The notes under the pieces: generated by a model
Database searches by the model: none
Told to the model about the DNA's origin: nothing
Seen by the model: only the letters and a program-made list of their open reading frames with translations
Source: Haloferax marinum
GTDB lineage: Archaea; Halobacteriota; Halobacteria; Halobacteriales; Haloferacaceae
Assembly (NCBI RefSeq): GCF_009674625.1
Contig: NZ_WKJQ01000001.1
Coordinates: 310,001 to 374,000 of the forward strand
Direction of reading: 5' to 3'
DNA length: 64,000 bases
Shown here: in pieces, positions 1-64,000 of the stretch
How the letters are laid out: the number at the start of each line of letters is the position of its first letter
How positions within the stretch are numbered: the stretch's first letter is position 1
Translations under genes and position numbers: made by a program

Positions 1-203
1 AACGTATCTACACGACACGCGTCAAGAACGATGAGCAAATCCCACTCCTCGTCGAAGACGTTCTGGCCGGGCTCGCACCGAGATGTTAACCCGTACCACA
101 GTGAGAGATAGATAGTGAATGGAATGTAGAGCAGCCCGCGTAACCCCATGTCGCTGACTCGTTCTCGCATTTCACTGAACCACTCTCTAACCGACAGTTG
201 CAT
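1..203 (-). CDS. Sulfatase / alkaline-phosphatase-superfamily membrane protein (3' part missing)
   Basis: This gene begins at an ATG (CAT at 201-203) and runs off the left edge; only the first 67 codons are visible. The protein opens MQLSVREWFSEMRERVSD, has a short hydrophobic stretch (about residues 20-38), then reads WDLLIVLDACRVDT. A V-L-D-A-C-R segment of this type is the N-terminal metal-binding strand of the sulfatase-like phosphohydrolases that are common in haloarchaeal glycosylation clusters. It lies 62 bp downstream of the flippase gene on the same strand, so it is probably co-transcribed with it and may modify cell-surface glycans. Substrate unknown; without the rest of the protein the family call is probable, not certain. 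Confidence 0.6.
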   Translation of the reverse strand, partial: MQLSVREWFSEMRERVSDMGLRGLLYIPFTIYLSLWYGLTSRCEPGQNVFDEEWDLLIVLDACRVDT

Positions 204-265
204 ACCCGTCGGTGCTCAGTCGAGCAGTAAGAAGTGACCGGTTGCCGATTTCGTTGCTGTCGAAA

Positions 266-1678
266 TTACGTGAACGTTGCCGGGAGGTTGTCTCGGACTG
301 TCTTGCGGAATTGCCGAGAGATACCGAACAGAGTTCCAAAGTACGCCCCAGCACCGACACCGACGAGAACGATTACGACCCCGAGACTTGCCCCAAACAG
401 GGATTTTCCAGCCACGACCAAGGCACCCATCAGGCCTGCAGCGACCACTTGTTTTCCAATCTCGCGGTATGGGATCTTGACTGTGACGTATCGACTGACC
501 TCGGTGTACGAGTAGAGGACACTCACTCCAGCCGAGATAGTCGTCGCGACAGCAGCACCGTACCACCCATAGAGATACACGAGCAGTATATTCAGCACGA
601 GATTGAGTCCGATGAAAATAATATTTATCCGAAACGTCGATTCCGGGTGGTCCATCGCATCGAGGGCATTCGAGAACTGTTGCTCATACGAATAGATGAG
701 TTGGGCGAAGACGAGGATAAGGAGTATCTGAGCGCCGATAGCAAACTCACCACCGTAAATCGAAAGAATTTGCTCTCCAACGAGGGCGCTGCCGACAAAA
801 CCGGGTATCAAAAAGAGGCCAGCGTACGCAAGCGAGTTAGAAATCGCCTCACGAACCTTCTCTGTCTCTTCATCGGCTGCGAGTGAACTGATTTCAGGGA
901 AGTGTGCTGTACTAATCGACACACCAAATATCGCGAATAACGCCGCGATGTTCCACGCTATCTCGTACACCCCAATCAGGCTCTTCGAGATAAAGAAGCC
1001 AAGAATTATCGTGTCCATCGAAAGCCACGAACGGCCTTTCAGCGGGCCAATCCACGAGTATTTGGCGAACGAGGTGAGTTGACGGAAATCGTCGCGTGAG
1101 GGTATCGTTGGGCGATATGAGATGAAGTACAGAGAGACTACAATTCCAATAAGGCCGGAGATAATGTACCCCCAGATGAGACCGAACAGCGCATACCCAA
1201 GGACGATTAAACCAATCTGGAATATTGCTCTTCCACCCCACCAGACTGCGGGCATGAGTCCGGAGATGTGGACTTTATGTTGCCCAACGAGAACAAACTG
1301 GAGAAATTGGAAAATAACGTTTACTGCGAGCATCGCGACGACGAACTCACCCACAGGTGCACCGATGTACTGGTCGACTCGTCCTCGAAGCAGATAGACG
1401 AGACTCCCGATTACGAATAGGAGCCCGAACTGCGCCAAGCCAGCGGCGTTCAAAACACCCTGTCGGTCGTCGGACTCGCTTAGCCGCTTTTTCACCGACT
1501 GGTGGAGTCCGAGGTCAGAACCGATGGTGAGCCACGCGATGACTGAGACGACGAGTGCGTACTGGCCGAGAACCTCAGACCCGAGCGTTCGTGCGACGTA
1601 TAAATTGACTGCAAACCCAGAGACTGAGAGGACGATTTGTCCAGCAAAGTGAACGATCGATGTCTGACCACGCTTCAT
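266..1678 (-). CDS. Oligosaccharide flippase, Wzx/MATE-like polysaccharide biosynthesis family
   Basis: A protein of about 470 residues, almost entirely hydrophobic, with roughly 12-14 predicted membrane segments. The N-terminus (QIVLSVSGFAVNLYVARTLG) is the classic opening of RfbX/Wzx polysaccharide transporters, which flip lipid-linked glycans across the membrane. The haloarchaeal relative AglR is proposed to act on dolichol-phosphate-linked sugar in S-layer N-glycosylation. An ATG at 1678 was preferred; a GTG six codons upstream (1696) is possible. It faces aglJ divergently, with 123 bp between them, and is followed on its own strand by a sulfatase-like gene. Role in N-glycosylation is inferred from family and neighbours; which lipid carrier it moves cannot be told. 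Confidence 0.8.
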   Translation of the reverse strand: MKRGQTSIVHFAGQIVLSVSGFAVNLYVARTLGSEVLGQYALVVSVIAWLTIGSDLGLHQSVKKRLSESDDRQGVLNAAGLAQFGLLFVIGSLVYLLRGRVDQYIGAPVGEFVVAMLAVNVIFQFLQFVLVGQHKVHISGLMPAVWWGGRAIFQIGLIVLGYALFGLIWGYIISGLIGIVVSLYFISYRPTIPSRDDFRQLTSFAKYSWIGPLKGRSWLSMDTIILGFFISKSLIGVYEIAWNIAALFAIFGVSISTAHFPEISSLAADEETEKVREAISNSLAYAGLFLIPGFVGSALVGEQILSIYGGEFAIGAQILLILVFAQLIYSYEQQFSNALDAMDHPESTFRINIIFIGLNLVLNILLVYLYGWYGAAVATTISAGVSVLYSYTEVSRYVTVKIPYREIGKQVVAAGLMGALVVAGKSLFGASLGVVIVLVGVGAGAYFGTLFGISRQFRKTVRDNLPATFT

Positions 1679-1801
1679 CCGACTTTTTCTATTCACGGTC
1701 GGTTGTTATACGTTCTGTCACCGAGTTCCACTCGTGCCGGACTCACCTCGCAAAAATAGAGAGACAACGTTTTTCAAAACTGGGAGACTCTCTCGCAGAT
1801 A

Positions 1802-2713
1802 ATGCCCACCCCCGACTCCGTCTGCATCCTCGTCCCCACCTACGACGAGGCTGCGACAATCGCCGACGTCGTTTCTGACTACCGAGACGAAGGATTCGAC
1901 AATATCCTCGTCATCGACGGCGGCTCCACAGACGGGACACAGGAACTCGCCGAAGAGGCCGGTGCCCACGTCGTCGTCCAGTCTGGCTCAGGGAAAGGCC
2001 AGGCCGTCAGAGAAGCCATCGAGGAACACATCGAGACGGAGTACATCCTGATGCTCGACGGAGACGGAACGTACGAACCGACCGACGCGGAGAAGATGCT
2101 CGCACCGCTCGACGACGGCTACGAACACGTCATCGGTGACCGATTCGCCGACATGCGCGAGGGAGCGATGACGAAACTGAACCAGATCGGGAACAGAATC
2201 ATCAACCGAGCCTTCGCGCGCATCCACGGAGAAGACCTCAAAGACATCCTCAGTGGGTATCGGGCGTTCACGCGCGACTCGTTCATGGAGATGACGCTCA
2301 CGTCCGACGGGTTCGGAATCGAGACGGAGATGGCCGTCGAGTGTTCGAAACACAACATCAAGACCACCGTCGTCCCGACGACGTACTACCCACGCCCCGA
2401 CGGGTCGGACACGAACCTGCACCCGATTCGCGACGGCGGTATCATCTTCCTCGAACTCTATCGCCGGGCGAAGACCAACAACCCACTGTTCTACTTCGGG
2501 AGCGTCGGCCTCGCGTCGACGGCGACGGGACTGGGTCTGGCCGTCTACGTCGCATACGAGTGGGTCGTCCGGTCGATCTCACACGAGGTCATCGCCGTCG
2601 TCTCGGCGGCGGGCATCCTCTTCGGCGTGCAACTGCTGATGTTCGGCGTCCTCTCGGACCTCATCCTCTCGTTGCACCGCGACCAGATGAAACGCATTCA
2701 AGAACTGGAGTAA
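1802..2713 (+). CDS. aglJ: AglJ, dolichol-phosphate hexosyltransferase (GT2 family)
   Basis: A 303-residue GT2 glycosyltransferase. The N-terminal GT-A domain shows VPTYDEAATI (about 11-20), the nucleotide-sugar motif VIDGGSTDGT (38-47) and LDGDGTY (about 83-89), followed by LSGYRAFTRDSF. The C-terminal 70 residues hold two membrane segments (about 220-245 and 258-285). Length and architecture match AglJ of Haloferax volcanii, which adds the first hexose to dolichol phosphate at the cytoplasmic face in S-layer N-glycosylation. The neighbouring flippase and sulfatase-like genes fit. The start ATG at 1802 directly precedes the conserved first strand. A 21-bp tandem repeat begins just behind the stop codon. 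Confidence 0.92.
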   Translation: MPTPDSVCILVPTYDEAATIADVVSDYRDEGFDNILVIDGGSTDGTQELAEEAGAHVVVQSGSGKGQAVREAIEEHIETEYILMLDGDGTYEPTDAEKMLAPLDDGYEHVIGDRFADMREGAMTKLNQIGNRIINRAFARIHGEDLKDILSGYRAFTRDSFMEMTLTSDGFGIETEMAVECSKHNIKTTVVPTTYYPRPDGSDTNLHPIRDGGIIFLELYRRAKTNNPLFYFGSVGLASTATGLGLAVYVAYEWVVRSISHEVIAVVSAAGILFGVQLLMFGVLSDLILSLHRDQMKRIQELE

Positions 2714-2797
2714 GCGAGTCGAGGTGGCAACGAAGCGGTCCGAGGTGGCAACGAAGCGGTCCGAGGTGGCAACGAAGCGAGTCGAGGTGACAGTGAG
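2714..2797. repeat. 21-bp tandem repeat, four copies, behind aglJ
   Basis: Four consecutive 21-bp units begin at 2714, 2735, 2756 and 2777. The two middle copies are identical (GCGGTCCGAGGTGGCAACGA plus A); the outer copies differ by a few bases. The array starts immediately after the aglJ stop and ends before the convergent DUF5789-type gene. No open frame or hairpin explains it; slippage-generated repeat is the simplest reading. Confidence 0.85.
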
Positions 2798-2830
2798 CCC
2801 AACCGTCGTGGTGTGGCGGTCCGACGACCC

Positions 2831-3157
2831 CTAGAAGGGTACGAGCGACCGAAGACGGGCGAAGATGCTTTTCGACGCGTTCGCGCGGAACTCCTCGAAG
2901 ACGGGGTGGAGTGATTCGAGCAGTTCTCGGCGTGATTCGAAGTGGTCTTTCGACGTCGCTTCGAGCGCTTCGTCTATCGTGACCGTGTTCCCCGCGGCGT
3001 CGATGGGGACGTCGACGTGTTCGAGCGCCTGCGCAATCGTCCGCCCGTCTGCCGGGTAGTCGATGTCGGCGGCGTCGACATCGTCAGACAGTGCGGCGAT
3101 GCCGAACTCGATAGCATCCGGCTCTGACGTATTGTTCTGCGGCGGTTTCGCAGCCAT
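2831..3157 (-). CDS. DUF5789-type small haloarchaeal protein
   Basis: A 108-residue acidic protein with no membrane segment. The middle reads ADIDYPADGRTIAQAL, followed by helices with many Glu/Arg residues and the tail SIFARLRSLVPF. The pattern of a short -YP--G- segment then a helical region resembles the DUF5789 family of small haloarchaeal proteins; function unknown. It is convergent with aglJ and is transcribed away from the RHH gene at 3297. Family assignment is from memory of the motif and should be treated as moderately sure. Confidence 0.7.
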   Translation of the reverse strand: MAAKPPQNNTSEPDAIEFGIAALSDDVDAADIDYPADGRTIAQALEHVDVPIDAAGNTVTIDEALEATSKDHFESRRELLESLHPVFEEFRANASKSIFARLRSLVPF

Positions 3158-3296
3158 CGAATACTAGTTGCGTGGTGGGAAGTGAAAAATCCCCGTCTAT
3201 TCTCTCGCGCTACAGCGACCACTCGCTCCTCTTGTCAGCGAGACGAACTCGACAGGCACCGTTGGGATTAACCCCGACGAGCGCCAGTTCCCAGCC

Positions 3297-3509
3297 ATGA
3301 CGGAGTACACGACAGTTTCTATCCCGAAGGAACTGGCAGCGCGTGTCGAAGATACCATCGAGGGAACCACGTTCTCCAGTACGAGCGACCTCGTCAGATT
3401 CCTTCTTCGGAGTATCGTCATCCAGCACGAACGTTCTGGTGGCGAACTCTCGGACGCAGAGTTTCAAGAAATCGCAGACAACCTGCGCGACCTCGGCTAT
3501 CTAAAATAA
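3297..3509 (+). CDS. CopG/Arc-type ribbon-helix-helix protein
   Basis: A 70-residue protein with the layout of a ribbon-helix-helix DNA-binding protein: a beta strand (TTVSIPKELAARVEDTI), a turn with FSSTSDLVRFLLRSIV forming the second helix, and an acidic tail. Such proteins bind operators as dimers through the N-terminal strand. The tail ELSDAEFQEIADNLRDLGYL could mediate oligomerisation. It stands alone on its strand between two oppositely oriented genes, so its target is not given by context. An autoregulatory or general role is possible; nothing here identifies it. Confidence 0.8.
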   Translation: MTEYTTVSIPKELAARVEDTIEGTTFSSTSDLVRFLLRSIVIQHERSGGELSDAEFQEIADNLRDLGYLK

Positions 3510-3547
3510 CGACCGAGACACACGCCGAGGTGATTGGCGGGTCGTTT

Positions 3548-4063
3548 TCAGAGCTCTTCTTCGGGTGGCTCGGCGTCGACGACGACGAGGTCGAGCTTTC
3601 TGCCCGCGCGGTCGAACGCGCCGAGCGTTCGTTCTTCCCACGGTGGGACGGCGAGGAGGACGACTGCGGCCAAGTCGTCTCGTTCGGTGAGTTCGAACGG
3701 TCCTTGCGGGTGGGTGATGAATCGCGCACGTCCTCGACCTGCTGGTGTCCCGAGGTCGATGCCGAAGATGGCACTGACAGACCCGCCCGCTTCGGCCATG
3801 TAGAAGTGTGTGAGAACTGGCGTCTCCGCGTCGAGTCCGAGGTCCGCCTCGAACTCGCCCGCGGGAGTCGGCGCGAGGACGAGGTTCATCGCCGACGGCT
3901 CGGCGTCTTCTGCCATGTCGAGGAGCACGTCCACGAGACCACGGGTCACGTGAATCTGGCGGTGCTCTGGGTGACTCCCCGACTCTGCCACCGCCGATTG
4001 GACTGCTTCGTCTTCGTTGGCCACCCCTCCTCCATCTGCAGAGAGTCGTCTCTCGTCGGTCAT
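3548..4063 (-). CDS. Conserved haloarchaeal protein of unknown function
   Basis: A 171-residue acidic soluble protein. After a variable N-terminus (about 30 residues) comes a likely alpha/beta domain: RQIHVTRGLVDVLLDMAE, VLTHFYMAEAGGSVSAIFG, RARFITHPQGP and AAVVLLAVPPWEERTLGAFD. I do not recognise a catalytic motif; the histidines are not spaced like a JAMM or metal hydrolase. It overlaps the upstream gene by one base (TGATG), so the two are almost certainly translated together, which suggests a shared job. Function cannot be assigned. Confidence 0.75.
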   Translation of the reverse strand: MTDERRLSADGGGVANEDEAVQSAVAESGSHPEHRQIHVTRGLVDVLLDMAEDAEPSAMNLVLAPTPAGEFEADLGLDAETPVLTHFYMAEAGGSVSAIFGIDLGTPAGRGRARFITHPQGPFELTERDDLAAVVLLAVPPWEERTLGAFDRAGRKLDLVVVDAEPPEEEL

Positions 4064-4743
4064 CAGTCGGAGACCATCGACTTGAACGCCGAGACGTACG
4101 CACTCGGGAGGTTCTTTCGGGCGTTCGAAAGCGCCGTTCTGAGTTCGTCACCCGCGTTCTCCATGACGCCCGCACCGTGCCCGACGAGGAGACGTTCGGG
4201 GTCGAACTGCGAGAGGACGCGACGCGGCGGGAACGGTCGGAGCATCGGATGGACGCCGAGTCGTTCGCTCGCGGCGCAGTAGTAGTCGACCGTTCCGACC
4301 GCTTCGGGGAGGATGAGCGTTCTCGTCTCGTCGTGGTAGAAACCCACTTCCTGCCACGGCGGGACCGCTCGGTCTACGACTCTGAACGTTCGAAATCCGG
4401 AGTCTGCGAGTTGCGTTCCGAACCGCTCGACAGGTGCGTCGAGTTCGTCAGCGACGCCTGTCATCCACGAGGCGACGTAGACCGGAACGTCGTGGCGAGT
4501 TGCGATAGCGGCCGCATCGCGTTTGTGTCGGTCCAGGCCGACGACGACCCCGACGACGTCGCCGAGTTCGTCGAGGAACTCGTCTAATCCGTCGGCATCG
4601 ACGGGGTCGAACACCCAGACGTCGCCGTCGACTTCGACGGCGTGGCTGGCGCGTTGCATGGCTTCGTCGGGATACGCAAGCCAGCCGGCACCGTGGTCCC
4701 ATCGGTCGACTTCGCGGAGGTGAGCGCGTCCGCTACCTTTCAT
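4063..4743 (-). CDS. Haloarchaeal protein resembling a metallo-beta-lactamase fold without the metal motif
   Basis: About 226 residues from the ATG at 4743 (a second ATG two codons upstream, at 4749, is equally possible). The order of segments is like an MBL-fold protein: WVFDPVDADGLDEFLDEL (where MBL proteins read IDP/D), VVGVVVGLDRHKRDAAAIA, DVPVYV, TRTLILPEAVGTVDYY and finally LLVGHGAG. The usual HxHxDH zinc-binding signature is replaced by GLDRHKRD, so catalysis of the usual type is unlikely unless the metal site is rebuilt. The next gene overlaps its stop by one base. A longer frame upstream is repetitive low-complexity sequence and was not used as the start. Confidence 0.7.
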   Translation of the reverse strand: MKGSGRAHLREVDRWDHGAGWLAYPDEAMQRASHAVEVDGDVWVFDPVDADGLDEFLDELGDVVGVVVGLDRHKRDAAAIATRHDVPVYVASWMTGVADELDAPVERFGTQLADSGFRTFRVVDRAVPPWQEVGFYHDETRTLILPEAVGTVDYYCAASERLGVHPMLRPFPPRRVLSQFDPERLLVGHGAGVMENAGDELRTALSNARKNLPSAYVSAFKSMVSD

Positions 4744-4903
4744 TGGCATGATAGTAACGTAGGGCGGACTGTGCATAAGCCCTCTCCCGCCGGCCGATAC
4801 ACCCGGTTTCGTCTCCTCGGTCGTGGCGGCAGCGACGGTGGGTGAGAGAACTACCGGCGACGAGTGGGATAACAGAAGAGGTGGAGGCGAACACGAGAAC
4901 TGG

Positions 4904-4971
4904 CGCGAGAGGGAGGGGTAGAGACAACAGGTGAGAGGGAGGGGTAGAGACAATAGACGAGAGGGAGAGAG
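4904..4971. repeat. 26-bp purine-rich direct repeat, about 2.5 copies
   Basis: Two near-identical 26-bp units share the core GAGAGGGAGGGGTAGAGACA (4906 onward and again 26 bp later), then a partial third copy GAGAGGGAGAGA. The strand asymmetry (purine-rich on the + strand) is strong. It lies between the MBL-like gene and the DUF5779-type gene with no open frame of its own. Confidence 0.75.
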
Positions 4972-5022
4972 CGCGACAGACGACGTCTCCAGTGTCGTGC
5001 GGACGCCTCGAGTAGTGGGCGC

Positions 5023-5310
5023 TTAGAGGTTGTCGGTGTTGATATCGACGCCTGGTGGGGTGACGACGAGGAACTTACGGAAGTGCATCAACTGGCCACC
5101 CATATCTTTCACGTCGCGCGCGAACCCGGACGCGAGTTTGTTCAGGTCACCGTCGATAGCCAGCATCAGGGTGTTTCCGCGAGCGACGGTCTGGACCCAC
5201 TCTTCCGGTGGGGTGGACCCGTCGAGGACGCCGAGGACCACGTCACCTTCCGGGTCGTCCTCGTCCAGGTGTTCTTCGGCAGTCTGCAAGTTGAGGTTGA
5301 AATCGCCCAT
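5023..5310 (-). CDS. DUF5779-type small protein
   Basis: A 95-residue protein, MGDFNLNLQTAEEHLDE..., with a likely alternating beta/alpha pattern (DVVLGVLDG, NTLMLAIDGDLNKLASGFARD, HFRKFLVVTPPG). It matches my memory of a short, conserved haloarchaeal family labelled DUF5779. No catalytic or metal motif is visible. It is transcribed away from leuA and shares the 400-bp intergenic region with it, so the two may have a common regulatory region. Function unknown. Confidence 0.75.
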   Translation of the reverse strand: MGDFNLNLQTAEEHLDEDDPEGDVVLGVLDGSTPPEEWVQTVARGNTLMLAIDGDLNKLASGFARDVKDMGGQLMHFRKFLVVTPPGVDINTDNL

Positions 5311-5560
5311 ACCCGGTCGGTTGTCGAGGGACGAGAAAAGGGTTCGGTCACCCGTTGTGGGTGCTGCTGTCTCGAGGAGACTGAACGTGGACCAGTTTAC
5401 GGACCAAACAACCGGTCAGACACCGGGCTTTGTGACACGTGCTGCCTCACGACCCACTCCACATTCGTCCAATCGAGGGTGCGCGAGAGCAGGTCGAATT
5501 ATTGTTTCTAAACAACAGTGAGTAAATTAATCGAACTAATTATCCGAACACTGACCGAGT

Positions 5561-5587
5561 GTATCAAGTCACTATATGACATGATAC
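5561..5587. promoter_or_regulatory. 27-bp imperfect palindrome, candidate operator
   Basis: Two 11-bp arms, GTATCAAGTCA and TGACATGATAC, pair with a single mismatch around the 5-bp spacer CTATA. It lies about 95 bp upstream of the leuA TATA box. Size and symmetry are those of a dimeric regulator site; the regulator is unknown. Confidence 0.6.
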
Positions 5588-5678
5588 AGTATTAGGCCAT
5601 TTATGTCGTGCGATTAGTCGCGAGTGGCACTCACACACAATCGCAGGTGAACGACCGTGATACTGTCTGTGAGAAACA

Positions 5679-5687
5679 TTTTTATAC
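5679..5687 (+). promoter_or_regulatory. TATA box of leuA
   Basis: TTTTTATAC is centred 27 nt upstream of the ATG at 5711. In haloarchaea this spacing places transcription start at or next to the start codon (leaderless mRNA). It decides that the ATG at 5711, not the TTG at 5691, is the intended leuA start. Confidence 0.75.
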
Positions 5688-5710
5688 TAGTTGCCACACC
5701 GAACTGACAC

Positions 5711-6947
5711 ATGTCTCACAACGACACGGAGGATTCGTCGGGTTCCCCGGCGGGTCGAGTTCTTCCAGGGCACATTAGCCCAACAATCTGAAATCGAAGA
5801 CGTACGAATCTTCGACACGACACTCCGCGACGGCGAACAGTCACCGCGAACCTCGTTCAGCTACGAGGAAAAGCGCGACATAGCCGCCACCCTCGACGAC
5901 ATGGGCACCCACGTCATCGAGGCAGGGTTCCCCGTGAACTCTGATGCGGAGTTCGAGGCAGTCGCTGATATCGCTGCTTCGGCGGACAACTCGACGACGT
6001 GCGGACTGGCCCGCGTCGTCGACAAGGATATCGAAGCCGCGCTGGATTCCGGCGTGGACATGGTGCACACGTTCGTCAGCACCAGCGACGTCCAACTGGC
6101 CGACTCGATGCACGCCTCTCGCGAAGAGGCCGTCGAGCGTGCTGTCCGCAGTGTCGAACGCGTCCGCGACGCGGGCGTCGAAGTAATGTTCTCTCCGATG
6201 GACGCCACCCGAACGGACGAGGAGTTCCTGATCGAAGTCGTCGAAGCGGTCTCCGAGGCCGGCGTCGACTGGATCAACCTCCCCGACACGTGTGGTGTGG
6301 CGACGCCGACTCGCTTCGCCCGGATGGTCCGGATGGTCCGCGAACACACCGACGCTCGAATCGACGTGCACGCGCACGACGACTTCGGACTGGCGTCGGC
6401 GAACGCGATGGCCGGATTCGAAGCAGGCGCCGCACAGGCGCAGGTGTCGGTCAACGGCATCGGAGAACGTGCTGGGAACGCCGCCTACGAGGAGGTCGTC
6501 ATGGCCGCTGAATCCATCTACGGCGTCGACACCGGCATCGATACCACTCGAATCACCGAGCTGGCCCGCATCGTCGAGAAGGCCTCCGACATCCCGATTC
6601 CGGCGAACAAGCCGGTCGTCGGGCAGAACGCCTTCTCCCACGAGAGCGGAATCCACGCCGCCGGTGTCATCGAGAACGCCGACACGTTCGAACCGGGCGT
6701 CATGACCCCCGAGATGGTCGGGGCAACCCGCGAGTTCGTACTCGGCAAGCACACGGGGACGCACTCGGTTCGCAAGCGCCTCACCGACATCGGGTACGAA
6801 CCGACGGACGCCGAGGTCCGCGAAGTCACCCGACGCGTCAAGGATTACGGCGCGGAGAAAGAGCGCGTCAACGACTCGACGCTCGAGGCGTTCGCCCGCG
6901 AGGTCGGCGTCACCCACGAGGACGAGAGGGAGGAGGTCCGCGCCTGA
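5711..6947 (+). CDS. leuA: 2-isopropylmalate synthase, with an apparent N-terminal +1 frameshift
   Basis: Condenses acetyl-CoA with 2-oxoisovalerate, the first step of leucine synthesis. The catalytic TIM barrel shows FDTTLRDGEQSPRTSF, the metal site HAHDDFGLA and the Gly-rich VNGIGERAGNAA; SHESGIHAAGV follows. The protein ends without the long C-terminal leucine-sensing domain of bacterial LeuA (about 400 residues). The leaderless ATG at 5711 gives MSHNDTEDSSGSPAGR and then hits TGA at 5789-5791, while the conserved part (VEFFQGTLAQQ...) is in the next frame. That frame alone could only start at a TTG (5691) lying inside the promoter. The shift falls near the CCCC run at 5745-5748. A one-base insertion, a sequencing error or a small real deletion are all possible; citramalate synthase is the nearest alternative function. 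Confidence 0.85.
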
Positions 6948-7029
6948 TGGCGCTGGGCTGTGGCCCTACTGGGCGACCGCCCGGCACCCGCTCTCGGTCG
7001 GCGAGCAATCGTTGCCCGTCGCGAAACAG

Positions 7030-7038
7030 TTATTATAC
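7030..7038 (+). promoter_or_regulatory. TATA box of the ilv leader
   Basis: TTATTATAC is centred 27 nt upstream of the ATG at 7062, the same geometry as at leuA. It implies that the ilv transcript starts at the leader-peptide ATG and carries a leader of about 250 nt before ilvB. Confidence 0.7.
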
Positions 7039-7061
7039 ACCGGGAGTACGTGTGCCATACG

Positions 7062-7163
7062 ATGAATCAGCACGGCGCACAGCTGGCACCCGCTTCACCG
7101 CACGCAGCGGTAAGCGAAGGCACCGTCGCTGCTGTTCGGTCGCTCATTATTGTAGGGGCATAG
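7062..7163 (+). CDS. Putative leader peptide of the ilvBNC operon (33 aa)
   Basis: A 33-codon open frame with a leaderless ATG 27 nt behind a good TATA box. The peptide is MNQHGAQLAPASPHAAVSEG followed by TVAAVRSLIIVGA. The last codons before the stop include CTC ATT ATT GTA (Leu-Ile-Ile-Val), and the ATT and GTA forms are uncommon in the flanking genes, which favour ATC and GTC. A 5-bp GC stem (GGGGC/GCCCC, 7155-7167) spans the TAG stop. A short peptide with branched-chain codons directly ahead of the branched-chain biosynthetic operon is the classic signature of attenuation control. Archaeal attenuation of this kind is not established; the role is inference. Confidence 0.55.
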   Translation: MNQHGAQLAPASPHAAVSEGTVAAVRSLIIVGA

Positions 7164-7167
7164 CCCC
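7155..7167 (+). promoter_or_regulatory. GC hairpin across the leader-peptide stop codon
   Basis: GGGGC (7155-7159) pairs perfectly with GCCCC (7163-7167) around the loop ATA; the TAG stop of the leader peptide lies in loop and stem. A ribosome at the Ile/Val codons or at the stop would prevent its folding. Confidence 0.5.
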
Positions 7168-7192
7168 CTCACACTCCATCTCTCAGTCCTCG

Positions 7193-7207
7193 GGTTCGAA
7201 CCGTTTT
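7193..7207 (+). terminator. Palindrome plus T-run in the ilv leader, candidate attenuator
   Basis: GGTTCGAACC (7193-7202) is a perfect 10-bp palindrome, followed after one G by TTTT (7204-7207). It lies between the leader peptide and ilvB, where a terminator would control read-through. The stem is short and the loop would be minimal, so activity is uncertain. Confidence 0.35.
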
Positions 7208-7231
7208 CAGACACTTCAGCAGTCCCCAACC

Positions 7232-7315
7232 ATGGAGCACCAGTTCCACATCAACGACCGACAGCACACGTATCGACATCGACCGACAACACATCCGCAC
7301 GGAGGGCAGCCATGA
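7232..7315 (+). CDS. Possible 27-aa upstream ORF overlapping ilvB
   Basis: ATG at 7232 opens a 27-codon frame (MEHQFHINDRQHTYRHRPTT...) rich in histidine and arginine. Its TGA overlaps the ilvB ATG (ATGA, 7312-7315), the arrangement used for translational coupling throughout this operon. There is no clear ribosome-binding site before it and its composition (basic, His-rich) is unlike the acidic proteins around it, so it may be chance. Confidence 0.25.
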   Translation: MEHQFHINDRQHTYRHRPTTHPHGGQP

Positions 7316-9066
7316 GCGAACGCACCGCCGCCTCGACTGAACCGGACACGTCGTCGGACGACGAATCCACGAAGACGGAAGTGACCTCGGGCGCGACGGC
7401 AGTCGTCCGCGCCCTCGAGAACGCTGGCGTCGAAACGGCGTTCGGCGTGCAGGGAGGGGCAATCATGCCCATCTACGACGCCCTGTATCACTCCGACATC
7501 CGTCACGTGACGATGGCACACGAACAGGGCGCAGCACACGCCGCAGACGCCTATGGCGTCGTTCGCGGTGACCCTGGCGTCTGTCTCGCCACGTCCGGGC
7601 CCGGCGCGACGAACCTCGTGACTGGCATCGCCGACGCCAACATGGACTCCGACGCGATGCTCGCGTTGACCGGTCAGGTCCCTTCGGACATGGTCGGCTC
7701 TGACGCGTTCCAGGAGACGGACACGACGGGCGTCACTGCCCCCATCACGAAGCACAACTATTTCGCGTCCTCTCCAGACACCGTCGGTGACACCGTCGGT
7801 GAAGCCTTCGCGCTGGCCGGTACGGGCCGACCTGGCCCGACGCTGGTCGACCTGCCGAAGGACACGTCGCTCAGCGAGACCGACCGCGAACCCGGTGAGG
7901 CCAAGCCACCGGAGACGTGTCGGCCTCGCCTCGACCCCGACGAAGCGGAGGTCGAAGCGGCCGCACGCGCAATCGAGCGCGCGGAGAAACCCGTGCTCCT
8001 GTTCGGCGGTGGCGTCGTCAAAGCAAACGCGACAGCGGTCGCCCGGCAGTTCGCGACCGAGCACCAGATTCCGGTCGTCACGACCATGCCCGGAATCGGT
8101 ACGATGCCGGAAGACGACGAACTCTGCCTCTCGTGGGCAGGGATGCACGGTACTGGCTACGCCAACATGGCCATCACGCACACCGACTGCCTCATCGCGG
8201 TCGGGACGCGTTTCGACGACCGCTTGACCGGCGGTATCGATACGTTCGCCCCCGAAGCAGAAGTCGTTCACATCGACATCGACCCGGCGGAAATCTCGAA
8301 GAACATCCACGCTGACTACCCGGTCGTCGGCGACGCCGGCCGTGCCCTCGAGGCGATCGACGCCGCGATGGAACACAGTCCGGAAGCACCCGAGTGGCGC
8401 GAACAGTGCCTGACGTGGAAAGACGAGTACCCGATGGATTACGCGGCACCCGACAACGAACCGCTGAAACCGCAGTTCGTCGTCGAGGCGCTGGACGAAG
8501 CGACGCCCGACGAGACCATCGTCACGAGCGGCGTCGGCCAACACCAGATGTGGGCCGCCCAGTACTGGACGTTCCGCGAACCCCGTCGCTGGGTTTCGTC
8601 GCACGGACTCGGCACGATGGGATACGGCCTGCCTGCCGCCATCGGTGCACGACTCGCTGCCGACGACGACGAGACGGTCGTCTGTGTGGACGGCGACGCC
8701 TCGTTCTTGATGACGATTCAGGAACTGTCGGTCGCCGTCCGTGAGAACCTCGACATCACCATCGCTATCCTGAACAACCAGTACATCGGGATGGTCCGCC
8801 AGTGGCAGGACGCCTTCTTCGAAGGGCGTCGCATGGCCGCCGGCTACGAGTGGTGCCCACAGTTCGACAAACTCGCTGAAGCGTTCGGCGCTCGCGGGTG
8901 GACCGTCGACTCCTACGAGGAGGTTCCCGACGCCATCGAAGAAGCACTGGCATACGACGGCCCGTCGGTCATCGACTTCCACGTCGACCCGGCAGAGAAC
9001 GTCTACCCGATGGTCTCGTCGGGCGCACCGAACGGCAAATTCGCACTCTCGGAGGACCAATTATGA
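7312..9066 (+). CDS. ilvB: Acetolactate synthase, large catalytic subunit
   Basis: A 584-residue ThDP enzyme that condenses two pyruvates, or pyruvate with 2-oxobutyrate, in valine/isoleucine synthesis. The catalytic glutamate is in MAHEQGAAHAADAYG (E71). The central FAD-binding domain and the C-terminal ThDP motif (GDASFLM near 461, then AILNNQYIGMVRQWQ) are present. A Shine-Dalgarno GGAGGG lies at 7301-7306, five bases before the ATG. The stop overlaps the ilvN ATG (ATGA at 9063-9066). The variable, Ser/Asp-rich first 20 residues are typical for haloarchaea. Length and motifs separate it from the ThDP enzymes MenD and oxalyl-CoA decarboxylase. Confidence 0.95.
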   Translation: MSERTAASTEPDTSSDDESTKTEVTSGATAVVRALENAGVETAFGVQGGAIMPIYDALYHSDIRHVTMAHEQGAAHAADAYGVVRGDPGVCLATSGPGATNLVTGIADANMDSDAMLALTGQVPSDMVGSDAFQETDTTGVTAPITKHNYFASSPDTVGDTVGEAFALAGTGRPGPTLVDLPKDTSLSETDREPGEAKPPETCRPRLDPDEAEVEAAARAIERAEKPVLLFGGGVVKANATAVARQFATEHQIPVVTTMPGIGTMPEDDELCLSWAGMHGTGYANMAITHTDCLIAVGTRFDDRLTGGIDTFAPEAEVVHIDIDPAEISKNIHADYPVVGDAGRALEAIDAAMEHSPEAPEWREQCLTWKDEYPMDYAAPDNEPLKPQFVVEALDEATPDETIVTSGVGQHQMWAAQYWTFREPRRWVSSHGLGTMGYGLPAAIGARLAADDDETVVCVDGDASFLMTIQELSVAVRENLDITIAILNNQYIGMVRQWQDAFFEGRRMAAGYEWCPQFDKLAEAFGARGWTVDSYEEVPDAIEEALAYDGPSVIDFHVDPAENVYPMVSSGAPNGKFALSEDQL

Positions 9067-9719
9067 GTGACCAACAGAAGGGACTGCAAGGACCGGCCCC
9101 CGACGAACGACCCCATCCAGAAGGCCGCCGCAACTCGCAAGGGATTCGCATCGACCCCGAAGTGGAGTCAGAACCCGAACGACGCCGCACGGTGTTTTCG
9201 GCCATCGTGGAGGACGAACCCGGTGTCCTCTCGCGAATCGCCGGCCTCGCCGCACGGCGCCAGTTCAACATCGAGAGCCTCACCGTCGGTCCGACCACCG
9301 TCGACGGCCACTCGCGTATCACGATGGTCGTCGAGGAACCGGACCCCGGTATCGACCAGATAGAAAAGCAGATTGCGAAGCTCAAGCCCGTCATCTCCAT
9401 CGGCGAACTCGACGACGACGCCGTTCGCACGGAACTCGTCTTGTTGAAAGTCGGTGGTGAAGAACCCGACAAGGTTCACGCCATCACGGAGATGTACGAC
9501 GGGAAGACGCTCGACGCCGGGCCGGAGACCATCACGGTCCAACTCACCGGTGACGAGCGCAAGATAGACGACGCCGTGGACGCGTTCCGCCGTTTCGGCA
9601 TCATCGAAATCGCCCGAACCGGCCAGACCGCCCTCGCACACGGTGCGAAGAAGACAGTCCCCGGAGAGGAACCCGGAACCTCCGGCGAACCGACGAAACC
9701 AACGACCAATACCCAATGA
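9063..9719 (+). CDS. ilvN: Acetolactate synthase, small regulatory subunit
   Basis: 218 residues from the ATG that overlaps the ilvB stop. After about 38 variable residues comes an ACT domain ([26 protein letters not shown], about 39-64, and [20 protein letters not shown]), then the second small-subunit domain ([41 protein letters not shown]). The ACT domain binds valine and gives feedback inhibition of the IlvB-IlvN complex. A start further upstream, inside ilvB, was rejected because of the ATGA junction. The last 20 residues are Pro/Thr/Gly-rich and variable. Confidence 0.93.
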
Positions 9720-10756
9720 CCGAATTCACCACGACTGTATACTACGACGACGACGCTGACCGCTCCCAAATCGACGACAAGACCGTCGCCATCCTCGGCT
9801 ACGGCAGTCAGGGCCACGCCCACGCACAGAACCTCGCCGACAGCGGGGTCGACGTGGTCGTCGGTCTCCGCGCAGACTCCTCGTCGCGAGCGGCCGCCCG
9901 AGAAGATGGACTCCGCGTCGCGACGCCCGTCGAGGCCGCCGCAGAAGCAGACATCGTCTCCGTCCTCGTCCCCGACACCGTCCAACCGGCAGTGTTCGAA
10001 GAGATTCGTGACGAACTCGAACCTGGTAACACCCTCCAGTTCGCCCACGGGTTCAACATCCACTACAACCAGATTCGACCCCCGGAAGACGTCGACGTGA
10101 CGCTCGTCGCGCCGAAGTCGCCGGGCCACCTCGTCCGCCGGAACTACGAGAGCGGAGAGGGGACGCCAGGCCTCATCGCCGTCTACCAGGACACGACCGG
10201 CGACGCCAAAGAGGAGGCACTCGCCTACGCCCACGGAATCGGCTGTACCCGCGCGGGTGTCATCCAGACCTCGTTCCGCGAGGAGACCGAGACCGACCTG
10301 TTCGGTGAGCAGGCCGTCCTCTGTGGCGGTGTCACCTCCCTCGTCAAGCAGGGCTACGAGACGCTCGTCGACGCGGGCTACTCCCCGGAGATGGCCTACT
10401 TCGAGTGCCTGAACGAACTGAAACTCATCGTCGACCTGATGTACGAAGACGGACTCGGCGGCATGTGGCACTCCGTCTCCGACACTGCGGAGTTCGGCGG
10501 CCTGACGCGCGGTGACCGCATCGTCGACGAACACAGTCGCGAGCGCATGGAAGAAGTCCTCGAGGAGGTCCAAGACGGAACCTTCGCTCGTGAGTGGATT
10601 CTGGAGAACCAGGCGGGTCGCCCGTCGTACTCCCAACTCAAGGAAGCCGAAGAGAACCACGACATCGAGGAAGTCGGCGGCCGTCTCCGCGAGCTGTTCG
10701 CGTGGGCCGACGACGAAGACGACACAGAGAAAGCCGAAGCACCCGCAGACGACTGA
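9716..10756 (+). CDS. ilvC: Ketol-acid reductoisomerase, class I
   Basis: 346 residues. Rearranges and reduces acetolactate to dihydroxyisovalerate (valine branch) and the corresponding isoleucine intermediate. The Rossmann motif is [17 protein letters not shown] (about 24-40), and the substrate/Mg site segments [21 protein letters not shown] and the C-terminal knotted domain with [12 protein letters not shown] and [17 protein letters not shown] are present. The length is that of the short class I enzymes. The start overlaps the ilvN stop (ATGA). The acidic tail ([15 protein letters not shown]) is a haloarchaeal feature. Confidence 0.95.
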
Positions 10757-10771
10757 CCCACACAACGCACA

Positions 10772-11038
10772 ATGACACGAGACGAGACACGAGACGAGAC
10801 ACGAATGCGAGACATCAGCCACACCAACCCGAACACGGGCGAGACGTTCACGACGGTCTACGAACGCGGCCCGGCCGTCGCAGACGGGAGTGGCGAAACT
10901 GCGGAGTCGCCCGAGATGACGGGCGGGTCCGAGACGATGGACGACGTCGACCACACTCCCCGAAACAAAACCGGGGCAAACGAGGTCTGGAAACGAGGCA
11001 AAGACGGGAAGCCAACCGCTGGTGACGTAGATGAGTAA
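10772..11038 (+). CDS. Small conserved protein between ilvC and leuC
   Basis: An 88-residue polar protein with no membrane segment. The first 12 residues ([12 protein letters not shown]) are encoded by a short direct repeat (ACGAGACGAGACACGAGACG type), so a start at the ATG at 10805 ([20 protein letters not shown]) is more likely, giving 77 residues. The core [20 protein letters not shown] looks like a zinc-less beta hairpin; [16 protein letters not shown] follows. The stop overlaps the leuC start by eight bases, so the two are translationally coupled. An HVO-type gene at this place is known to me only as hypothetical. A role linked to the Fe-S enzyme LeuC is a guess from position. Confidence 0.7.
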
Positions 11039-12452
11039 GGGCACCCTCTACGACAAGGTGTGGGAAGAACACACCGTCTCCGAACTCCCGACCGGTCAGA
11101 CGCAGTTGTTCTGTGGCCTGCACCTCATCCACGAGGTGACGAGTCCGCAGGCGTTCGGTATGCTGCAGGAACGCGATTTGGAAGTCGCCTACCCAGAGCG
11201 AACGCACGCAACCGTCGACCACATCGTCCCCACGTCGGACCAGTCGCGGCCGTTCCGCGACGACGCCGCCGAGGAGATGATGGCCGAACTCGAACAGAAC
11301 GTCCGCGACTCGGGAATCAACTTCTCTGACCCGACGTCCGGCGACCAGGGTATCGTCCACGTCATCGGGCCAGAGCAGGGACTCACCCAACCTGGCACGA
11401 CCATCGTCTGCGGTGACAGTCACACCTCGACTCACGGCGCGTTCGGTGCGCTCGCGTTCGGTATCGGAACGAGTCAGATTCGCGACGTGCTGGCGACCCA
11501 GACCGTCGCGATGGAGAAGAAGAAGGTTCGCAAAATCGAGGTCACGGGCGAACTCGGACCGGGCGTCGAAGCGAAAGACGTCATCCTCGAAATCATCCGT
11601 CGGCTCGGAACGGAAGGCGGCGTCGGCTACGTCTACGAGTACGCCGGCGAAGCCATCGAGAACCTCGACATGGAAGGTCGGATGAGCATCTGTAACATGT
11701 CCATCGAAGGCGGTGCTCGTGCAGGGTACATCAACCCCGACGAGACCACCTACGAGTGGCTGAAACAGACCGACTACTTCCAGGAGAACCCCGAGAAGTT
11801 CGACGAACTCAAGCCGTACTGGGAGTCCATCCGTTCGGACGACGACGCCGAGTACGACGACGTCGTCACCATCGACGGGTCGGAACTCGAACCTGTCGTC
11901 ACGTGGGGAACCACGCCTGGACAGGGCGTCGGAATCACCCAACCCATCCCGGAACCAGAAGACCTGCCCGAAGAAAAGCAGGACACCGCCCGGATGTCGC
12001 AAGAACACATGGGCGTCGAACCCGGCGAGACGATGGAAGGCTACGAGATCGACGTCGCCTTCCTCGGGTCGTGTACCAACGCCCGAATGCCCGACCTGCG
12101 CCGTGCTGCAGACGTCGTGAAGGGTCGCCAAGTCGCGGACAGCGTCCGCGCGATGGTCGTCCCCGGCAGTCAGCGCGTCAAGGCCGCCGCAGAGGCAGAA
12201 GGCCTCGACGAGGTGTTCAAAGACGCGGGCTTCGAGTGGCGAGAAGCAGGGTGTTCGATGTGTCTCGGCATGAACGAAGACCAACTGGAGGGCGACGAAG
12301 CGTCGGCGTCTTCTTCGAACCGAAACTTCATCGGTCGGCAGGGGTCGAAAGACGGCCGCACCGTCCTGATGAACCCCCGAATGGTAGCCGCGGCGGCTAT
12401 CACTGGGGAGGTAACTGACGTGCGCGAACTGAAGGAGGTGACCACGGCATGA
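11031..12452 (+). CDS. leuC: 3-isopropylmalate dehydratase, large subunit
   Basis: 473 residues of the aconitase superfamily; with LeuD it isomerises 2- to 3-isopropylmalate. The three cluster cysteines are in [16 protein letters not shown] (about 347) and [11 protein letters not shown] (about 407 and 410). [29 protein letters not shown] and the C-terminal [11 protein letters not shown] are family signatures. The position beside leuD and leuB fixes leucine synthesis rather than homoaconitase. It starts inside the preceding small gene and its stop overlaps leuD (ATGA, 12449-12452). Confidence 0.95.
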
Positions 12453-13057
12453 CCGACGAGATTCCAGAAGTAGAGTACGTCTCCGGGTCGGGCGTTCCCA
12501 TCCGCGGCAACGACATCGACACGGACCAGATAATTCCGGCCCGGTTCATGAAGGTCGTCACCTTCGACGGCCTCGGTGAGTTCGCGTTCTTCGACCAGCG
12601 ATACGACGAGAACGACGACACCAAAGACCACCCGATGAACGAACCGCAGTTCCAGGACGCGTCGGTCATGGTCGTCAACGCCAACTTCGGCTGTGGCTCT
12701 TCGCGCGAACACGCGCCGCAGGCGCTCATGCGCTGGGGCATCGACGCCATCATCGGTGAGTCCTTCGCAGAAATCTTCGCGGGCAACTGTCTCGCACTGG
12801 GTATCCCGACGGTCACCGCCGACCACGAGACCATCGTGGAACTCCAAGAGTGGGTCGACGAGAACCCCGACGGCGACATCGACGTCGACGTGGAAGCCGA
12901 GACGGTCACCTACGGTGACAAGACGGTCGAAGCGACGGTAGACGACGCACAGCGAAAGGCGCTCACCGAGGGCGTCTGGGACACGACGGCGCTCATGAAG
13001 TCGAACGCCGACGCAGTCGCCGAGAAAGCCGCATCCTTGCCCTACGTCGATGACTGA
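12449..13057 (+). CDS. leuD: 3-isopropylmalate dehydratase, small subunit
   Basis: 202 residues forming the swivel domain that covers the LeuC active site. [16 protein letters not shown] (about 20-35) and [19 protein letters not shown] (about 75-93) are diagnostic for the small subunit. The start overlaps leuC and the last eight bases overlap leuB, so the three genes are tightly coupled. The C-terminal part ([19 protein letters not shown]...) is longer than the archaeal minimum and resembles the roughly 200-residue bacterial form. Confidence 0.94.
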
Positions 13058-14024
13058 GGAAATCGTCGTCATCCCCGGTGATGGCATCGGAAGCGAGGTC
13101 ATTCCCGCCGCCGTCGACGTCCTCGACGCAGTCGGCGACTTCGAGTTCGTGGAAGCCACCGCTGGGGACCACGTGAAAGAAGCGACGGGCGAAGCACTCC
13201 CACAGGAGACCTACGACCTCGTGGCTGAGTCTGACGCGACCCTGTTCGGTGCGGCAGGCGAGACGGCCGCCGACGTCATCCTGCCGCTTCGAACGGCCGT
13301 CGATTCGTTCGTCAACGTCCGCCCGGCGAAAGCATACCCCGGCGTCGACGCGCTGCGCCCCGAGACGGACCTCGTCTTCCTTCGGGAGAACACCGAGTGC
13401 GTCTACTCGGGCCACGAAGACCGCCTCTCTGACGACCTCTCGACGCTCACCCGCGTCGTGACGACGTCGGCGTCCGAGCGACTCGCGGAGTACGCCTGTG
13501 ACTTCGTCGGCGGCGAGGGTGGCCAGTTCCACGTCGCCCACAAGGCGAACGTGATGCGCGAGACGGACGGTCGATTCCGAGACGCCGTCGTCTCCGTCGC
13601 TGACGAACGCGGCGTCGAGGCGGAGGAAGTCCTCATGGACGCCTTCGCGACACACGTCTGTCTCGACCCCACGCAGTTCGACACCATCGTCTGTCCGAAC
13701 CTCGCGGGCGACGTGTTGTCCGACCTCGCTGCCGGTCTCGTCGGCGGCCTCGGACTGCTCCCGTCGGCCAACATCGGGCCGGACACCGCCCTGTTCGAAC
13801 CGGTCCACGGCTCTGCACCCGACATCGCAGGCGAAGGCATCGCCAACCCGGCGGCGACCATCCTCTCGGCCGCGATGTTACTCGACTACCTCGACTACGG
13901 TGACGAGGCCGAACAGGTTCGGGCGGCCGTCGAGGGCGTCCTCGAAGACGGGCCGCGAACCCCCGACCTCGGTGGCGACGCTTCCACGGAAGACGTCACT
14001 GCGGCCATCCTCGACCGCCTCTAA
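13050..14024 (+). CDS. leuB: 3-isopropylmalate dehydrogenase
   Basis: 324 residues of the beta-decarboxylating dehydrogenase family. [18 protein letters not shown] opens the protein; the substrate segment is [15 protein letters not shown]; the metal/NAD region shows [21 protein letters not shown] and [20 protein letters not shown]. Oxidative decarboxylation of 3-isopropylmalate gives 2-oxoisocaproate, which only needs transamination to leucine. The leu position makes this LeuB rather than isocitrate dehydrogenase, and the short length agrees. It overlaps leuD by eight bases and is the last gene of the series; the following 170 bp hold the glpR promoter. Confidence 0.93.
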
Positions 14025-14193
14025 CAGCGACTTCCACTTTTCTCTCGCAGGGCAGCGCCTCGTGTAGCGTCGAGACTCGGGTTTTTGTTCTTGCGTGGTC
14101 GGCTCCACTTTCGAGCAGATTCGCTCGGAATCCAACATAAACAATTAACACCGCGTGCCCCCCTATCTTCCACCCAACGAGGAACCGCCACTG

Positions 14194-14961
14194 ATGTTAC
14201 CAGCAGAGCGAAAACGCCGCATCGTCGAACTCGTCTCTGAGTCCGATGGTCGCTCGGTCGAGGACCTCTCGGAGAACCTCGGATACTCGAAGGCGACGAT
14301 ACGACGTGATTTACGCGAGCTCGAAGACCGTGGGCTCATCGAACGGTCGCACGGCGGGGCCGTCCCCGTGACCTCCGTCGGGCGCGAGCAGACCTACGGG
14401 CAAAGAGAAGTACAGAATCTCGAAGCAAAACGCGCAATCGCGGAACGCGCCATCGAAGAACTCGCAGAGGGGCAGGTCGTCTTCTTCGACGCCGGCACGA
14501 CGACGATGGAAGTCGCCCGAAAAGTACCGAACGATGGGTCGGTTCTCGCGGTCACCAACTCACCGCGGCTCGCTATCGAGCTCAACGACGAAGACAACGA
14601 GGTAAAACTCACCGGCGGAACGCTCCGACGACGCACGCGAGCGCTCGTCGGGCCGACTGCCGAGTCGTTCATGGAGCGGACGAACTTCGACGTGCTCTTT
14701 TTGGGGACGAACGCCCTCGACGTCGAGTCGGGACTCACCACGCCCAACGAAGACGAGGCTCGCATGAAGGAACTGATGGTAAAGAAGTCCTCGAAAGTCA
14801 TCCTCGTCGCCGATGCGTCGAAACTTGGCCGCCGGAGTTTCGTCAAATTCGCATCGCTCGAAGACATCGACCTGTTCATTACTGACGACGAACTCGACCC
14901 AGCGACGCGCGAAGAGATCGAGAGCGCTGGCGTCGACGTCGTCGACGGAGTTGCACGATGA
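14194..14961 (+). CDS. glpR: DeoR-family transcriptional regulator GlpR
   Basis: 255 residues from the ATG at 14194 (MLPAERKRRIVELV), the usual DeoR/GlpR N-terminus; the open frame extends 13 codons upstream but without conservation. A winged HTH (SVEDLSENLGYSKATIRRDLRELEDRGLIER) is followed by the sugar-phosphate sensor domain (FFDAGTTTMEVARKVP, GGTLRRRTRALVGP, VLFLGTNALDVESGLTTPN). In Haloferax volcanii GlpR represses fructose and glucose kinase genes when glycerol is used. Here it overlaps pfkB (ATGA, 14958-14961), so it is co-transcribed with a probable target. Confidence 0.93.
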   Translation: MLPAERKRRIVELVSESDGRSVEDLSENLGYSKATIRRDLRELEDRGLIERSHGGAVPVTSVGREQTYGQREVQNLEAKRAIAERAIEELAEGQVVFFDAGTTTMEVARKVPNDGSVLAVTNSPRLAIELNDEDNEVKLTGGTLRRRTRALVGPTAESFMERTNFDVLFLGTNALDVESGLTTPNEDEARMKELMVKKSSKVILVADASKLGRRSFVKFASLEDIDLFITDDELDPATREEIESAGVDVVDGVAR

Positions 14962-15875
14962 TTTTCACTGTTACACCAAACCCTGCAGTAGACCACACGA
15001 TTCACTTCGACGAACCACTCCAACCCGGCGTCGTCCACCGAACCGACGACGCGGTGTTCACCGCCGGCGGGAAAGGTATCAACGTCGCCAAGTACGTCTC
15101 GGCGCTCGGCGTCGACGCCACGGCCTCTGGATTCATCGGCGGCCACTTCGGCAAGTTCGTGCGTGACCGACTCGAAGCGGACGGCGTCGCCAGCGACTTC
15201 GTGAACATCGACGACAACACGCGACTGAACACGACCGTTCTCGCCGACGACGGCGAGTACAAACTCAACCACAACGGCCCGCATATCACCGCATCTGACG
15301 TGGACGAACTCGTCGAGGCGGCGCAGGCGAACGAACCCGACACCCTCCTCGTCGGCGGCAGTCTCCCCCGTGGGATGGCGCTCGAATCGGTCGATAGACT
15401 CGCGCGGGCCGGCGACTGGCGAACGGCAGTCGACATGGGCGGGAAGTACCTCGCGGAACTCGACGCTGACTACTTCGTCTGTAAACCCAACCGGTCGGAA
15501 CTCGCCGAAGCGACTGGGCGAACCGTCGAGACGAACGAAGACGCGATTGCTGCGGCAGAAGCACTCCGTGACGGACAGTTCGAATACGTGCTCGCCTCCC
15601 TCGGGGGCGACGGTGCCGTCCTCGTGACCGAAGACGAAATCCTGTCTGCGCCGGCACTCGACGTCGACGTCGTCGATACCGTCGGTGCCGGTGACGCGAT
15701 TCTGTCCGGGTTCCTCGCGGCACTCGAACACGGGCTGAGCGATTCTGACGCACTTCGAATGGGGATTCTCACTGCTGCACGTGTCGTCGGTGTCGCCGGA
15801 ACTCGGGTTCCCCACCTCGAAGACGTGCTCACGAACGAGACACGCGTCGACGTGACGACTGTCCGGACTCGCTGA
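14958..15875 (+). CDS. pfkB: 1-phosphofructokinase (PfkB family)
   Basis: 305 residues of the ribokinase/PfkB fold. It phosphorylates the fructose 1-phosphate made by the PTS to fructose 1,6-bisphosphate. The N-terminal substrate motif VFTAGGKGINVAKYVSALG and the C-terminal catalytic/ATP motif VDTVGAGDAILSGFLAALE (anion hole GAGD with the base Asp) are intact. Opening with TVTPNPAVDHTIHFDEPLQPG is typical for the 1-PFK/tagatose kinase subgroup. The neighbours (PTS genes, fba) point to fructose 1-phosphate as substrate. The start overlaps glpR. Confidence 0.93.
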   Translation: MIFTVTPNPAVDHTIHFDEPLQPGVVHRTDDAVFTAGGKGINVAKYVSALGVDATASGFIGGHFGKFVRDRLEADGVASDFVNIDDNTRLNTTVLADDGEYKLNHNGPHITASDVDELVEAAQANEPDTLLVGGSLPRGMALESVDRLARAGDWRTAVDMGGKYLAELDADYFVCKPNRSELAEATGRTVETNEDAIAAAEALRDGQFEYVLASLGGDGAVLVTEDEILSAPALDVDVVDTVGAGDAILSGFLAALEHGLSDSDALRMGILTAARVVGVAGTRVPHLEDVLTNETRVDVTTVRTR

Positions 15876-15880
15876 CACTT

Positions 15881-15894
15881 CAAACAGATGTTTG
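15881..15894. promoter_or_regulatory. 14-bp palindrome upstream of ptfC
   Basis: CAAACA (15881-15886), GA, TGTTTG (15889-15894) form a perfect palindrome 6 bp after the pfkB stop and 87 bp before ptfC. It could be an operator for GlpR or another sugar regulator, or a weak terminator (followed by TTAAGGATTAAAA). Confidence 0.45.
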
Positions 15895-15943
15895 TTAAGG
15901 ATTAAAACGTTCAGAAAAAATCATATCCGAAAGGGTTTTTGAA

Positions 15944-15972
15944 GATATATGCGTAGAAACGATAACGGGGTG
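15944..15972 (+). promoter_or_regulatory. Probable ptfC promoter and ribosome-binding site
   Basis: GATATAT (15943-15949) is a TATA-like element in an AT-rich stretch; a transcript from about 15972 would just include or follow GGGGTGG (15966-15972), the likely ribosome-binding site, nine bases before the ATG at 15981. Confidence 0.45.
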
Positions 15973-15980
15973 GCAACACT

Positions 15981-17111
15981 ATGGCAAACGATGCAGAAGA
16001 GGCAGTTCGGTCCTACCTCACGTCGGTGAAGGAGGACCTCATGACAGGGGTATCGTTCATGATTCCGTTCGTGACTATCGGCGGAATCTTCCTGGCGCTG
16101 GGCTACGCGGTAGCCTCGCTTTCGAACAACGTACAAGACGTGTTCAGTAGTACTGGCACGGCAGGGTGGTTCCTCGCCCAAATCGGTGTGGCGGGACTCA
16201 CGCTCATGGTCCCGGTTCTCGGTGCGTACATCGCGTACGCAATCGCGGACCGTCCGGGCCTGGCACCGGGGTTCATCCTCGCGTACATCATCCAGCAAGG
16301 AAACGTCCTGCAGGCGGCCGGTGACGTCATCGGTCTCCAGGGTGGGTCGGCCGGTGCCGGCTATCTCGGCGCAATCGTGGCCGGGTTCCTCGCCGGTATC
16401 GTCGCTCGCTGGTTCAAACAGCGCAACGTGCCGGAGTTCATCGCACCGATGATGCCGGTGCTCCTCATCCCGGTAGCGACCACTGCGGTCCTGACGCCGA
16501 TTATGCTGTTCGTGCTGGGCGTCCCGATCTCCATCGCAAACGCGGGCCTCACGAACTTCCTGAGCAACATGCAAGGCGGCGGTCAGGCAATCGTTCTCGG
16601 TGCCATCCTCGGCGCGATGATGGCGTCAGACATGGGCGGCCCCATCAACAAGGTGGCGTACGTCTTCTCGGTCGGCCTCATCTCCGAGGGCGTCACTGCC
16701 CCGATGGCCGCCGTGATGATCGCCGGGATGGTCCCGCCAATCGGCCTCGCGATCTCGAACTTCATCGCACCGCAGAAGTACGCAGAAGAGATGTACGAGA
16801 ACGCTAAGAGCGGCGTTCTCCTCGGCTTCTCGTTCATCACTGAGGGTGCGATTCCCTACGCAGCAGCAGACCCCGCACGCATCATCCCCAGCGTCGTGGC
16901 TGGCAGTGCAGTCGCGGGTGCGGCCTCGATGGCACTCGGCGTGACGATGCCTGCTCCCCACGGCGGCATCTTCGTCGTCCCGCTGTCGAACCAGCCGTTC
17001 GCGTTCATCGGTTGTATCCTGCTTGGCTCCCTCGTGACGGCAGCCATCGCGACGGGCATCAAGCCTGAATTCGAAGTCACGGCGGGCTCGGCACAGAGCA
17101 GCGACGACTGA
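15981..17111 (+). CDS. ptfC: PTS fructose-specific membrane component EIIC
   Basis: 376 residues with about ten membrane segments. The opening KEDLMTGVSFMIPFVTIGGIF is the signature of fructose-family EIIC, and PAPHGGIFVVPL near 310 is the conserved sugar-site loop. It transports fructose while EIIB phosphorylates it to fructose 1-phosphate. Unlike most bacteria, where EIIB and EIIC are fused, here EIIA, EIIB and EIIC are separate genes (ptfA, ptfB, ptfC), as in Haloferax volcanii. First gene of the operon, with its own upstream region of 105 bp. Confidence 0.93.
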   Translation: MANDAEEAVRSYLTSVKEDLMTGVSFMIPFVTIGGIFLALGYAVASLSNNVQDVFSSTGTAGWFLAQIGVAGLTLMVPVLGAYIAYAIADRPGLAPGFILAYIIQQGNVLQAAGDVIGLQGGSAGAGYLGAIVAGFLAGIVARWFKQRNVPEFIAPMMPVLLIPVATTAVLTPIMLFVLGVPISIANAGLTNFLSNMQGGGQAIVLGAILGAMMASDMGGPINKVAYVFSVGLISEGVTAPMAAVMIAGMVPPIGLAISNFIAPQKYAEEMYENAKSGVLLGFSFITEGAIPYAAADPARIIPSVVAGSAVAGAASMALGVTMPAPHGGIFVVPLSNQPFAFIGCILLGSLVTAAIATGIKPEFEVTAGSAQSSDD

Positions 17112-17153
17112 CCACGACACCTGACCAATCTTTCCATACCCGAACGAAGTACC

Positions 17154-17618
17154 ATGGACGTAACAGACATCAGCACAATCACACCGGCCGAACTGATTTC
17201 ACTCGAAGAGCCCCCGGCGACCAAGGATGGAGCCATCGAATTCCTGCTCGACCTGGCAGTCGACGCAGGGCGTGTCGAGGACCGCGAGGTGGCGCTCGAG
17301 GCACTCCTCGAACGAGAAGAAGAGGCGACCACCGGCGTCGGCTTCGGCATCGGCATCCCGCACGCGAAGACGGACGCAGTCACCAAGCCGACTGTCGCAT
17401 TCGCTCGTTCCACCGAGGGAATCGACTTCGACGCCATGGACGACAAGCCGGCACGCCTGTTGTTCATGATTCTCGTCCCCGCCGAGGGTGGCGAAGACCA
17501 CCTCCAGATTCTGAGCGCACTCTCTCGGTCGCTCATGCACGAAGACGTTCGGGAGAACCTCCTCGAAGCAGAGAGCAAGGAGACGGTTCAGGACATCCTC
17601 AGCGAGGTGGTGGCCTGA
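17154..17618 (+). CDS. ptfA: PTS fructose-specific EIIA component
   Basis: 154 residues of the mannitol/fructose EIIA fold. The phosphorylated histidine is H70 in GIGIPHAKTDAV. It receives phosphate from HPr and passes it to the cysteine of PtfB. It lies 42 bp downstream of ptfC and its stop overlaps the ptsH1 start by one base (TGATG at 17616-17620). Confidence 0.92.
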   Translation: MDVTDISTITPAELISLEEPPATKDGAIEFLLDLAVDAGRVEDREVALEALLEREEEATTGVGFGIGIPHAKTDAVTKPTVAFARSTEGIDFDAMDDKPARLLFMILVPAEGGEDHLQILSALSRSLMHEDVRENLLEAESKETVQDILSEVVA

Positions 17619-17887
17619 TGGAGCGAATCGTCACCGTCGTCCCCGAAGACGGCCTTCACGCACGACCGGCCTCGAAGTTCGTCGAGACGGCCAACGAGTA
17701 CGACGCGGACGTGCAACTCGGCCGCGCGGACTCCGACGACCTGGCACCCGCTGCGAGTATGCTCGCCGTGACTGGACTGGGCGTCTCCGCCGGCGAAGAC
17801 GTGCGCCTCGTCGCCGACGGCGACGATGCAGAGGCAGTCCTCGACGCACTCGAAGATATCCTTTCGACGCCTGAAGCCGAACACTGA
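17618..17887 (+). CDS. ptsH1: Phosphocarrier protein HPr
   Basis: 89 residues. The active histidine is H14 in PEDGLHARPASKFVE, followed by the usual AASMLAVTGLGVSAGEDVRL region that contains the serine which bacterial HPr kinase would modify. The protein links EI (PtsI) to PtfA. The start overlaps the ptfA stop and ptsI begins two bases after its stop, so the order A-HPr-EI is one translational unit. Confidence 0.93.
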   Translation: MERIVTVVPEDGLHARPASKFVETANEYDADVQLGRADSDDLAPAASMLAVTGLGVSAGEDVRLVADGDDAEAVLDALEDILSTPEAEH

Positions 17888-17889
17888 CC

Positions 17890-19587
17890 ATGGCCGAACG
17901 AACCCTCACTGGTATCGGCGTGACACCGCTCTCCGGGGTCGGAAAGGTCGTCTGGTACCGTCCGGACGCCGACCTTCCAGAACCGCCCGCCCCCGAGGAC
18001 GTCGATGCCGACGCAGAACTCGCACGCTTCGACGAGGCGCGGAGCGTCGCCGAAGACGAGTTGCAGACGGAACGCGCACGAACCGCCGAACGCGTCGGTG
18101 AAGAAGAGGCCGCCGTGTTCGACGCGCACGTGCAGTTCCTCAACGACCCACAGATTACCGACGGCGTCACCGACGCCATCGAAGGTGGGTTGCCGGCAGC
18201 ACACGCCGTCCAAGAGACGTTCACTGGGTTCGTCGAGCAGTTCGAGAGCATGGGCGGACGCATGGGAGAACGCGCAGACGACCTGCGTGACGTCCGTGAC
18301 CGACTCGTCCGCGTCCTCTCGGACGGCGAACGCGTCGACCTCTCGTCGCTCCCGAAAGGCAGCGTCGTCGTCGCCGAGCGTCTCACGCCGAGTGACACGG
18401 CGCAACTCGACCCGAAGCGCGTCGCAGGCTTCGTCACCGTAACCGGCGGCAGAACGTCTCACGCAGCCATCTTCGCCCGGTCGCTCGCCCTGCCCGCCAT
18501 CGTCGGCGTCGGCGAGGAACTGGAGTCAGTAGAAGACGGGACAGAAGTCGTCGTCGACGGCGACGCGGGTGACCTCGTCGTCGACCCCGACGACGACACG
18601 AAAGCGGACGCCGCTGCCGAGGCGGAGGTTCACGTTCGGAGCGGTCCCGTGGAGACGGCCGACGGCGTCGGCATCGAAGTCGCGGCCAACGTCGGAACGC
18701 TCGCCGACCTCGGACCCGCAGTCGACCGCGGGGGCGACGGAATCGGCCTGTTCCGAAGTGAGTTTCTCTTCTTAGACCGTGAATCCCCACCAGACGAAGA
18801 CGAACAGTTCGAGGCGTACGTCGAAGCACTGGAGTCGTTCGAACACGGCCGCGTCGTCGTCCGAACCCTCGACATCGGCGGCGACAAGCCGGTTCCCTAC
18901 CTCGACTTGCCCGAAGAGGAGAACCCGTTCCTCGGTGAGCGTGGGATTCGGCGGTCGCTCGGTCCGGACGCGTCGCTCTTCGAGACGCAGATTCGCGCGC
19001 TGTTACGGGCAGCGGGAAGCACCGACGGGACGCGCCTCTCGGTGATGCTTCCGCTCGTGACGACGCTGGACGAACTCCACGAGGCACGCGAGCGATTCGA
19101 ATCCGTCGCGTCGGACCTCGCCGAGGAGGGTCTCGCCCACGAGATGCCAGAGTTCGGCATCATGATAGAGACGCCCGCGGCGGCGTTCATGGCCGACCGA
19201 TTCGCACCGCACGTCGACTTCTTCAGTATCGGGACGAACGACCTCGCGCAGTACGTGATGGCCGCCGAACGCGGCAACGAACGCGTCTCTGAACTTGGCG
19301 ACTATCACCAACCTGCGGTCCTGCACGCCATCGACGCGACCGTCTCGGCCACCGAAGGCCACGACTGCTGGGTCGGCATGTGTGGTGAAATGGCGGGCGA
19401 CCCGGACCTCACCGAACTCCTCGTCGGCCTCGGATTAGACGAGTTGAGCATGAGCGCAGTCACGGTCCCGCACGTGAAAGAGGCCGTCACGGAGACGGAC
19501 ACAGCGGAGGCAGAAGCGCTCGCCGCGAAGGTTCTCGCGGCTGACACCAAAGATGAAGTCACTAACCTCCTAACCACAGACCAATGA
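17890..19587 (+). CDS. ptsI: PTS enzyme I (phosphoenolpyruvate-protein phosphotransferase)
   Basis: 565 residues. N-terminal HPr-binding helical domain, then the phosphohistidine domain with the active H191 in VTGGRTSHAAIFARSL, and the C-terminal PEP-binding TIM barrel (GIGLFRSEFLFLDRE, FFSIGTNDLAQYVMAAERGN, WVGMCGEMAGD with the catalytic Cys). It starts the phosphate relay EI-HPr-EIIA-EIIB. The stop overlaps ptfB (ATGA, 19584-19587). Full domain set distinguishes it from PEP synthase. Confidence 0.94.
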   Translation: MAERTLTGIGVTPLSGVGKVVWYRPDADLPEPPAPEDVDADAELARFDEARSVAEDELQTERARTAERVGEEEAAVFDAHVQFLNDPQITDGVTDAIEGGLPAAHAVQETFTGFVEQFESMGGRMGERADDLRDVRDRLVRVLSDGERVDLSSLPKGSVVVAERLTPSDTAQLDPKRVAGFVTVTGGRTSHAAIFARSLALPAIVGVGEELESVEDGTEVVVDGDAGDLVVDPDDDTKADAAAEAEVHVRSGPVETADGVGIEVAANVGTLADLGPAVDRGGDGIGLFRSEFLFLDRESPPDEDEQFEAYVEALESFEHGRVVVRTLDIGGDKPVPYLDLPEEENPFLGERGIRRSLGPDASLFETQIRALLRAAGSTDGTRLSVMLPLVTTLDELHEARERFESVASDLAEEGLAHEMPEFGIMIETPAAAFMADRFAPHVDFFSIGTNDLAQYVMAAERGNERVSELGDYHQPAVLHAIDATVSATEGHDCWVGMCGEMAGDPDLTELLVGLGLDELSMSAVTVPHVKEAVTETDTAEAEALAAKVLAADTKDEVTNLLTTDQ

Positions 19588-20054
19588 AATTAGTCGCAGT
19601 CACATCCTGTCCGACGGGTATCGCACACAGCCAGATGGCGGCGGAGAACCTCCTGCAGGCCGGTGAGCGCCTCGGCCACGACATCGACGTCGAGGTCCAA
19701 GGCGCGATGGGGACCCAAGACGAACTGTCGTCTGGGGCTATCGCGGAAGCCGACGCGGTCATCATCACCTCGGACACGTCGGTCAGTCGCGACCGGTTCG
19801 ACGGGAAACTCGTCGTCAAGGGCACCGTCAAAGACGGCGTCAACAACGCCGAAGCAATCATCGAGCAAGCGGTCGAACTCGCGGAAGCAGGGAAGACCGG
19901 GTCCGTCTCGTTCGGCGACGACGGGAGCGCCGCCGACACCGCCGCCGACGAGTCGGCCGACGCCGGGTCCGAACCGGAATCTGAGGAACCGGTTCGCCGC
20001 GGTGGCGACCCCGAAAAGGGCCTGTTCGCACGCCTGAAGAAGCTGTTCTCCTAA
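19584..20054 (+). CDS. ptfB: PTS fructose-specific EIIB component
   Basis: 156 residues. The phosphocysteine is C9 in VAVTSCPTGIAHSQMAAENL, the hallmark of fructose EIIB; VEVQGAMGTQDELS and ADAVIITSDTSVSRDRF complete the domain (about 1-105). A 50-residue acidic, Ala/Asp/Glu-rich linker follows, ending in a basic stretch (GLFARLKKLFS) that could contact PtfC or the membrane. It overlaps ptsI and is the last gene of the PTS operon. Confidence 0.92.
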   Translation: MKLVAVTSCPTGIAHSQMAAENLLQAGERLGHDIDVEVQGAMGTQDELSSGAIAEADAVIITSDTSVSRDRFDGKLVVKGTVKDGVNNAEAIIEQAVELAEAGKTGSVSFGDDGSAADTAADESADAGSEPESEEPVRRGGDPEKGLFARLKKLFS

Positions 20055-20171
20055 CTCTCGCCGCTTTGTCTCCCCGTCTTTCTCACGGTTCTGAGCGACG
20101 CGTCTCGCGCTCGCTGAAAATTAACTCGAAAATGAACGAACGAGAACGTGCAAAATCGAAACCCGTTTCCC

Positions 20172-20212
20172 ATAGATTATTAGTCTCGCGTTCGTTGCCG
20201 AAACCGAGGTGA
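20172..20212 (+). promoter_or_regulatory. fba promoter (TATA-like) and Shine-Dalgarno
   Basis: ATAGATTATTAG (20172-20183) resembles a TATA region; GAGGTGA (20206-20212) lies seven bases before the fba ATG. So fba has its own promoter and a leadered mRNA, unlike the leaderless leuA and ilv leader. Confidence 0.5.
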
Positions 20213-20219
20213 ACGAATA

Positions 20220-21212
20220 ATGCCGTTCTACGGCGGGGAGGAACTCGCCACTGTGTACGACGAGGCGCTCGACCAAGGATTCGGACTCATCGCGAGTAAC
20301 GTCGCGGAACCGAACGTGATGATGGGTCTGATGGAGGGTGCAGACCGGATGGACTCGGACCTCCTGTTACAACTCAGCGGTGGTGCCTGTAAGTTCGCTG
20401 GCGACGGCGACCCAGTTGCGGGACTGAAGGCGATGGGGAACTACATCGACATCATCGCCGAGCGGTACGACATCGGTGTCTTCCTCAACATGGACCACCA
20501 GACGGACCTCGAGTTCATCGAGAAGCAGATAGAACTCGACATCCCGTCGTCTATCATGATCGACGCCTCTCACGAACCGTTCGACGAGAACGTCGCGACG
20601 AGTCGTGAGGTCGTCGAGATGGTCGAGGCCGCAGGGTCGGATATCCTCATCGAGGCCGAACTCGGCCAAATCAAGGGTGTCGAAGACGAAATCGAGGCCG
20701 AAGAGGCGTTCTACACCGACCCCGAACAGGCCGTCGAGTTCGTCGACAAGACGGGTGCAGACCTGCTCGCAATCTCTGTCGGCACGCAACACGGCGTCGC
20801 CAAAGGGAAGGACCTCGAACTCCGTCCGGACCTGGCCCACGACATCCGGCAGGCGCTCAAGGACCACGGACTCGACACGCCACTCGTCCTCCACGGGTCG
20901 TCCGGCGTCCAACCGGACCAGCTCCAGGAGATGCTCAAACACGGCATCTGTAAGGTCAACAAAGACACTCGCTACCAGTACGAGTACACGCGCACCGCCT
21001 ACGACCTCTACCGTGAGACTCCCGAAGCAATCGTCCCGCCGGAAGGCGTCGAGGACGCTCGTGACACGTTCTTCAACGAAACTGAGTGGTCGCCGAACAA
21101 GTCGGTGTTCGACCCACGTGTCGTCGGACGTGACATCCGTGCGCGTATCGCCGACGTTCACGCTGGCCTGACGGAAGTCTCCGGGAGCGCCGGCCAGACC
21201 CTCTTCAAGTAA
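20220..21212 (+). CDS. fba: Fructose-bisphosphate aldolase, class II
   Basis: 330 residues of the class II (metal-dependent) aldolase family: it splits the fructose 1,6-bisphosphate made by PfkB. Metal-site and substrate segments are [61 protein letters not shown] and LHGSSGV with [13 protein letters not shown]. No class I lysine region is seen. Its place after the PTS operon gives a complete path from fructose to triose phosphates. Starts at an ATG with a good Shine-Dalgarno sequence. Confidence 0.93.
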
Positions 21213-21355
21213 GCGTCACTCGTCTCGAACGGTGGCAACCGGCCGCCGCAACCCGCTCGTTCTCTTTCGAACCGTGTTCTCTGCGTTCTTTCAGTGCGGT
21301 CGTTTGGCCCCACTCTCCCCAGTCGCTTATGGTATCAGACAGCGTGTATGTACGT

Positions 21356-21505
21356 ATGCCACAAGTACACCTCGACGATTCCACCATCGAGCGACTCGAC
21401 AACCTCCGCGAAGAAGACGAAGAGTACGACGAACTCATCAACGAACTCATCAACATCTACCAGGCGAGTGAACGAACGATGTTCCACGCTGGCGACGAGT
21501 ACTGA
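21356..21505 (+). CDS. 49-aa ribbon-helix-helix-like small protein
   Basis: A 49-codon frame: MPQVHLDDSTIERLDNLREE, then DEEYDELINELINIYQASER, then TMFHAGDEY. The opening beta strand with two following helices is the size and pattern of an antitoxin-like RHH/DUF7557 protein (xxVxLDxxTIERLDxLR, YDELINELIN). Family proteins of this type are frequent in haloarchaea as orphan genes. No toxin gene is adjacent, so it is either a DNA-binding regulator or an orphan antitoxin. It stands alone between fba and a convergent gene. GTATGTACGTATG directly precedes it; no clear TATA box. Confidence 0.65.
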   Translation: MPQVHLDDSTIERLDNLREEDEEYDELINELINIYQASERTMFHAGDEY

Positions 21506-21586
21506 GTCGATACGGCGGACTGAGACGCTACTGCAACCCGGTCGATAAGTGACGCCGTCACTGGGTCGGGTTTCTGTCGCGACCGG

Positions 21587-22027
21587 TTACTCCTGATAGG
21601 CGATTCTGACCTGTTCCCACTTTCCTTTCTCTTCGAGGTGTTTCTGCAGTGCGTCCGCGTACGCCTGTGTGAGTCGCTCTGCGTCTTCGAGTTTCTCCTG
21701 TTGGCCTTGTTTTCCGTCGTCGCCGAGGCCCAGTGCGCCCTTGATAGAGTCGACGATGCCGCCGCCCGACGACGACTCTTGTCCGCCGCCCATCGCACCC
21801 ATCTGCTTTCGGATGTTGTCGAGTTCGGGGATAATCTGCGGCACCTTTTCGGTGTTCACGACGATACGCGCCGAGTCGGCGTCGTCGGCGTTCTCGATTT
21901 CGAACTCCGTGGCCGTCATGATGAGACCCCACTCTTGACTCGAAAAGCGGGAGTTCATCACGTGGTCGTTGAACTCGCGGTCTACCGCCATCCGGTCGCC
22001 GACGATACTGTCGGTCCAGTGTGCCAT
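21587..22027 (-). CDS. DUF5799-type haloarchaeal protein
   Basis: 146 residues. MAHWTDSIVGDRMAVDREFN, then RFSSQEWGLIMTATEFEIEN, then NTEKVPQIIPELDNIRKQMG, a Gly/Ser-rich linker (GGGQESSSGGG) and a long charged helix of about 50 residues to the C-terminus. I recall this family as DUF5799; function unknown. The C-terminal helix could be a coiled coil. A longer upstream frame exists but lacks conservation; the ATG at 22027 (after an AT-containing gap) was chosen. Divergent with the HAD-family gene at 22146. Confidence 0.75.
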   Translation of the reverse strand: MAHWTDSIVGDRMAVDREFNDHVMNSRFSSQEWGLIMTATEFEIENADDADSARIVVNTEKVPQIIPELDNIRKQMGAMGGGQESSSGGGIVDSIKGALGLGDDGKQGQQEKLEDAERLTQAYADALQKHLEEKGKWEQVRIAYQE

Positions 22028-22145
22028 GTGGACACGTCGTCTCCCAGTTGGTATCAGAGTTGCGGGGTTTCGCGGAGAGGAATCCCCGACGAGAAGCGAC
22101 TCGGTCTGACACTGATTTAATGCAGTTGCGTGACGACCAACTCTC

Positions 22146-23366
22146 ATGGAGCGGTACGACCTCCTGTACCGACTGTACGGGAACTTCGACGCTGATTCGG
22201 TCAGAGAAGCCCAGGACTTCGTGGACCTCTTGCCCCCGCTCGACTCTGCAGTCGCGCTGTCACACTGGCAGGAGGTCAACGACGAACTGACCGAGCGAAA
22301 GAGCCGTATTCGACGCGGGTTTCCGAACGGTGACCGATACGCCGAACTCGCTGCTCGTGCGACGAGAGACCAGGCGTTCACTGCGCTCGACCTGTATACG
22401 AAGTACGGGCGGAGCGTCAACGCCCTCGTTCTCGACGTAGACGAGACCCTCCGGTCTGCAGGCCGAACAGACAACGAGATTCCCAGAGAGGTGCTGCACC
22501 TCCTCACCGAGTTCCACGAGACGGGCGTTCCAATCGTCATCTGTACGGGCCAGACGCTCGAGAACGTCAAGGGGTTCGCTATCCAGGGGCTCGGGAACGA
22601 ACTCGTCCACTCCGGCGACGTGAGCATCGTGTACGAGGCCGGGACCGGCGTGTTCACGCCGGGGCACGGGTCGAACACCAAACGCCTCCTCTACGAGCGA
22701 CTCGACGACTCGGTGCAATCGGTGTTCGAGTCGGTTCGAAGCCGTGTGATTCGTGACCTGCCGGACGGGCTCCGCGGGTGTGTTCACCTACAAGGCAACG
22801 AGTTCAACGTCACACTCAAACCCAACTTCGAAACCGGAAGCGACGACGCCGAGACAGTCATCGACGACTCGCTGGTCTACCTGTTGGACCTTCTCGGTGC
22901 GGCAGTCACAGACGACCCTGCTGGACCGGTTTGGACGCGCGCGTACTTCGCTGCAACCGACCCAGAAATCGAAGGGGTGCTCGCCGACAGAGACGAACGT
23001 CCCGACCCGGAGACGACGATTCCGGAAGACGTCGCCGAGACGTTAGACCGCGTCACAGTCGCGTACTACCACGCCGACGCCGCAGAGCTCTCGGCGGTGG
23101 ACTTGAACAAGGCTGCAGGCGTCGAGGCGGCTCTCGACGTTCTCGCAGTCGACGACCCGTTCGTCTTGGTGATGGGTGACTCGAAATCCGACCTCGACGT
23201 GATGGAGTGGGCCGCCGAGAACGACGGCGGAATCGCCGCTGCGCCGGACCACTCGTCGCCCGGCGTCCTCGAACACGTCCGTGAGACCGACGACCTGGTG
23301 TTCGACCGTGGAGACGCGGCGTCGGTACTCCGGGCAGTCTACGCGCTCAACCTCCTCGTCGATTGA
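22146..23366 (+). CDS. HAD-superfamily hydrolase with N-terminal helical extension
   Basis: 406 residues. After a helical extension of about 90 residues comes a complete HAD phosphatase: motif I LVLDVDETLR (nucleophile D97, acid D99), motif II ICTGQT, and motif IV GDSKSDLDVMEWA near 350, with a large Cof-type cap between them (about 130-330). The family removes phosphate from sugar or nucleotide phosphates; a phosphosugar role would fit the carbohydrate genes near by but is not shown. The extension is not part of the usual Cof fold. Start at ATG 22146 follows the divergent DUF5799-type gene. Confidence 0.8.
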   Translation: MERYDLLYRLYGNFDADSVREAQDFVDLLPPLDSAVALSHWQEVNDELTERKSRIRRGFPNGDRYAELAARATRDQAFTALDLYTKYGRSVNALVLDVDETLRSAGRTDNEIPREVLHLLTEFHETGVPIVICTGQTLENVKGFAIQGLGNELVHSGDVSIVYEAGTGVFTPGHGSNTKRLLYERLDDSVQSVFESVRSRVIRDLPDGLRGCVHLQGNEFNVTLKPNFETGSDDAETVIDDSLVYLLDLLGAAVTDDPAGPVWTRAYFAATDPEIEGVLADRDERPDPETTIPEDVAETLDRVTVAYYHADAAELSAVDLNKAAGVEAALDVLAVDDPFVLVMGDSKSDLDVMEWAAENDGGIAAAPDHSSPGVLEHVRETDDLVFDRGDAASVLRAVYALNLLVD

Positions 23367-23384
23367 GTTCGAGTGAGTGTGGCC

Positions 23385-23909
23385 TCACACCGTACACGTC
23401 TTCCCGGACCCACTCCCGGTCGAACCGTCGTCGTCAGTGTCCGATTCCTGAGAGTCGTCAGTCGACGACGACTCGGTCGTTGGTGGTGATTCGGTCGTCG
23501 TAGACGACGACGCAGTCGAGGACGTCGAGTCGTCGGAAGAAGACGAACGGTCGGTCGATGTGCTCGACGACGATTTACTGGACGTCTTCGAAGTGGAACT
23601 CGAATCGGTCGCGGAGGAATCACTCTCGTCGACTGCTTCGACCGTTCCGCTCGGACTGTCTGTGTCAGTCTCGTCTGGGTCCGAAGCGTCGGTATCCGCG
23701 TCCGACCCGTCAGCCTCGTCCACTGCAGGCGCGTTTTCGGTAGTCTCGGCGTCGCCGAGGTCACCCGTCGAATCGGCGTCACCGGTGTCGAGCGTCGCAT
23801 CGGCTTCGTCCTGTGTTGTTGGGTTCGGGCCGTTCACTCCACCTGAGAGAAACGCGAAGGCGACGACGACGGCGACGACGAGTGCTGCGCCGAGTTGTTT
23901 CTGATTCAT
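23385..23909 (-). CDS. Secreted or membrane-anchored Ser/Thr/Asp-rich low-complexity protein
   Basis: 174 residues. One N-terminal hydrophobic helix (LGAALVVAVVVAFAFLSGG, about 6-24) is followed by 140 residues composed almost only of Asp, Glu, Ser, Thr and Ala, ending SGSGKTCTV. It is therefore an exported or membrane-anchored extended chain that could be heavily O-glycosylated. No folded domain is visible. The lone Cys near the C-terminus is unusual. It is convergent with the HAD gene. Function unknown. Confidence 0.65.
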   Translation of the reverse strand: MNQKQLGAALVVAVVVAFAFLSGGVNGPNPTTQDEADATLDTGDADSTGDLGDAETTENAPAVDEADGSDADTDASDPDETDTDSPSGTVEAVDESDSSATDSSSTSKTSSKSSSSTSTDRSSSSDDSTSSTASSSTTTESPPTTESSSTDDSQESDTDDDGSTGSGSGKTCTV

Positions 23910-24359
23910 CGGTCCGCTCCATCTAGTTCCGCGTCACCTGATAGATTGGAACCGACGTGGACTGCGCTGGCCGACGACACGACCGTATGTATCCAGGACA
24001 TGTTCACGGTTCATATTTGATTTCCGTCGGTTTCGTTACGAATCGTCTACCGGTACACCATCTTCACGCTCGAAACAGTCCCGCCCCGTCAAGACGGCTA
24101 ACTGACAGTATCTCGAGACTGTCTCACTGTATTCGGAAAATCGAGCGCCTAACCAGTGTTAATCGGAGAATATTCGGTACATCTGAGAGTCCGGCGTACA
24201 GTAACTTTCACGGCAGTCAGACTGTCTTTCGGACGTGAACGAAGTGACCCATCTGTCAGTAAATTTGCCATTCGGCCACGGTGGCACCACAGTACTCTCG
24301 GCGACGAGACGTCGAGGAAGCAAAACGTGATTGTCTAGTGATACCATGTTATACTGCAT
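23910..24359. other. 450-bp region without a recognised gene
   Basis: No convincing open frame was found. Base composition is lower in GC than the coding regions and the frames are broken by many stops. GTTATACTGCAT just before the ATG at 24360 looks like a TATA box but lies too close to serve that ATG in the usual geometry, so the start or promoter of the next gene may need revision. Confidence 0.5.
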
Positions 24360-25025
24360 ATGGCGAGTTCCATTCGGCGCGAGTCACAAGAGACAGACCG
24401 GTTACTGGCGCTGACTGACGGCGTCATCGCGATCGCGATAACGCTGCTGGTTCTGGAGATAACCGTCCCAGAGATTCGACCGGGGGCTCCCACCTCCGTG
24501 CTCGTGGAGTTGGTCTTCGAGCAGCGACACGAGTTCTTCTCGTACGTGCTGAGTTTCCTCGTCATCGGCTACTACTGGGTGCTCCACCGTCGCATCTTCA
24601 TCCACGTCGAGGAGCACGACAAGCGTGTCATCGGGTACAACCTCCTGTTCTTACTTCTAGTGGCGTTCGTTCCGTACGGGACGAATCTGTTCAGCACCTA
24701 CCCAACGCAGTTCGGCGTCATGTTCTACGCAGGCGTCTTGGCGCTCACGGGGTTGACGCTCACGTTGCTGTGGTTCCACGCGTTGCGTACCGATATCCTC
24801 GAAGATGGACTCACGTCGAACATCGTCCTCCTACAGGCGGCCCGGCTGCTCTCCTCACCGCTGGTGTTTCTCCTCTCGATTCTCGTCGCGTTTTTCAGCA
24901 CGTCGCTCGCCATCTTCACGTGGTTCCTCGTGGTCCCGATAAACGCCATTCTGGAGTCACGGATGGTGGCGAAGTTCGAGTCGGAACAAGAGGACGCCCC
25001 GCCTGCGCCCAGTCCGCCCGTCTAA
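24360..25025 (+). CDS. TMEM175-family (DUF1211) membrane protein, possible potassium channel
   Basis: 221 residues with about six membrane segments. The opening DRLLALTDGVIAIAITLLVL is the TM1 signature of the prokaryotic TMEM175 family, normally R-x-FSDGVFAIAITLL, whose members form tetrameric K+ channels. Here Phe-Ser of the FSD triad is Leu-Thr (LTD). EITVPEI, FLVIGYYWVLHRRIF and LVAFVPYGTNLFSTYP also fit the family. The last 20 residues are charged and Pro-rich. Upstream lies the 450-bp gene-free stretch. Confidence 0.8.
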   Translation: MASSIRRESQETDRLLALTDGVIAIAITLLVLEITVPEIRPGAPTSVLVELVFEQRHEFFSYVLSFLVIGYYWVLHRRIFIHVEEHDKRVIGYNLLFLLLVAFVPYGTNLFSTYPTQFGVMFYAGVLALTGLTLTLLWFHALRTDILEDGLTSNIVLLQAARLLSSPLVFLLSILVAFFSTSLAIFTWFLVVPINAILESRMVAKFESEQEDAPPAPSPPV

Positions 25026-25109
25026 CTGTTCTTCGTGTTCCCGTCTACCCGGCCCCCAACTCTCCCGTCTACCTGTCTCGCTTATCCGCTTGGCAGACTA
25101 AGAGAGCGT

Positions 25110-25556
25110 ATGACTATTTCTATCGACCGAATCGTCGAACACGTCAGTGGGTGGGCCGGCGTCGAGACTGTGCCACACCGCTTTGGGGGGACCGAATTCC
25201 TCGTCGCCGACAAGGAGATTGGACACGTCCACGACGTGGGCATCCTCGATTTGGCGATTACCAAGGGCGTCCGTGACAACCTTCTCGAAGCCGGCCTCGC
25301 CAGTCCGCACCACGTCCTTCCGGACTCTGCGTGGGTTTCGTTTAGCGTCACAGACGCGGAAGACGAAGTGAACGCACGTCGACTCCTCAGACTCGCGTAC
25401 CTCTGGCGGGCGCTTGCACTCCGCCGACGAGGTATCGAAATCGACCCGTCGCTCGACCCGGAAGGCGAACTCGACGAACTCGAACTCCCAGCGGAACTCG
25501 AGACGCTCGTCCGGACGACGTTCGCCGACTCGATGGACTCCCCGACGTCGGTCTGA
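25110..25556 (+). CDS. Luciferase-domain (DUF5519) family protein
   Basis: 148 residues from the ATG at 25110 (MTISIDRIVEHVSGWAGVET). The core FLVADKEIGHVHDVGILDLA and HHVLPDSAWVSFSV, followed by the helix VNARRLLRLAYLWRALALRR, matches the small domain called luciferase/DUF5519 (fungal luciferase-like N-terminal region). Substrate and function of the prokaryotic members are unknown to me. A start 25 codons upstream gives only an unlikely Pro/Arg-rich leader. It lies between the TMEM175-like gene and gluconate dehydratase. Confidence 0.7.
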   Translation: MTISIDRIVEHVSGWAGVETVPHRFGGTEFLVADKEIGHVHDVGILDLAITKGVRDNLLEAGLASPHHVLPDSAWVSFSVTDAEDEVNARRLLRLAYLWRALALRRRGIEIDPSLDPEGELDELELPAELETLVRTTFADSMDSPTSV

Positions 25557-25620
25557 GTCGAGACGTTCCTCGCCGGGCTCCGTACCCTGAGTGATGGCAC
25601 CATGCCGAGTTCGGTAAAAC

Positions 25621-25640
25621 TTTACTGACGTCTGAGTAAA
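25621..25640. promoter_or_regulatory. Inverted repeat at the gluconate dehydratase promoter
   Basis: TTTACT (25621-25626) and AGTAAA (25635-25640) flank GACGTCTG and lie 10-29 bp before the ATG at 25650, where the TATA box of a leaderless gene would be. A protein bound here would block TBP/TFB, so it is a candidate repressor site. Confidence 0.45.
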
Positions 25641-25649
25641 CAACGTATT

Positions 25650-26882
25650 ATGGGAAAGAACTACGCGGACCTTCACGACCCAAACGCGGAGTATACGATG
25701 CGAGAGCTCTCCGCGGAGACGATGGGCGTGACCGCCAAGCGCGGCGGCGGCCGAGACGTGGAGATTACGGACGTGCAGACGACGATGGTCGACGGGAACT
25801 TCCCGTGGACACTCGTCCGAATCTACACCGACGCGGGCATCGTCGGCACCGGTGAGGCCTATTGGGGCGCTGGCGTCCCCGAACTCATCGAGCGCATGAA
25901 GCCGTTCGTCATCGGCGAGAACCCGCTCGACATCGACCGTCTCTACGAGCACCTCGTCCAGAAGATGTCCGGCGAAGGCTCCGTCGAGGGCGTCACCGTC
26001 ACCGCCATCTCCGGTATCGAGATTGCCCTTCACGACCTCGCGGGCAAGATTCTCGACGTTCCTGCCTACCAGTTGCTCGGCGGCAAGTACCGCGACAAGG
26101 TTCGCGTCTACTGTGACTGCCACACCGAAGAAGAGGCCGACCCACAGGCCTGCGCCGACGAAGCAGAGCGTGTCGTCGAAGAACTCGGCTACGACGCCCT
26201 GAAGTTCGACCTCGACGTCCCGTCTGGATTCGAGAAGGACCGCGCGAACCGTCACCTCCGTCCCGGTGAGATTCGCCACAAGGCCGAAATCGTCGAAGCA
26301 GTCACCGAGCGCGTCAAAGACCGCGCCGACGTCGCCTTCGACTGCCACTGGACGTTCTCGGGTGGCAGTGCGAAACGTCTCGCCGCCGCCATCGAGGACT
26401 ACGACGTCTGGTGGCTCGAAGACCCCGTCCCGCCGGAGAACCTCGAAGTCCAAGAGGAAGTCACGAAGTCCACGCTCACCCCCATCACGGTCGGTGAGAA
26501 CCGCTACCGCGTGACCGAACTTCGTCGCCTCATCCAGAACCAGGCCGTCGACATCGTCGCACCCGACATGCCGAAGGTCGGTGGCATGCGCGAGACCCGG
26601 AAGATTGCGGACGTGGCCAACCAGTACTACATCCCGGTCGCCATGCACAACGTCTCGTCGCCCATCGCGACGATGGCCTCCGCGCACGTCGGCGCGGCTA
26701 TCCCGAACTCGCTGGCAGTCGAGTACCACTCCTACGAACTCGGCTGGTGGGAGGACCTGGTCGAAGAGGACGTCATCGAAGACGGCTACATCGAGATTCC
26801 AGAAAAGCCAGGTCTCGGCCTGACGCTCGACATGGACGCCGTCGAGGAGCACATGGTCGACGGAGAAACCCTCTTCGACTGA
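25650..26882 (+). CDS. gad: D-gluconate dehydratase (enolase superfamily)
   Basis: 410 residues. N-terminal capping domain (VDGNFPWTLVRIYTDAGIVGTGEAYW) and a C-terminal TIM barrel with metal ligands in AFDCHWTF, WWLEDPVPPENL and TVGENRY; MHNVSSPIATMAS supplies the late histidine. Length and these motifs match the Haloferax gluconate dehydratase that makes 2-keto-3-deoxygluconate in the semi-phosphorylative Entner-Doudoroff path. Other sugar-acid dehydratases of this superfamily are hard to exclude from sequence alone. A palindrome covers the -30 region and three strong hairpins follow the stop. Confidence 0.85.
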   Translation: MGKNYADLHDPNAEYTMRELSAETMGVTAKRGGGRDVEITDVQTTMVDGNFPWTLVRIYTDAGIVGTGEAYWGAGVPELIERMKPFVIGENPLDIDRLYEHLVQKMSGEGSVEGVTVTAISGIEIALHDLAGKILDVPAYQLLGGKYRDKVRVYCDCHTEEEADPQACADEAERVVEELGYDALKFDLDVPSGFEKDRANRHLRPGEIRHKAEIVEAVTERVKDRADVAFDCHWTFSGGSAKRLAAAIEDYDVWWLEDPVPPENLEVQEEVTKSTLTPITVGENRYRVTELRRLIQNQAVDIVAPDMPKVGGMRETRKIADVANQYYIPVAMHNVSSPIATMASAHVGAAIPNSLAVEYHSYELGWWEDLVEEDVIEDGYIEIPEKPGLGLTLDMDAVEEHMVDGETLFD

Positions 26883-26901
26883 GCGAAGCGAAGTCGAGTC
26901 A

Positions 26902-26968
26902 GCAGCACGGAGTGCTGCGTTGTTTGCCGAAGCGTACGCTTCGGCAAGCCAGCGGAACTTTGTTCCGC
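26902..26968 (+). terminator. Three consecutive hairpins behind gluconate dehydratase
   Basis: Hairpin 1: GCAGCAC/GTGCTGC around GGA (26902-26918), then GTTGTTT. Hairpin 2: a perfect 24-bp palindrome at 26924-26947 centred on GCGTACGC. Hairpin 3: GCGGAAC/GTTCCGC around TTT (26952-26968), then GTTGTTC. Hairpins 1 and 3 are each followed by GCGTTGTT. They probably end the gad transcript or protect its 3' end. Confidence 0.6.
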
Positions 26969-27090
26969 GTTGTTCGACGAAGCGTAAGCGAACTCGCCAC
27001 CCCGAACCGACGTTCTTCTGAGCCACCATCCTCGCCGACTTCGACCCGCCTAGCTAGTTTTTGTCATTTCGCCACGTTAATTGCTAGCGC

Positions 27091-28050
27091 ATGTCTGCAG
27101 ACTACACAGTCGACTACGAACTGAGCGACGACGACGAGAACATCCACAACAAGTGGGACAACAGTCTCGACCCGCTCGTGACCGTCCAACCCGGCGACGT
27201 CGTCCGATTCGAGTGTCGTGACGCCCTGGACAGACAGATTACGCCGGATTCGACCGCCGAAGACCTCGCGAACGCGAGTTTCGACCCAGTCCACCCGCTC
27301 ACAGGCCCCGTGGCAATCGAGGGTGCCGAACCGGGAGACGTACTCGCGGTGGAGTTCCTCGACTTCGAACACAAAGGGTGGGGCTACACCGGGTATATGC
27401 CCGGTGAGATGGGACTCGGACTCCTCCCGGAGGAGTTCGAAGAAGCAGGTCTCCACATCTGGGAGTTAGACGACGAGGTGGCACACTTCGTCGACGGCAT
27501 CGAGGTTCCGCTGGACATGTTCCCCGGAATCGCCGGCGTCGCCCCCGCCGCTCCCGGCGCACACAACACGCTTCCACCGCGTGACACCGGCGGCAACTTC
27601 GACATCAAGCACCTCACGAAAGGCTCGACGCTCTACCTCCCCATCGAAGTCGAAGGCGCGTTGTTTTCGACTGCCGACTGCCACGCGGCACAGGGTGACG
27701 GCGAGGTGTGCGTGACGGGCATCGAATCACCGATGTTCGTCACCGCGCGGTTCGACGTGTTGAAGGACAAGTCCATCGAGCAACCCGAATTCGAGACGCG
27801 AGGTCCGTTCACACCGACCGGGTCGGACGAACCGATGTACGGCACGACCGGCATCGCGGACGACCTGATGGAAGCGACCAAGAAGGCCATCCGGCACATG
27901 ATTTCGCACCTCGAGACCGAACACGGTCTGACTGCAGGCGAGGCCTACATCCTCTGTTCGGCCGCCGTGGACCTCAAGATAAGCGAAGTCGTGGACGCGC
28001 CCAACTGGACGGTCACGGCGTACCTCCCGCACAGTATCTTCCCCGAGTGA
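27091..28050 (+). CDS. Acetamidase/formamidase family protein
   Basis: 319 residues of the FmdA/AmdA family. Characteristic segments are PLVTVQPGDVVRFECRDA, NPVHPLTGP-like SFDPVHPLTGPVAIEGAEPG, GIAGVAPAAPG, PPRDTGGNFDIKHLTKGSTL and FSTADCHAAQGDGEVCVTG, which in FmdA carry the metal and substrate residues. These enzymes hydrolyse formamide or acetamide to ammonia and the acid. The physiological substrate here is not known. It is preceded by an AT-rich promoter (TAGTTTTTGTCATTTCG) and is convergent with galK. Confidence 0.88.
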   Translation: MSADYTVDYELSDDDENIHNKWDNSLDPLVTVQPGDVVRFECRDALDRQITPDSTAEDLANASFDPVHPLTGPVAIEGAEPGDVLAVEFLDFEHKGWGYTGYMPGEMGLGLLPEEFEEAGLHIWELDDEVAHFVDGIEVPLDMFPGIAGVAPAAPGAHNTLPPRDTGGNFDIKHLTKGSTLYLPIEVEGALFSTADCHAAQGDGEVCVTGIESPMFVTARFDVLKDKSIEQPEFETRGPFTPTGSDEPMYGTTGIADDLMEATKKAIRHMISHLETEHGLTAGEAYILCSAAVDLKISEVVDAPNWTVTAYLPHSIFPE

Positions 28051-28083
28051 GGCGAGTGGACGGCCGAGACGCAGAGCCACGAT

Positions 28084-29274
28084 TCACTCTGGGGTGACGA
28101 TTCGAACGCCCTCGCTCGGCCGGCAGGCGAAGACCTGTGCGTTCGGGCCAACCTGGCCGGAGACTTCGGCACGGATAGACTGTTCTGCTCGTTCGAGCGC
28201 GTCACCAGCGACGAGTGCGACGACGCTCCCGCCGAATCCGCCACCAGTCATTCGCGCACCGTACACCCCCGGCGTTTCCGCCGCGAGTTCGACGGCCGCA
28301 TCGAGTTCTGCGCAACTCACCTCGTAGTCGTCTCGAAGACTCTCGTGACTGGCGAGCATCGCCGCTCCGACGCGGTCGAACTCGCCAGCGACGAGGGCGT
28401 CACGACCACTTACGACGCGTTCGTTCTCGGTCACGACGTGTCTCGCTCGTCTGTAGTGAACGTCGTCGAGTGCGTCGGCGTGGGTTTCGAGCACGTCCTC
28501 CTCGACGTCGCGGAGGGAACGAATCTCGGTCTCCGTCGCGCTCCGAAGGGCGGTCACGGCCGCCTCACACTCGCGGACTCTGTCGTTGTACCCCGAGTCG
28601 GCCAGTTCGTGCGAGACGCCCGTATCGACGACGAGAATCCCCACGTCGCCGGCGATGGGAACGTGTTCGAACGCTCGTGTCCGGCAGTCTAAGAACAGCG
28701 CCGTGTCGGGTTTACAGAGGCCGACAGCGAACTGGTCGAGGATACCGCACTCGACGCCGACGCCCTCTCGTTCGGCCCGCCAGCACGCGAGTGCGAGGTC
28801 TGTCTTGGACAGCACTGTTCCGGACAGTTCGACCATCGCCTTCCCTACTGCGAGTTCGATGGCCGCAGACGACGAGAGACCTGCTCCAGACGGGACGTTC
28901 GACGCGATGGCGAGGTTCGCACCCGGTATCGCTCGGTCTTCTCGGAGGACGCCGACCACGGCGGCGACGTAGGCCGCCCATCCGGTTGGGCCGTCTCCCG
29001 GCGCGAACGTCGCCGTCTCGTCGAAATCGGTCGCGTAGACGCGAATTCGGTCGTCTTCACGTGGTTCGGCGGCCACTGCGACGTGTCGGTCGATGGCTTT
29101 CGGGAGACAGAGGCCGTCGTTGTAATCCGTGTGGCCACCGACGAGGTTCACTCGTCCGGGTGCGAGCGCGACCACCGGGTCAACGTGTTCGTGTGGACCG
29201 TCTCCGAACGCCTCTCGGAGACCCGACCGTGCGCGTTCGACTACGTCGTCGGAGTGCTGACCGGTTGCCGTCAT
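28084..29274 (-). CDS. galK: Galactokinase (GHMP kinase)
   Basis: 396 residues. APGRVNLVGGHTDYNDGLCL (about 30-50) is the galactokinase signature; the ATP motif is NVPSGAGLSSSAAIE; the third motif MTGGGFGGSVVAL lies near the C-terminus. LVVDTGVSHELADSGYNDR carries the catalytic region. It makes galactose 1-phosphate. No Leloir transferase or epimerase is in the window. The gene is convergent with the formamidase-family gene and is preceded by short direct repeats. Confidence 0.9.
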   Translation of the reverse strand: MTATGQHSDDVVERARSGLREAFGDGPHEHVDPVVALAPGRVNLVGGHTDYNDGLCLPKAIDRHVAVAAEPREDDRIRVYATDFDETATFAPGDGPTGWAAYVAAVVGVLREDRAIPGANLAIASNVPSGAGLSSSAAIELAVGKAMVELSGTVLSKTDLALACWRAEREGVGVECGILDQFAVGLCKPDTALFLDCRTRAFEHVPIAGDVGILVVDTGVSHELADSGYNDRVRECEAAVTALRSATETEIRSLRDVEEDVLETHADALDDVHYRRARHVVTENERVVSGRDALVAGEFDRVGAAMLASHESLRDDYEVSCAELDAAVELAAETPGVYGARMTGGGFGGSVVALVAGDALERAEQSIRAEVSGQVGPNAQVFACRPSEGVRIVTPE

Positions 29275-29356
29275 TCTGCTTCGAGTACCGTCATTCTGTG
29301 CTGTGAGTTGCGTCTGTGTCGTGCGCCGTCATTCTGTGCCGTGAGTTGCGTCTGTG
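29267..29356. repeat. 38-bp direct repeat between galK and the MOSC gene
   Basis: CCGTCATTCTGTGC-GTGAGTTGCGTCTGTGT occurs twice with one substitution, 38 bp apart (from 29288 and 29326), and a shortened CCGTCATTCTGCT lies before them at 29269. The second copy encodes the C-terminus of the MOSC protein (TDATHGTE), so the first copy looks like a duplicated gene end. Confidence 0.7.
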
Positions 29357-29880
29357 TTCTCCCCGCCGAGTCGGGCGGCTATCTGTCGCCCGATATCTCG
29401 TGGGTGTGCTTCGGTGACTCGAAGGGTGTCTCCGATGCGAACGGTCCCTGGGTCGACGACCTGCGCACAGATTCCACCGCGTTGCTCGCGGAGTGCTTCG
29501 ACGACGGCCTCGTCGTCGACGAGTTGGCCGAGATACGCACAGGGTGGTCTGCGTCTCGTCCCGCGGAGCGTCGCACCCCCGAGTTCGAACGTCGCGTCGA
29601 GGAGGTCCGTCGGGTCGATACCGCGGACGACGACGTTTCGTCGGTGGCGGCCGTCCGAGAGGTCGATTCCGAACTCGCGACGGGCGGCGTCCAAGACGTC
29701 GCCATCGACGAGCGTCACCTGACACCCGTCGGTAGCCGAGTAGTACCCGGTGCCTCGGTAGTATCGGTCGCCGTCGATACCGCCGTCTCTGAGCGACACC
29801 TCCTCGTGGGCGACCATCGGTTCTCCCTTCGACGGGGCCGTATAGAGCGCTGCAACTCGACCGTCCCCCGCTGTCGTCAT
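29329..29880 (-). CDS. MOSC-domain protein (molybdenum cofactor sulfurase C-terminal-like)
   Basis: 183 residues from the ATG at 29880 (MTTAGDGRVAALYTAPSKGEPM); an ATG five codons upstream is possible. GIDGDRYYRGTGYYS, GCQVTLVDGDVLDAARREFG and the RHRRNVVVRGIDPTDLLD stretch are typical of stand-alone MOSC proteins, which are thought to handle sulfur for molybdenum enzymes. The family cysteine is in RPPCAYLGQLVDD, and GICAQVVDPGTVRIGD follows. Its exact role is unknown. The C-terminus carries a repeated sequence. Confidence 0.85.
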   Translation of the reverse strand: MTTAGDGRVAALYTAPSKGEPMVAHEEVSLRDGGIDGDRYYRGTGYYSATDGCQVTLVDGDVLDAARREFGIDLSDGRHRRNVVVRGIDPTDLLDATFELGGATLRGTRRRPPCAYLGQLVDDEAVVEALREQRGGICAQVVDPGTVRIGDTLRVTEAHPRDIGRQIAARLGGENTDATHGTE

Positions 29881-29964
29881 ATCAGAGGCTTCCACCGGAG
29901 AGAACGAATACGTTGGGACCGTGGCCCGAGACGCTGTGACCGGACTGTCGTTCCACGGCCGAAC

Positions 29965-30600
29965 TCAACAGAGTGGTTTTGGGTCGACGCCGAGTTCTGC
30001 GAGGCCATCTGCGTAGTCGTCGTAGGCGACCTGCACGACGTACTCTGCGACCATCCGTGCGCGTTCCCAATCGCCGTCGTCTTCGCACAGTTCGTCGAGG
30101 AGTTCGAGGCCTGTCGAAAGCGTCTCGACGGTCTCTGCTTTCAACTCGCGGAACAGGTCTGCGTTTGCTCTGTCTGCCTCGTTGACGAAGAACCCGATAA
30201 CCTGCGTGTGCGTCCGAATCGAGACGAGTCCACGTCCGACCATCCCTGCGGCGATACGTTCGATAGTGTCGTCTCGGCCGCGCAGATAGGCGTGCATCGG
30301 TCCCGCTCCGTCTGGAAGGTCGATGTCTTCTTCAGCGGCATCGAGGACACGCTGGAGGTGTTCGTCTTCTTGCCGTGCGGTCTTCTCGAACGCCGCGCTT
30401 GCACGCCCGTTCGTCTCGTCGGCGGCCCACACCCGAAACGTCTCACAGGCCGCGTGCTCGGAGTAGGCGGCGGCCCGCAGGACGGCCGATTTGGAGAGGT
30501 CCGCTTCGGTCAACGCGAGGAGCAGTTTCGAGGAGCCGAGACGTTTCAACTGTGTCTGTTTCGCCGTCTCGACAGTCTCACGAAACGATTCAGCGTTCAT
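29965..30600 (-). CDS. Ferritin-like / rubrerythrin-type four-helix protein
   Basis: 211 residues from the ATG at 30600 (MNAESFRETVETAKQTQ). Helical throughout, with carboxylate and histidine positions typical of the ferritin-like fold: YSEHAACETF (E48, E53) in one helix and KTARQEDEHLQRVL (E78, E80, H81) in the next. A C-terminal helical bundle follows. Members of this fold bind iron or act in oxygen stress, but the exact function is unknown. It is divergent from the HemAT gene, with a perfect 16-bp palindrome between them, which suggests shared control in response to iron or oxygen. Confidence 0.7.
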   Translation of the reverse strand: MNAESFRETVETAKQTQLKRLGSSKLLLALTEADLSKSAVLRAAAYSEHAACETFRVWAADETNGRASAAFEKTARQEDEHLQRVLDAAEEDIDLPDGAGPMHAYLRGRDDTIERIAAGMVGRGLVSIRTHTQVIGFFVNEADRANADLFRELKAETVETLSTGLELLDELCEDDGDWERARMVAEYVVQVAYDDYADGLAELGVDPKPLC

Positions 30601-30704
30601 GGCCGTCTGTTCGTGCGCCGTCTTCCTGAACGTTACCACGGTGAGAACCCTTCCCTCCGGAACCCCACCGTCCGGTGGTGAATAAAACACCCCACAAAAT
30701 ACAG

Positions 30705-30720
30705 GTATCAGTCGTGATAC
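30705..30720. promoter_or_regulatory. Perfect 16-bp palindrome in the HemAT / ferritin-like divergent promoter
   Basis: GTATCA-GTCG-TGATAC is a perfect inverted repeat at 30705-30720, 44 bp before the HemAT ATG and 105 bp before the ferritin-like gene. The GTATCA/TGATAC half-sites are the same as the outer arms of the palindrome upstream of leuA (5561-5587). Confidence 0.55.
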
Positions 30721-30763
30721 TCGGCGGTGAGGGTTGAAATACGGGTGCGAGAGAGCGTTCGGT

Positions 30764-32434
30764 ATGACCGAGGTCCCTGACCGAGTGACGGCCGACGCGC
30801 GGGCACGCGTCGACGGAAATCATCTTCTCTCGCGGTTGGATATCGACGAGGCAGAGATCGAACAGCGAAAATCGTTCGTTCGACTCTCGGCCGCAGACGA
30901 ACGTCGACTTCGCGAGACTGGGTCGGTCTTCGACGACGTTGCCGACGAGTTCGCAGCGGAGTTCTATCGACACCTCGAATCACACGCTGACGCGGCATCG
31001 TTCTTCGACCGTTCCACGAAGACCGTCGAGATGCTGAAGACAGACCAGGCGGCCTACCTGCGTGAACTTGGTCGTGGTGAGTACGACACCGAGTACTTCG
31101 CACATCGTGCGCGAATCGGGAAGATACACGATATGATAGACCTCGGTCCGAAGTACTACCTCGGTGCGTACACCGTCTATTACGAGGGTCTGACCGAGGC
31201 CATCGCCGGCGAGGTAAAAGACGAGTTCTGCGGTTCGACAGGCGGGAATAGCGGGCTGCTCTCGGGACTCGTCGGTGGGGACGACACTGGCGACACCGAC
31301 GCAGTCGAGGCGGCCGTAGACACGCTCGTCGAACGGCTCCTCCCGGTGTTGAAACTCCTCTCGTTGGACCAGCAAGTGGCGATGGAGACGTACATCGACT
31401 CCTACAGCGAGGAGGTTCGGACCGCTGCAGAACGGCGGAAAGAACTCGCCGCAGAGGTCGAAGCAGACGTCAGTGCGCCCATCGAAACGCTGTTGGAAAC
31501 CTCCGAGGAGGTCACCGACCGAACGACCGACATCGAGGACATCGCGGAGTTCCAAGCGAGCGACATGGCGACAGTTGCGGACGAAGTCTCGAACATGAGC
31601 GCGACGGTCGAAGAGGTTGCAGCGACGGCCGAGGAAGTCGAACGGACGAGTGCCGACGCCGCCCACCGTGCGGCCGAAGGAGAGGACGCGGCCGACGAAG
31701 CCATCGACGTGATGCAGGACGTGAGTCAAGCAGCAGAGACGGCGTCGGCGGACGTGCAGGGCCTCCACGACCAGATAACGGAAATCGACGAGGTTCTCGA
31801 CGCCATCAACGACATCGCAGAACAGACGAACCTGTTGGCTCTCAACGCCTCCATCGAGGCGGCCCGTGCTGGCGACGCAGGCGACGGGTTCGCCGTCGTC
31901 GCGAACGAGGTGAAGAACCTCGCTGAAGAGTCGCAGGCCCGCGCAACAGAAGTCGAAGAGACCGTCGACAACATCCAAACAGAGGCGCAGGGTACTATCG
32001 AGAGTCTCTCGCAGACGACCGACCGCCTCCACGACGGTATCGACCGTGGAGAAGAGGTGATGCGAAGCCTGACGGACATCTCGGCGGCCGTCGAACAGAC
32101 GACTGCGGGTGTGAGCGAAGTCGCGAAAGCGACAGACGACCAGGCAGTGAGTGCAGAACAAATCGCCGAGATGGTCGACCGAGCGAACGACTTGGCCAAC
32201 GAGGTTTCCGAGCAGATTGGTGAGGTAGCCGACGCCAACCGGTCACAGACAGAGCAGGTACTCACCATCCGAGAAGCGGCACACAGACTCAGTTCAGACG
32301 ACACCGCATCGGAGTCTTCTCCCGCAGACGTCCCCGGCGGCGCCGACAGACCGCCTCTCGACATCAGTGCTGACGAGTCGTTCGACGGCCCCCCACACTC
32401 TCGACTCAGTAACGACGGTGGGACGCTGGAGTAG
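30764..32434 (+). CDS. HemAT-type globin-coupled chemotaxis transducer
   Basis: 556 residues from the ATG at 30764 ([18 protein letters not shown]). The first 180 residues are a sensor globin: the proximal His is H122 in [22 protein letters not shown]. No membrane segment follows; a long coiled coil leads to the MCP signalling tip [24 protein letters not shown] sequence near 340-375, which contacts CheA/CheW. Heme-bound oxygen thereby controls swimming. The C-terminal 40 residues are Ser/Asp/Pro-rich. A start ten codons upstream was judged less likely. Confidence 0.9.
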
Positions 32435-32450
32435 CCCAGCGGTCGGGTCT

Positions 32451-32578
32451 ACTCACCACTGTTGGCTCTCCACACTCACTGTTGCCCCCCACACTCACCA
32501 TTGCCCCCACACTCACTGTCGTCCTCAACACTCACCGTTGCCCCCCACACTCACTGTCGTCCTCAATACTCGCCGTTG
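32451..32578. repeat. Minisatellite of about seven 19-bp units
   Basis: Seven tandem units beginning ACTCAC or ACTCGC, consensus ACTCACYGTTGCCCCCCAC, 16-23 bp long and varying at a few places (GTCGTCCTCAA replaces GTTGCCCCCCA in two). The + strand has almost no purine clusters. It lies between the HemAT stop and the rhodanese-MBL gene. Confidence 0.85.
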
Positions 32579-32625
32579 CTCGGTCCTGCGGAGCGCTCTT
32601 GCGGTGAGAGGTCCTATGGACGGGG

Positions 32626-33765
32626 ATGACTCCCGAAGAACTCGCGGCCCGCCTCAGACGAGGAGCGCCGACGACGATACTCGACGTGCGCAACCGCGAC
32701 GAGTTCGACGAGTGGCACGTCGAGGGGCGGAACGTCACTGCGACACAGATTCCAGCTATCAAGTTCACGCAGGCCGAGATTCTCGGAACGGTCGCAGAAC
32801 TCGCAGACCAGTTCCGCGAGAGCGCAGGCCCGGTCGTGGCCGTGTGTGCAGAAGGCCGAGCGAGCGACCACGTCGCCGACCTCTTGTCGGACGCCGGTGT
32901 CGCTGCCGAGAACCTCGAATCCGGGATGGACGGCTGGGCACGCGTCTATCGAGCGTCACGTATCGACCACGCGGACGCGACGGTCGTTCAGTACGACCGG
33001 CCATCCAGTGGCTGTCTCGGCTACATGGTCGTCTCCGGTGGGGAAGCCGTCGTCGTCGACCCGTTGCGAGCGTTTGCAGACCGTTACGTCGACGACGCGA
33101 ACGACCACGGTGCCGAAATCGTGGCCGCGCTCGACACGCACGTCCACGCCGACCACGTCAGCGGCGTCCGCGCCGTGGCCGAACGAACGGGTGCGATAGT
33201 TGCCCTCCCGGCCGGTGCGGCGGACCGCGGCCTCTCGTTCGACGTTCGACTCCTCGAAGACGGTGACAGCGTCTCTGTCGGCGATACCGAACTCCGCGCC
33301 GTTCACTCACCGGGACACACCACCGAGATGACTGCCTACCGATTGGGTGACCTCCTGTTCGTCGGCGACGGCCTCTTTCTCGAGAGCGTCGCCCGCCCGG
33401 ACCTCGAAGAAGGCGACGACGGCGCACCTGCCGCGGCACGGCGACTCTACGTGACGCTCGTCGAGCGCTACGCTGCCTTCGACGGCGAGACACGCGTCGC
33501 CCCTGGGCACTACAGCGACTTGACCCTCGCCGGCGACGACGGCGTCTACGTGGATACGTTGGAACGCCTCCGTCACCGCCTCGGCGCGTTTTCGATGGGT
33601 GCCGACGAGTTCGTCGAGTACGTCCTCTCCGATATGCCGCCACGGCCGGCGAACTACGAGCGCATCATCGCCACGAATCTCGGCACCGAACTGCTCGACG
33701 CAGACGAAGCGTTCGAGGTGGAGTTAGGTCCCAACAACTGCGCGGCGACGAAAACGAGTGCATAG
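32626..33765 (+). CDS. Rhodanese-metallo-beta-lactamase fusion (persulfide dioxygenase-like)
   Basis: 379 residues. Residues 1-105 are a rhodanese domain with the active Cys C74 in VVAVCAEGRASD. Residues 115-375 are an MBL-fold hydrolase with the metal motif DTHVHADHVSG (H172, H174, D176, H177), HSPGHTTEMT and FVGDGLF. Fusions of these two domains belong to the ETHE1/CstB group that oxidises persulfides or carries sulfane sulfur. The usual order is MBL then rhodanese; here the rhodanese comes first. The polypeptide ends with LGPNNCAATKTSA. Substrate unproven. Confidence 0.85.
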   Translation: MTPEELAARLRRGAPTTILDVRNRDEFDEWHVEGRNVTATQIPAIKFTQAEILGTVAELADQFRESAGPVVAVCAEGRASDHVADLLSDAGVAAENLESGMDGWARVYRASRIDHADATVVQYDRPSSGCLGYMVVSGGEAVVVDPLRAFADRYVDDANDHGAEIVAALDTHVHADHVSGVRAVAERTGAIVALPAGAADRGLSFDVRLLEDGDSVSVGDTELRAVHSPGHTTEMTAYRLGDLLFVGDGLFLESVARPDLEEGDDGAPAAARRLYVTLVERYAAFDGETRVAPGHYSDLTLAGDDGVYVDTLERLRHRLGAFSMGADEFVEYVLSDMPPRPANYERIIATNLGTELLDADEAFEVELGPNNCAATKTSA

Positions 33766-33831
33766 CGCAGTCGCTCGTCAGTTTTCGGAGAGAGAACGAA
33801 GTGACGCGGGCCTCCGCGTCAGAGTCCGTCG

Positions 33832-34158
33832 TCAGTCGTCTGCGGCAGCGTCAGCGGCGGCGGCGACGTCGTCCTCGATGCTCGGTGGGTAGATGCCGCG
33901 TTCGAGTTTCAGGTCGCTCTGCGGGCGCGCCATGCAGGTAAGCGCGTACCGTTCGGCTTCTTCTTCGGTCAGTCCACGGGCCGCAGGTTGGGTGACCTCT
34001 CCTTCGAGAATCTCCGCAGAACAGGCGAGACACATGCCAACACGGCAGGAGTACTCTTGTGCGATACCTTCCTCGATGCAGGCTTTGAGGATGGTCTGCT
34101 TGTCAGAAACCTCGATGGCCTCACCCGTGCCGACGAACTCGACGGTGTACTCGGTCAT
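33832..34158 (-). CDS. 2Fe-2S ferredoxin
   Basis: 108 residues from the ATG at 34158 (MTEYTVEFVGTGEAIEV); nine upstream codons are not conserved. Plant-type cluster ligands C38, C43, C46 (CRVGMCLAC) and C75 (LTCMARPQ). The C-terminal 25 residues are Ala/Asp-rich. It may transfer electrons to one of the oxidoreductases in the cell; no specific partner is adjacent. It is transcribed toward the rhodanese-MBL gene. Confidence 0.88.
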   Translation of the reverse strand: MTEYTVEFVGTGEAIEVSDKQTILKACIEEGIAQEYSCRVGMCLACSAEILEGEVTQPAARGLTEEEAERYALTCMARPQSDLKLERGIYPPSIEDDVAAAADAAADD

Positions 34159-34241
34159 AACCCGGCGTATGAGCGACCACACCAAAACTGTTTATCAAAC
34201 AGTCGCATTCGACCCAAATATGTCGGGGCAAAGAGGACGAA

Positions 34242-34736
34242 TTACTCCATCTCGCCGGTTTCGTCGGTAAACTCTGTGTCGGCTTCCTCGTCGGCCAACT
34301 CTGCTTCTTCGTCGCTCATCCGTACGGTGAGTACCGGAACTGGGCAGGTTCGGACGACACGTTCGGTCACGCTCCCGAGCAGGTAGTGGCTCAGTCCCGT
34401 GCGGCCGTGGGTCCCCATGACGACGAGGTCGACGTCGTGGGAGTCGATGTAGTCGTGAATCGAACGATACGCAGTCCCGGTGACGACTTCCGAGTCGATT
34501 TCGACGCCCGCCGCCTCGGCGGCCTCACGGACGTGCCGGGTGGCGACGTCTCCCTCGCGTTCGAGTGCATCGATGACGACGTCTGCACCGGCGTCGAGCG
34601 ACGTGTAGATGCTCGTATCGACGACGTACAGCGCGTGAACTCGTGCGCCGTAGGTTTTGGCGATGTCGAGCGCGTGGTCGATGGCTCGTTCGGCGGCTTT
34701 GCTCCCGTCGGTCGGCACGAGGATTTCGCTGTACAT
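34242..34736 (-). CDS. Universal stress protein (UspA family)
   Basis: 164 residues. Opens MYSEILVPTDGSKAAERAID; the ATP-binding signature is GTHGRTGLSHYLLGSVTERVVRTCPVPVL (G-2x-G-9x-G-S). The C-terminal 20 residues are very acidic. Usp proteins bind ATP and are linked to stress survival; the specific role here is unknown. Next to a ferredoxin on the same strand, 83 bp apart, and a conserved small gene. Confidence 0.9.
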   Translation of the reverse strand: MYSEILVPTDGSKAAERAIDHALDIAKTYGARVHALYVVDTSIYTSLDAGADVVIDALEREGDVATRHVREAAEAAGVEIDSEVVTGTAYRSIHDYIDSHDVDLVVMGTHGRTGLSHYLLGSVTERVVRTCPVPVLTVRMSDEEAELADEEADTEFTDETGEME

Positions 34737-34770
34737 GACGGATTACACTTAGTTCGGAACGGGGTTAATT

Positions 34771-35058
34771 CTAGGCCTCGTTCTCGTCGTCTTGGAAGGA
34801 GAGAACCGCAGTTTCACACACCTGCAGACCGTCGATTCGAGGCTGTTCGTCTGTGATTTCGACTGTCTCGACGAGTGACCATCCCGACGTGTCGTCGTAG
34901 GCGACGCCTTTGACCCACGCGTCGGTGGCAAAGAGGACGCCGCGTGCTGGGCCGTCGTTCTCGACGGCGACGACGAGTTCGAACGCCTCGGAGCGATTCA
35001 GGGAGGTGAGTTCCTGTGGCTTCAGTGGTCGTGGGGGGAGGGAGTCGATGAGCGCCAT
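34771..35058 (-). CDS. Small haloarchaeal conserved protein
   Basis: 95 residues (MALIDSLPPRPLKPQELTSL...). It looks like a compact beta-rich domain: EAFELVVAVENDGPARGVLFAT, GWSLVETVEITDEQ, ETAVLSFQDDENE. I do not recognise a family with certainty. It lies 34 bp upstream of the Usp gene on the same strand, so they probably form one unit. Start at CAT 35056-35058; longer frames upstream are not conserved-looking. Confidence 0.65.
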   Translation of the reverse strand: MALIDSLPPRPLKPQELTSLNRSEAFELVVAVENDGPARGVLFATDAWVKGVAYDDTSGWSLVETVEITDEQPRIDGLQVCETAVLSFQDDENEA

Positions 35059-35197
35059 ATTCCTGTGCTGCCGGTCGGTGCGGATGACGCTTTCGAAGCC
35101 TCGTTCGTGGAGTTCGCCTCTGGACTGCGAGTCGTAACAGTTCACCTCTGGACTGCGAGTCGTAACCTTTCTTTCGTACGGCGCGTCACGTCTGCTC

Positions 35198-36841
35198 ATG
35201 ATTCCCTCTCGCGTCGAGTCGCGCTTCGACCGGGTGGCCCTCGCCGTGGGTGCGCTCGCGCTCGTCGCGCTCGTCGTCCGACTCGTCGGACTCGGGTCGC
35301 GACCCGTCCACTGGGACGAGGCCCGCGTCGGGTACTGGAGCCTTCGCTATCTCGAAACAGGCTACCTGACCTACCGACCAGTCGCCGGCGGCCCACTCGT
35401 CTACATCCTCACGCGTACCTCGCTGTCGCTCTTCGGAGCGTCTGATTTCGCGCTTCGACTCCCCGTCGCAGTCGTCGGTGCTGTGCTCCCGTTCGTCGCA
35501 CTCCTCTTTCGGTCCCACCTCGACGACGACGAAACCGTCGCGCTCGCCGCCATCCTCGCGGCGAGTCCGATTCTCGTCTACTACGGCCGGTTCGCACGGG
35601 GTGACGTCCTCGCCATCGGATTCACACTCGCCGCCTTTGGATTCGCACTTCGGTTGTTCGACGGCGAGGGACGGCGATACGCCTACGGCCTCGCAGGGAC
35701 AGTCGCACTCGCAATCGCCTCGTCCGGCCTCGGTATCGTCGCCCTCGGCTGTCTGGCAATCGCTGGGCTCCTCGTCTTCGACCACGCCGCACTCGTCCAG
35801 TCGTCTCTCCCCGCCAGCGCACGACTCGGCGAGTTCGCTGCTCGGGCCCGTGGCAAGGCGACTCCCGCGGCGCGAGCAGTTCTCGTCTTCGTCGGCGTCT
35901 ACATCTTCACCTTCGCGCCGCGAGCGGGCGTCACCGACGACGCTGGCCTCTACTCACCGGGGACGATTCTCGGCGCGATAGACGTCGCGCTGTTCGATTC
36001 CGTCCGTCGGTTCCTCGGTGTCCGTGTCGAGCATCGCTATCCCGACGGAACGCACGAGTTTCTCCCGTACTTCGGTGAGTTCCTCGAGGTACTCGTGTTC
36101 GCGGCCCTCCCGGTGACGCTCCTCGGCGTCGCCGCCTTCGTCGTCGACCGATACACGTCAGGCGGACCGCGAACCGTCGTCTCGGCGGCGACGTACTGGG
36201 CCGGCGCGTCTGTGGTGTTCGTCCCGATGCTGGCGGAAGTCTCTGCACCGTGGCTTGGAGTCTACGCCGTCGTTCCACTCACGATTCCCGCCGCTGTCGG
36301 ACTTGCGGGCGTCGCTCGATGGGGACGACGCGCGCTCGACGCCGGCGACGTCCCACGGATTGCTGCAGTCGCGCTCGTGCTTCTCGCGCTCGTCGCACAG
36401 ACCGGTGCAGTCGCGACGGGAGAGGTCTACGACCCGAGTGACCGGGACACTCGCCTCGCACACTACGCACAACCGTCACACGAGTTCACGTCGTTCCGCG
36501 ACAACCTCTCTGTGTGGGTTGGACCGACCGACGACGAAGCTGCAGACGTGCTCTACTACGGGAGTTCGATGTACGTCGCCGACGGCGTCGCAGACTACCC
36601 ACCAGTTCCAGAACAGTGGGGAGAACGATTGCCGATGGCGTGGTACGTCCACCGAGTCGGTGCAGAGACGACGTCTGCCACGTCGCCAACGGAGCTTCGG
36701 CAGTCTGCTGACGTCCCACCGGTCGTCGTCGCTCCCGCCGACGAACGCGCGACGTTGGCACCGGTGCTCGACGGATACGTCGCACACGAGTTCGATACCG
36801 CTCTCTGGGGGCGGCCAATCGTCGTCTTCGTGAAAAAGTAA
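35198..36841 (+). CDS. Agl23-like membrane protein (TIGR03663, flippase-associated)
   Basis: 547 residues with about ten membrane segments. The N-terminus PVHWDEARVGYWSLRYLETG is the conserved acidic loop of ArnT/PMT-type lipid-sugar transferases (DEARV), and the family is annotated as flippase activity-associated protein Agl23. Later come LVYILTRTSLSLFGASDFALRLP and YYGRFARGDVLAI. Such proteins take part in extracytoplasmic glycan handling. The C-terminal 150 residues are soluble. Gene order does not connect it directly to the agl genes at the left edge, so its target is not known. Convergent with tfb. Confidence 0.75.
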   Translation: MIPSRVESRFDRVALAVGALALVALVVRLVGLGSRPVHWDEARVGYWSLRYLETGYLTYRPVAGGPLVYILTRTSLSLFGASDFALRLPVAVVGAVLPFVALLFRSHLDDDETVALAAILAASPILVYYGRFARGDVLAIGFTLAAFGFALRLFDGEGRRYAYGLAGTVALAIASSGLGIVALGCLAIAGLLVFDHAALVQSSLPASARLGEFAARARGKATPAARAVLVFVGVYIFTFAPRAGVTDDAGLYSPGTILGAIDVALFDSVRRFLGVRVEHRYPDGTHEFLPYFGEFLEVLVFAALPVTLLGVAAFVVDRYTSGGPRTVVSAATYWAGASVVFVPMLAEVSAPWLGVYAVVPLTIPAAVGLAGVARWGRRALDAGDVPRIAAVALVLLALVAQTGAVATGEVYDPSDRDTRLAHYAQPSHEFTSFRDNLSVWVGPTDDEAADVLYYGSSMYVADGVADYPPVPEQWGERLPMAWYVHRVGAETTSATSPTELRQSADVPPVVVAPADERATLAPVLDGYVAHEFDTALWGRPIVVFVKK

Positions 36842-36856
36842 GCGCGAACTCGGGGC

Positions 36857-37807
36857 TTAGCGGAAGCCCATCGCTTCTATCTGCTCTTGGTAGCGGTTCC
36901 GGATGGTGACCTCGGTCACCTGCGCGACGTCTGCGACTTCTCGCTGGGTCTTCTTCTCGTTACAGAGCAACGACGCCGCGTAGATTGCGGCGGCGGCGAA
37001 TCCCGTCGGGGACTTGCCCGAGAGCAGGCCCTGTTCGGCAGAGACGTCGATAATCTCGGTTGCTTTCGCCTGTACCTCTTCGGAGAGGTCGAGTGCGGAG
37101 GCGAAACGGGGAACGAACTGCTTGGGGTCTACGGGTTTGAGTTCGAGACCGAGTTCCTGGGAGATGTAGCGGTACGTACGACCAATCTCCTTCTGTGGGA
37201 CGCGAGAAACTTCAGCAACTTCGTCGAGCGAGCGCGGGATACCTTCCTGCCGGCAGGCGGCATAGAGGGCGGATGTGGCGACGCCCTCGATAGACCGTCC
37301 GCGAATCAGGTCTTCGTTGAGTGCGCGACGATAGATGACGGAGGCGACTTCGCGGACGGAGCGTGGGACACCGAGTGCGGACGCCATACGGTCGATTTCG
37401 CTGAGCGCGAACTGGAGGTTGCGCTCGCCGGCGTCCTTCGTTCGAATGCGTTCTTGCCACTTACGAAGACGGTGCATCTGCGAGCGTTTTTCGGACGACA
37501 GCGACCGACCGTAGGCGTCTTTGTCCTTCCAGTCGATGGTCGTCGTCAGTCCACGGTCGTGCATCGTTTCTGTGATGGGTGCACCGACGCGCGACTTCGA
37601 CTGCCGTTCCGAGTGGTTGAACGCACGCCACTCTGGTCCGCGGTCGATTTGTCGCTCGTCTAGGACGAGACCACAGTCGTCACACACCAGCTCCCCCTGG
37701 TCTGCGTCTGTGACGATCTGGTCGGACCCACACTCCGGGCAGTTGAGTCGCTCGTCCTCTTGTGCCGATGCCTCCTCTCGTTGACGCTGCCGGCTCGGAC
37801 GTTCCAT
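36857..37807 (-). CDS. tfb: Transcription initiation factor TFB
   Basis: 316 residues from ATG 37807 ([10 protein letters not shown]). An N-terminal zinc ribbon has C23, C26, C42 and C45 (CPECGSDQ ... CDDCGLVLD), then the B-finger region ([15 protein letters not shown]) and two cyclin-like repeats ([20 protein letters not shown] and [21 protein letters not shown]). It recruits RNA polymerase after TBP binds TATA. Haloarchaea have several TFBs, so this may serve a subset of promoters. Upstream it has its own AT-rich promoter region. A GTG/ATG-containing extension upstream was not used. Confidence 0.94.
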
Positions 37808-37948
37808 TAAAAGGTTTCTGGTGGAGAGTGAATTTAAACCTTTTTGTCCATTTTTTGACAAAGGCCGCGGTCTAGCGATTTCGATTCCACAACTTCCGGT
37901 GTGTCAGACTCTCCTACTTATACGGTTCCTTGACTAACGGTTAATCGA

Positions 37949-38917
37949 ATGGTCAGAGGTGCTACCACGACACTCGTCATCGTATTTCTCATCGTCTTCG
38001 CGGGGTGTCTCGGGAGTGGTGACGTGGCGTCAGATACGACGACGCCCACTATGTCACCTACTGCCACACCGACGTCGACTCCGACAGGCGGCAGTGCAAG
38101 TGGCGACGTCACCGTCGAAGTCGTCGAAGTCGTCGATGGCGACACAGTGAAAGTCGTCATGCCAGACGGCGCGCGCGAGACGGTCCGATTGCTCGGCGTC
38201 GATACGCCCGAAGTGTACGGAGAGAACACCCCCGACGAGTTCGAGGGTGTCCCCGACACCGAGGCGGGCAAGACGTGTCTCCGTGAGGCAGGATACGACG
38301 CGAGCGACTTCGCGAAGTCGAGACTCGAAGGGAAGACCGTCGAACTCCGGTACGACGAGAAGGCGGGAGAACGTGGCTACTACGGCCGACTACTCGCGTA
38401 CGTCGTCGTCGATGGAACCGAGTTCAACTACGACCTTCTCACCGAGGGACACGCGCGGTTCTACGAGAGTTCGTTCGAAGAACGAGAGCGCTACGAGCGA
38501 GCAGAACGGGACGCACGCGAGCGCGGTGTCGGTCTCTGGTCGTGTGCGACAGAAGGGTCGGCGGCAGGCGGGTCGGACCCGACGGCCGACGGTCTCTCTG
38601 TCTCTGTCGTCGCCGACGCACCGGGCAACGACAACGACAACCTCGACGAGGAGTACGTGACGCTCCACAACGGCGGAGACGACGCAATCGACCTCTCGGG
38701 GTGGACCGTCTCCGACGCAGTCGGTGCCACGTACACGTTCTCCGAGGGGACGGAACTCGCGGCCGGTGCGAAACTCACGCTCTACACGGGGTCAGGAACT
38801 GACGCTGCCGACGAGGTCTACTGGGGTCGGTCGTCTGCCGTCTGGAACAACGGCGGCGACACGGTGACGGTCCGAAACGCCGCAGGTGACGTGGTTCTGT
38901 CGTACACGTACGAGTAG
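37949..38917 (+). CDS. Secreted lipoprotein: staphylococcal-type nuclease plus lamin-tail domain
   Basis: 322 residues. A signal peptide ends at a lipobox FAGC (C20), followed by a Thr/Pro/Ser-rich linker, so it is a lipoprotein facing outside. Residues about 52-200 form a TNase (SNase) domain: VVDGDTVKVVMPDGARETVRLLGVDTPE, LEGKTVELRYDEKAGERGYYGRLLAYV. Residues about 215-322 are a lamin-tail/LTD beta domain (EEYVTLHNGGDDAIDLSGWTVSDAVG). This pair is frequent in haloarchaea and probably degrades extracellular DNA for nutrients. An upstream TFB gene diverges from it. Confidence 0.88.
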   Translation: MVRGATTTLVIVFLIVFAGCLGSGDVASDTTTPTMSPTATPTSTPTGGSASGDVTVEVVEVVDGDTVKVVMPDGARETVRLLGVDTPEVYGENTPDEFEGVPDTEAGKTCLREAGYDASDFAKSRLEGKTVELRYDEKAGERGYYGRLLAYVVVDGTEFNYDLLTEGHARFYESSFEERERYERAERDARERGVGLWSCATEGSAAGGSDPTADGLSVSVVADAPGNDNDNLDEEYVTLHNGGDDAIDLSGWTVSDAVGATYTFSEGTELAAGAKLTLYTGSGTDAADEVYWGRSSAVWNNGGDTVTVRNAAGDVVLSYTYE

Positions 38918-39218
38918 TCGAATCAGTTGGAGACGGTCGACACCACCGGCCGGAGACGGACGGCCCCATCGCTGAAGACGGACGGTAGCCACGAACAAAT
39001 CGGAACCGACGGCAGGACGCGTGCGACTCCACTTCGCCGTCAGGGGGAGGGGGCTAAAGCGTGTGACCCCCAAACACACTACGGTATCGTCCGTAATTAG
39101 TCTCTAGGGCCATCGAGAGGCCAGATTATGGTGGATGCGTGACTGTCTCTAATTCCGTAATATTACCATCACGCATTCACAAAGTTATATGTATAACCAA
39201 AGGAAATGTGTGGGCAAC
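38918..39218. promoter_or_regulatory. 300-bp intergenic region with paired inverted repeats
   Basis: No gene seen. It holds GTGGATGCGTGA (39131-39142) paired with TCACGCATTCAC (39169-39180), one mismatch in 12, and the TATA-containing palindrome GTTATATGTATAAC (39184-39197), about 28 bp before the ATG at 39219. The small gene downstream is thus probably leaderless and controlled by a factor binding here. Confidence 0.6.
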
Positions 39219-39614
39219 ATGAGCACACTCGAATCTTCTCCGGTCGAAACCGCCATCGAATCGTGTCGAACCACCGATTTGACTCCCATCGTCCTCGAGG
39301 CGTCGAGTCTGGAGTCGACTGCCCCCGAACACCTGCGTGGCCTGAAGGGTGGACTCGCAGACGCAGGCTACCTCCCCGCCGAACTCGTCGCCGAGGCGGA
39401 TTTCTGCGAAGACGACCCGCTGGCCGTCCAGTCGGAGTCCGACCGGCTCCGCGAGTACGTGCGCGCCGCGTCGTTCCTCGGAGTCGGCCGAATCACCGTC
39501 GACGTCGTCGAGTGCTGCCGTCCCGACGACGTCGAATCGACACTCGCGGCCCTCGAAGAGCGCGCCCACCGCGAGGGTGTTGCTTTTGAGGCTCGCGGCC
39601 GCATCGACGCCTGA
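39219..39614 (+). CDS. Conserved small protein coupled to the METTL5-like gene
   Basis: 131 residues from the ATG at 39219 (MSTLESSPVETAIESCRTTD); ten codons further upstream would lie inside the TATA box and were excluded. A helix-rich acidic protein with RLREYVRAASFLGVGRITVDVVECCRPDD and a Cys pair (VVECC). I do not recognise it. Its stop overlaps the next start by one base (TGATG), so it is translated with the methyltransferase; it is not a Trm112-type zinc ribbon, the known METTL5 partner. A role in the same reaction is an inference. Confidence 0.7.
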   Translation: MSTLESSPVETAIESCRTTDLTPIVLEASSLESTAPEHLRGLKGGLADAGYLPAELVAEADFCEDDPLAVQSESDRLREYVRAASFLGVGRITVDVVECCRPDDVESTLAALEERAHREGVAFEARGRIDA

Positions 39615-40240
39615 TGGCTACCAAAGCCGCGCTGGAGACGCAGTTGGCGGTGGTCGCCGGGTTCGAGAATCCGAAAGTCGGCCTCGAACAGTATCCGACC
39701 CCGCCAGACCTCGCCGCGCACATCGTCCACCTCGCAGACCTCAGGGGCGACATCGAGAACAGGACCGTTCTCGACTTCGGAACCGGGACCGGAATGCTCG
39801 CGCTCGGTGCTGCACTCCGGTCTCCTGCTCGCGTCGTCGGCGTCGAACTCGACCCAGAGGCGTTGCAGACAGCAACAGCCAACGCCCGGCGCGTCGGTGC
39901 CAGTGCACCCATCCACTGGGTCCGGGGCGACGCGACTCGACTTCCACTGTGCCTCGACGACGACTCCCCTGTCACGGTCCTGATGAACCCCCCGTTCGGT
40001 GCTCAGCGGGGGAACGAACACGCGGACCGAGCGTTCCTCGAGTCGGTCGCCGACGTCGCAGACGTGTCGTACTCTGTCCACAACGAGGGTAGCAAGGAGT
40101 TCGTCGAGGCGTTCGTCGCCGACGAGGGTGGAGAGTTGACCGACGCCTTCAGGGCGACGTTCGACCTCGAACGCCAGTTCGACTTCCACGAGGCCGACAG
40201 AAAGGAACTCGACGCGGAAGTATTCAGAATCGAGTGGTGA
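39614..40240 (+). CDS. METTL5-like rRNA adenine methyltransferase
   Basis: 208 residues. Rossmann-type methyltransferase with the SAM motif VLDFGTGTGMLALGAAL (about 52-68), VGVELDPEAL and the catalytic MNPPFGAQRG (NPPF at 125-128), the N6-adenine signature. EQYPTPPDLAAHIVHLA at the start is the usual METTL5/PRMC-like N-terminus. In archaea and eukaryotes METTL5-type enzymes modify an adenosine of 16S/18S rRNA. Substrate here is inferred from the motif; a tRNA or protein substrate remains possible. Coupled to the preceding gene. Confidence 0.85.
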   Translation: MATKAALETQLAVVAGFENPKVGLEQYPTPPDLAAHIVHLADLRGDIENRTVLDFGTGTGMLALGAALRSPARVVGVELDPEALQTATANARRVGASAPIHWVRGDATRLPLCLDDDSPVTVLMNPPFGAQRGNEHADRAFLESVADVADVSYSVHNEGSKEFVEAFVADEGGELTDAFRATFDLERQFDFHEADRKELDAEVFRIEW

Positions 40241-40290
40241 CGATTCGGCGAGAACTCTGCCACAGTCCCACTGCGCCTCGCACGCAGTCG

Positions 40291-41946
40291 TTATTGATAC
40301 GTCTCTTCTCTCGCGACACGAACTCTCGTCTTCTCGTACTCCGCAAAGACGAACTCGCCTTCTCGGACGAACTGGACTCCGGCGAGCGTCGTGGACACGT
40401 TCTGTGTCGGCATCGGTCCTCTGACGGTCCTGTTGTCCGACGAGACAGCGATGTCGTATCCCGTCTCCGTCGGAACGACCGAGATGTTTCGCCCGGCGAC
40501 GACCGGTTCGGCACGAACCGGGTCGGTCGTATAGGCGAGCGACGACGTGCCGTTGGATACGAGGAAGACGCGATACGCGGCCGTTCCCGCCCCTGTGACG
40601 ACGAACCCGTCGCGTACTGCTGTGACCTGTTCTTGCCACCCGAAACCACCGACTCGGACCGTCGACTCGCCAGCGAAGGCTAGTCGCCCAGTCGAGACGG
40701 CAGTCGTCCAGATGCCTCGTCGTTCGCTCTTGACGATGACACCCGACGTGTTCGTCGTCGTCGATTCACCGAACAGTTCGATTTCGAACGCGGCGGTGAG
40801 GCCGTTCGGCACGTCTTCGGCGTAGGTCACGTCGTAATCTCTGACCGTGACGCTCTCGCCGGGCAGGTCTTCGTCTGCTGCGGTGAACAGATTGTACGGA
40901 ATCGCCGGTCCGGTCAATGCGGCAGTGACGACGAGCAAGACGGCGACACCGACCTGCCACCGACGAGTCGAGAGTAGTGACCCTGTCGGCGCGCGGTCAC
41001 GGAGTGGTCTGTCCGACGCGGAGACAGTGAGTGCGACGACGAGTGCGAGCGCGACGACGAGCGCGAATCCGATGGCCTGAAAGAGGACGAACGTGTCGCT
41101 CCCTCGGAACCAGTAGACTGCCCACAACGACTCGCTGACGGCAAAGAGGAGGACGCCGGTGAACGACCGAAGCGCACTGGGTCTGTCAGTCTCTCGGTGG
41201 TGGACGACCACGACCCCGAGGATGATGCCGACGAGAAGCCCGATAGCGTGGCCCTGAATGGCGATTTGTGCCCACCACGGCGTCGAGAAGACTGGCCGTG
41301 CAGTGGCGACCACTTCGGGCGTCTGGAGCGCGTTGTAGAAGAGACTGAGGACGCGTCCGGAGACGAACGCGAGAACCGTCGTCAAGGGGCGCGTAACGAG
41401 GGCGAACCCGGCGAACGCGAAGACGACACCAGAGAACCCGATGACCGGCCCGAGGGCGAACAGCGAGGTAAACAGGCCGACGATGAAGACGCCCGCGGGG
41501 AAGATAACGAGGGCACGAGCGTACGGGTTCTCCCGGAACGACCCGAACGACGTCGACCCGCGGCGCGTCGGGTAGTGACTCCACGCGTACTCGGCGATTG
41601 GGGCCAGCGTCAGGGTTCCGACGAGGTTCCCGACGAGGTGGCCCGAACTCGAGTGGGTGAACGCCGCGGTGGCCATCCCGAGCGGATAGAAGTACGACCA
41701 CGCTCGAAACGGGATGACGAGTGGGCGATACCACGACGAGAAGCCACCTTGGACGAACAGATAGACGAAGAGGATGCCACCGGCGCTGACGAGCGTTCCG
41801 AGTGGAAGCCCGAAGAGAAACCGGCGCCGGAGCGTGGCCAGGACACGCCCCGGTCGGTCGGCGAGAGAGAGCGCCACGAGAGCGACGACGAGGGCGAAAA
41901 CGACTGCAAGCCGGTGGAACGGAATCCAGCCGGGAATCTCTAGCAT
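40291..41946 (-). CDS. Rhomboid-family intramembrane serine protease with a C-terminal domain
   Basis: 551 residues. The rhomboid core is in the first 330 residues: N107 (SGHLVGNLVG), the catalytic serine S172 in GFSGVVFAFAG and H233 in QGHAIGLLVG. The remaining 220 residues are a soluble beta-rich domain (about 330-551) with one more hydrophobic helix before it. In Haloferax volcanii the protease RhoII at this locus affects S-layer glycosylation, but the substrate here is unknown. Convergent with the METTL5-like gene. Confidence 0.85.
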   Translation of the reverse strand: MLEIPGWIPFHRLAVVFALVVALVALSLADRPGRVLATLRRRFLFGLPLGTLVSAGGILFVYLFVQGGFSSWYRPLVIPFRAWSYFYPLGMATAAFTHSSSGHLVGNLVGTLTLAPIAEYAWSHYPTRRGSTSFGSFRENPYARALVIFPAGVFIVGLFTSLFALGPVIGFSGVVFAFAGFALVTRPLTTVLAFVSGRVLSLFYNALQTPEVVATARPVFSTPWWAQIAIQGHAIGLLVGIILGVVVVHHRETDRPSALRSFTGVLLFAVSESLWAVYWFRGSDTFVLFQAIGFALVVALALVVALTVSASDRPLRDRAPTGSLLSTRRWQVGVAVLLVVTAALTGPAIPYNLFTAADEDLPGESVTVRDYDVTYAEDVPNGLTAAFEIELFGESTTTNTSGVIVKSERRGIWTTAVSTGRLAFAGESTVRVGGFGWQEQVTAVRDGFVVTGAGTAAYRVFLVSNGTSSLAYTTDPVRAEPVVAGRNISVVPTETGYDIAVSSDNRTVRGPMPTQNVSTTLAGVQFVREGEFVFAEYEKTRVRVAREETYQ

Positions 41947-42075
41947 TGGCTACCTTTGTCGTGCGAACGGGTGATAAAGAAACCCGTGGAGAACTGCCTG
42001 CTGCGTGCTAGCGGGCGGCACCCGGTGTACCGAACCGGAAGGTCACGCTGTCGGACGTGCGAGGAGGGCTCGCGG

Positions 42076-42354
42076 TCAGATTTTGCCTTCTGCGTCTTCG
42101 GCCAGTTCTTCCATCCGCTTGCCGACGCGACCGGCGCTGGAGAACTCGTCTTCACTCATCGCGGTGGCGAGTGCGTTGCCGAGGACGAAGACGGCGTGCT
42201 TGTGTTCACTCTTGGATTTGTGGACGTGGGAGGGGTCGACGCCAAGTTCTTCGTAGGGTTCGAAGAGCGAGGAGTCTACGTGTTCTCGAGACGAGAAGTG
42301 GTCTTTGATGATAACCATCTGTTCGTGCAGCTCCAGCAGTTCATCCTTGTGCAT
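42076..42354 (-). CDS. UPF0058 family protein
   Basis: 92 residues: MHKDELLELHEQMVIIKDHF, then HVDSSLFEPYEELGVDPSHV, HKSKSEHKHAVFVLGNALATA and MSEDEFSSAGRVGKRMEELA. This is the archaeal UPF0058 family; helical, acidic, function unknown. It stands between the rhomboid gene and an RHH gene on the same strand, so the three may share transcripts. The sequence matches the family over its full length. Confidence 0.85.
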   Translation of the reverse strand: MHKDELLELHEQMVIIKDHFSSREHVDSSLFEPYEELGVDPSHVHKSKSEHKHAVFVLGNALATAMSEDEFSSAGRVGKRMEELAEDAEGKI

Positions 42355-42411
42355 GAGAGTGCGTTAGGCGCGATGATGTTTTAAGAGTTATTGGGTAATT
42401 CTGTCATTCGG

Positions 42412-42624
42412 TCAGAAGACGTACTCGTCTTCGTGACCCATCATCCCGTCGTCTTCGAACGCACGGTCCTCGTCGGACATGGGGCCGCTCGTCTTGTACG
42501 CGCGAATCCCGGTCGAAAGCAAGTCCTCGATTGCCTCGTCGCGGTTGACGAACTCTCCTTTTTCGACGAGCTGGATGATCTGCATCTCGAGGTGTTCTGG
42601 GACGGTAATCTCTACTTTTGGCAT
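42412..42624 (-). CDS. Ribbon-helix-helix protein (DUF7120/CopG-type)
   Basis: 70 residues from the ATG at 42624 (MPKVEITVPEHLEMQIIQLV). The strand PKVEITVPE, helix HLEMQIIQLVEKGE and the second helix NRDEAIEDLLSTGIRAYKT form an RHH DNA-binding domain; the tail has a run of charged residues and is glycine/methionine-rich (GPMSDEDRAFEDDGMMGHEDEYVF). Regulator of unknown genes. A 24-codon upstream extension overlaps an AT-rich promoter-like region and was not used. Confidence 0.8.
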   Translation of the reverse strand: MPKVEITVPEHLEMQIIQLVEKGEFVNRDEAIEDLLSTGIRAYKTSGPMSDEDRAFEDDGMMGHEDEYVF

Positions 42625-42806
42625 CTGAACGTCCGACGCTTTGGAAGGGCTGTATATAACTCTACCGGGGCACCAATCGTAAATATCGAACTTCACCTCA
42701 CGATATGTGAACTTCCGTTTCGGTTCCGGTGTGCGATGTTGTCGAATCCAGTATCGGGGTGGTCCGGAGTCGTTACAGATAGGTACGTCGGGTCGAAGGT
42801 TCGACT

Positions 42807-43400
42807 ATGACCAAGGACGTGACGCATCTCTACGAGGAGTTTGGTGGCGACCGCCTCCCGCCGGGACAGCGTGAGACACAACGATTTCCTGTACTCTCGA
42901 AGAGCGGCACCCCGTCGTGGGACCCCGAGACGTGGTCGTTCGAGGTATGGGGTGCCGTCGAGAACCAACTCGACCTCTCGTTCGACGAGTTCCGTGACCT
43001 GCCGTCTGAGACGCAACGACAGGACTTCCACTGTGTCACCGGGTGGAGCAAGTTCGACTGCGAGTTCGAAGGTGTGACGTTCCCGGCGCTCGCGGAAGAA
43101 GCGGGGGTTACCGATGAGGCCGTCCACGTGATGTTCCACGCGTTGGATGGCTACACGACGAACCTCCCGCTCGACGCGTGCATGCGCGACGAAGTGATGT
43201 TCGTCTGGGGCTACGATGACGAGGACCTCCCGGCAGACCACGGTGGCCCTCTCCGCGTCGTCACACCGCACAAGTACGCGTACAAAGGTGCGAAGTGGGT
43301 CACTGGCGTCGAGTTCCTCACAGAACCCGAACGTGGGTACTGGGAGAAGCGTGGCTACTCGAACACGGCCAACCCGTGGAACGAAGAGCGGTACAGTTAG
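42807..43400 (+). CDS. Sulfite-oxidase-like molybdopterin oxidoreductase
   Basis: 197 residues. The catalytic region DFHCVTGWSKFDCEFEGVTF contains the Mo-coordinating C76; the start DPETWSFEVWGAVENQLDLSFDEF and PLRVVTPHKYAYKGAKWVTGVEF follow the SUOX/YedY pattern. With only 197 residues it is a stand-alone Mo-binding domain, without signal peptide or heme partner, so it probably acts in the cytoplasm. Substrate unknown; it is not evident that it oxidises sulfite. ATG at 42807. Confidence 0.85.
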   Translation: MTKDVTHLYEEFGGDRLPPGQRETQRFPVLSKSGTPSWDPETWSFEVWGAVENQLDLSFDEFRDLPSETQRQDFHCVTGWSKFDCEFEGVTFPALAEEAGVTDEAVHVMFHALDGYTTNLPLDACMRDEVMFVWGYDDEDLPADHGGPLRVVTPHKYAYKGAKWVTGVEFLTEPERGYWEKRGYSNTANPWNEERYS

Positions 43401-43402
43401 AG

Positions 43403-44389
43403 TTAGTTGCCTGAATCACCGCTCTCGCCACGCCCTTCTCGGATGAATGCTGCGCATCGTTCGGGGTGAGCGAGATATGGGATGTGGCCTGCATCGACGG
43501 TTTCGAACCGAACGTCTGGAATCAACTCGACACCTCGTCGAACCTCGCCAGGACTGCCCAGTGGGTCGTGGGCACCCCAGACAATCGTCGTTGGTTGGGA
43601 GACCGAACGCAACTCCACGTCGTTGAAGCGAACCGACGAGCGCCACCCCCATGCCGAGATGAGTGCGCCGAACTCGCTCCGTCCCGCCAGTGCCGACTTG
43701 GGGTCTGCCTCGTGGGCGGCGATAGCCCGAACGAACGCCGGATGCTTCCGAATGACGGCTCCTTCTCCGAATATGGATGCGATGTCGTAGACGCCTGCCT
43801 CACCCGACTTCTGGACTCGTCTGATGACGTCGTTGAGTACGGGAACGGACAGCAACCTGAACGGCAGCGGTGGGTGAGTCCCCGGAAATGCTGGGACACC
43901 TCCAACGAGGAATAGTCCGCGGACTCTCTCAGGGTGAGAACGCGCGAACAGGAGACTCGCGTGGCCTCCCATAGAGTGGCCGACGAGGTCGGCGCGCTCT
44001 ACGTCCATCGCGTCGAGGACACCTTCGAGAACGTCGACTAGTGTCCGCCGAACGGTCGATTCTGTGTAGACGAATCCGTCGCTGAGGCCGTACCCAGGCC
44101 GGTCGAACGTGAGCATCCGAACGCCATCGAACTCTCCCATCAGCGGGGCGAGAAATGCACCGAACTCGGCCGTCCCGTGGACGAATACCAGTGGGGGGTC
44201 TTCACTCGGTGGGCCGATTTCCAACACGTGTATCCGTCCGCGTGGGCTCTCGAGCTCGACGAACTGCGAACGGACGTCGAGTCCAACTGCGTCGAACAGC
44301 GCGTCCTGCGCTCGCTCGAACACCGCCACCGTGTCACGCTCGTGTGAGTTGGCCGGTGTCTCCATGTTTCTTTTCGTGTGCGTAGCCAT
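43403..44389 (-). CDS. Alpha/beta hydrolase
   Basis: About 328 residues (ATG 44389) or 320 (ATG 44365). LVFVHGTAEFGAFLAP gives the oxyanion HG; RPGYGLS the next turn; the nucleophile elbow is LVGHSMGGHASLL; WGAHDPLGSPGE supplies the acid Asp; AGHIPYLAHPERCAAFI the His. All three catalytic residues are in place. The substrate is unknown; it stands next to menF, so a role like MenH is possible (MenH uses a similar fold), yet MenH is usually shorter and carries other motifs. A frame extending 200 codons upstream runs through the menF promoter and is not credible. Confidence 0.8.
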   Translation of the reverse strand: MATHTKRNMETPANSHERDTVAVFERAQDALFDAVGLDVRSQFVELESPRGRIHVLEIGPPSEDPPLVFVHGTAEFGAFLAPLMGEFDGVRMLTFDRPGYGLSDGFVYTESTVRRTLVDVLEGVLDAMDVERADLVGHSMGGHASLLFARSHPERVRGLFLVGGVPAFPGTHPPLPFRLLSVPVLNDVIRRVQKSGEAGVYDIASIFGEGAVIRKHPAFVRAIAAHEADPKSALAGRSEFGALISAWGWRSSVRFNDVELRSVSQPTTIVWGAHDPLGSPGEVRRGVELIPDVRFETVDAGHIPYLAHPERCAAFIREGRGESGDSGN

Positions 44390-44621
44390 CGTCACTCCCC
44401 CGACACCCGACTCAACTCTCCCGACCACGGTGTCGCGTCGGGTAGTCACCACCCATAGTTCATGTCTAAAGTTAACAATTGTCATGGGGTGGTTCTCCGT
44501 TTCGACGGCCAGACATGCGGACTGGTGGGCAGAATCGTCACTTTTGGACCGCCGACCGACACCACCACCCGCCGGAACAGAAGGGAGAGTTTCAAGCGTC
44601 CCCGGTCCTGAACGTCGTCCG

Positions 44622-45947
44622 ATGGAACCGTTGCGGACAGACGAGGTCGCCACGCACCTCGTCAGTAGGTCGGTCCGACTGCCTTCACCGCCGGTTACAG
44701 CGTCCCTCGCGGCGGTACGACGCCCACGAACGCTGTGGACCGCGCCCGACGAACCAACTGTCGTCGGTGGCGGCGCGGCCGTGACTGTCGAGGCTGACGG
44801 ACCTGGCCGACTTCGAGAGGTCCGCGAATCGGCGTCTGCACTCCTCGAAACTGCGGACGTCGAGGGACCGACCGTCGCCCGTCCGCGATTCTTCGGCGGA
44901 TTCGCCTTCCACGAGGACGCGACCGGTCGCGGCCCGTGGGCCGACTTTCCGGCGGCACGCTTCGTCGTCCCGGAAGTACAACTCGTCTTCGACGACGACG
45001 AAGCATGGGTGACCGTCACCGCGGTTGACACCACCCCCGAAACCGTCGAAGACCGACTCGATGCAGTCCGGGAGATGCTTCAGAATTTCGAGGAAGCCCC
45101 ACCCGAAGGGCCGCCCGGTGTCTCGAAACGGCACCGAACGACCTCGATAGACGCGTGGCGAGAGAGCGTCGAGACGGCCGTCTCGCGGATTCGCTCCGGT
45201 GAGTTACGAAAAGTCGTTCTCGCACAGGCGCTAGAGGTCGAACTCGACCAACCAGCGTCGGTCCCGGACCTGCTCGCTCGACTCGGAGAGACCTATCCCG
45301 ACTGCCACCGCTTCCTCGTCGAACCCGCGATGGGGGCGAGTTTCCTCGGTGCGACGCCCGAACGACTCGTCTCACTCCGCGGCAGAGAAGTCTCGACTGG
45401 CGCACTCGCCGGAACGACCGGTCGGGGCGACACCGACGACGAAGACGAGTGGTTGGCCGAGGAGCTCCTCGCGAGCGAGAAAGACAACCACGAACACGAA
45501 CTCGTCGCGGAGACGATTCGCGAGCAACTCGACCCACTTTCGGCCGAGATTCGCGTCGGTGACAGAGGCGTCCGGAAACTCGCCACTGTCCAACATCTCT
45601 GGACCCCAATCGACGCCACGCTCGAACACGACGAACACGTCCTCTCGCTCGTCGAGGCGTTACATCCGACGCCGGCCGTCGGTGGTCTGCCACCGAAAGC
45701 AGCCCTCGACGTCATCCGCGACACCGAACCGTTCGACCGCGGGTGGTACGCCGCCCCAGTCGGGTGGTTCGACGCCGATGGGGACGGTAGCTTTGCGGTC
45801 GCCATTCGCTCTGCAACCGTCGAAGGCACGATGGCGACGCTGTTTGCGGGCGTCGGACTCGTCGCCGACTCCGACCCAGACGCCGAGTGGGACGAAGTGC
45901 AACTGAAGTACCGTCCTATCCTCGACGAACTCGAACGCGACGACTGA
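44622..45947 (+). CDS. menF: Isochorismate synthase
   Basis: 441 residues from the ATG at 44622 (MEPLRTDEVATHLVSRSVRL). The chorismate-binding domain shows LRKVVLAQALEVEL, RFLVEPAMGASFLGATPERL, VSTGALAGTTGRG, EHELVAETIREQL and LHPTPAVGGLPPKAALDVI (residues about 190-430). It opens menaquinone synthesis by converting chorismate to isochorismate. It is followed by menD. Similar families (anthranilate or salicylate synthase) are excluded mainly by this neighbourhood. The region upstream contains the divergent start of the hydrolase. Confidence 0.9.
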   Translation: MEPLRTDEVATHLVSRSVRLPSPPVTASLAAVRRPRTLWTAPDEPTVVGGGAAVTVEADGPGRLREVRESASALLETADVEGPTVARPRFFGGFAFHEDATGRGPWADFPAARFVVPEVQLVFDDDEAWVTVTAVDTTPETVEDRLDAVREMLQNFEEAPPEGPPGVSKRHRTTSIDAWRESVETAVSRIRSGELRKVVLAQALEVELDQPASVPDLLARLGETYPDCHRFLVEPAMGASFLGATPERLVSLRGREVSTGALAGTTGRGDTDDEDEWLAEELLASEKDNHEHELVAETIREQLDPLSAEIRVGDRGVRKLATVQHLWTPIDATLEHDEHVLSLVEALHPTPAVGGLPPKAALDVIRDTEPFDRGWYAAPVGWFDADGDGSFAVAIRSATVEGTMATLFAGVGLVADSDPDAEWDEVQLKYRPILDELERDD

Positions 45948-46015
45948 CCGACGCGTCTCCCACGAGAACCGCTCACTGAGGATTCCACTATCACGACGAC
46001 CCGAGACAATACGAG

Positions 46016-47764
46016 ATGACACACCCGAATCGCAACACCCTCTGGGCACGAACCTTCGTCGACGAACTGGCACGTAGCGGCATCAACGCAGTGTGTATCG
46101 CACCCGGCAGTCGCTCGACTCCGCTGACCGAGGCGTTCGACCGTCACGACGACGTCGAGACGTTTTCGCACCTCGACGAGCGGTCGATGGCCTACTTCGC
46201 CCTCGGTCGTGCCCGGCGGACCGGGAAAGTGACGCCAATCGTCTGCACCTCGGGAACGGCGGCGGCGAACTTCCACCCCGCGGTTATCGAGGCCTCACAG
46301 GGGCGCGTACCGATGCTCGTCCTCACCGCCGACCGACCGCCTGAAATCCGTGACAGCGGGGCGAATCAGACGATAGACCAAGAGAAACTCTACGGGAGCG
46401 CCGTCCGCTGGTACAAAGATATGCCCGAACCGGAGGCGACAGACCGGAAACTTCGGAGTCTCCGCACGACTGCGGCCCGTGCCGTTTCGGAAGCAACGGG
46501 CGTCGACGCCGGTCCAGTCCACCTCAACTTCCCGTTCCGCAAACCGCTCGAACCGACCTACGTCGAAGGCGACGTTCCCGCCGACATCGACCCGGAGGCA
46601 CGCGACGGCCGCGACGGGAACACACCATACGTTCGAACGACAGACGGTGTCCCCGAACTCCCCGAAGACCACCTGCGCAACCTCGCAGACGAACTCTCTG
46701 TCGGCCGTGGACTCATCGTCGCCGGGCCTGCCGACCCACCGGGATTCAACACCGAAGCCATCGCGGCGTTCGCACACGCGACTGGCTTCCCAATCGTCGC
46801 CGACCCGCTCTCTGGGCTACGATTCGGGGGACACACCCGAACGACGACCGTCCTCGGGGGCTACGACGGCTATCTCGACGAACGAATCACCGACGACTGG
46901 CCAGACCCAGACGTGGTCGTACGCATCGGTGCGTCTCCGACCTCCAAACCACTCCGGAAGTATCTCGCACGAACCGACGCCCGACAGTACGTCGTCGACC
47001 CATCGGGTGAGTGGCGAGAAGCGGAGTTCACCGCGACAGACCTCGTCGAGGCCGAACCGTCCGTCCTCGCGTGGCGGCTCTCGCAACTCGTTCGCAACCG
47101 GCCGGACGCCGAATGGAACCAGTTGTGGACGGACGCAGAGGACGCACACTGGGACGCCGTCGACGCCGAGACGGACGCGTTCGAGGGGCGACTTGCCGCA
47201 GACGTGGCAGACCTCGCACCCGAACCCTCGACGCTCTTCGTCTCGAACTCGATGCCCGTCCGCGAACTCGACCGATTCGGCCGTCCATCGGCGAAGTCTC
47301 GCACTGTCCTCGGAAACCGTGGCGCGTCGGGTATCGACGGAATCGTCTCGTCGGCCCTCGGTGCCGGGTCGGCGTCGACCGACCACCTGACGCTCCTGAC
47401 CGGTGACCTCGCGTACTATCACGACATGAACGGTCTCCTCGCACTCGGCCGACTCGGCGTCGATGCGACCATCGTCCTCGTGAACAACGACGGCGGCGGT
47501 ATCTTCCACATGCTCCCCATCGAGGAGTACGAACCACCGTTCACGGAGCAGTTCAAGACGCCACACGGCCTCGATTTCTCTGCAACCGAAGGCCTCTACG
47601 ACCTCTCGTTCAGTTCCGTCGAGATGGACGAGTTCCGCGACGCCTACGCCGACTCAGTCGCCTCCGACGGAACCGACGTCATCGAAGTCCGCACCGACGC
47701 GGCGTCCTCGCACCGCGTCCGCGACGAGGTTCGAGAGCGGGTCGTCGACCAGTTGACCGACTGA
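46016..47764 (+). CDS. menD: SEPHCHC synthase MenD
   Basis: 582 residues of the ThDP family. The ThDP-activating glutamate is in FSHLDERSMAYFALGRAR (about 50), and the cofactor motif is LTGDLAYYHDMNGLL ... IVLVNNDGGGIFHMLP near 460-500. IAPGSRSTPLTEAFDRHDDV is a MenD N-terminal signature. It condenses isochorismate with 2-oxoglutarate. It begins 68 bp after menF and is probably co-transcribed. The central region differs from acetolactate synthase. Confidence 0.93.
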   Translation: MTHPNRNTLWARTFVDELARSGINAVCIAPGSRSTPLTEAFDRHDDVETFSHLDERSMAYFALGRARRTGKVTPIVCTSGTAAANFHPAVIEASQGRVPMLVLTADRPPEIRDSGANQTIDQEKLYGSAVRWYKDMPEPEATDRKLRSLRTTAARAVSEATGVDAGPVHLNFPFRKPLEPTYVEGDVPADIDPEARDGRDGNTPYVRTTDGVPELPEDHLRNLADELSVGRGLIVAGPADPPGFNTEAIAAFAHATGFPIVADPLSGLRFGGHTRTTTVLGGYDGYLDERITDDWPDPDVVVRIGASPTSKPLRKYLARTDARQYVVDPSGEWREAEFTATDLVEAEPSVLAWRLSQLVRNRPDAEWNQLWTDAEDAHWDAVDAETDAFEGRLAADVADLAPEPSTLFVSNSMPVRELDRFGRPSAKSRTVLGNRGASGIDGIVSSALGAGSASTDHLTLLTGDLAYYHDMNGLLALGRLGVDATIVLVNNDGGGIFHMLPIEEYEPPFTEQFKTPHGLDFSATEGLYDLSFSSVEMDEFRDAYADSVASDGTDVIEVRTDAASSHRVRDEVRERVVDQLTD

Positions 47765-47855
47765 CTTCCCCGACGAGTCACTCGACGGTTCGACGGCGCT
47801 CCTCACCGGACTCTCACCCGCAGTTCTCGGTACTCTTCTCAGACTTACTCCGAAC

Positions 47856-48356
47856 TCAGGCCGACGTCCGTGAGCCGACGTACATCGAAAGGCGGTAGAG
47901 AAAGACGTCGAAGAGGACGAACACGACGCCGACGACACCTCCAACGAGCGCGGCGATGCCACCGCCAGCGCTGACGATGAAGACGAACGAACCCACCTGT
48001 ACTCCTGGGAGTGACACCGGTTCGAAGACGAACCGAACGGCGACTTCCACCAACACGACGCCTATCAAGAACCCGGCACCGATGAGTGCCCCAGCGAGTG
48101 CGCCACGAACGAGAAGCGACGAGAACTCCCCAATCTGGATTCGCTCGAGACCACCTGGCTCCAGCGCCCACCGGGTCGCAGCGAACGTCAGTGCCCACAG
48201 ATAGGTGAACACCAGCACGCCTTCGAGTGTACTGAGGCCGCGCAGGAGGCCGGCCAACTCCCCACTCACGTGTACCGCGATGACTCCCAGAACACCGAAC
48301 ACGACGACGTTGAACGTCGCAACCGCCCACATTTCGAGCGTGTTCGTGCTAGCCAT
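47856..48356 (-). CDS. Small membrane protein of unknown function
   Basis: 166 residues with four to five membrane segments (FNVVVFGVLGVIAVHVSG, GVLVFTYLWALTFAATRWAL, ALAGALIGAGFLIGVVLVEV, FIVSAGGGIAALVGGVVGVVFVLF). No recognised motif. Its start overlaps the end of the next-upstream gene by eight bases, so the two are co-expressed. Divergence from menB and convergence with menD place these two genes between men genes but in the opposite direction. Confidence 0.75.
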   Translation of the reverse strand: MASTNTLEMWAVATFNVVVFGVLGVIAVHVSGELAGLLRGLSTLEGVLVFTYLWALTFAATRWALEPGGLERIQIGEFSSLLVRGALAGALIGAGFLIGVVLVEVAVRFVFEPVSLPGVQVGSFVFIVSAGGGIAALVGGVVGVVFVLFDVFLYRLSMYVGSRTSA

Positions 48357-48780
48357 GTGCGAGCACCTCTGCGAGCGCGACGATGAGACCTAACCCGACC
48401 CAGGTCGCGGTGTAAAACTGACTCAACCTGGCTTCGTCGATGTCGCCAGCGGCACTCTGGCGCGCGGTGAGGACGACGAACGTCCGAACGAACGACCCGA
48501 CGACGAACACCGCGACGACGGCGAGCTTCACCGTCAGAATCGTTCCCCAGCGAGTCGTCGGACCCGGTGCGCCGAGTTCGCCCGCGTTTCCGACACCGGT
48601 GACGAGCATCACCACCATCGCCCCCCAAAACACCCACTCGTAGTGGACCGCGAGTCGAATACTGTCGTAGCCGACACCGGCCGTTCGAAGCGCGTTCCAG
48701 ACGAAGAGCGCGCCACCCAGGAGGACAGCCATCCCGCCGACGTGGGCGAACCGGACGAGGAGGACCGACAGCGTGGACAT
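48349..48780 (-). CDS. CopD-like four-helix membrane protein
   Basis: 143 residues, four membrane segments (LLVRFAHVGGMAVLLGGALF, VFWGAMVVMLVTGVGNAG, ILTVKLAVVAVFVVGSFV, TATWVGLGLIVALAEVLA). The conserved RFAHVGGMA and the spacing of helices resemble CopD/DUF4149-like proteins, which carry a His near the first helix; copper binding is not shown. It overlaps the following membrane protein (ATGGCTAG). It is divergent from menB by about 100 bp. Confidence 0.65.
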   Translation of the reverse strand: MSTLSVLLVRFAHVGGMAVLLGGALFVWNALRTAGVGYDSIRLAVHYEWVFWGAMVVMLVTGVGNAGELGAPGPTTRWGTILTVKLAVVAVFVVGSFVRTFVVLTARQSAAGDIDEARLSQFYTATWVGLGLIVALAEVLAHG

Positions 48781-48882
48781 GTCACCAGTGCATCGCCAGC
48801 AGAGATAGTATACGTTCGGTTGGTCGACGGGGTGTCGGCCGCGCAAGCGAATCTTTTTGCGCCGCCCGCGCCGCCTCTCGGT

Positions 48883-49800
48883 ATGGTCTCGGAGATTTTC
48901 GACCCCGACCGTTGGGAACCGGTCGAGGGGTCCGACGAGTTCGACGACATCACCTATCACCGCGCCGTCGACGTCCCGGCGGTCCGCATCGCCTTCGACC
49001 GCCCAGAAGTTCGCAACGCCTTCCGTCCGGGGACGGTCGACGAACTCTACGCCGCGCTCGACCACGCCCGAAAACAGGCCGACGTTGGCTGTATTCTCTT
49101 GACCGGCAACGGCCCGTCCGAGAAAGACGGTGGCTGGGCGTTCTGTTCCGGCGGCGACCAGTCGGTTCGCGGTGGCTCTGGCTACGAGTACCGCGACGAC
49201 GACGAAGCGGACGTCTCCGACGACCCACTCGTCCGCGAGGCGAAAGCCGGCCGATTGCACATCCTCGAAGTCCAGCGCCTCATTCGGTTCATGCCCAAAC
49301 CCGTCGTCGCCGTCGTCCCCGGATGGGCCGTCGGCGGTGGGCACTCGCTCCACGTCGTCTGTGACATGACGCTCGCCTCGGAGGAACACGCGAAGTTCCT
49401 CCAGACCGACCCCGACGTGGCCTCGTTCGACGGTGGGTTCGGGTCGGCGTACCTCGCCAAACAGGTCGGCCAGAAGAAGGCTCGCGAGGTGTTCTTCATG
49501 GGCAAGACCTACTCCGCCGAGGAAGCGGTGGACATGGGCATGGCGAACGAAGCGATTCCCCACGAGGAGTTAGAAGACGTCGCGCTGGAGTGGGCCGACG
49601 AGATGACGAAGAAGTCGCCGACGGCGATGCGGATGCTCAAGTACGCCTTCAACATGACCGACGACGGCATGGTCGGCCAGCAGGTGTTTGCAGGCGAGGC
49701 GACGCGACTGGCGTACATGACCGAGGAAGCCCAAGAAGGCCGCGACGCGTTCTTAGAGAAACGCGAACCGGCGTTCAGGGATTACCCCTGGCACTACTAA
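48883..49800 (+). CDS. menB: 1,4-dihydroxy-2-naphthoyl-CoA synthase
   Basis: 305 residues from the ATG at 48883 (MVSEIFDPDRWEPVEGSDEF). Crotonase fold with AFCSGGDQSVRGGSGY, VPGWAVGGGHSLHVVCDMTLAS, TDPDVASFDGGFGSAYLA and the C-terminal RDAFLEKREPAFRDYPW typical of MenB. It closes the naphthoate ring in menaquinone synthesis. It is separate from the other men genes by two small membrane proteins in the other direction. Longer upstream starts are unlikely because the promoter (ATCTTTTTGC) lies in between. Confidence 0.94.
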   Translation: MVSEIFDPDRWEPVEGSDEFDDITYHRAVDVPAVRIAFDRPEVRNAFRPGTVDELYAALDHARKQADVGCILLTGNGPSEKDGGWAFCSGGDQSVRGGSGYEYRDDDEADVSDDPLVREAKAGRLHILEVQRLIRFMPKPVVAVVPGWAVGGGHSLHVVCDMTLASEEHAKFLQTDPDVASFDGGFGSAYLAKQVGQKKAREVFFMGKTYSAEEAVDMGMANEAIPHEELEDVALEWADEMTKKSPTAMRMLKYAFNMTDDGMVGQQVFAGEATRLAYMTEEAQEGRDAFLEKREPAFRDYPWHY

Positions 49801-49872
49801 CTCACCTGTTTCGAGCGGCCTCGAACCCCTCCGACAACCTGGAGGCAAAAAGGCCGCCACTCGCTCGTGCTC

Positions 49873-49916
49873 AAAAATAGAGATTTTTGGCATCACGAGA
49901 GAACGCAGTTCTCTCG
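49873..49916 (+). terminator. Hairpins behind menB
   Basis: AAAAAT-AGAG-ATTTTT (49873-49888) and CGAGAGAAC-GCA-GTTCTCTCG (49896-49916, 9-bp stem) follow menB by 70-115 bp. The first is AT-only, the second GC-richer. They may end the menB transcript. Confidence 0.4.
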
Positions 49917-50032
49917 AACGACTGTGTTCGCGCCGTGCGGGACAGAACCGTAAACCTTCGAGGGGACTCTGAACGTTCTCTGCGTTCGTTCGAGAGCACT
50001 CCCTTCTTTCTGTGAGCCCTCGTTTTGGGAGT

Positions 50033-50332
50033 ATGGTCGAGACGATTCAGGGCGACGTTCTGCACGTCATCCCGCCAGACGAACTGGACGAACACGAACT
50101 AGCGCCCGAACTCCAAGAGTTAGCCGAGTCGCGCTACGTCCTGGTACTCCGGAAAGGTGGACACCCCTCGATACTGGACCTCGTCTGGGCGTTTATCCGC
50201 CGAAGTCCAATCGAGGCTGTAACTGTTGTGAGTGACCAGTCGGCCGAGGAGGACGACGAAGTGACACTGACTGTCGAAGAAACGGATATCACCGGGGTCT
50301 ACGTCACAGCGGACTCTCGAGGAGACGCATAG
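50033..50332 (+). CDS. Conserved small protein of unknown function
   Basis: 99 residues from the ATG at 50033 (MVETIQGDVLHVIPPDELDE). Helical and acidic, with RYVLVLRKGGHPSILDLVWAFI near the middle and DEVTLTVEETDITGVYVTA at the end. It does not match a family that I know. Single gene between menB and the convergent methyltransferase-like gene. Confidence 0.6.
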   Translation: MVETIQGDVLHVIPPDELDEHELAPELQELAESRYVLVLRKGGHPSILDLVWAFIRRSPIEAVTVVSDQSAEEDDEVTLTVEETDITGVYVTADSRGDA

Positions 50333-50427
50333 AACCACCCACACCGACGATTTCGTGGCCGAGACGGGCGTCGTATTCCGCACTCCTTCGGAGGGTTCTC
50401 ACTGAGTGATGGGTTCGACAGCGCGGT

Positions 50428-51006
50428 TCACTCCGACCTGAACGTCTGCACACCCACGAACCGTGGGACCTGCTGTTTGTACCGCCGATACTCCTCACCG
50501 AACTCGTCCTGTAACCACGGTTCCTCCGCAAACGGCAGAAGAAGCACCCACGAGACGTGCAGCAGCGCCAGTATCGTCACCAAGAGCGAGTCGACGACGA
50601 CGGCGAACCCGACGATACCGACTATCATCCCGACGTACTGTGGATTTCGGGAACGGGCGTAGAGACCAGACGTGTGCAAGTCGCCGGCGAGACCCATCGT
50701 CTCGTGACGCTCGAAGGAGTTCTCGCTGGTGGTGAAAACCACGACACCGACGACGGCGAGGACACCACCAACGACGAACTTTGTCGGAGCCGGAAGAACC
50801 CACGTTCCCCATTCGAAGACCGCTGTCCCGACGAGAGAGACGTTGAACGAGCCAACACAAACCCAGTGGAGGTGGTACTTCCACGTCAACTCTCCTGGTG
50901 GCCAGAAACGCCACGACGAACTGAAGATGGTGACGAGAAGCGTCCCGATGATGACCGACGCCGACGCGACGCCGAGCGCGAACGTAGCCGATTCGAGGAG
51001 GGCCAT
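50428..51006 (-). CDS. Isoprenylcysteine-methyltransferase-like (ICMT/PEMT) membrane protein
   Basis: 192 residues, five hydrophobic segments. The C-terminal motif GLYARSRNPQYVGMI ... EEPWLQDEFGEEYRRYKQQV is typical of the ICMT/PEMT methyltransferase family (R-x-P-x-Y, then E-E, Y-x-x-Y). Such integral membrane enzymes methylate lipids or isoprenylated groups using SAM. The target in archaea is unknown; menaquinone methylation is a thought from the men neighbours, not evidence. Divergent from menA. Confidence 0.75.
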   Translation of the reverse strand: MALLESATFALGVASASVIIGTLLVTIFSSSWRFWPPGELTWKYHLHWVCVGSFNVSLVGTAVFEWGTWVLPAPTKFVVGGVLAVVGVVVFTTSENSFERHETMGLAGDLHTSGLYARSRNPQYVGMIVGIVGFAVVVDSLLVTILALLHVSWVLLLPFAEEPWLQDEFGEEYRRYKQQVPRFVGVQTFRSE

Positions 51007-51114
51007 ATCTGACGTTCAGTTGTCAATTACATAGCTGTTTGCCTCTGGAGGGGACCATCGAACCACGCCGTGGAATGCAAAATTTGACCCTCCCCGGTCC
51101 CTGAGTAAAACGCA

Positions 51115-52053
51115 ATGAGTACCCAGGATATCTCTCGCAGGCAGGCGTGGGTGATGGCGTCTCGGCCGCAGACGCTCCCCGCCGCCGCTGCGCCGGTCTT
51201 CGTCGGAACCGCACTCGCGGTCCACGAAGGCGTCTTCGCCCCACTTCCGGCACTCGCGGCACTCGTCGGAGCGCTCTTGATTCAGATTGGGACCAACTTC
51301 GCGAACGACTACTACGACGCGGTCCAGGGTGCCGACACCGAGGCACGCGAAGGATTCACCCGCGTCACTGCAGGCGGCCTCATCCCGGCGGCGACGGTGA
51401 AGCGAGCGATGTATCTCACGTTCGCCATCGCCATCGTCCTCGGAACCTATCTCGTCTACGTCGGCGGCGTCCCCATCCTCGTCATCGGTCTCCTCTCTGT
51501 CGCATCGGGCATCGCCTACACGGGCGGGCCGTACCCACTCGGCTACCACGGCCTCGGCGACCTGTTCGTCTTCGTCTTCTTCGGACTTGTCGCCGTCGTC
51601 GGGACGTACTACGTGCAAGCGGCGAGCATCCTCGCAGACCCGCTCTCGATGGGTATCCCGCCGGGAACGGTCCCACTCGTTGCAATCCTCGCCAGTCTCC
51701 CGATCGCGGCTATCTCGACGAACATCCTCGTCGTGAACAACGTCCGCGACAAGGAAGAAGACGCGACGACTGGCAAGCGGACGCTCGCCGTCAGATTCGG
51801 CTACGGGTTCGCTCGTGGTGAGTACGTCGCGATGCTCGTGTTGGCCTACGTCGTTCCGGTCGTCCTGTGGACGCAGTTCGACTTCGAGTGGTTCGTCCTC
51901 TTGCCCGTGCTCTCGATGCCGATCGCGGCGCGAATCGCTCGCACCGTCGTGACGGAGACGAAAGGTGAGAAACTCAATCCGGCGTTAGAAGACACCGGGA
52001 AGTTGCTCGCCCTCTACGCCGTCCTCTTTTCGGTCGGTCTGGTCTTCGCGTGA
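51115..52053 (+). CDS. menA: 1,4-dihydroxy-2-naphthoate polyprenyltransferase
   Basis: 312 residues of the UbiA family, about nine membrane segments. The first aspartate-rich motif is QIGTNFANDYYDAVQGAD (NDYYD), the second NNVRDKEEDATTGKRTLAV. It attaches the isoprenoid chain to dihydroxynaphthoate in the membrane. Start ATG 51115 (MSTQDISRRQAWVMASRPQT). Its stop codon overlaps the start of menC by one base (TGATG). Confidence 0.92.
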   Translation: MSTQDISRRQAWVMASRPQTLPAAAAPVFVGTALAVHEGVFAPLPALAALVGALLIQIGTNFANDYYDAVQGADTEAREGFTRVTAGGLIPAATVKRAMYLTFAIAIVLGTYLVYVGGVPILVIGLLSVASGIAYTGGPYPLGYHGLGDLFVFVFFGLVAVVGTYYVQAASILADPLSMGIPPGTVPLVAILASLPIAAISTNILVVNNVRDKEEDATTGKRTLAVRFGYGFARGEYVAMLVLAYVVPVVLWTQFDFEWFVLLPVLSMPIAARIARTVVTETKGEKLNPALEDTGKLLALYAVLFSVGLVFA

Positions 52054-53075
52054 TGCGCCTCCGCGAGTTCTCCGTCGCGTTACGACGCCCACTCGGGACT
52101 GCGAAGGGCGACATCGACCGGCGAGACGGAGTTCTCGTCGCTGTCGAAGTCGATGGTGTGACCGGCCTCGGGGAAGCGACGCCGCTTCCGGGGTGGACCG
52201 AGTCGCTCGCGGCGTGCCGCGAGGCCCTCGAAACGGTGACGAACCCGGTAGAGGCACTCGACGACGGGTCACTCGACAACACGCCTGCGGCCAGACACGC
52301 CGTCTCCCTCGCAGTTGCCGACGCCCGTGCTCGCAGTGATGACCGGTCGCTCGCAACCTCCCTAGCCACCGAGTCACACACCTCGCTTCCGGTGAACGCG
52401 ACGCTCGGTGACGCCGACGTCGAAACCACCGTAAACGCCGCAAGAGATGCCGTCTCGGCAGGATTCGACTGTCTAAAAGTGAAGGTCGGCGCACGCGACC
52501 CAGAGACGGACGCAACGCGACTCAGTGCGGTCCGCGACGCCGTCGGTCCGTCCGTCTCGATTCGGGCCGACGCGAACGGCGCGTGGGACCGGTGGACTGC
52601 CGACCGGTTCCTCGACGCCGTCGCAGCGCTCGACCTCGAATATCTCGAACAACCGCTTCCGGCAACCCAACTCGATGGACACGCCGCGCTTCGTCGTCTG
52701 CACGATACGCCGATTGCACTCGACGAGTCGCTCTCTGTCGTCACGCCCAGTCGGGCGATTGCGTCGAACGCGGCGGACGTTCTCGTTTGCAAACCGATGG
52801 CACTCGGCGGCCCAGACCGGACGCTCTCGGTCGCGAACCGCGCGCGTTCCGCCGGTGTCGATGTCGTGGTCACGACGACAATCGACGCCGTCGTCGCCCG
52901 ACTCGGTGCACTCCACGTCGCCGCCGCACTTCCCGGCGAACGTGCGCACGGCCTTGCAACCGCGGCGTTCCTCGACACCGACGTCGCGGCCGACCCAGCA
53001 CCTGTTCGAGACGGCGTGATGCACGTCCCCTGTGGTCCTGGCCTCGGTATCGACGTCTCTGCACTCTTCCACTGA
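52053..53075 (+). CDS. menC: o-Succinylbenzoate synthase
   Basis: 340 residues from ATG 52053 (MRLREFSVALRRPLGTAKGD); a GTG one codon upstream (52050) also fits. Enolase superfamily: KVKVGARDPE gives the KxK lysines, RADANGAWD, LEYLEQPLP, ALDESLSVV and CKPMALGGPDR give the metal and substrate ligands. It dehydrates SHCHC to OSB. The short size and OSB-type motifs fit the men context better than dipeptide epimerase, its close relative. Directly coupled to menA. Confidence 0.9.
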   Translation: MRLREFSVALRRPLGTAKGDIDRRDGVLVAVEVDGVTGLGEATPLPGWTESLAACREALETVTNPVEALDDGSLDNTPAARHAVSLAVADARARSDDRSLATSLATESHTSLPVNATLGDADVETTVNAARDAVSAGFDCLKVKVGARDPETDATRLSAVRDAVGPSVSIRADANGAWDRWTADRFLDAVAALDLEYLEQPLPATQLDGHAALRRLHDTPIALDESLSVVTPSRAIASNAADVLVCKPMALGGPDRTLSVANRARSAGVDVVVTTTIDAVVARLGALHVAAALPGERAHGLATAAFLDTDVAADPAPVRDGVMHVPCGPGLGIDVSALFH

Positions 53076-53180
53076 ACTCGAGAGTGGGTCCGACTTCCTC
53101 ACCGAAAACCGCGTCACTGTCCTCGGTTCAACTCTCCACGGTCCAAACGTTTAACACGGTTCTGCACGTCTGCGAGGAAA

Positions 53181-53984
53181 ATGGCCGAGGTCGAACTCGA
53201 CTCCGACGCGGTACAACTCGATATCGAAGCAGGTGTGGCGACGGTGACGCTCGACGCACCCGAAGTTCGAAACGCGCTCACGATGGAGGTGACCGCCGGT
53301 GTTCGAGAGGCACTTTCGTCGCTCCCAGAGGAGACGCGGTGTGTCGTCTTCCGTGGCAACGACGGCGCGTTCTGCGCCGGCGGCGACGTCAACGCGATGT
53401 TGGAGTTACAGGCCGGTGCGTTGTCGCTTCCCGACGCTGTGGACCACGTCGTCCACGACACGGCAGACTGCATCCGTCGCGTCTACGAGTGTGACCTCCC
53501 GACGATTGCGGCTATCGATGGCGCGGCGGTCGGTGCAGGCGGCGCACTCGCTATCGCCTGTGACCTCCAACTGCTCCACGAAGAGGCCCACGTCGGCTTC
53601 GGATTCCGTCGCGTCGGCCTCGCCGTCGACTCGGGGCTTTCGTATCTGCTCCCACGGCTCGTCGGTCGGAACGTGGCGATGGAACTCGTCTACACTGGCG
53701 AACTCCTCGGTCCAGAGCGAGCACTCGAACTGGGTGTCGTGAACCGCGTCGCCACCGACGAGGAGTTCGAAGACGAACTCGATTCGTTGACCGAGCGTAT
53801 CGCTGGCGGACCGACGAAAGCGCTCACTGCGTCGAAGCGACTCCTCCGTCGTCCCGGCGACTCGATAGAGGCGACCATCGAACACGAGGCGGCGGCCCAG
53901 GCGGTCATCTTCGAGACGGACGACCACACAGAAGGCGTCGAATCGTTCATGGAGCGCCGCGAACCGGAGTTCGAAGGGCAGTAG
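53181..53984 (+). CDS. Enoyl-CoA hydratase/isomerase family protein
   Basis: 267 residues, crotonase fold with [34 protein letters not shown] and [22 protein letters not shown], ending in a helical domain ([35 protein letters not shown]). The two oxyanion-hole glycine regions are intact; a catalytic Glu is visible in neither usual position with certainty. It may function in fatty or amino-acid CoA breakdown; the place after menC does not prove a role in quinone synthesis, since MenB is present separately. Own promoter gap of 105 bp. Confidence 0.85.
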
Positions 53985-54078
53985 CCGCGGCAGTAGCGGT
54001 GTCGATGGAGTCGGCGTCGGTGAGGTCGTATTCGGCCGTCGTCGGTGCATACTTGTCACCCCCCACCGACAGCGGTGT

Positions 54079-54795
54079 ATGGTCACCGTCACCGTCTGGA
54101 ACGAGTTTCGACACGAGCGAGACAGCGACGACGTCGCTGCAGTCTACCCGGACGGCATCCACACCGTCGTCGCCGACGCCCTCCGAGAGCGCGGCCACGA
54201 CGTGGGTACTGCGACACTGGACGAACCCGAACACGGGCTCTCCCAGTCAGTTCTCGACGAGACAGACGTCCTCGTCTGGTGGGGTCACAAAGCCCACGAC
54301 GAGGTCTCCGACGAGGTCGTCGAACGCGTCGTCGAAGCGGTCCACGACGGCATGGGACTGCTCGTCCTCCACTCGGGTCACTACTCCAAGCCGTTCAAGC
54401 GGCTGATGGGCACCACGTGCTCACTGAAGTGGCGCGAAGTGGGCGAGAAAGAACGCATCTGGACGGTCGAACCGAGCCATCCCATCACCGACGGCGTTCC
54501 AGAGTCGTTCGAGATACCGCACGCCGAGATGTACGGCGAGCGCTTCGACGTCCCCGCACCGGACGAACTCGTCTTCCTCTCGTGGTTCGAAGGCGGCGAA
54601 GTGTTCAGAAGTGGGTGTTGCTACACACGCGGAACGGGTCGCATCTTCTACTTCCGACCGGGCCACGAGACCTACCCCATCTACGAGCAAGCCGAGATTC
54701 AGACCGTCCTCGACAACGCCGTCGAGTGGGCCGCACCCGGCGACGGACCGGACCCGTACTTCGGCAACGCCGCACCACTCGAAGACCTCGACTGA
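54079..54795 (+). CDS. ThuA-like (trehalose utilisation/class I amidotransferase-like) protein
   Basis: 238 residues, ThuA fold. [84 protein letters not shown] and [16 protein letters not shown] are family features (H and Y in the C-terminal motif). The family is found in sugar utilisation operons; the true reaction is unclear. Here it stands alone, between the enoyl-CoA hydratase-like gene and the SDR gene. Confidence 0.85.
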
Positions 54796-54930
54796 CCGAG
54801 TTTCCGCAGCGTCGTTCTGCCGACGGTGACTGTCTCCAGCACCTGAAAAGCGATTATTCTCCTGTGTGACTAATTCACAGAGGCAGACACCGACTACCTG
54901 CAGGTAGGGAGTCGTGGTCGCGGTGGTAGT

Positions 54931-55689
54931 ATGAAAGGTATCCAAGGAAAAACCGCCCTCGTCACGGGTGGTGCATCAGGTATCGGTCGCGCAACAGCAC
55001 TCCGTTTCGGAGAAGAGGGTGCAAACGTAGTCGTCTCAGACGTTCAGGTAGACGCTGGCAATCAGGTCGTCAGTGAGATAGAGAACGACGGTGGCGAAGC
55101 CGTGTTCATCCAGGCAGACGTCTCGAAGGAGTCCGACGTCGCACGACTCGTCGACGAGACGGTGAACACGTACGGTGGCCTCGACTTCGCGCACAACAAC
55201 GCAGGTATCGAAGGGGAAGTCGGGTCCATCGCGGAGATGGACCTCGAAGACTTCCAGCGAGTCATCGACATCAACCTCACTGGCGTGTTCCTCAGCATGA
55301 AATACGAGATTCCGCGCCTCTTGGACCGCGGTGGTGGCGCAATCGTCAACACGGCCTCTGTCGCGGGCATGACTGGTGCCCCGAATCTCTCGCACTACTA
55401 CGCGGCGAAACACGGCGTCATCGGTCTCACTCGGTCTGCCGCCCTCGAGGTGGCAACCGACAATATTCGGGTCAACGCCGTGCTCCCCGGTGTCATCGAG
55501 ACGCCGATGGTAGAGCGCTTCACCGCGGGTAACGAGGAAGCCAAAGCGGCACTGCTGAAGGACGAACCTATCGGCCGTCTCGGGAAACCCGAAGAGATAG
55601 CGAGTGCCGTCGTCTACCTCTGTTCCGACGACGCCTCGTTCGTCACCGGCCACCCGATGGTCGTCGACGGTGGGTACGTCGTTCCGTAG
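54931..55689 (+). CDS. Short-chain dehydrogenase/reductase (classical SDR)
   Basis: 252 residues. TGGASGIGRATALRFGEEGA is the NAD(P) motif; DFAHNNAGIEG, NTASVAGMTGAPNLSHYYAAKHGVIG contains the catalytic Ser-Tyr-xxx-Lys and PGVIETPMVERF follows. Asp at the end of beta-2 (VVVSDVQ) suggests NAD+ preference. Substrate unknown. A TTATTCTCCTG region before it may hold the promoter. Confidence 0.9.
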   Translation: MKGIQGKTALVTGGASGIGRATALRFGEEGANVVVSDVQVDAGNQVVSEIENDGGEAVFIQADVSKESDVARLVDETVNTYGGLDFAHNNAGIEGEVGSIAEMDLEDFQRVIDINLTGVFLSMKYEIPRLLDRGGGAIVNTASVAGMTGAPNLSHYYAAKHGVIGLTRSAALEVATDNIRVNAVLPGVIETPMVERFTAGNEEAKAALLKDEPIGRLGKPEEIASAVVYLCSDDASFVTGHPMVVDGGYVVP

Positions 55690-55760
55690 CCCGTTCTCTC
55701 ACCATTTTCACCGGCTGGTCTGCCGACTCAGATAAATAGCCTCAGCACTGAGGTGTTCAC

Positions 55761-55874
55761 ATGGCACAATCGACGAGTGGACAACGGCGACTCATGTTCG
55801 CCCTGTTTGCGGTTGCGACGCTCATCTTCCTCCTCGGAATCGTGGTCATCGGCTTCCTCTCCGGCACCATTTGA
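55761..55874 (+). CDS. 37-aa single-pass membrane microprotein
   Basis: A 37-codon frame: MAQSTSGQRRLMFALFAVAT then LIFLLGIVVIGFLSGTI. One membrane helix (about 11-33) follows a polar basic N-terminus. It ends 16 bp before the convergent TIM-barrel-like gene. It is preceded by AT-rich sequence with ATAAAT at 55732-55737, 27 nt upstream of the ATG, a good TATA distance. Size and single helix are features of haloarchaeal DUF-type microproteins; function unknown. Confidence 0.6.
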   Translation: MAQSTSGQRRLMFALFAVATLIFLLGIVVIGFLSGTI

Positions 55875-55890
55875 AGAGAGAGCTGTCGGC

Positions 55891-56766
55891 TCAGCGCGTC
55901 GCGTCTTCTGGTCGGAAGGTCTTGCCTTCTTTTCCGTCTGCGGTCATCCGGCGGAGTGTCGCGGCGGCGTTGCTCGCGTCGTAGCCGAACAACACGTCCG
56001 TGGCGTACTCGTCGGCGACTTCGATAGCGTGGACGAGGTTGTCTACGTCGACGTCGACGGCGTACAGTTCGATAGAGAAATCCACATCGTACGGGTCGAG
56101 CAGCGAGACGAACCCTCTCGCGATGGTCTCGAGCCAGTAGGTCGTTCCGTAGTCGAGGTCGTAGAGGGGGACGACGAACTCGTCGACGTAGTCGGAGAGC
56201 GCCTCGACGTCGAGCCCGGCGCGTCGGTGGAGATGGCCGGGATAGGGGTCGGGGTAGAGGGTGAGATAGAGCCGGCCGGGGATTCGGTCTGCCGCGTCGG
56301 CGACGAAGTCGGTGATGACCTCTGTGCGCCACTCGAACCACGCCTCGTCGTCTTCTGGGTCTCTCTCGTGTTCGTCTGCCCACTCGCCGAACAGTCGCGT
56401 ACAGCGGTCACAGTGGCAGTATTCGTCGCGGGGGAATCCCACGTCGTCGAGTCGGACGTCGCCGTTCGCGGCGGCGGCGTCCTCGACGATTTCGAGGAGG
56501 CCAGCGCGGTACTTCTCGTTGGTCGGGCAGATGTACGCCCAGTCGAAGTACGTCCGGTCGCGCGTGGCGAGGTTGCCGTCGGCGTCGACGGGGACGAGTT
56601 CGGGACTCTCGTTCGCGGCGGCGTTGTCGCCGAAACAGGATATCATGTTGACGGCGTTCGAGAGCGGTTCGGCCGCCCGGCCGGTTACGTCTTTGACTTC
56701 GTAGAATCCGCGGTCGAATTCGGGCCAGTCGATTTCGTCTTCGTTGCGCGTGACGACCCCGTACAT
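55891..56766 (-). CDS. TIM-barrel-like protein of unknown function with a Cys cluster
   Basis: 291 residues from the ATG at 56766 (MYGVVTRNEDEIDWPEFDRG). The pattern of strands and acidic residues (YFDWAYICPTNEKYRAGLLE, VRLDDVGFPRDEYCHCDRCT, GRLYLTLYPDPYPGHLHR, EFVVPLYDLDYGTTYWLE, VDFSIELYAVDVD) resembles glycoside-hydrolase-like TIM barrels in which D-D-x-x-x-P is near the active site; three Cys (CHCDRC) after it suggest a metal. I know no function. Upstream on the same strand lies a 34-aa membrane microprotein. Confidence 0.65.
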   Translation of the reverse strand: MYGVVTRNEDEIDWPEFDRGFYEVKDVTGRAAEPLSNAVNMISCFGDNAAANESPELVPVDADGNLATRDRTYFDWAYICPTNEKYRAGLLEIVEDAAAANGDVRLDDVGFPRDEYCHCDRCTRLFGEWADEHERDPEDDEAWFEWRTEVITDFVADAADRIPGRLYLTLYPDPYPGHLHRRAGLDVEALSDYVDEFVVPLYDLDYGTTYWLETIARGFVSLLDPYDVDFSIELYAVDVDVDNLVHAIEVADEYATDVLFGYDASNAAATLRRMTADGKEGKTFRPEDATR

Positions 56767-56887
56767 GTCTCCCCGTTCGGGTGGCCGTCGGGTAAGTCGT
56801 TCGCTCCTGTCGCTGGCCGGCGAGACGACACTCGTCAGTCGGCGTGGAGCGTGACGCAAAGAATCGGGAACCGGGTGGCGACGGCGG

Positions 56888-56992
56888 TTACTCTTCGATT
56901 TCGACTTCGACCGACTCTCCGTCACCGGAGAAGACGGTGTACAGGAGTGCAACGACTGCCAGAACGAGTACGAGTTTCGCTTTCTTGGACAT
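56888..56992 (-). CDS. 34-aa single-pass membrane microprotein
   Basis: A 34-codon frame: MSKKAKLVLVLAVVALLYTV then FSGDGESVEVEIEE. A basic start, one membrane helix (about 6-21) and an acidic tail indicate N-in/C-out orientation, typical of tail-exposed haloarchaeal membrane peptides. The gene is 121 bp upstream of the TIM-barrel-like gene on the same strand. Confidence 0.55.
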   Translation of the reverse strand: MSKKAKLVLVLAVVALLYTVFSGDGESVEVEIEE

Positions 56993-57096
56993 ACTACTGT
57001 GTACGACTGCGGCCCACTAAGTGATTACGACATGAACTGTTGGCGCAGTGGAACGTCGTCCGAAACGGGTGTCCAGCAGACACCGACAGAGGAGAG

Positions 57097-57564
57097 TTAG
57101 CTGACGTCGAGGTTGGCTGCGACTTCGTCTTCGCGGACGATGGTGTCGCAGTAATCACACCGGACACCGTCGGAGAGGACGGTGAATCGAGCTTTGATGG
57201 GTTCGTCGGCGTTCGAGATACAGTTCGTGTTCGGACACGAGATGATTCCGGAGACGGTCTCCGGGCGGACGACGCGACTCTTCTCGACGACTTCGTAATC
57301 GCGGACGATGTTGATGCTCGCCGCCGGCGCGATGAGCGAGAGGACGTCCACTTCGGACTGGCTCAGTTCGCGTCCTTCGACCTTGACGATGTCTTTGCGG
57401 CCGAGACGGTCCGATGGGACGTTCATCCCGACAGAGACCGTCTCTCCCCTCGTGCCGTCGATGCCGAGGAGGGCGAGGACGTTGAGTGCCTGCCCGCCGG
57501 CGACGTGGTCGATGACGGTACCGTTTTGAATCTTCGAGACGCGGAGTTCGTGGTTCTCTGTCAT
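57097..57564 (-). CDS. pyrI: Aspartate carbamoyltransferase, regulatory subunit
   Basis: 155 residues. N-terminal allosteric nucleotide-binding domain ([24 protein letters not shown]) and a C-terminal zinc domain with C110, C115, C136 and C139 (CPNTNC ... CDYC). It binds PyrB trimers and transmits CTP/ATP control in pyrimidine synthesis. The start overlaps the stop of pyrB by four bases (ATGA, 57561-57564). Confidence 0.95.
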
Positions 57565-58475
57565 CGGTCTTGTGAGAGGAGGATGTCCAACAGTGCCATT
57601 CGGACGGGAATGCCGTTGTGTGCCTGTTCGAAGTACTTCGCGTGGTCCGTCTCGTCGATGTCGGACGAGATTTCGTCGACGCGTGGAAGCGGGTGCATGA
57701 TGGTGAGGTCGTCGGACGCCGCTTCGAGCGTCTCCATGTCGATTTGGTACTCCCCGGCCACCTTTCGGTACTCGTTCTCGTCCGGGAAGCGCTCGCGCTG
57801 GATGCGCGTCACGTAGAGGACGTCGAGTTGGGGGAGAACCTCGTCCAGTTCGGTGTGTTCTTTGACTTGCGACCCCGACGCGTGGAGGTCGTATCGGACG
57901 TTTCGTGGCAAGCGGAGGCTTTCGGGGCTGACGAAGTGCTGACGCGCGTCGAAGTTCGTGAGCGCTTCGGCCAGCGAGTGGACGGTTCTGCCGTACTTCA
58001 GGTCGCCCATGATACCGATGGTGAGGTCGTCGAGGCCGGCGTTCTCCCGGATGGTGTAGAGGTCGAGGAGGGTCTGACTCGGGTGCTGACCCGCGCCGTC
58101 GCCCGCGTTGATGAGCGGCACGTCGACGAACTCGGACGCCATCTGAGCGGCACCCTCGCTCGGGTGGCGAAGGACGAGGCTATCGGCGTAGCCTTCGACC
58201 ACACGCACGGTGTCGGCGAGCGTCTCACCTTTCTTGACCGACGACGACTCGACCGGTCCCATATCGACCGTCTGGCCGCCGAGGCGTTTCATCGCGGTGT
58301 CGAAGCTCATCCGTGTTCGTGTGCTCGGTTCGAAGAAACAGAGCCCAAGAACTTTCCCGGCGTGTCGTTGCCGGAACGCCGCCGGATTCGCATCGATTTC
58401 AGCCGCGTGGTCGAGCACCGCCTCGATATCCTCCCGCGAGAGGTCTGCCGCGGAGATGAGGTGGTCCTGACGCAT
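57561..58475 (-). CDS. pyrB: Aspartate carbamoyltransferase, catalytic subunit
   Basis: 304 residues from the ATG at 58475 ([20 protein letters not shown]). Carbamoyl phosphate site [10 protein letters not shown] (51-55 STRTR), [27 protein letters not shown] and the aspartate loop HPLPRVDEI near 262. It makes carbamoyl aspartate, the committed step of pyrimidine synthesis. A TATA-like element (GTGTATATCA, reverse strand, about 58532-58541) lies about 62 bp upstream of this ATG, so an upstream ATG at 58517 would lie outside the mRNA. Confidence 0.94.
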
Positions 58476-58535
58476 CGATGAAGTGAGAGACCCACACCGA
58501 CTTGAATCTCCCGGCATCGGTCGGCGTGTGTGATA

Positions 58536-58549
58536 TACACTCCTGTGTA
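58536..58549. promoter_or_regulatory. Palindrome overlapping the pyrB TATA region
   Basis: TACAC-TCCT-GTGTA (58536-58549) is a perfect inverted repeat that overlaps the reverse-strand TATA-like GTGTATATC. A protein bound to it would cover the promoter of pyrB-pyrI. Confidence 0.4.
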
Positions 58550-58626
58550 CAGTATTCTCGACCGAGGCAAAAAGTTTCGAGCGTCACGAGGCGCGACAGG
58601 ACGCTCAGACGGTTACGTGGCCGAGT

Positions 58627-59880
58627 TCAGGGCCAGTTACCGCTCTGGTCGTAGGCGTTGACGACGCGCTGGATGGCGACGACGTAGGCGGCGGTGCGGA
58701 AGTTCGGCAGGTCGTGTTTCTCGTAGGCGTCGACGAGGGTGTCGAAGGCGTTGACGATGACGCGTTCGAGTTCGTCGTTGACGCGCTCTTCGGTCCAGTA
58801 GAAGCGCTGGCGGTTCTGGACCCACTCGAAGTACGAGACGGTGACACCGCCGGCGTTGGCGAGGATGTCGGGGAAGACGTGGACACCGCGCTCGGTGAGT
58901 ACGTCGTCGGCACGGGGTGTGAGCGGACCGTTAGCCGCCTCTGCGATGATGTCGGCCTGCACGTCCTTCGCGAGGTCACCGTCGATGGCGTTTTCGAGTG
59001 CTGCGGGGACGAGCAGGTCTACGTCGAGCGTGAGCAGTTCGTCGTTCGTCAGGGACTCGGTGCCCTCGTATCCCGACACAGACCCAGTCTCGTTCTTGAA
59101 CGCCTTGACGTCGCGGGCGTCGAGGCCGTCGGAGTTGTAGATACCACCGGAGGAGTCGGAGACAGCGACGATGTTGGCACCGAGGTCCTCGATGAGTTTG
59201 GCGGCGACAGAACCAGCGTTCCCGTAGCCCTGTACGGCGACGGTCGCGCCTTCGATGTCGCGGTCGAGGTATTTGAACGCCTCACGGGCGGTGAGCATCG
59301 TCGAGCGACCCGTCGCTTCGACGCGGCCCTCGCTGCCACCGTTGTCCAGCGCCTTGCCCGTGATGACGCCGGGGGCCGTGGTGTTTTCGAGGGTCTCGTA
59401 GGTGTCTTTGATCCAGTTCATCTCGCGCTGCCCGGTGTTCACGTCGGGCGCGGGGATGTCGCGGTCGACGCCGATGAACGGACGAAGTTCCTTGGCGAAC
59501 GACCGGGAGACGCGTTCGAGTTCGCCCTCGCTGTAGTTCTTGGGGTCGATGACGATTCCACCCTTGCCGCCGCCGTACGGGATGTCGACGACAGCGCATT
59601 TGTAGACCATCCACCCCGAAAGCGCCTTCACTTCGTCGCGTGTGACGCCTGGGTGATAGCGAATTCCGCCTTTGTACGGCCCTCGGTCACCGTTGAACTG
59701 GGACCGGTAGGCTCGGAAGAGTTCGATACTGCCGTCGTCCATCTCGACGGACAGGTTGGTTTCGAGGACTCGTTCGGGATTTTTCAGACGTTCGATGACG
59801 TCGTCGCGCACGTCGAGGTATGCTGCCGCGTCGTCGATTTGTTCCTGTAAACTCTCGAATGGATTCGCCTCTTGTGCCAT
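58627..59880 (-). CDS. gdhA: Glutamate dehydrogenase
   Basis: 417 residues. [21 protein letters not shown] with the substrate Lys and [17 protein letters not shown] with the catalytic region; Rossmann [28 protein letters not shown]. It interconverts glutamate and 2-oxoglutarate. A second paralogue lies about 1 kb away. Coenzyme preference cannot be told from the sequence alone. A palindrome cluster lies upstream (59925-59953). Confidence 0.94.
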
Positions 59881-59924
59881 GCCTTAATACCAACGTGGCA
59901 TCCGTTTAAGCGTAGCGGAATTTT

Positions 59925-59953
59925 TACCATACTATAATGATGGTATGCATACC
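59925..59953. promoter_or_regulatory. Nested palindromes upstream of gdhA
   Basis: GGTATGCATACC (59942-59953) is a perfect 12-bp palindrome; TACCAT (59925-59930) and ATGGTA (59940-59945) form a second inverted repeat that shares bases with it. They lie 45-73 bp upstream of the gdhA start, just upstream of a TATA-like CTTAAAC (reverse strand, 59906-59912). Confidence 0.55.
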
Positions 59954-60024
59954 CTGTGGTATAAGGTTCCAATGTATACAACGTTCGTTATTTAGTTCTT
60001 TGAACTGTGTGGTGGATGTTAAAA

Positions 60025-60864
60025 TTAGTACGACTCGTCTGCTCGGTCGAGGATGTTCTCGGCTTGCTTGACGAGCGGAGCGTCTATCATCTCACCGTCC
60101 ACGCCGAAGACGCCTCGGCCCTCAGCGTCTGCTTCGTCTCGGGCCCGAAGCACCTTCTTCGCCCACGCAACGTCTTCGGGGTCAGGAGAGAACGCATCGT
60201 TGATGATCGGAACCTGTGTCGGGTGGATAGCTAGCTTTCCGTCGTATCCGAGTTGGCGGCTGAACCGGGCGTCGTCGCGCAGGCCGTCGTCGTCGCGGTA
60301 GTCCACGTGGAGCGTGTCTATCGCGTCGATACCTGCTGCCGCGGCCGCGACGACGACTCGCTCGCGGGCGTAGAGTACCTCTGTCCCCTCGTCCGTCCGT
60401 GTCGCACCCACGTCGGCCGCGAAGTCTTCCGCACCGAAGATGAGTGCCGTCGTCGCGTCGGCCGCAGCAACCTCCGGCGCGGCGAGGACGCCGGCGGCGT
60501 TCTCGACGATGGCGATGATTGGACAGTCGGCACCGACCGCACGCGCGGCGTCTGCGACGCGGGTCACGTCGTCGGCACTCGTCGCCTTGGGAACCACGAG
60601 TGCGTCGGGTGGATGGTCGACACAAATCGCCTCCACGTCGTCGAGACCCGCGTCACCCGGATTCACGCGAACCGCGACTTCTGCGTCGGGGTCGTAATCA
60701 GGGTCTGAGAGCACCTCGACGACGGCCTCTCGTGCCTCTGTCTTTCGCTCCGGAGCGACTGCGTCTTCGAGGTCGAAGACGAGCACGTCGGCACCGGCAG
60801 CGGGGGCTTTTCGCATCAACGAGGGTCTATCACCGGGTGAGAACAGGACGCTCCGTCGTGGCAT
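60025..60864 (-). CDS. CitE-like / HpcH-HpaI aldolase family lyase
   Basis: 279 residues. Opens MPRRSVLFSPGDRPSLMRKA; VFDLEDAVAPERKTEAREAV contains the metal-binding Glu-Asp; VRVNPGDAG, VPKATSADDV, AIVENAAGVLAAPEVA, IFGAEDFAADVG and YDGKLAIHPTQVPIINDAF are family segments. CitE-like proteins cleave malyl-CoA, methylmalyl-CoA or citramalyl-CoA. It lies between two glutamate dehydrogenases on the same strand, with a MaoC-like hydratase close by, an arrangement that recalls the haloarchaeal methylaspartate cycle genes. Exact acyl-CoA substrate unknown. Confidence 0.88.
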   Translation of the reverse strand: MPRRSVLFSPGDRPSLMRKAPAAGADVLVFDLEDAVAPERKTEAREAVVEVLSDPDYDPDAEVAVRVNPGDAGLDDVEAICVDHPPDALVVPKATSADDVTRVADAARAVGADCPIIAIVENAAGVLAAPEVAAADATTALIFGAEDFAADVGATRTDEGTEVLYARERVVVAAAAAGIDAIDTLHVDYRDDDGLRDDARFSRQLGYDGKLAIHPTQVPIINDAFSPDPEDVAWAKKVLRARDEADAEGRGVFGVDGEMIDAPLVKQAENILDRADESY

Positions 60865-60954
60865 ACCTGCGTGAGAGGTCGAATCGAATCGTGATGAATC
60901 TGCTGTCGTGTCCGCGGGAAAATCAGCGTGCGATGGCAGCGGGCAGTCTCGCAG

Positions 60955-62241
60955 TTAGGGCCAGAGTCCGCGGTGTTCGTGAGCGGCAGAGACGCGCTCG
61001 AGTGCGACCATGTAGGCGGCGTCGCGCCACGTGACGTCTTGCGCCTCGACTTGCTCGCGGACGGCGTCCCACGCACGGAGCATCTCGGTCTCCAGTTCGT
61101 CGTGGACGCGTTCGAGCGACCACGAGCGGTGGTTGAGGTCCTGCAACCACTCGAAGTACGAGACGGTGACACCGCCGGCGTTGGCGAGGATGTCGGGGAC
61201 GACCTGGATGCCACGTTCTTCGAAAATCTCACTGGCGGCCGAGGTGGTCGGACCGTTTGCACCTTCGACGATAAGTTCCGCCTGCACGTCGTCGGCGTTC
61301 CCTGCGGTCAGCACGTTCCCGATTGCCGCGGGGATGAGCACGTCGACGTCGAGTTCGAGGAGTTCCTCGTTCGAAATCTTCTGCGGTGCGTCGTACTTCA
61401 TCACGGCTTCCGGTTCTTCCTCGTGAGTCGGCACGTCGTGGGTGTCGAGGCCCTCGGGGTCGTAGATTGCGCCGTTCACGTCGGAGACGGCGACGACCGT
61501 CGCACCGTAGTCGTCGAGGAGTCGTGCGGCCGGAGCGCCGACTGAACCGAACCCTTGAACGGCGACGGTCGTATCCTCGATATCCCATCCGAGGTAATCG
61601 ATTGCTTCGCGTGCGACGATTGCGACCGAGCGACCGGGGGCCGTGTCACGACCCTTGCTTCCACCGACGACTGGTGGCTTGCCCGTGACGACACCGGCCT
61701 GCGTCTGGCCTTCCTGCATCGAGTAGGCGTCCATGAACCACGCCATCGTCTGGGCGTCGGTGCCCATGTCGGGCGCTGGGATGTCCTTGGTTGGGCCGAT
61801 GAACGGACGGAGTTCTTCTGCGAACCGCCGGGTGAGTCGCTCCTTTTCGTCGAGCGAGAGGTCCTTGGGGTTGACGACGATACCGCCCTTGCCACCGCCG
61901 AATGGGATGTCCATCACGGCGCACTTCCACGTCATCCACATGGAGAGTCCGATACACTCGTCTTCGGTCACGTCCGGGTGGAACCGAAGGCCGCCCTTGT
62001 ATGGACCACGAACGCTGTCGTGCTGGGCACGGTACCCAGTGTAGACTTCGGTCGTCCCGTCGTCGCGCTCCAGCGGGACGGAGACACGGTGGACCTGATT
62101 GGGGTGATTGAGCCGTTCGATTACTCCAGGGTCGACGTCGAGATGTGCCGCCGCGCGCTTGAGTTGCCGTCGGGCTGTTTCGAGTGCTGTCTCTTCGGCC
62201 GATTCGTCGTCTTTTGCTGTGGGTGATGCTGCGGGTGCCAT
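60955..62241 (-). CDS. gdhB: Glutamate dehydrogenase, second paralogue
   Basis: 428 residues from the ATG at 62241 ([20 protein letters not shown]); an upstream ATG would add eight codons. [60 protein letters not shown] and [11 protein letters not shown] are intact. It has a 30-residue N-terminal extension that gdhA lacks. Two gdh genes with different extensions suggest different coenzyme or physiological roles. It begins next to the region of 31-bp repeats. Confidence 0.93.
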
Positions 62242-62360
62242 AGTGCATTCGTACCGGCGTTTCACCGGCGATGCCGGTCGGCCCGGTTTTGTCGCACACG
62301 GCCACTGGACGCCGACTTACGGCGGCCAACGGGTGTATTCGCGATTTTGGACGGTGGATA

Positions 62361-62379
62361 ATTATAACGGTTATTATTC
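62361..62379. promoter_or_regulatory. Near-perfect AT palindrome between gdhB and the MaoC-like gene
   Basis: AATTATAAC-G-GTTATTATT (62361-62379) pairs in 8 of 9 positions. It lies about 120 bp upstream of gdhB and 32 bp before the 31-bp repeats. Confidence 0.45.
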
Positions 62380-62410
62380 CCTTACGCTCGGGGCAATAGT
62401 TGTCACGCCA

Positions 62411-62534
62411 CGTGGCCTCCCCCGACAGTCACGGCGTTATACGTGGCCTCCCCCGACAGTCACGGCGTTATACGCGGCCTCCACTGACTGTCACGGCGTT
62501 ATACGTGGCCTCCACCGACCGTCACGGCTTTATC
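62411..62534. repeat. Four 31-bp tandem repeats, each with a TATA-like element
   Basis: Units begin at 62411, 62442, 62473 and 62504 and share GTGGCCTCCMCCGACNGTCA followed by CGGCGTTATAC. The first three end in GTTATAC; the last ends in CTTTATCATGG. The TTTATC of the last copy is about 27 bp before the MaoC-like ATG at 62557, a leaderless promoter. So each repeat carries a potential TATA box. Confidence 0.85.
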
Positions 62535-62556
62535 ATGGTCTTACACACCCACGAAC

Positions 62557-63018
62557 ATGACCGGTCTCTACTACGAAGAGTTCGAAGTCGGCCAGACCAT
62601 CGAACACGAAAAGCGTCGAACAATCTCCGAGTCCGACAACCAGCAGTTCTGCGATATGACGATGAACCAGCAACCGCTCCACCTCGACGCGGAGTTCGCC
62701 GCGGACACCCAGTTCGGAGAGCGCTTGGTCAACGGACTCTACACGATGAGTCTCGCCGTCGGCATCTCCGTCCCAGACACGACGGACGGCACGATAGTCG
62801 CCAACCTCAGTTACGACGACGTGTCGCACCCGAACCCGGTGTTCCACGGCGACACCCTTCGCGTACAGTCGACCGTTCTCGACAAACGCGAGACCTCTGA
62901 CGGCGAACGCGGTATCGTGACGATGAAAGTCGAAGTGTTCAATCAGCACGACGACCTGGTCTGTGAGTTCGAGCGAACGGCCCTCTCCCTGAAGAAAGAA
63001 CACGTCGAGACGGAGTGA
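62557..63018 (+). CDS. MaoC-like (hot-dog) dehydratase
   Basis: 153 residues of the MaoC/hot-dog fold. EFEVGQTIEHEKRRTISESD, NQQPLHLDAEFAADTQFGERLVNGLYTMSLAVGI and SHPNPVFHGDTLRVQSTVLD carry the usual Asp/His hydratase residues (N-x-x-x-x-H near 38-43). It could hydrate an enoyl-CoA such as mesaconyl-CoA; the nearby CitE-like lyase supports a paired hydratase/lyase, but the substrate is not shown. Start ATG 62557 is placed 27 bp behind the last repeat TATA. Confidence 0.85.
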   Translation: MTGLYYEEFEVGQTIEHEKRRTISESDNQQFCDMTMNQQPLHLDAEFAADTQFGERLVNGLYTMSLAVGISVPDTTDGTIVANLSYDDVSHPNPVFHGDTLRVQSTVLDKRETSDGERGIVTMKVEVFNQHDDLVCEFERTALSLKKEHVETE

Positions 63019-63096
63019 GTCGTCGGCTCGAGTCGCCTCACTGACCACCGTCTCGCCTCCGTACATCTCTTTGGGTCTCGCGTCAGTAGCCAACTC

Positions 63097-63531
63097 ATGG
63101 AGTTCGATGGCTTGTCAGACCGCCTCTCTGCGGTCGCCACGAGTGCCCCCCATCCATCCACTATCGCACGGGTCAGCCTCGGCCTGATGGTACTCACGGC
63201 AGGAGTCCACAAACTTCTGGACCCACTCGCGTGGACTGTCTACGTCGTCGAGTGGCTTGCACCACTGCTCGTCGTCACACCACTCACGTTCATGCTCGTC
63301 AACGGTGTTCTCGAAATCGGATTCGGAATGGCGATTCTCACAGACAGATACACTGCCTTCGCGAGCGCCGTCGCTGGCGTCTCGCTCACAGCGACGGTTC
63401 TGTATCTCTGTGTCGTGTTCGTGCTCGAAGGGGGCCTCTTTGGAGACGTTCTCGTCCGCGACATCGGCCTCGCTGGACTGGCATGGGCCGTCGTGGTCAG
63501 TTCGCTCCGCCGCTCTACCCGAACAGCGTGA
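63097..63531 (+). CDS. DoxX-like membrane protein
   Basis: 144 residues with four membrane segments (TIARVSLGLMVLTAGVHKLL, LVVTPLTFMLVNGVLEIGFG, FASAVAGVSLTATVLYLCVV, DIGLAGLAWAVVVSSLR). RVSLGLMVLTAGVHKLLDP is the DoxX family opening (G-x-x-K). The last 17 bases overlap the end of the convergent gene. Function unknown; related proteins are parts of thiosulfate:quinone oxidoreductase or have unknown roles. Confidence 0.75.
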   Translation: MEFDGLSDRLSAVATSAPHPSTIARVSLGLMVLTAGVHKLLDPLAWTVYVVEWLAPLLVVTPLTFMLVNGVLEIGFGMAILTDRYTAFASAVAGVSLTATVLYLCVVFVLEGGLFGDVLVRDIGLAGLAWAVVVSSLRRSTRTA

Positions 63532-63874
63532 TGAGGATGAGTTGCGTGTTCATCAGTCCGGCGACGCCCCACGGAACGGCGACACCAATCGGTATCGCTG
63601 CTCGGTAGCGGTTCGGCAGCACCGTCCACGCGACGAGAGCGACGGCGAGCACGACCAGTTTCAGAATCAGGAGCGCTCCGACGGGGCCAAAACTCGGGAT
63701 GAGCGCGAGTACGACGGGGTTCAGTTCAGCCAACCCTCGTCCGAGTCCGTAGAGGGTCGTCAACACGTCGAGAACCAATGCCAGCATCGTCACGACCCAG
63801 AGGATGTTGTCGTCACTGACGACGTGAGAAAGGAGTGCTTTCGGTGTTTCGACCGGCGGGGACCCGTGGCTCAT
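63515..63874 (-). CDS. DUF5658-like membrane protein
   Basis: 119 residues from the ATG at 63874 (MSHGSPPVETPKALLSHVVS). Four membrane segments; the motif LDVLTTLYGLGRGLAELNPV is characteristic for small proteins with L-D-x-x-T-T and E-x-N-P (DUF5658). An ATG eight codons upstream is possible. Its end overlaps the DoxX-like gene by 17 bases. Function unknown. Confidence 0.75.
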   Translation of the reverse strand: MSHGSPPVETPKALLSHVVSDDNILWVVTMLALVLDVLTTLYGLGRGLAELNPVVLALIPSFGPVGALLILKLVVLAVALVAWTVLPNRYRAAIPIGVAVPWGVAGLMNTQLILITLFG

Positions 63875-64000
63875 TATCTGCGCAACGACGTGCGACATAT
63901 ACCAAGTCGGGCCCTACCGTCGTCAGTATCGACTGCTTAGGTCAGTTATCGAGACGTTATCTGCCGGAAAAACGGAGTATTAACCTTCGAGCCGGCAGCG

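Follow-up and report, generated by a model that had tools for sequence, protein, structure and literature searches.

Leader-peptide attenuation is a textbook bacterial mechanism. The enterobacterial attenuators of this type (ilvB/ivbL, ilvGMEDA, leu and pheST) have Shine-Dalgarno-led leaders with multiple control codons, and their terminator carries a U run. Like the haloarchaeal leader described here, they carry a leader peptide that drifts in sequence and that ends, before the operon, in a tail of codons for the end product.

The closest known system is the ilvBNC attenuator of Corynebacterium glutamicum (leader MTIIRLVVVTARRLP), which involves a bacterial RNA polymerase, three hairpins and an overlapping terminator and antiterminator. 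It shares with the haloarchaeal locus the position at the operon head, a short leader ORF discussed as leaderless and the branched-chain codons; GUA is one of its two control codons, and the leader lies about 290 nt before ilvB (PMC11857589, in part). For archaea, we found no case of leader-peptide attenuation in the open-licence literature, including the available parts of PMC11481537, PMC11456600 and PMC12482152. The long 5' UTRs of H. volcanii contain 16 uORFs of 15-31 residues behind mapped starts, one of which (26 residues) lies before pheS (PMC4983044, in part). In the available part of that paper, ilvB1 (HVO_1508) is absent from the uORF table and the stem 'attenuat' is absent from the text.

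We analysed a 64,000-nt stretch of Haloferax marinum (contig NZ_WKJQ01000001.1, positions 310,001 to 374,000), which we call the window; coordinates are those of the window and the leader features are all on the + strand. The ORF list gives the cluster order leuA, ilvB, ilvN, ilvC, leuC, leuD, leuB, with names assigned by sequence resemblance and, for ilvB, also by searches (91-93 % match to named Haloferax records). The gene ilvB, for the acetolactate synthase large subunit (7312-9066, +), heads the ilvBNC-leuCDB cluster. Upstream of it, the original prediction had described an AT-rich box, an ATG at 7062, a 33-codon frame with branched-chain codons in its tail and a GC hairpin at the stop, and all of these lie where it placed them. 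The TATA box TTATTATA (7030-7037), with CGAAA just 5' of it, is recognised from the sequence and from the Haloferax alignment; its centre lies 28 nt from the ATG, from which we infer a leaderless promoter for the downstream frame. This frame, uORF1 (7062-7163), emerges from the sequence, the Haloferax alignment and the class comparison; it encodes MNQHGAQLAPASPHAAVSEGTVAAVRSLIIVGA in 33 codons followed by TAG at 7161-7163, with the tail CTC ATT ATT GTA GGG GCA TAG. The candidate control codons ATT ATT GTA (Ile Ile Val) occupy 7146-7154. A hairpin, GGGGC-ATA-GCCCC (7155-7167; arms 7155-7159 and 7163-7167), identified by counting partners and by folding, holds the stop codon.

The 33-codon frame is present in all 15 Haloferax genomes, the own genome included. 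The alignment of the 15 loci shows conservation of the start codon, of the TTATTA box and, at the tail, of TTCGGTCGCTCATTATTGTAGGGGC..TAGCCCC; in one species the final sense codon differs silently. We compared codons in 14 distinct frames of equal length (L015 was dropped for its identical 80-nt stretch) and found that codons 2-25 drift (pN/pS 0.73 for codons 2-24). No change, even at silent sites, is seen from codon 26 to codon 32 or in the stop, and codon 33 changes silently only. A drifting front and a frozen tail are what is expected of an attenuator leader, not of a small protein. The reading of uORF1 as a standalone small protein was set aside on the evidence of frame, stop and drift.

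Beyond Haloferax, a like leader stands before ilvB in 118 of 119 judgeable haloarchaeal loci, corresponding to 102 distinct sequences. The 118 loci are L002-L113 plus six variants, with some species included twice; removing identical 80-nt stretches yields the 102, and two further loci, L305 and L306, are left out of the set. At L306 the sequence is too short for judging the leader. L305 comes from a 1.9 Mb genome within the class (G132), whose ilvB has 58 % identity; the 380 nt preceding that gene contain no leader of this kind. These 380 nt look like coding sequence.

The most constant part of the leader is its Val codon. GTA is kept in 118/118 loci with the leader, a count to be read knowing that GTA formed part of the pattern by which loci were recognised, that this pattern was widened for L300 after its inspection and that no locus given lacked GTA. 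GGG comes next in 101 of the 102 distinct loci, and GTAGGG occurs within 520 nt upstream of ilvB in all 97 loci L017-L113. The tails read, for example, SLIIVGAA, IRIVGAF, PIIVGV, RIIVGAL or RGIVGV before the stop. Among the 102 distinct loci, the residue before GTA is Ile in 97, Val in 3, Leu in 1 and Arg in 1, while Ile stands two codons before it in 52 and Leu three codons before it in 35. The proposed Leu-Ile-Ile-Val tail thus holds for its constant Val GTA, mostly preceded by Ile, whereas the Leu and the first Ile are clade features. As had also been proposed, ATT and GTA are uncommon nearby, with ATT at 10 % of the Ile codons (12/118) and GTA at 3 % of the Val codons (7/225) of the seven cluster genes.

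Do these tails belong to a defined reading frame? In 65/102 loci an ATG is preceded, at 20-33 nt, by a hexamer of A and T only, and in 65/65 of these the ATG is in frame with the tail and the frame is stop-free. For the other 37 loci, the best-scoring ATG, read off the printed list, is in frame in 35; L303 has no ATG in range and L301 gives a frame tie. The stop follows 2-3 codons after GTA in 97/102 loci, inside the GGGG/CCCC hairpin (two sense codons in 49 and three in 48; TAG in 69, TAA in 20 and TGA in 8). In the five others (L084, L102, L103, L109 and L300) six or seven sense codons come after GTA and the frame extends beyond the hairpin, as in IVGAPTPRL, indicating that a stop inside the hairpin is not essential.

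These data bear on two readings in which codons would not be what is sensed. One is that the inverted repeat at the stop is a DNA or RNA operator bound by a protein, with the ORF incidental. The repeat is nearly frozen and extends outward in some clades (at least 3 outer pairs in 10/100, by a simple count), as an operator could; the occurrence of TAG, TAA and TGA at one fixed in-frame position, the 65/65 frame agreement and the replacement of Ile by Val or Leu require translation, however, and make this reading extremely improbable. A DNA operator was set aside on the same grounds of frame, stop and drift. The other is that the tail IVG(A/V) arrests the ribosome as a nascent peptide and senses a metabolite instead of codon hunger. 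Val (102/102) and Gly (101/102) are indeed nearly invariant, but their neighbours vary (I, V, L or R before; A, V or P after) and Arg replaces Gly in L300. It is the codon that is fixed rather than the peptide, which points to the tRNA, and we consider peptide arrest very unlikely.

By comparison, then, the short ORF ahead of ilvB has a conserved frame, start and in-frame stop, and the end-product codons at its end are conserved with the remainder drifting. The attenuator-like layout of the original prediction is supported in that frame, codons and hairpin recur in the relatives and across the class. The sequence check that the original prediction had set, conservation of frame and codons in related genomes, was passed.

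We also searched genomes with the pattern ATYGTAGGGGN{2,12}CCCC. It matches one place in the own genome with no further copies elsewhere, and the reversed control gives 0. Within the class, the pattern is found in 203/212 genomes and 64/68 genera. At 125 of the 139 printed places an in-frame stop comes 1-2 codons after GTA GGG (82 TAG, 24 TAA, 19 TGA), and no printed pattern string has such a stop in either of the other two frames. Each of the remaining 14 is a genome's second place, the stop being present at the other one. An ilvB gene was found in all nine class genomes lacking a match, and seven of them carry a variant leader: VVVGAV, AVVGAR, VVVGAA, LVLVGAL, IVGPA, IVGA (with a CCC arm) and IRVRAAMAH. 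The variants keep GTA with a branched-chain codon adjacent or one codon away. Outside the class, within the phylum, 14 pattern places occur in 12/121 genomes and none has an in-frame stop. By this pattern, the leader is a feature of the haloarchaeal class. A search of the plasmid collection gave no match.

The hairpin is conserved as well. Its folding energy in the window, over a stretch of 31 nt, is -10.4 kcal/mol (z -2.1). In 100/102 loci an exact partner of the four bases following GTA lies nearby, versus 40.9 expected from shuffled windows, an expectation that overstates independence since the loci are related and the shuffles single-base. The two exceptions, L300 and L302, pair with a shifted or shorter arm. 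Compensatory changes occur only in L301 (GGGC/GCCC) and L300 (GGGCC/GGCCC), so that, the stem being nearly invariant, support from covariation comes from L300-L302.

Immediately 3' of the hairpin lies a G-poor, T-enriched tract (7169-7186), defined by base composition over 77 loci: G amounts to 3-11 % and T to 27-33 % in the 18 nt after the C arm, compared with 18-34 % and 6-15 % at 42-120 nt after it. The hairpin with this flank is terminator-like but does not amount to a hairpin with a U run; searching the leader for a textbook terminator (hairpin plus U run) gave 0 sites. No competing antiterminator helix was evident on folding the leader, the whole leader folds no better than its shuffles (z -1.03), and long-range pairing of uORF1 with the entire leader downstream of it is weak (mean rank 0.42). 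Rfam 15 covariance models, including the T-box and ilvB RNA motifs, gave one chance match over 6900-7400 (RF02878, 9.3 bits against a gathering value of 221). In H. volcanii, 503 mapped ends have a hairpin upstream, and a reporter assay of one hairpin measured 59 % termination (PMC7237163, in part). The factor FttA binds U-rich RNA (PMC11616081, in part), and ribosome coupling and FttA action may be mutually exclusive (PMC8116511, in part).

The region between uORF1 and ilvB, foreseen as a leader of about 150 nt, measures 148 nt from 7164 to the ATG at 7312. Its length stands, but it is not a plain leader, as most loci carry there a second small ORF, unmentioned in the original prediction, that overlaps the ilvB start. 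In the window this is uORF2, MEHQFHINDRQHTYRHRPTTHPHGGQP (7232-7315), which is poor in Ile/Leu/Val and whose TGA overlaps the ilvB ATG as ATGA; the Shine-Dalgarno-like GGAGG of ilvB, recognised from sequence, lies within it (7301-7305). We also note the element ACCGTTTTCA between the two uORFs (7200-7209). It is conserved in Haloferax, can be read by eye as GCAYCGTTTTC in several other genera and was not seen in Halorubrum.

A uORF2 overlapping the ilvB start as ATGA is found in 79/92 loci versus 18 expected from single-base shuffles, with shared ancestry again inflating the count. Ten of the 102 loci, six of them variants, were dropped because the assigned ilvB start is not ATG. The length is 7-49 codons, apart from one uORF2 of 79 codons. 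Ile, Leu and Val together make up 2.6 % of uORF2 codons (45/1720) compared to 10.9 % and 8.2 % in the other frames and 6.9 % in shuffled bodies, and 50/79 peptides contain none of the three. We read this avoidance as probable selection for translatability under branched-chain amino-acid shortage.

It is conceivable that ribosomes finishing uORF1 restart at the first AUG, in uORF2 or ilvB, in the manner of eukaryotic uORFs and in a share set by Val and Ile. The first ATG after uORF1 does lie in the uORF2 frame in 76/80 loci, and 12 of the 13 loci lacking uORF2 have no ATG at all in the gap, leaving the ilvB ATG as the first. Here, however, 68 nt separate uORF2 from the stop of uORF1, and coupling in H. 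volcanii fell gradually with spacing up to 30-40 nt (PMC12548453, in part). The hairpin would also be left without a role, and we regard control by reinitiation as improbable.

Another possibility is translational attenuation, in which the RNA just 5' of the control codons would pair with the ilvB start and mask it, and a ribosome stalled on Ile or Val would occupy this RNA and free ilvB. In the window, TCGCTCAT (7140-7147), a possible anti-start segment, is perfectly complementary to ATGAGCGA, which lies at the start of ilvB (7312-7319). When pairing to the ilvB start was scored over 77 distinct loci, the 20 nt preceding GTA reached a mean longest run of 5.3-5.4 versus about 3.4-4.1 for other upstream windows, and at least 7 bp in 25-27 % versus 0-6 %. 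With the segment before GTA fixed, the ilvB start is the best target (at least 7 bp in 25-29 % of the 77 loci), and runs of 9-11 occur in some Natrialbales-type loci (L092, L093, L102, L104, L108).

This complementarity is matched by observations on the other side. Other targets reach at least 7 bp in 12-19 % at -74 to -62 before ilvB and in as many as 12 % within ilvB. Judged by energy, the segment finds partners within ilvB just as it does at the start. The pairing is no weaker when partners are exchanged among clades (mean rank 0.487), so that this control gave the anti-start segment no support. Against synonymous recoding, p<0.05 is reached in 14/77 loci by energy and in 4/77 by run length; those 14 comprise 7 Natrialbales-type, 5 of the Haloferax-Halogranum kind and 2 Halobellus, with none from Halorubrum or Halonotius. 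The hairpin would have no role in this case either, and we think translational attenuation rather unlikely.

Based on the comparisons above, we consider it very probable that uORF1 is conserved as a translated leader and senses the supply of Val/Ile by one means or another. With moderate confidence, we hypothesize that it acts as a ribosome-mediated attenuator of ilvBNC in the transcriptional mode, reading the charging of tRNA-Val (GUA) and tRNA-Ile; action on transcription is favoured over action on ilvB translation. Transcription would start at the uORF1 AUG, as the TATA spacing indicates. When Ile and Val are plentiful, ribosomes would pass the rare AUU and GUA codons, stop in or just past the hairpin and dissociate. 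Flanked by its G-poor, U/C-rich stretch, the GGGG/CCCC hairpin would then form behind the RNA polymerase and favour its release, alone or with FttA, and few transcripts would reach ilvB. Under Val or Ile shortage, the predicted response has the opposite sign: a ribosome stalled with AUU or GUA in the A site would enclose the GGGG arm and block the hairpin, and transcription would continue. Such occlusion could stand in for an antiterminator structure. With few Ile/Leu/Val codons, uORF2 would be translatable in shortage and may pass ribosomes to ilvB through the ATGA overlap; coupling by termination-reinitiation has been reported in H. volcanii (PMC12548453, in part).

Other genes of amino-acid metabolism were inspected for related arrangements. 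A search for Phe-rich ORFs before pheS found one in 20 of 30 genomes (L175-L204), with ten giving none. These uORFs have 23-28 codons in 19/20 cases and tails such as FGFGFFF or GFGFFFDA, with an AT-rich box upstream in most; that of the own genome (L186) lies at about 1889730-1889810 of G000:C1. By eye, most of the aligned set has a hairpin after the uORF stop, with the flanks GGUCGGCGGA and CGAAACCGACC or close variants. Rfam models run on two pheS loci gave only a sub-threshold miRNA match, elsewhere and on the other strand. The uORF of 26 residues and pI 5.9 behind a mapped start before H. volcanii pheS (PMC4983044, in part) resembles the 26-residue uORF of L192 (pI 5.94, mass 2822 versus 2772 tabulated for H. 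volcanii). The two are alike, a likeness that falls short of established identity.

The leuA gene of the window (5680-5791 and 5835-6947) presents a different configuration. Past the inferred transcript start, the leuA frame itself offers no start codon. A frame of 26 codons, +1 relative to leuA, begins at ATG 5711, and GTTCTTC (5759-5765) lies at the crossing. Of 23 leuA loci (L277-L297 among them), 22 have a LeuA start motif, L298 having no recognisable one in the stretch taken. In 22/22 a short frame, +1 relative to LeuA and mostly ending in SPAGRVLPGH.. before the stop or alike, starts at an ATG that follows an AT-rich stretch, and GTTCTTC occurs in the same register. In 21 of the 22, no in-frame ATG follows; L280 has one, and L290 has an in-frame TTG. 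CTT accounts for 2/146 Leu codons in the cluster genes. This layout is suggestive of a programmed +1 frameshift at a rare Leu codon. LeuA would be made only through the frameshift, and with the rare Leu codon in the zero frame, leucine hunger would switch LeuA on. We found no report of a haloarchaeal leuA frameshift in the literature, and 'leuA' is absent from the available part of a frameshifting review (PMC5009743).

A like scan of trpC (30 loci), tyrS (24), hisG (22 of 24 loci) and trpS (24) revealed no conserved Trp-, Tyr- or His-rich leader, which serves as a partial negative control only, the gene start having probably been taken too far upstream in a few loci (e.g. L217, L227, L248). 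Isolated ORFs containing two or three of these residues did turn up here and there (e.g. L149, L208, L244, L261), and two weak hisG matches were not used. Whether haloarchaea sense amino-acid supply more generally via ribosome behaviour, through the Ile/Val leader of ilvB, the FGFFF leader and hairpin of pheS and a +1 frameshift at GUU CUU C in leuA, is a proposition that we judge evenly balanced. If true, it would amount to an entire archaeal level of control by tRNA charging, with leaderless translation as its basis.

A class-wide example that includes the genetically tractable Haloferax would offer a direct test of whether archaeal transcription-translation coupling suffices for ribosome control of RNA polymerase. 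The ilvB leader would also give a view on how archaeal termination (hairpin, FttA) responds to a stalled ribosome, and its constant GUA tests ideas on the preference of attenuators for particular rare codons. Compared with C. glutamicum, the haloarchaeal leader has an archaeal host, one small hairpin at the stop codon with no terminator/antiterminator pair found, and an extra uORF overlapping ilvB. It would work in a similar manner, and we file it as a variant of the leader-peptide attenuator, not as a proven member. Where the enterobacterial leaders use several control codons, the haloarchaeal leader has one constant Val codon, usually accompanied by one or two Ile codons.
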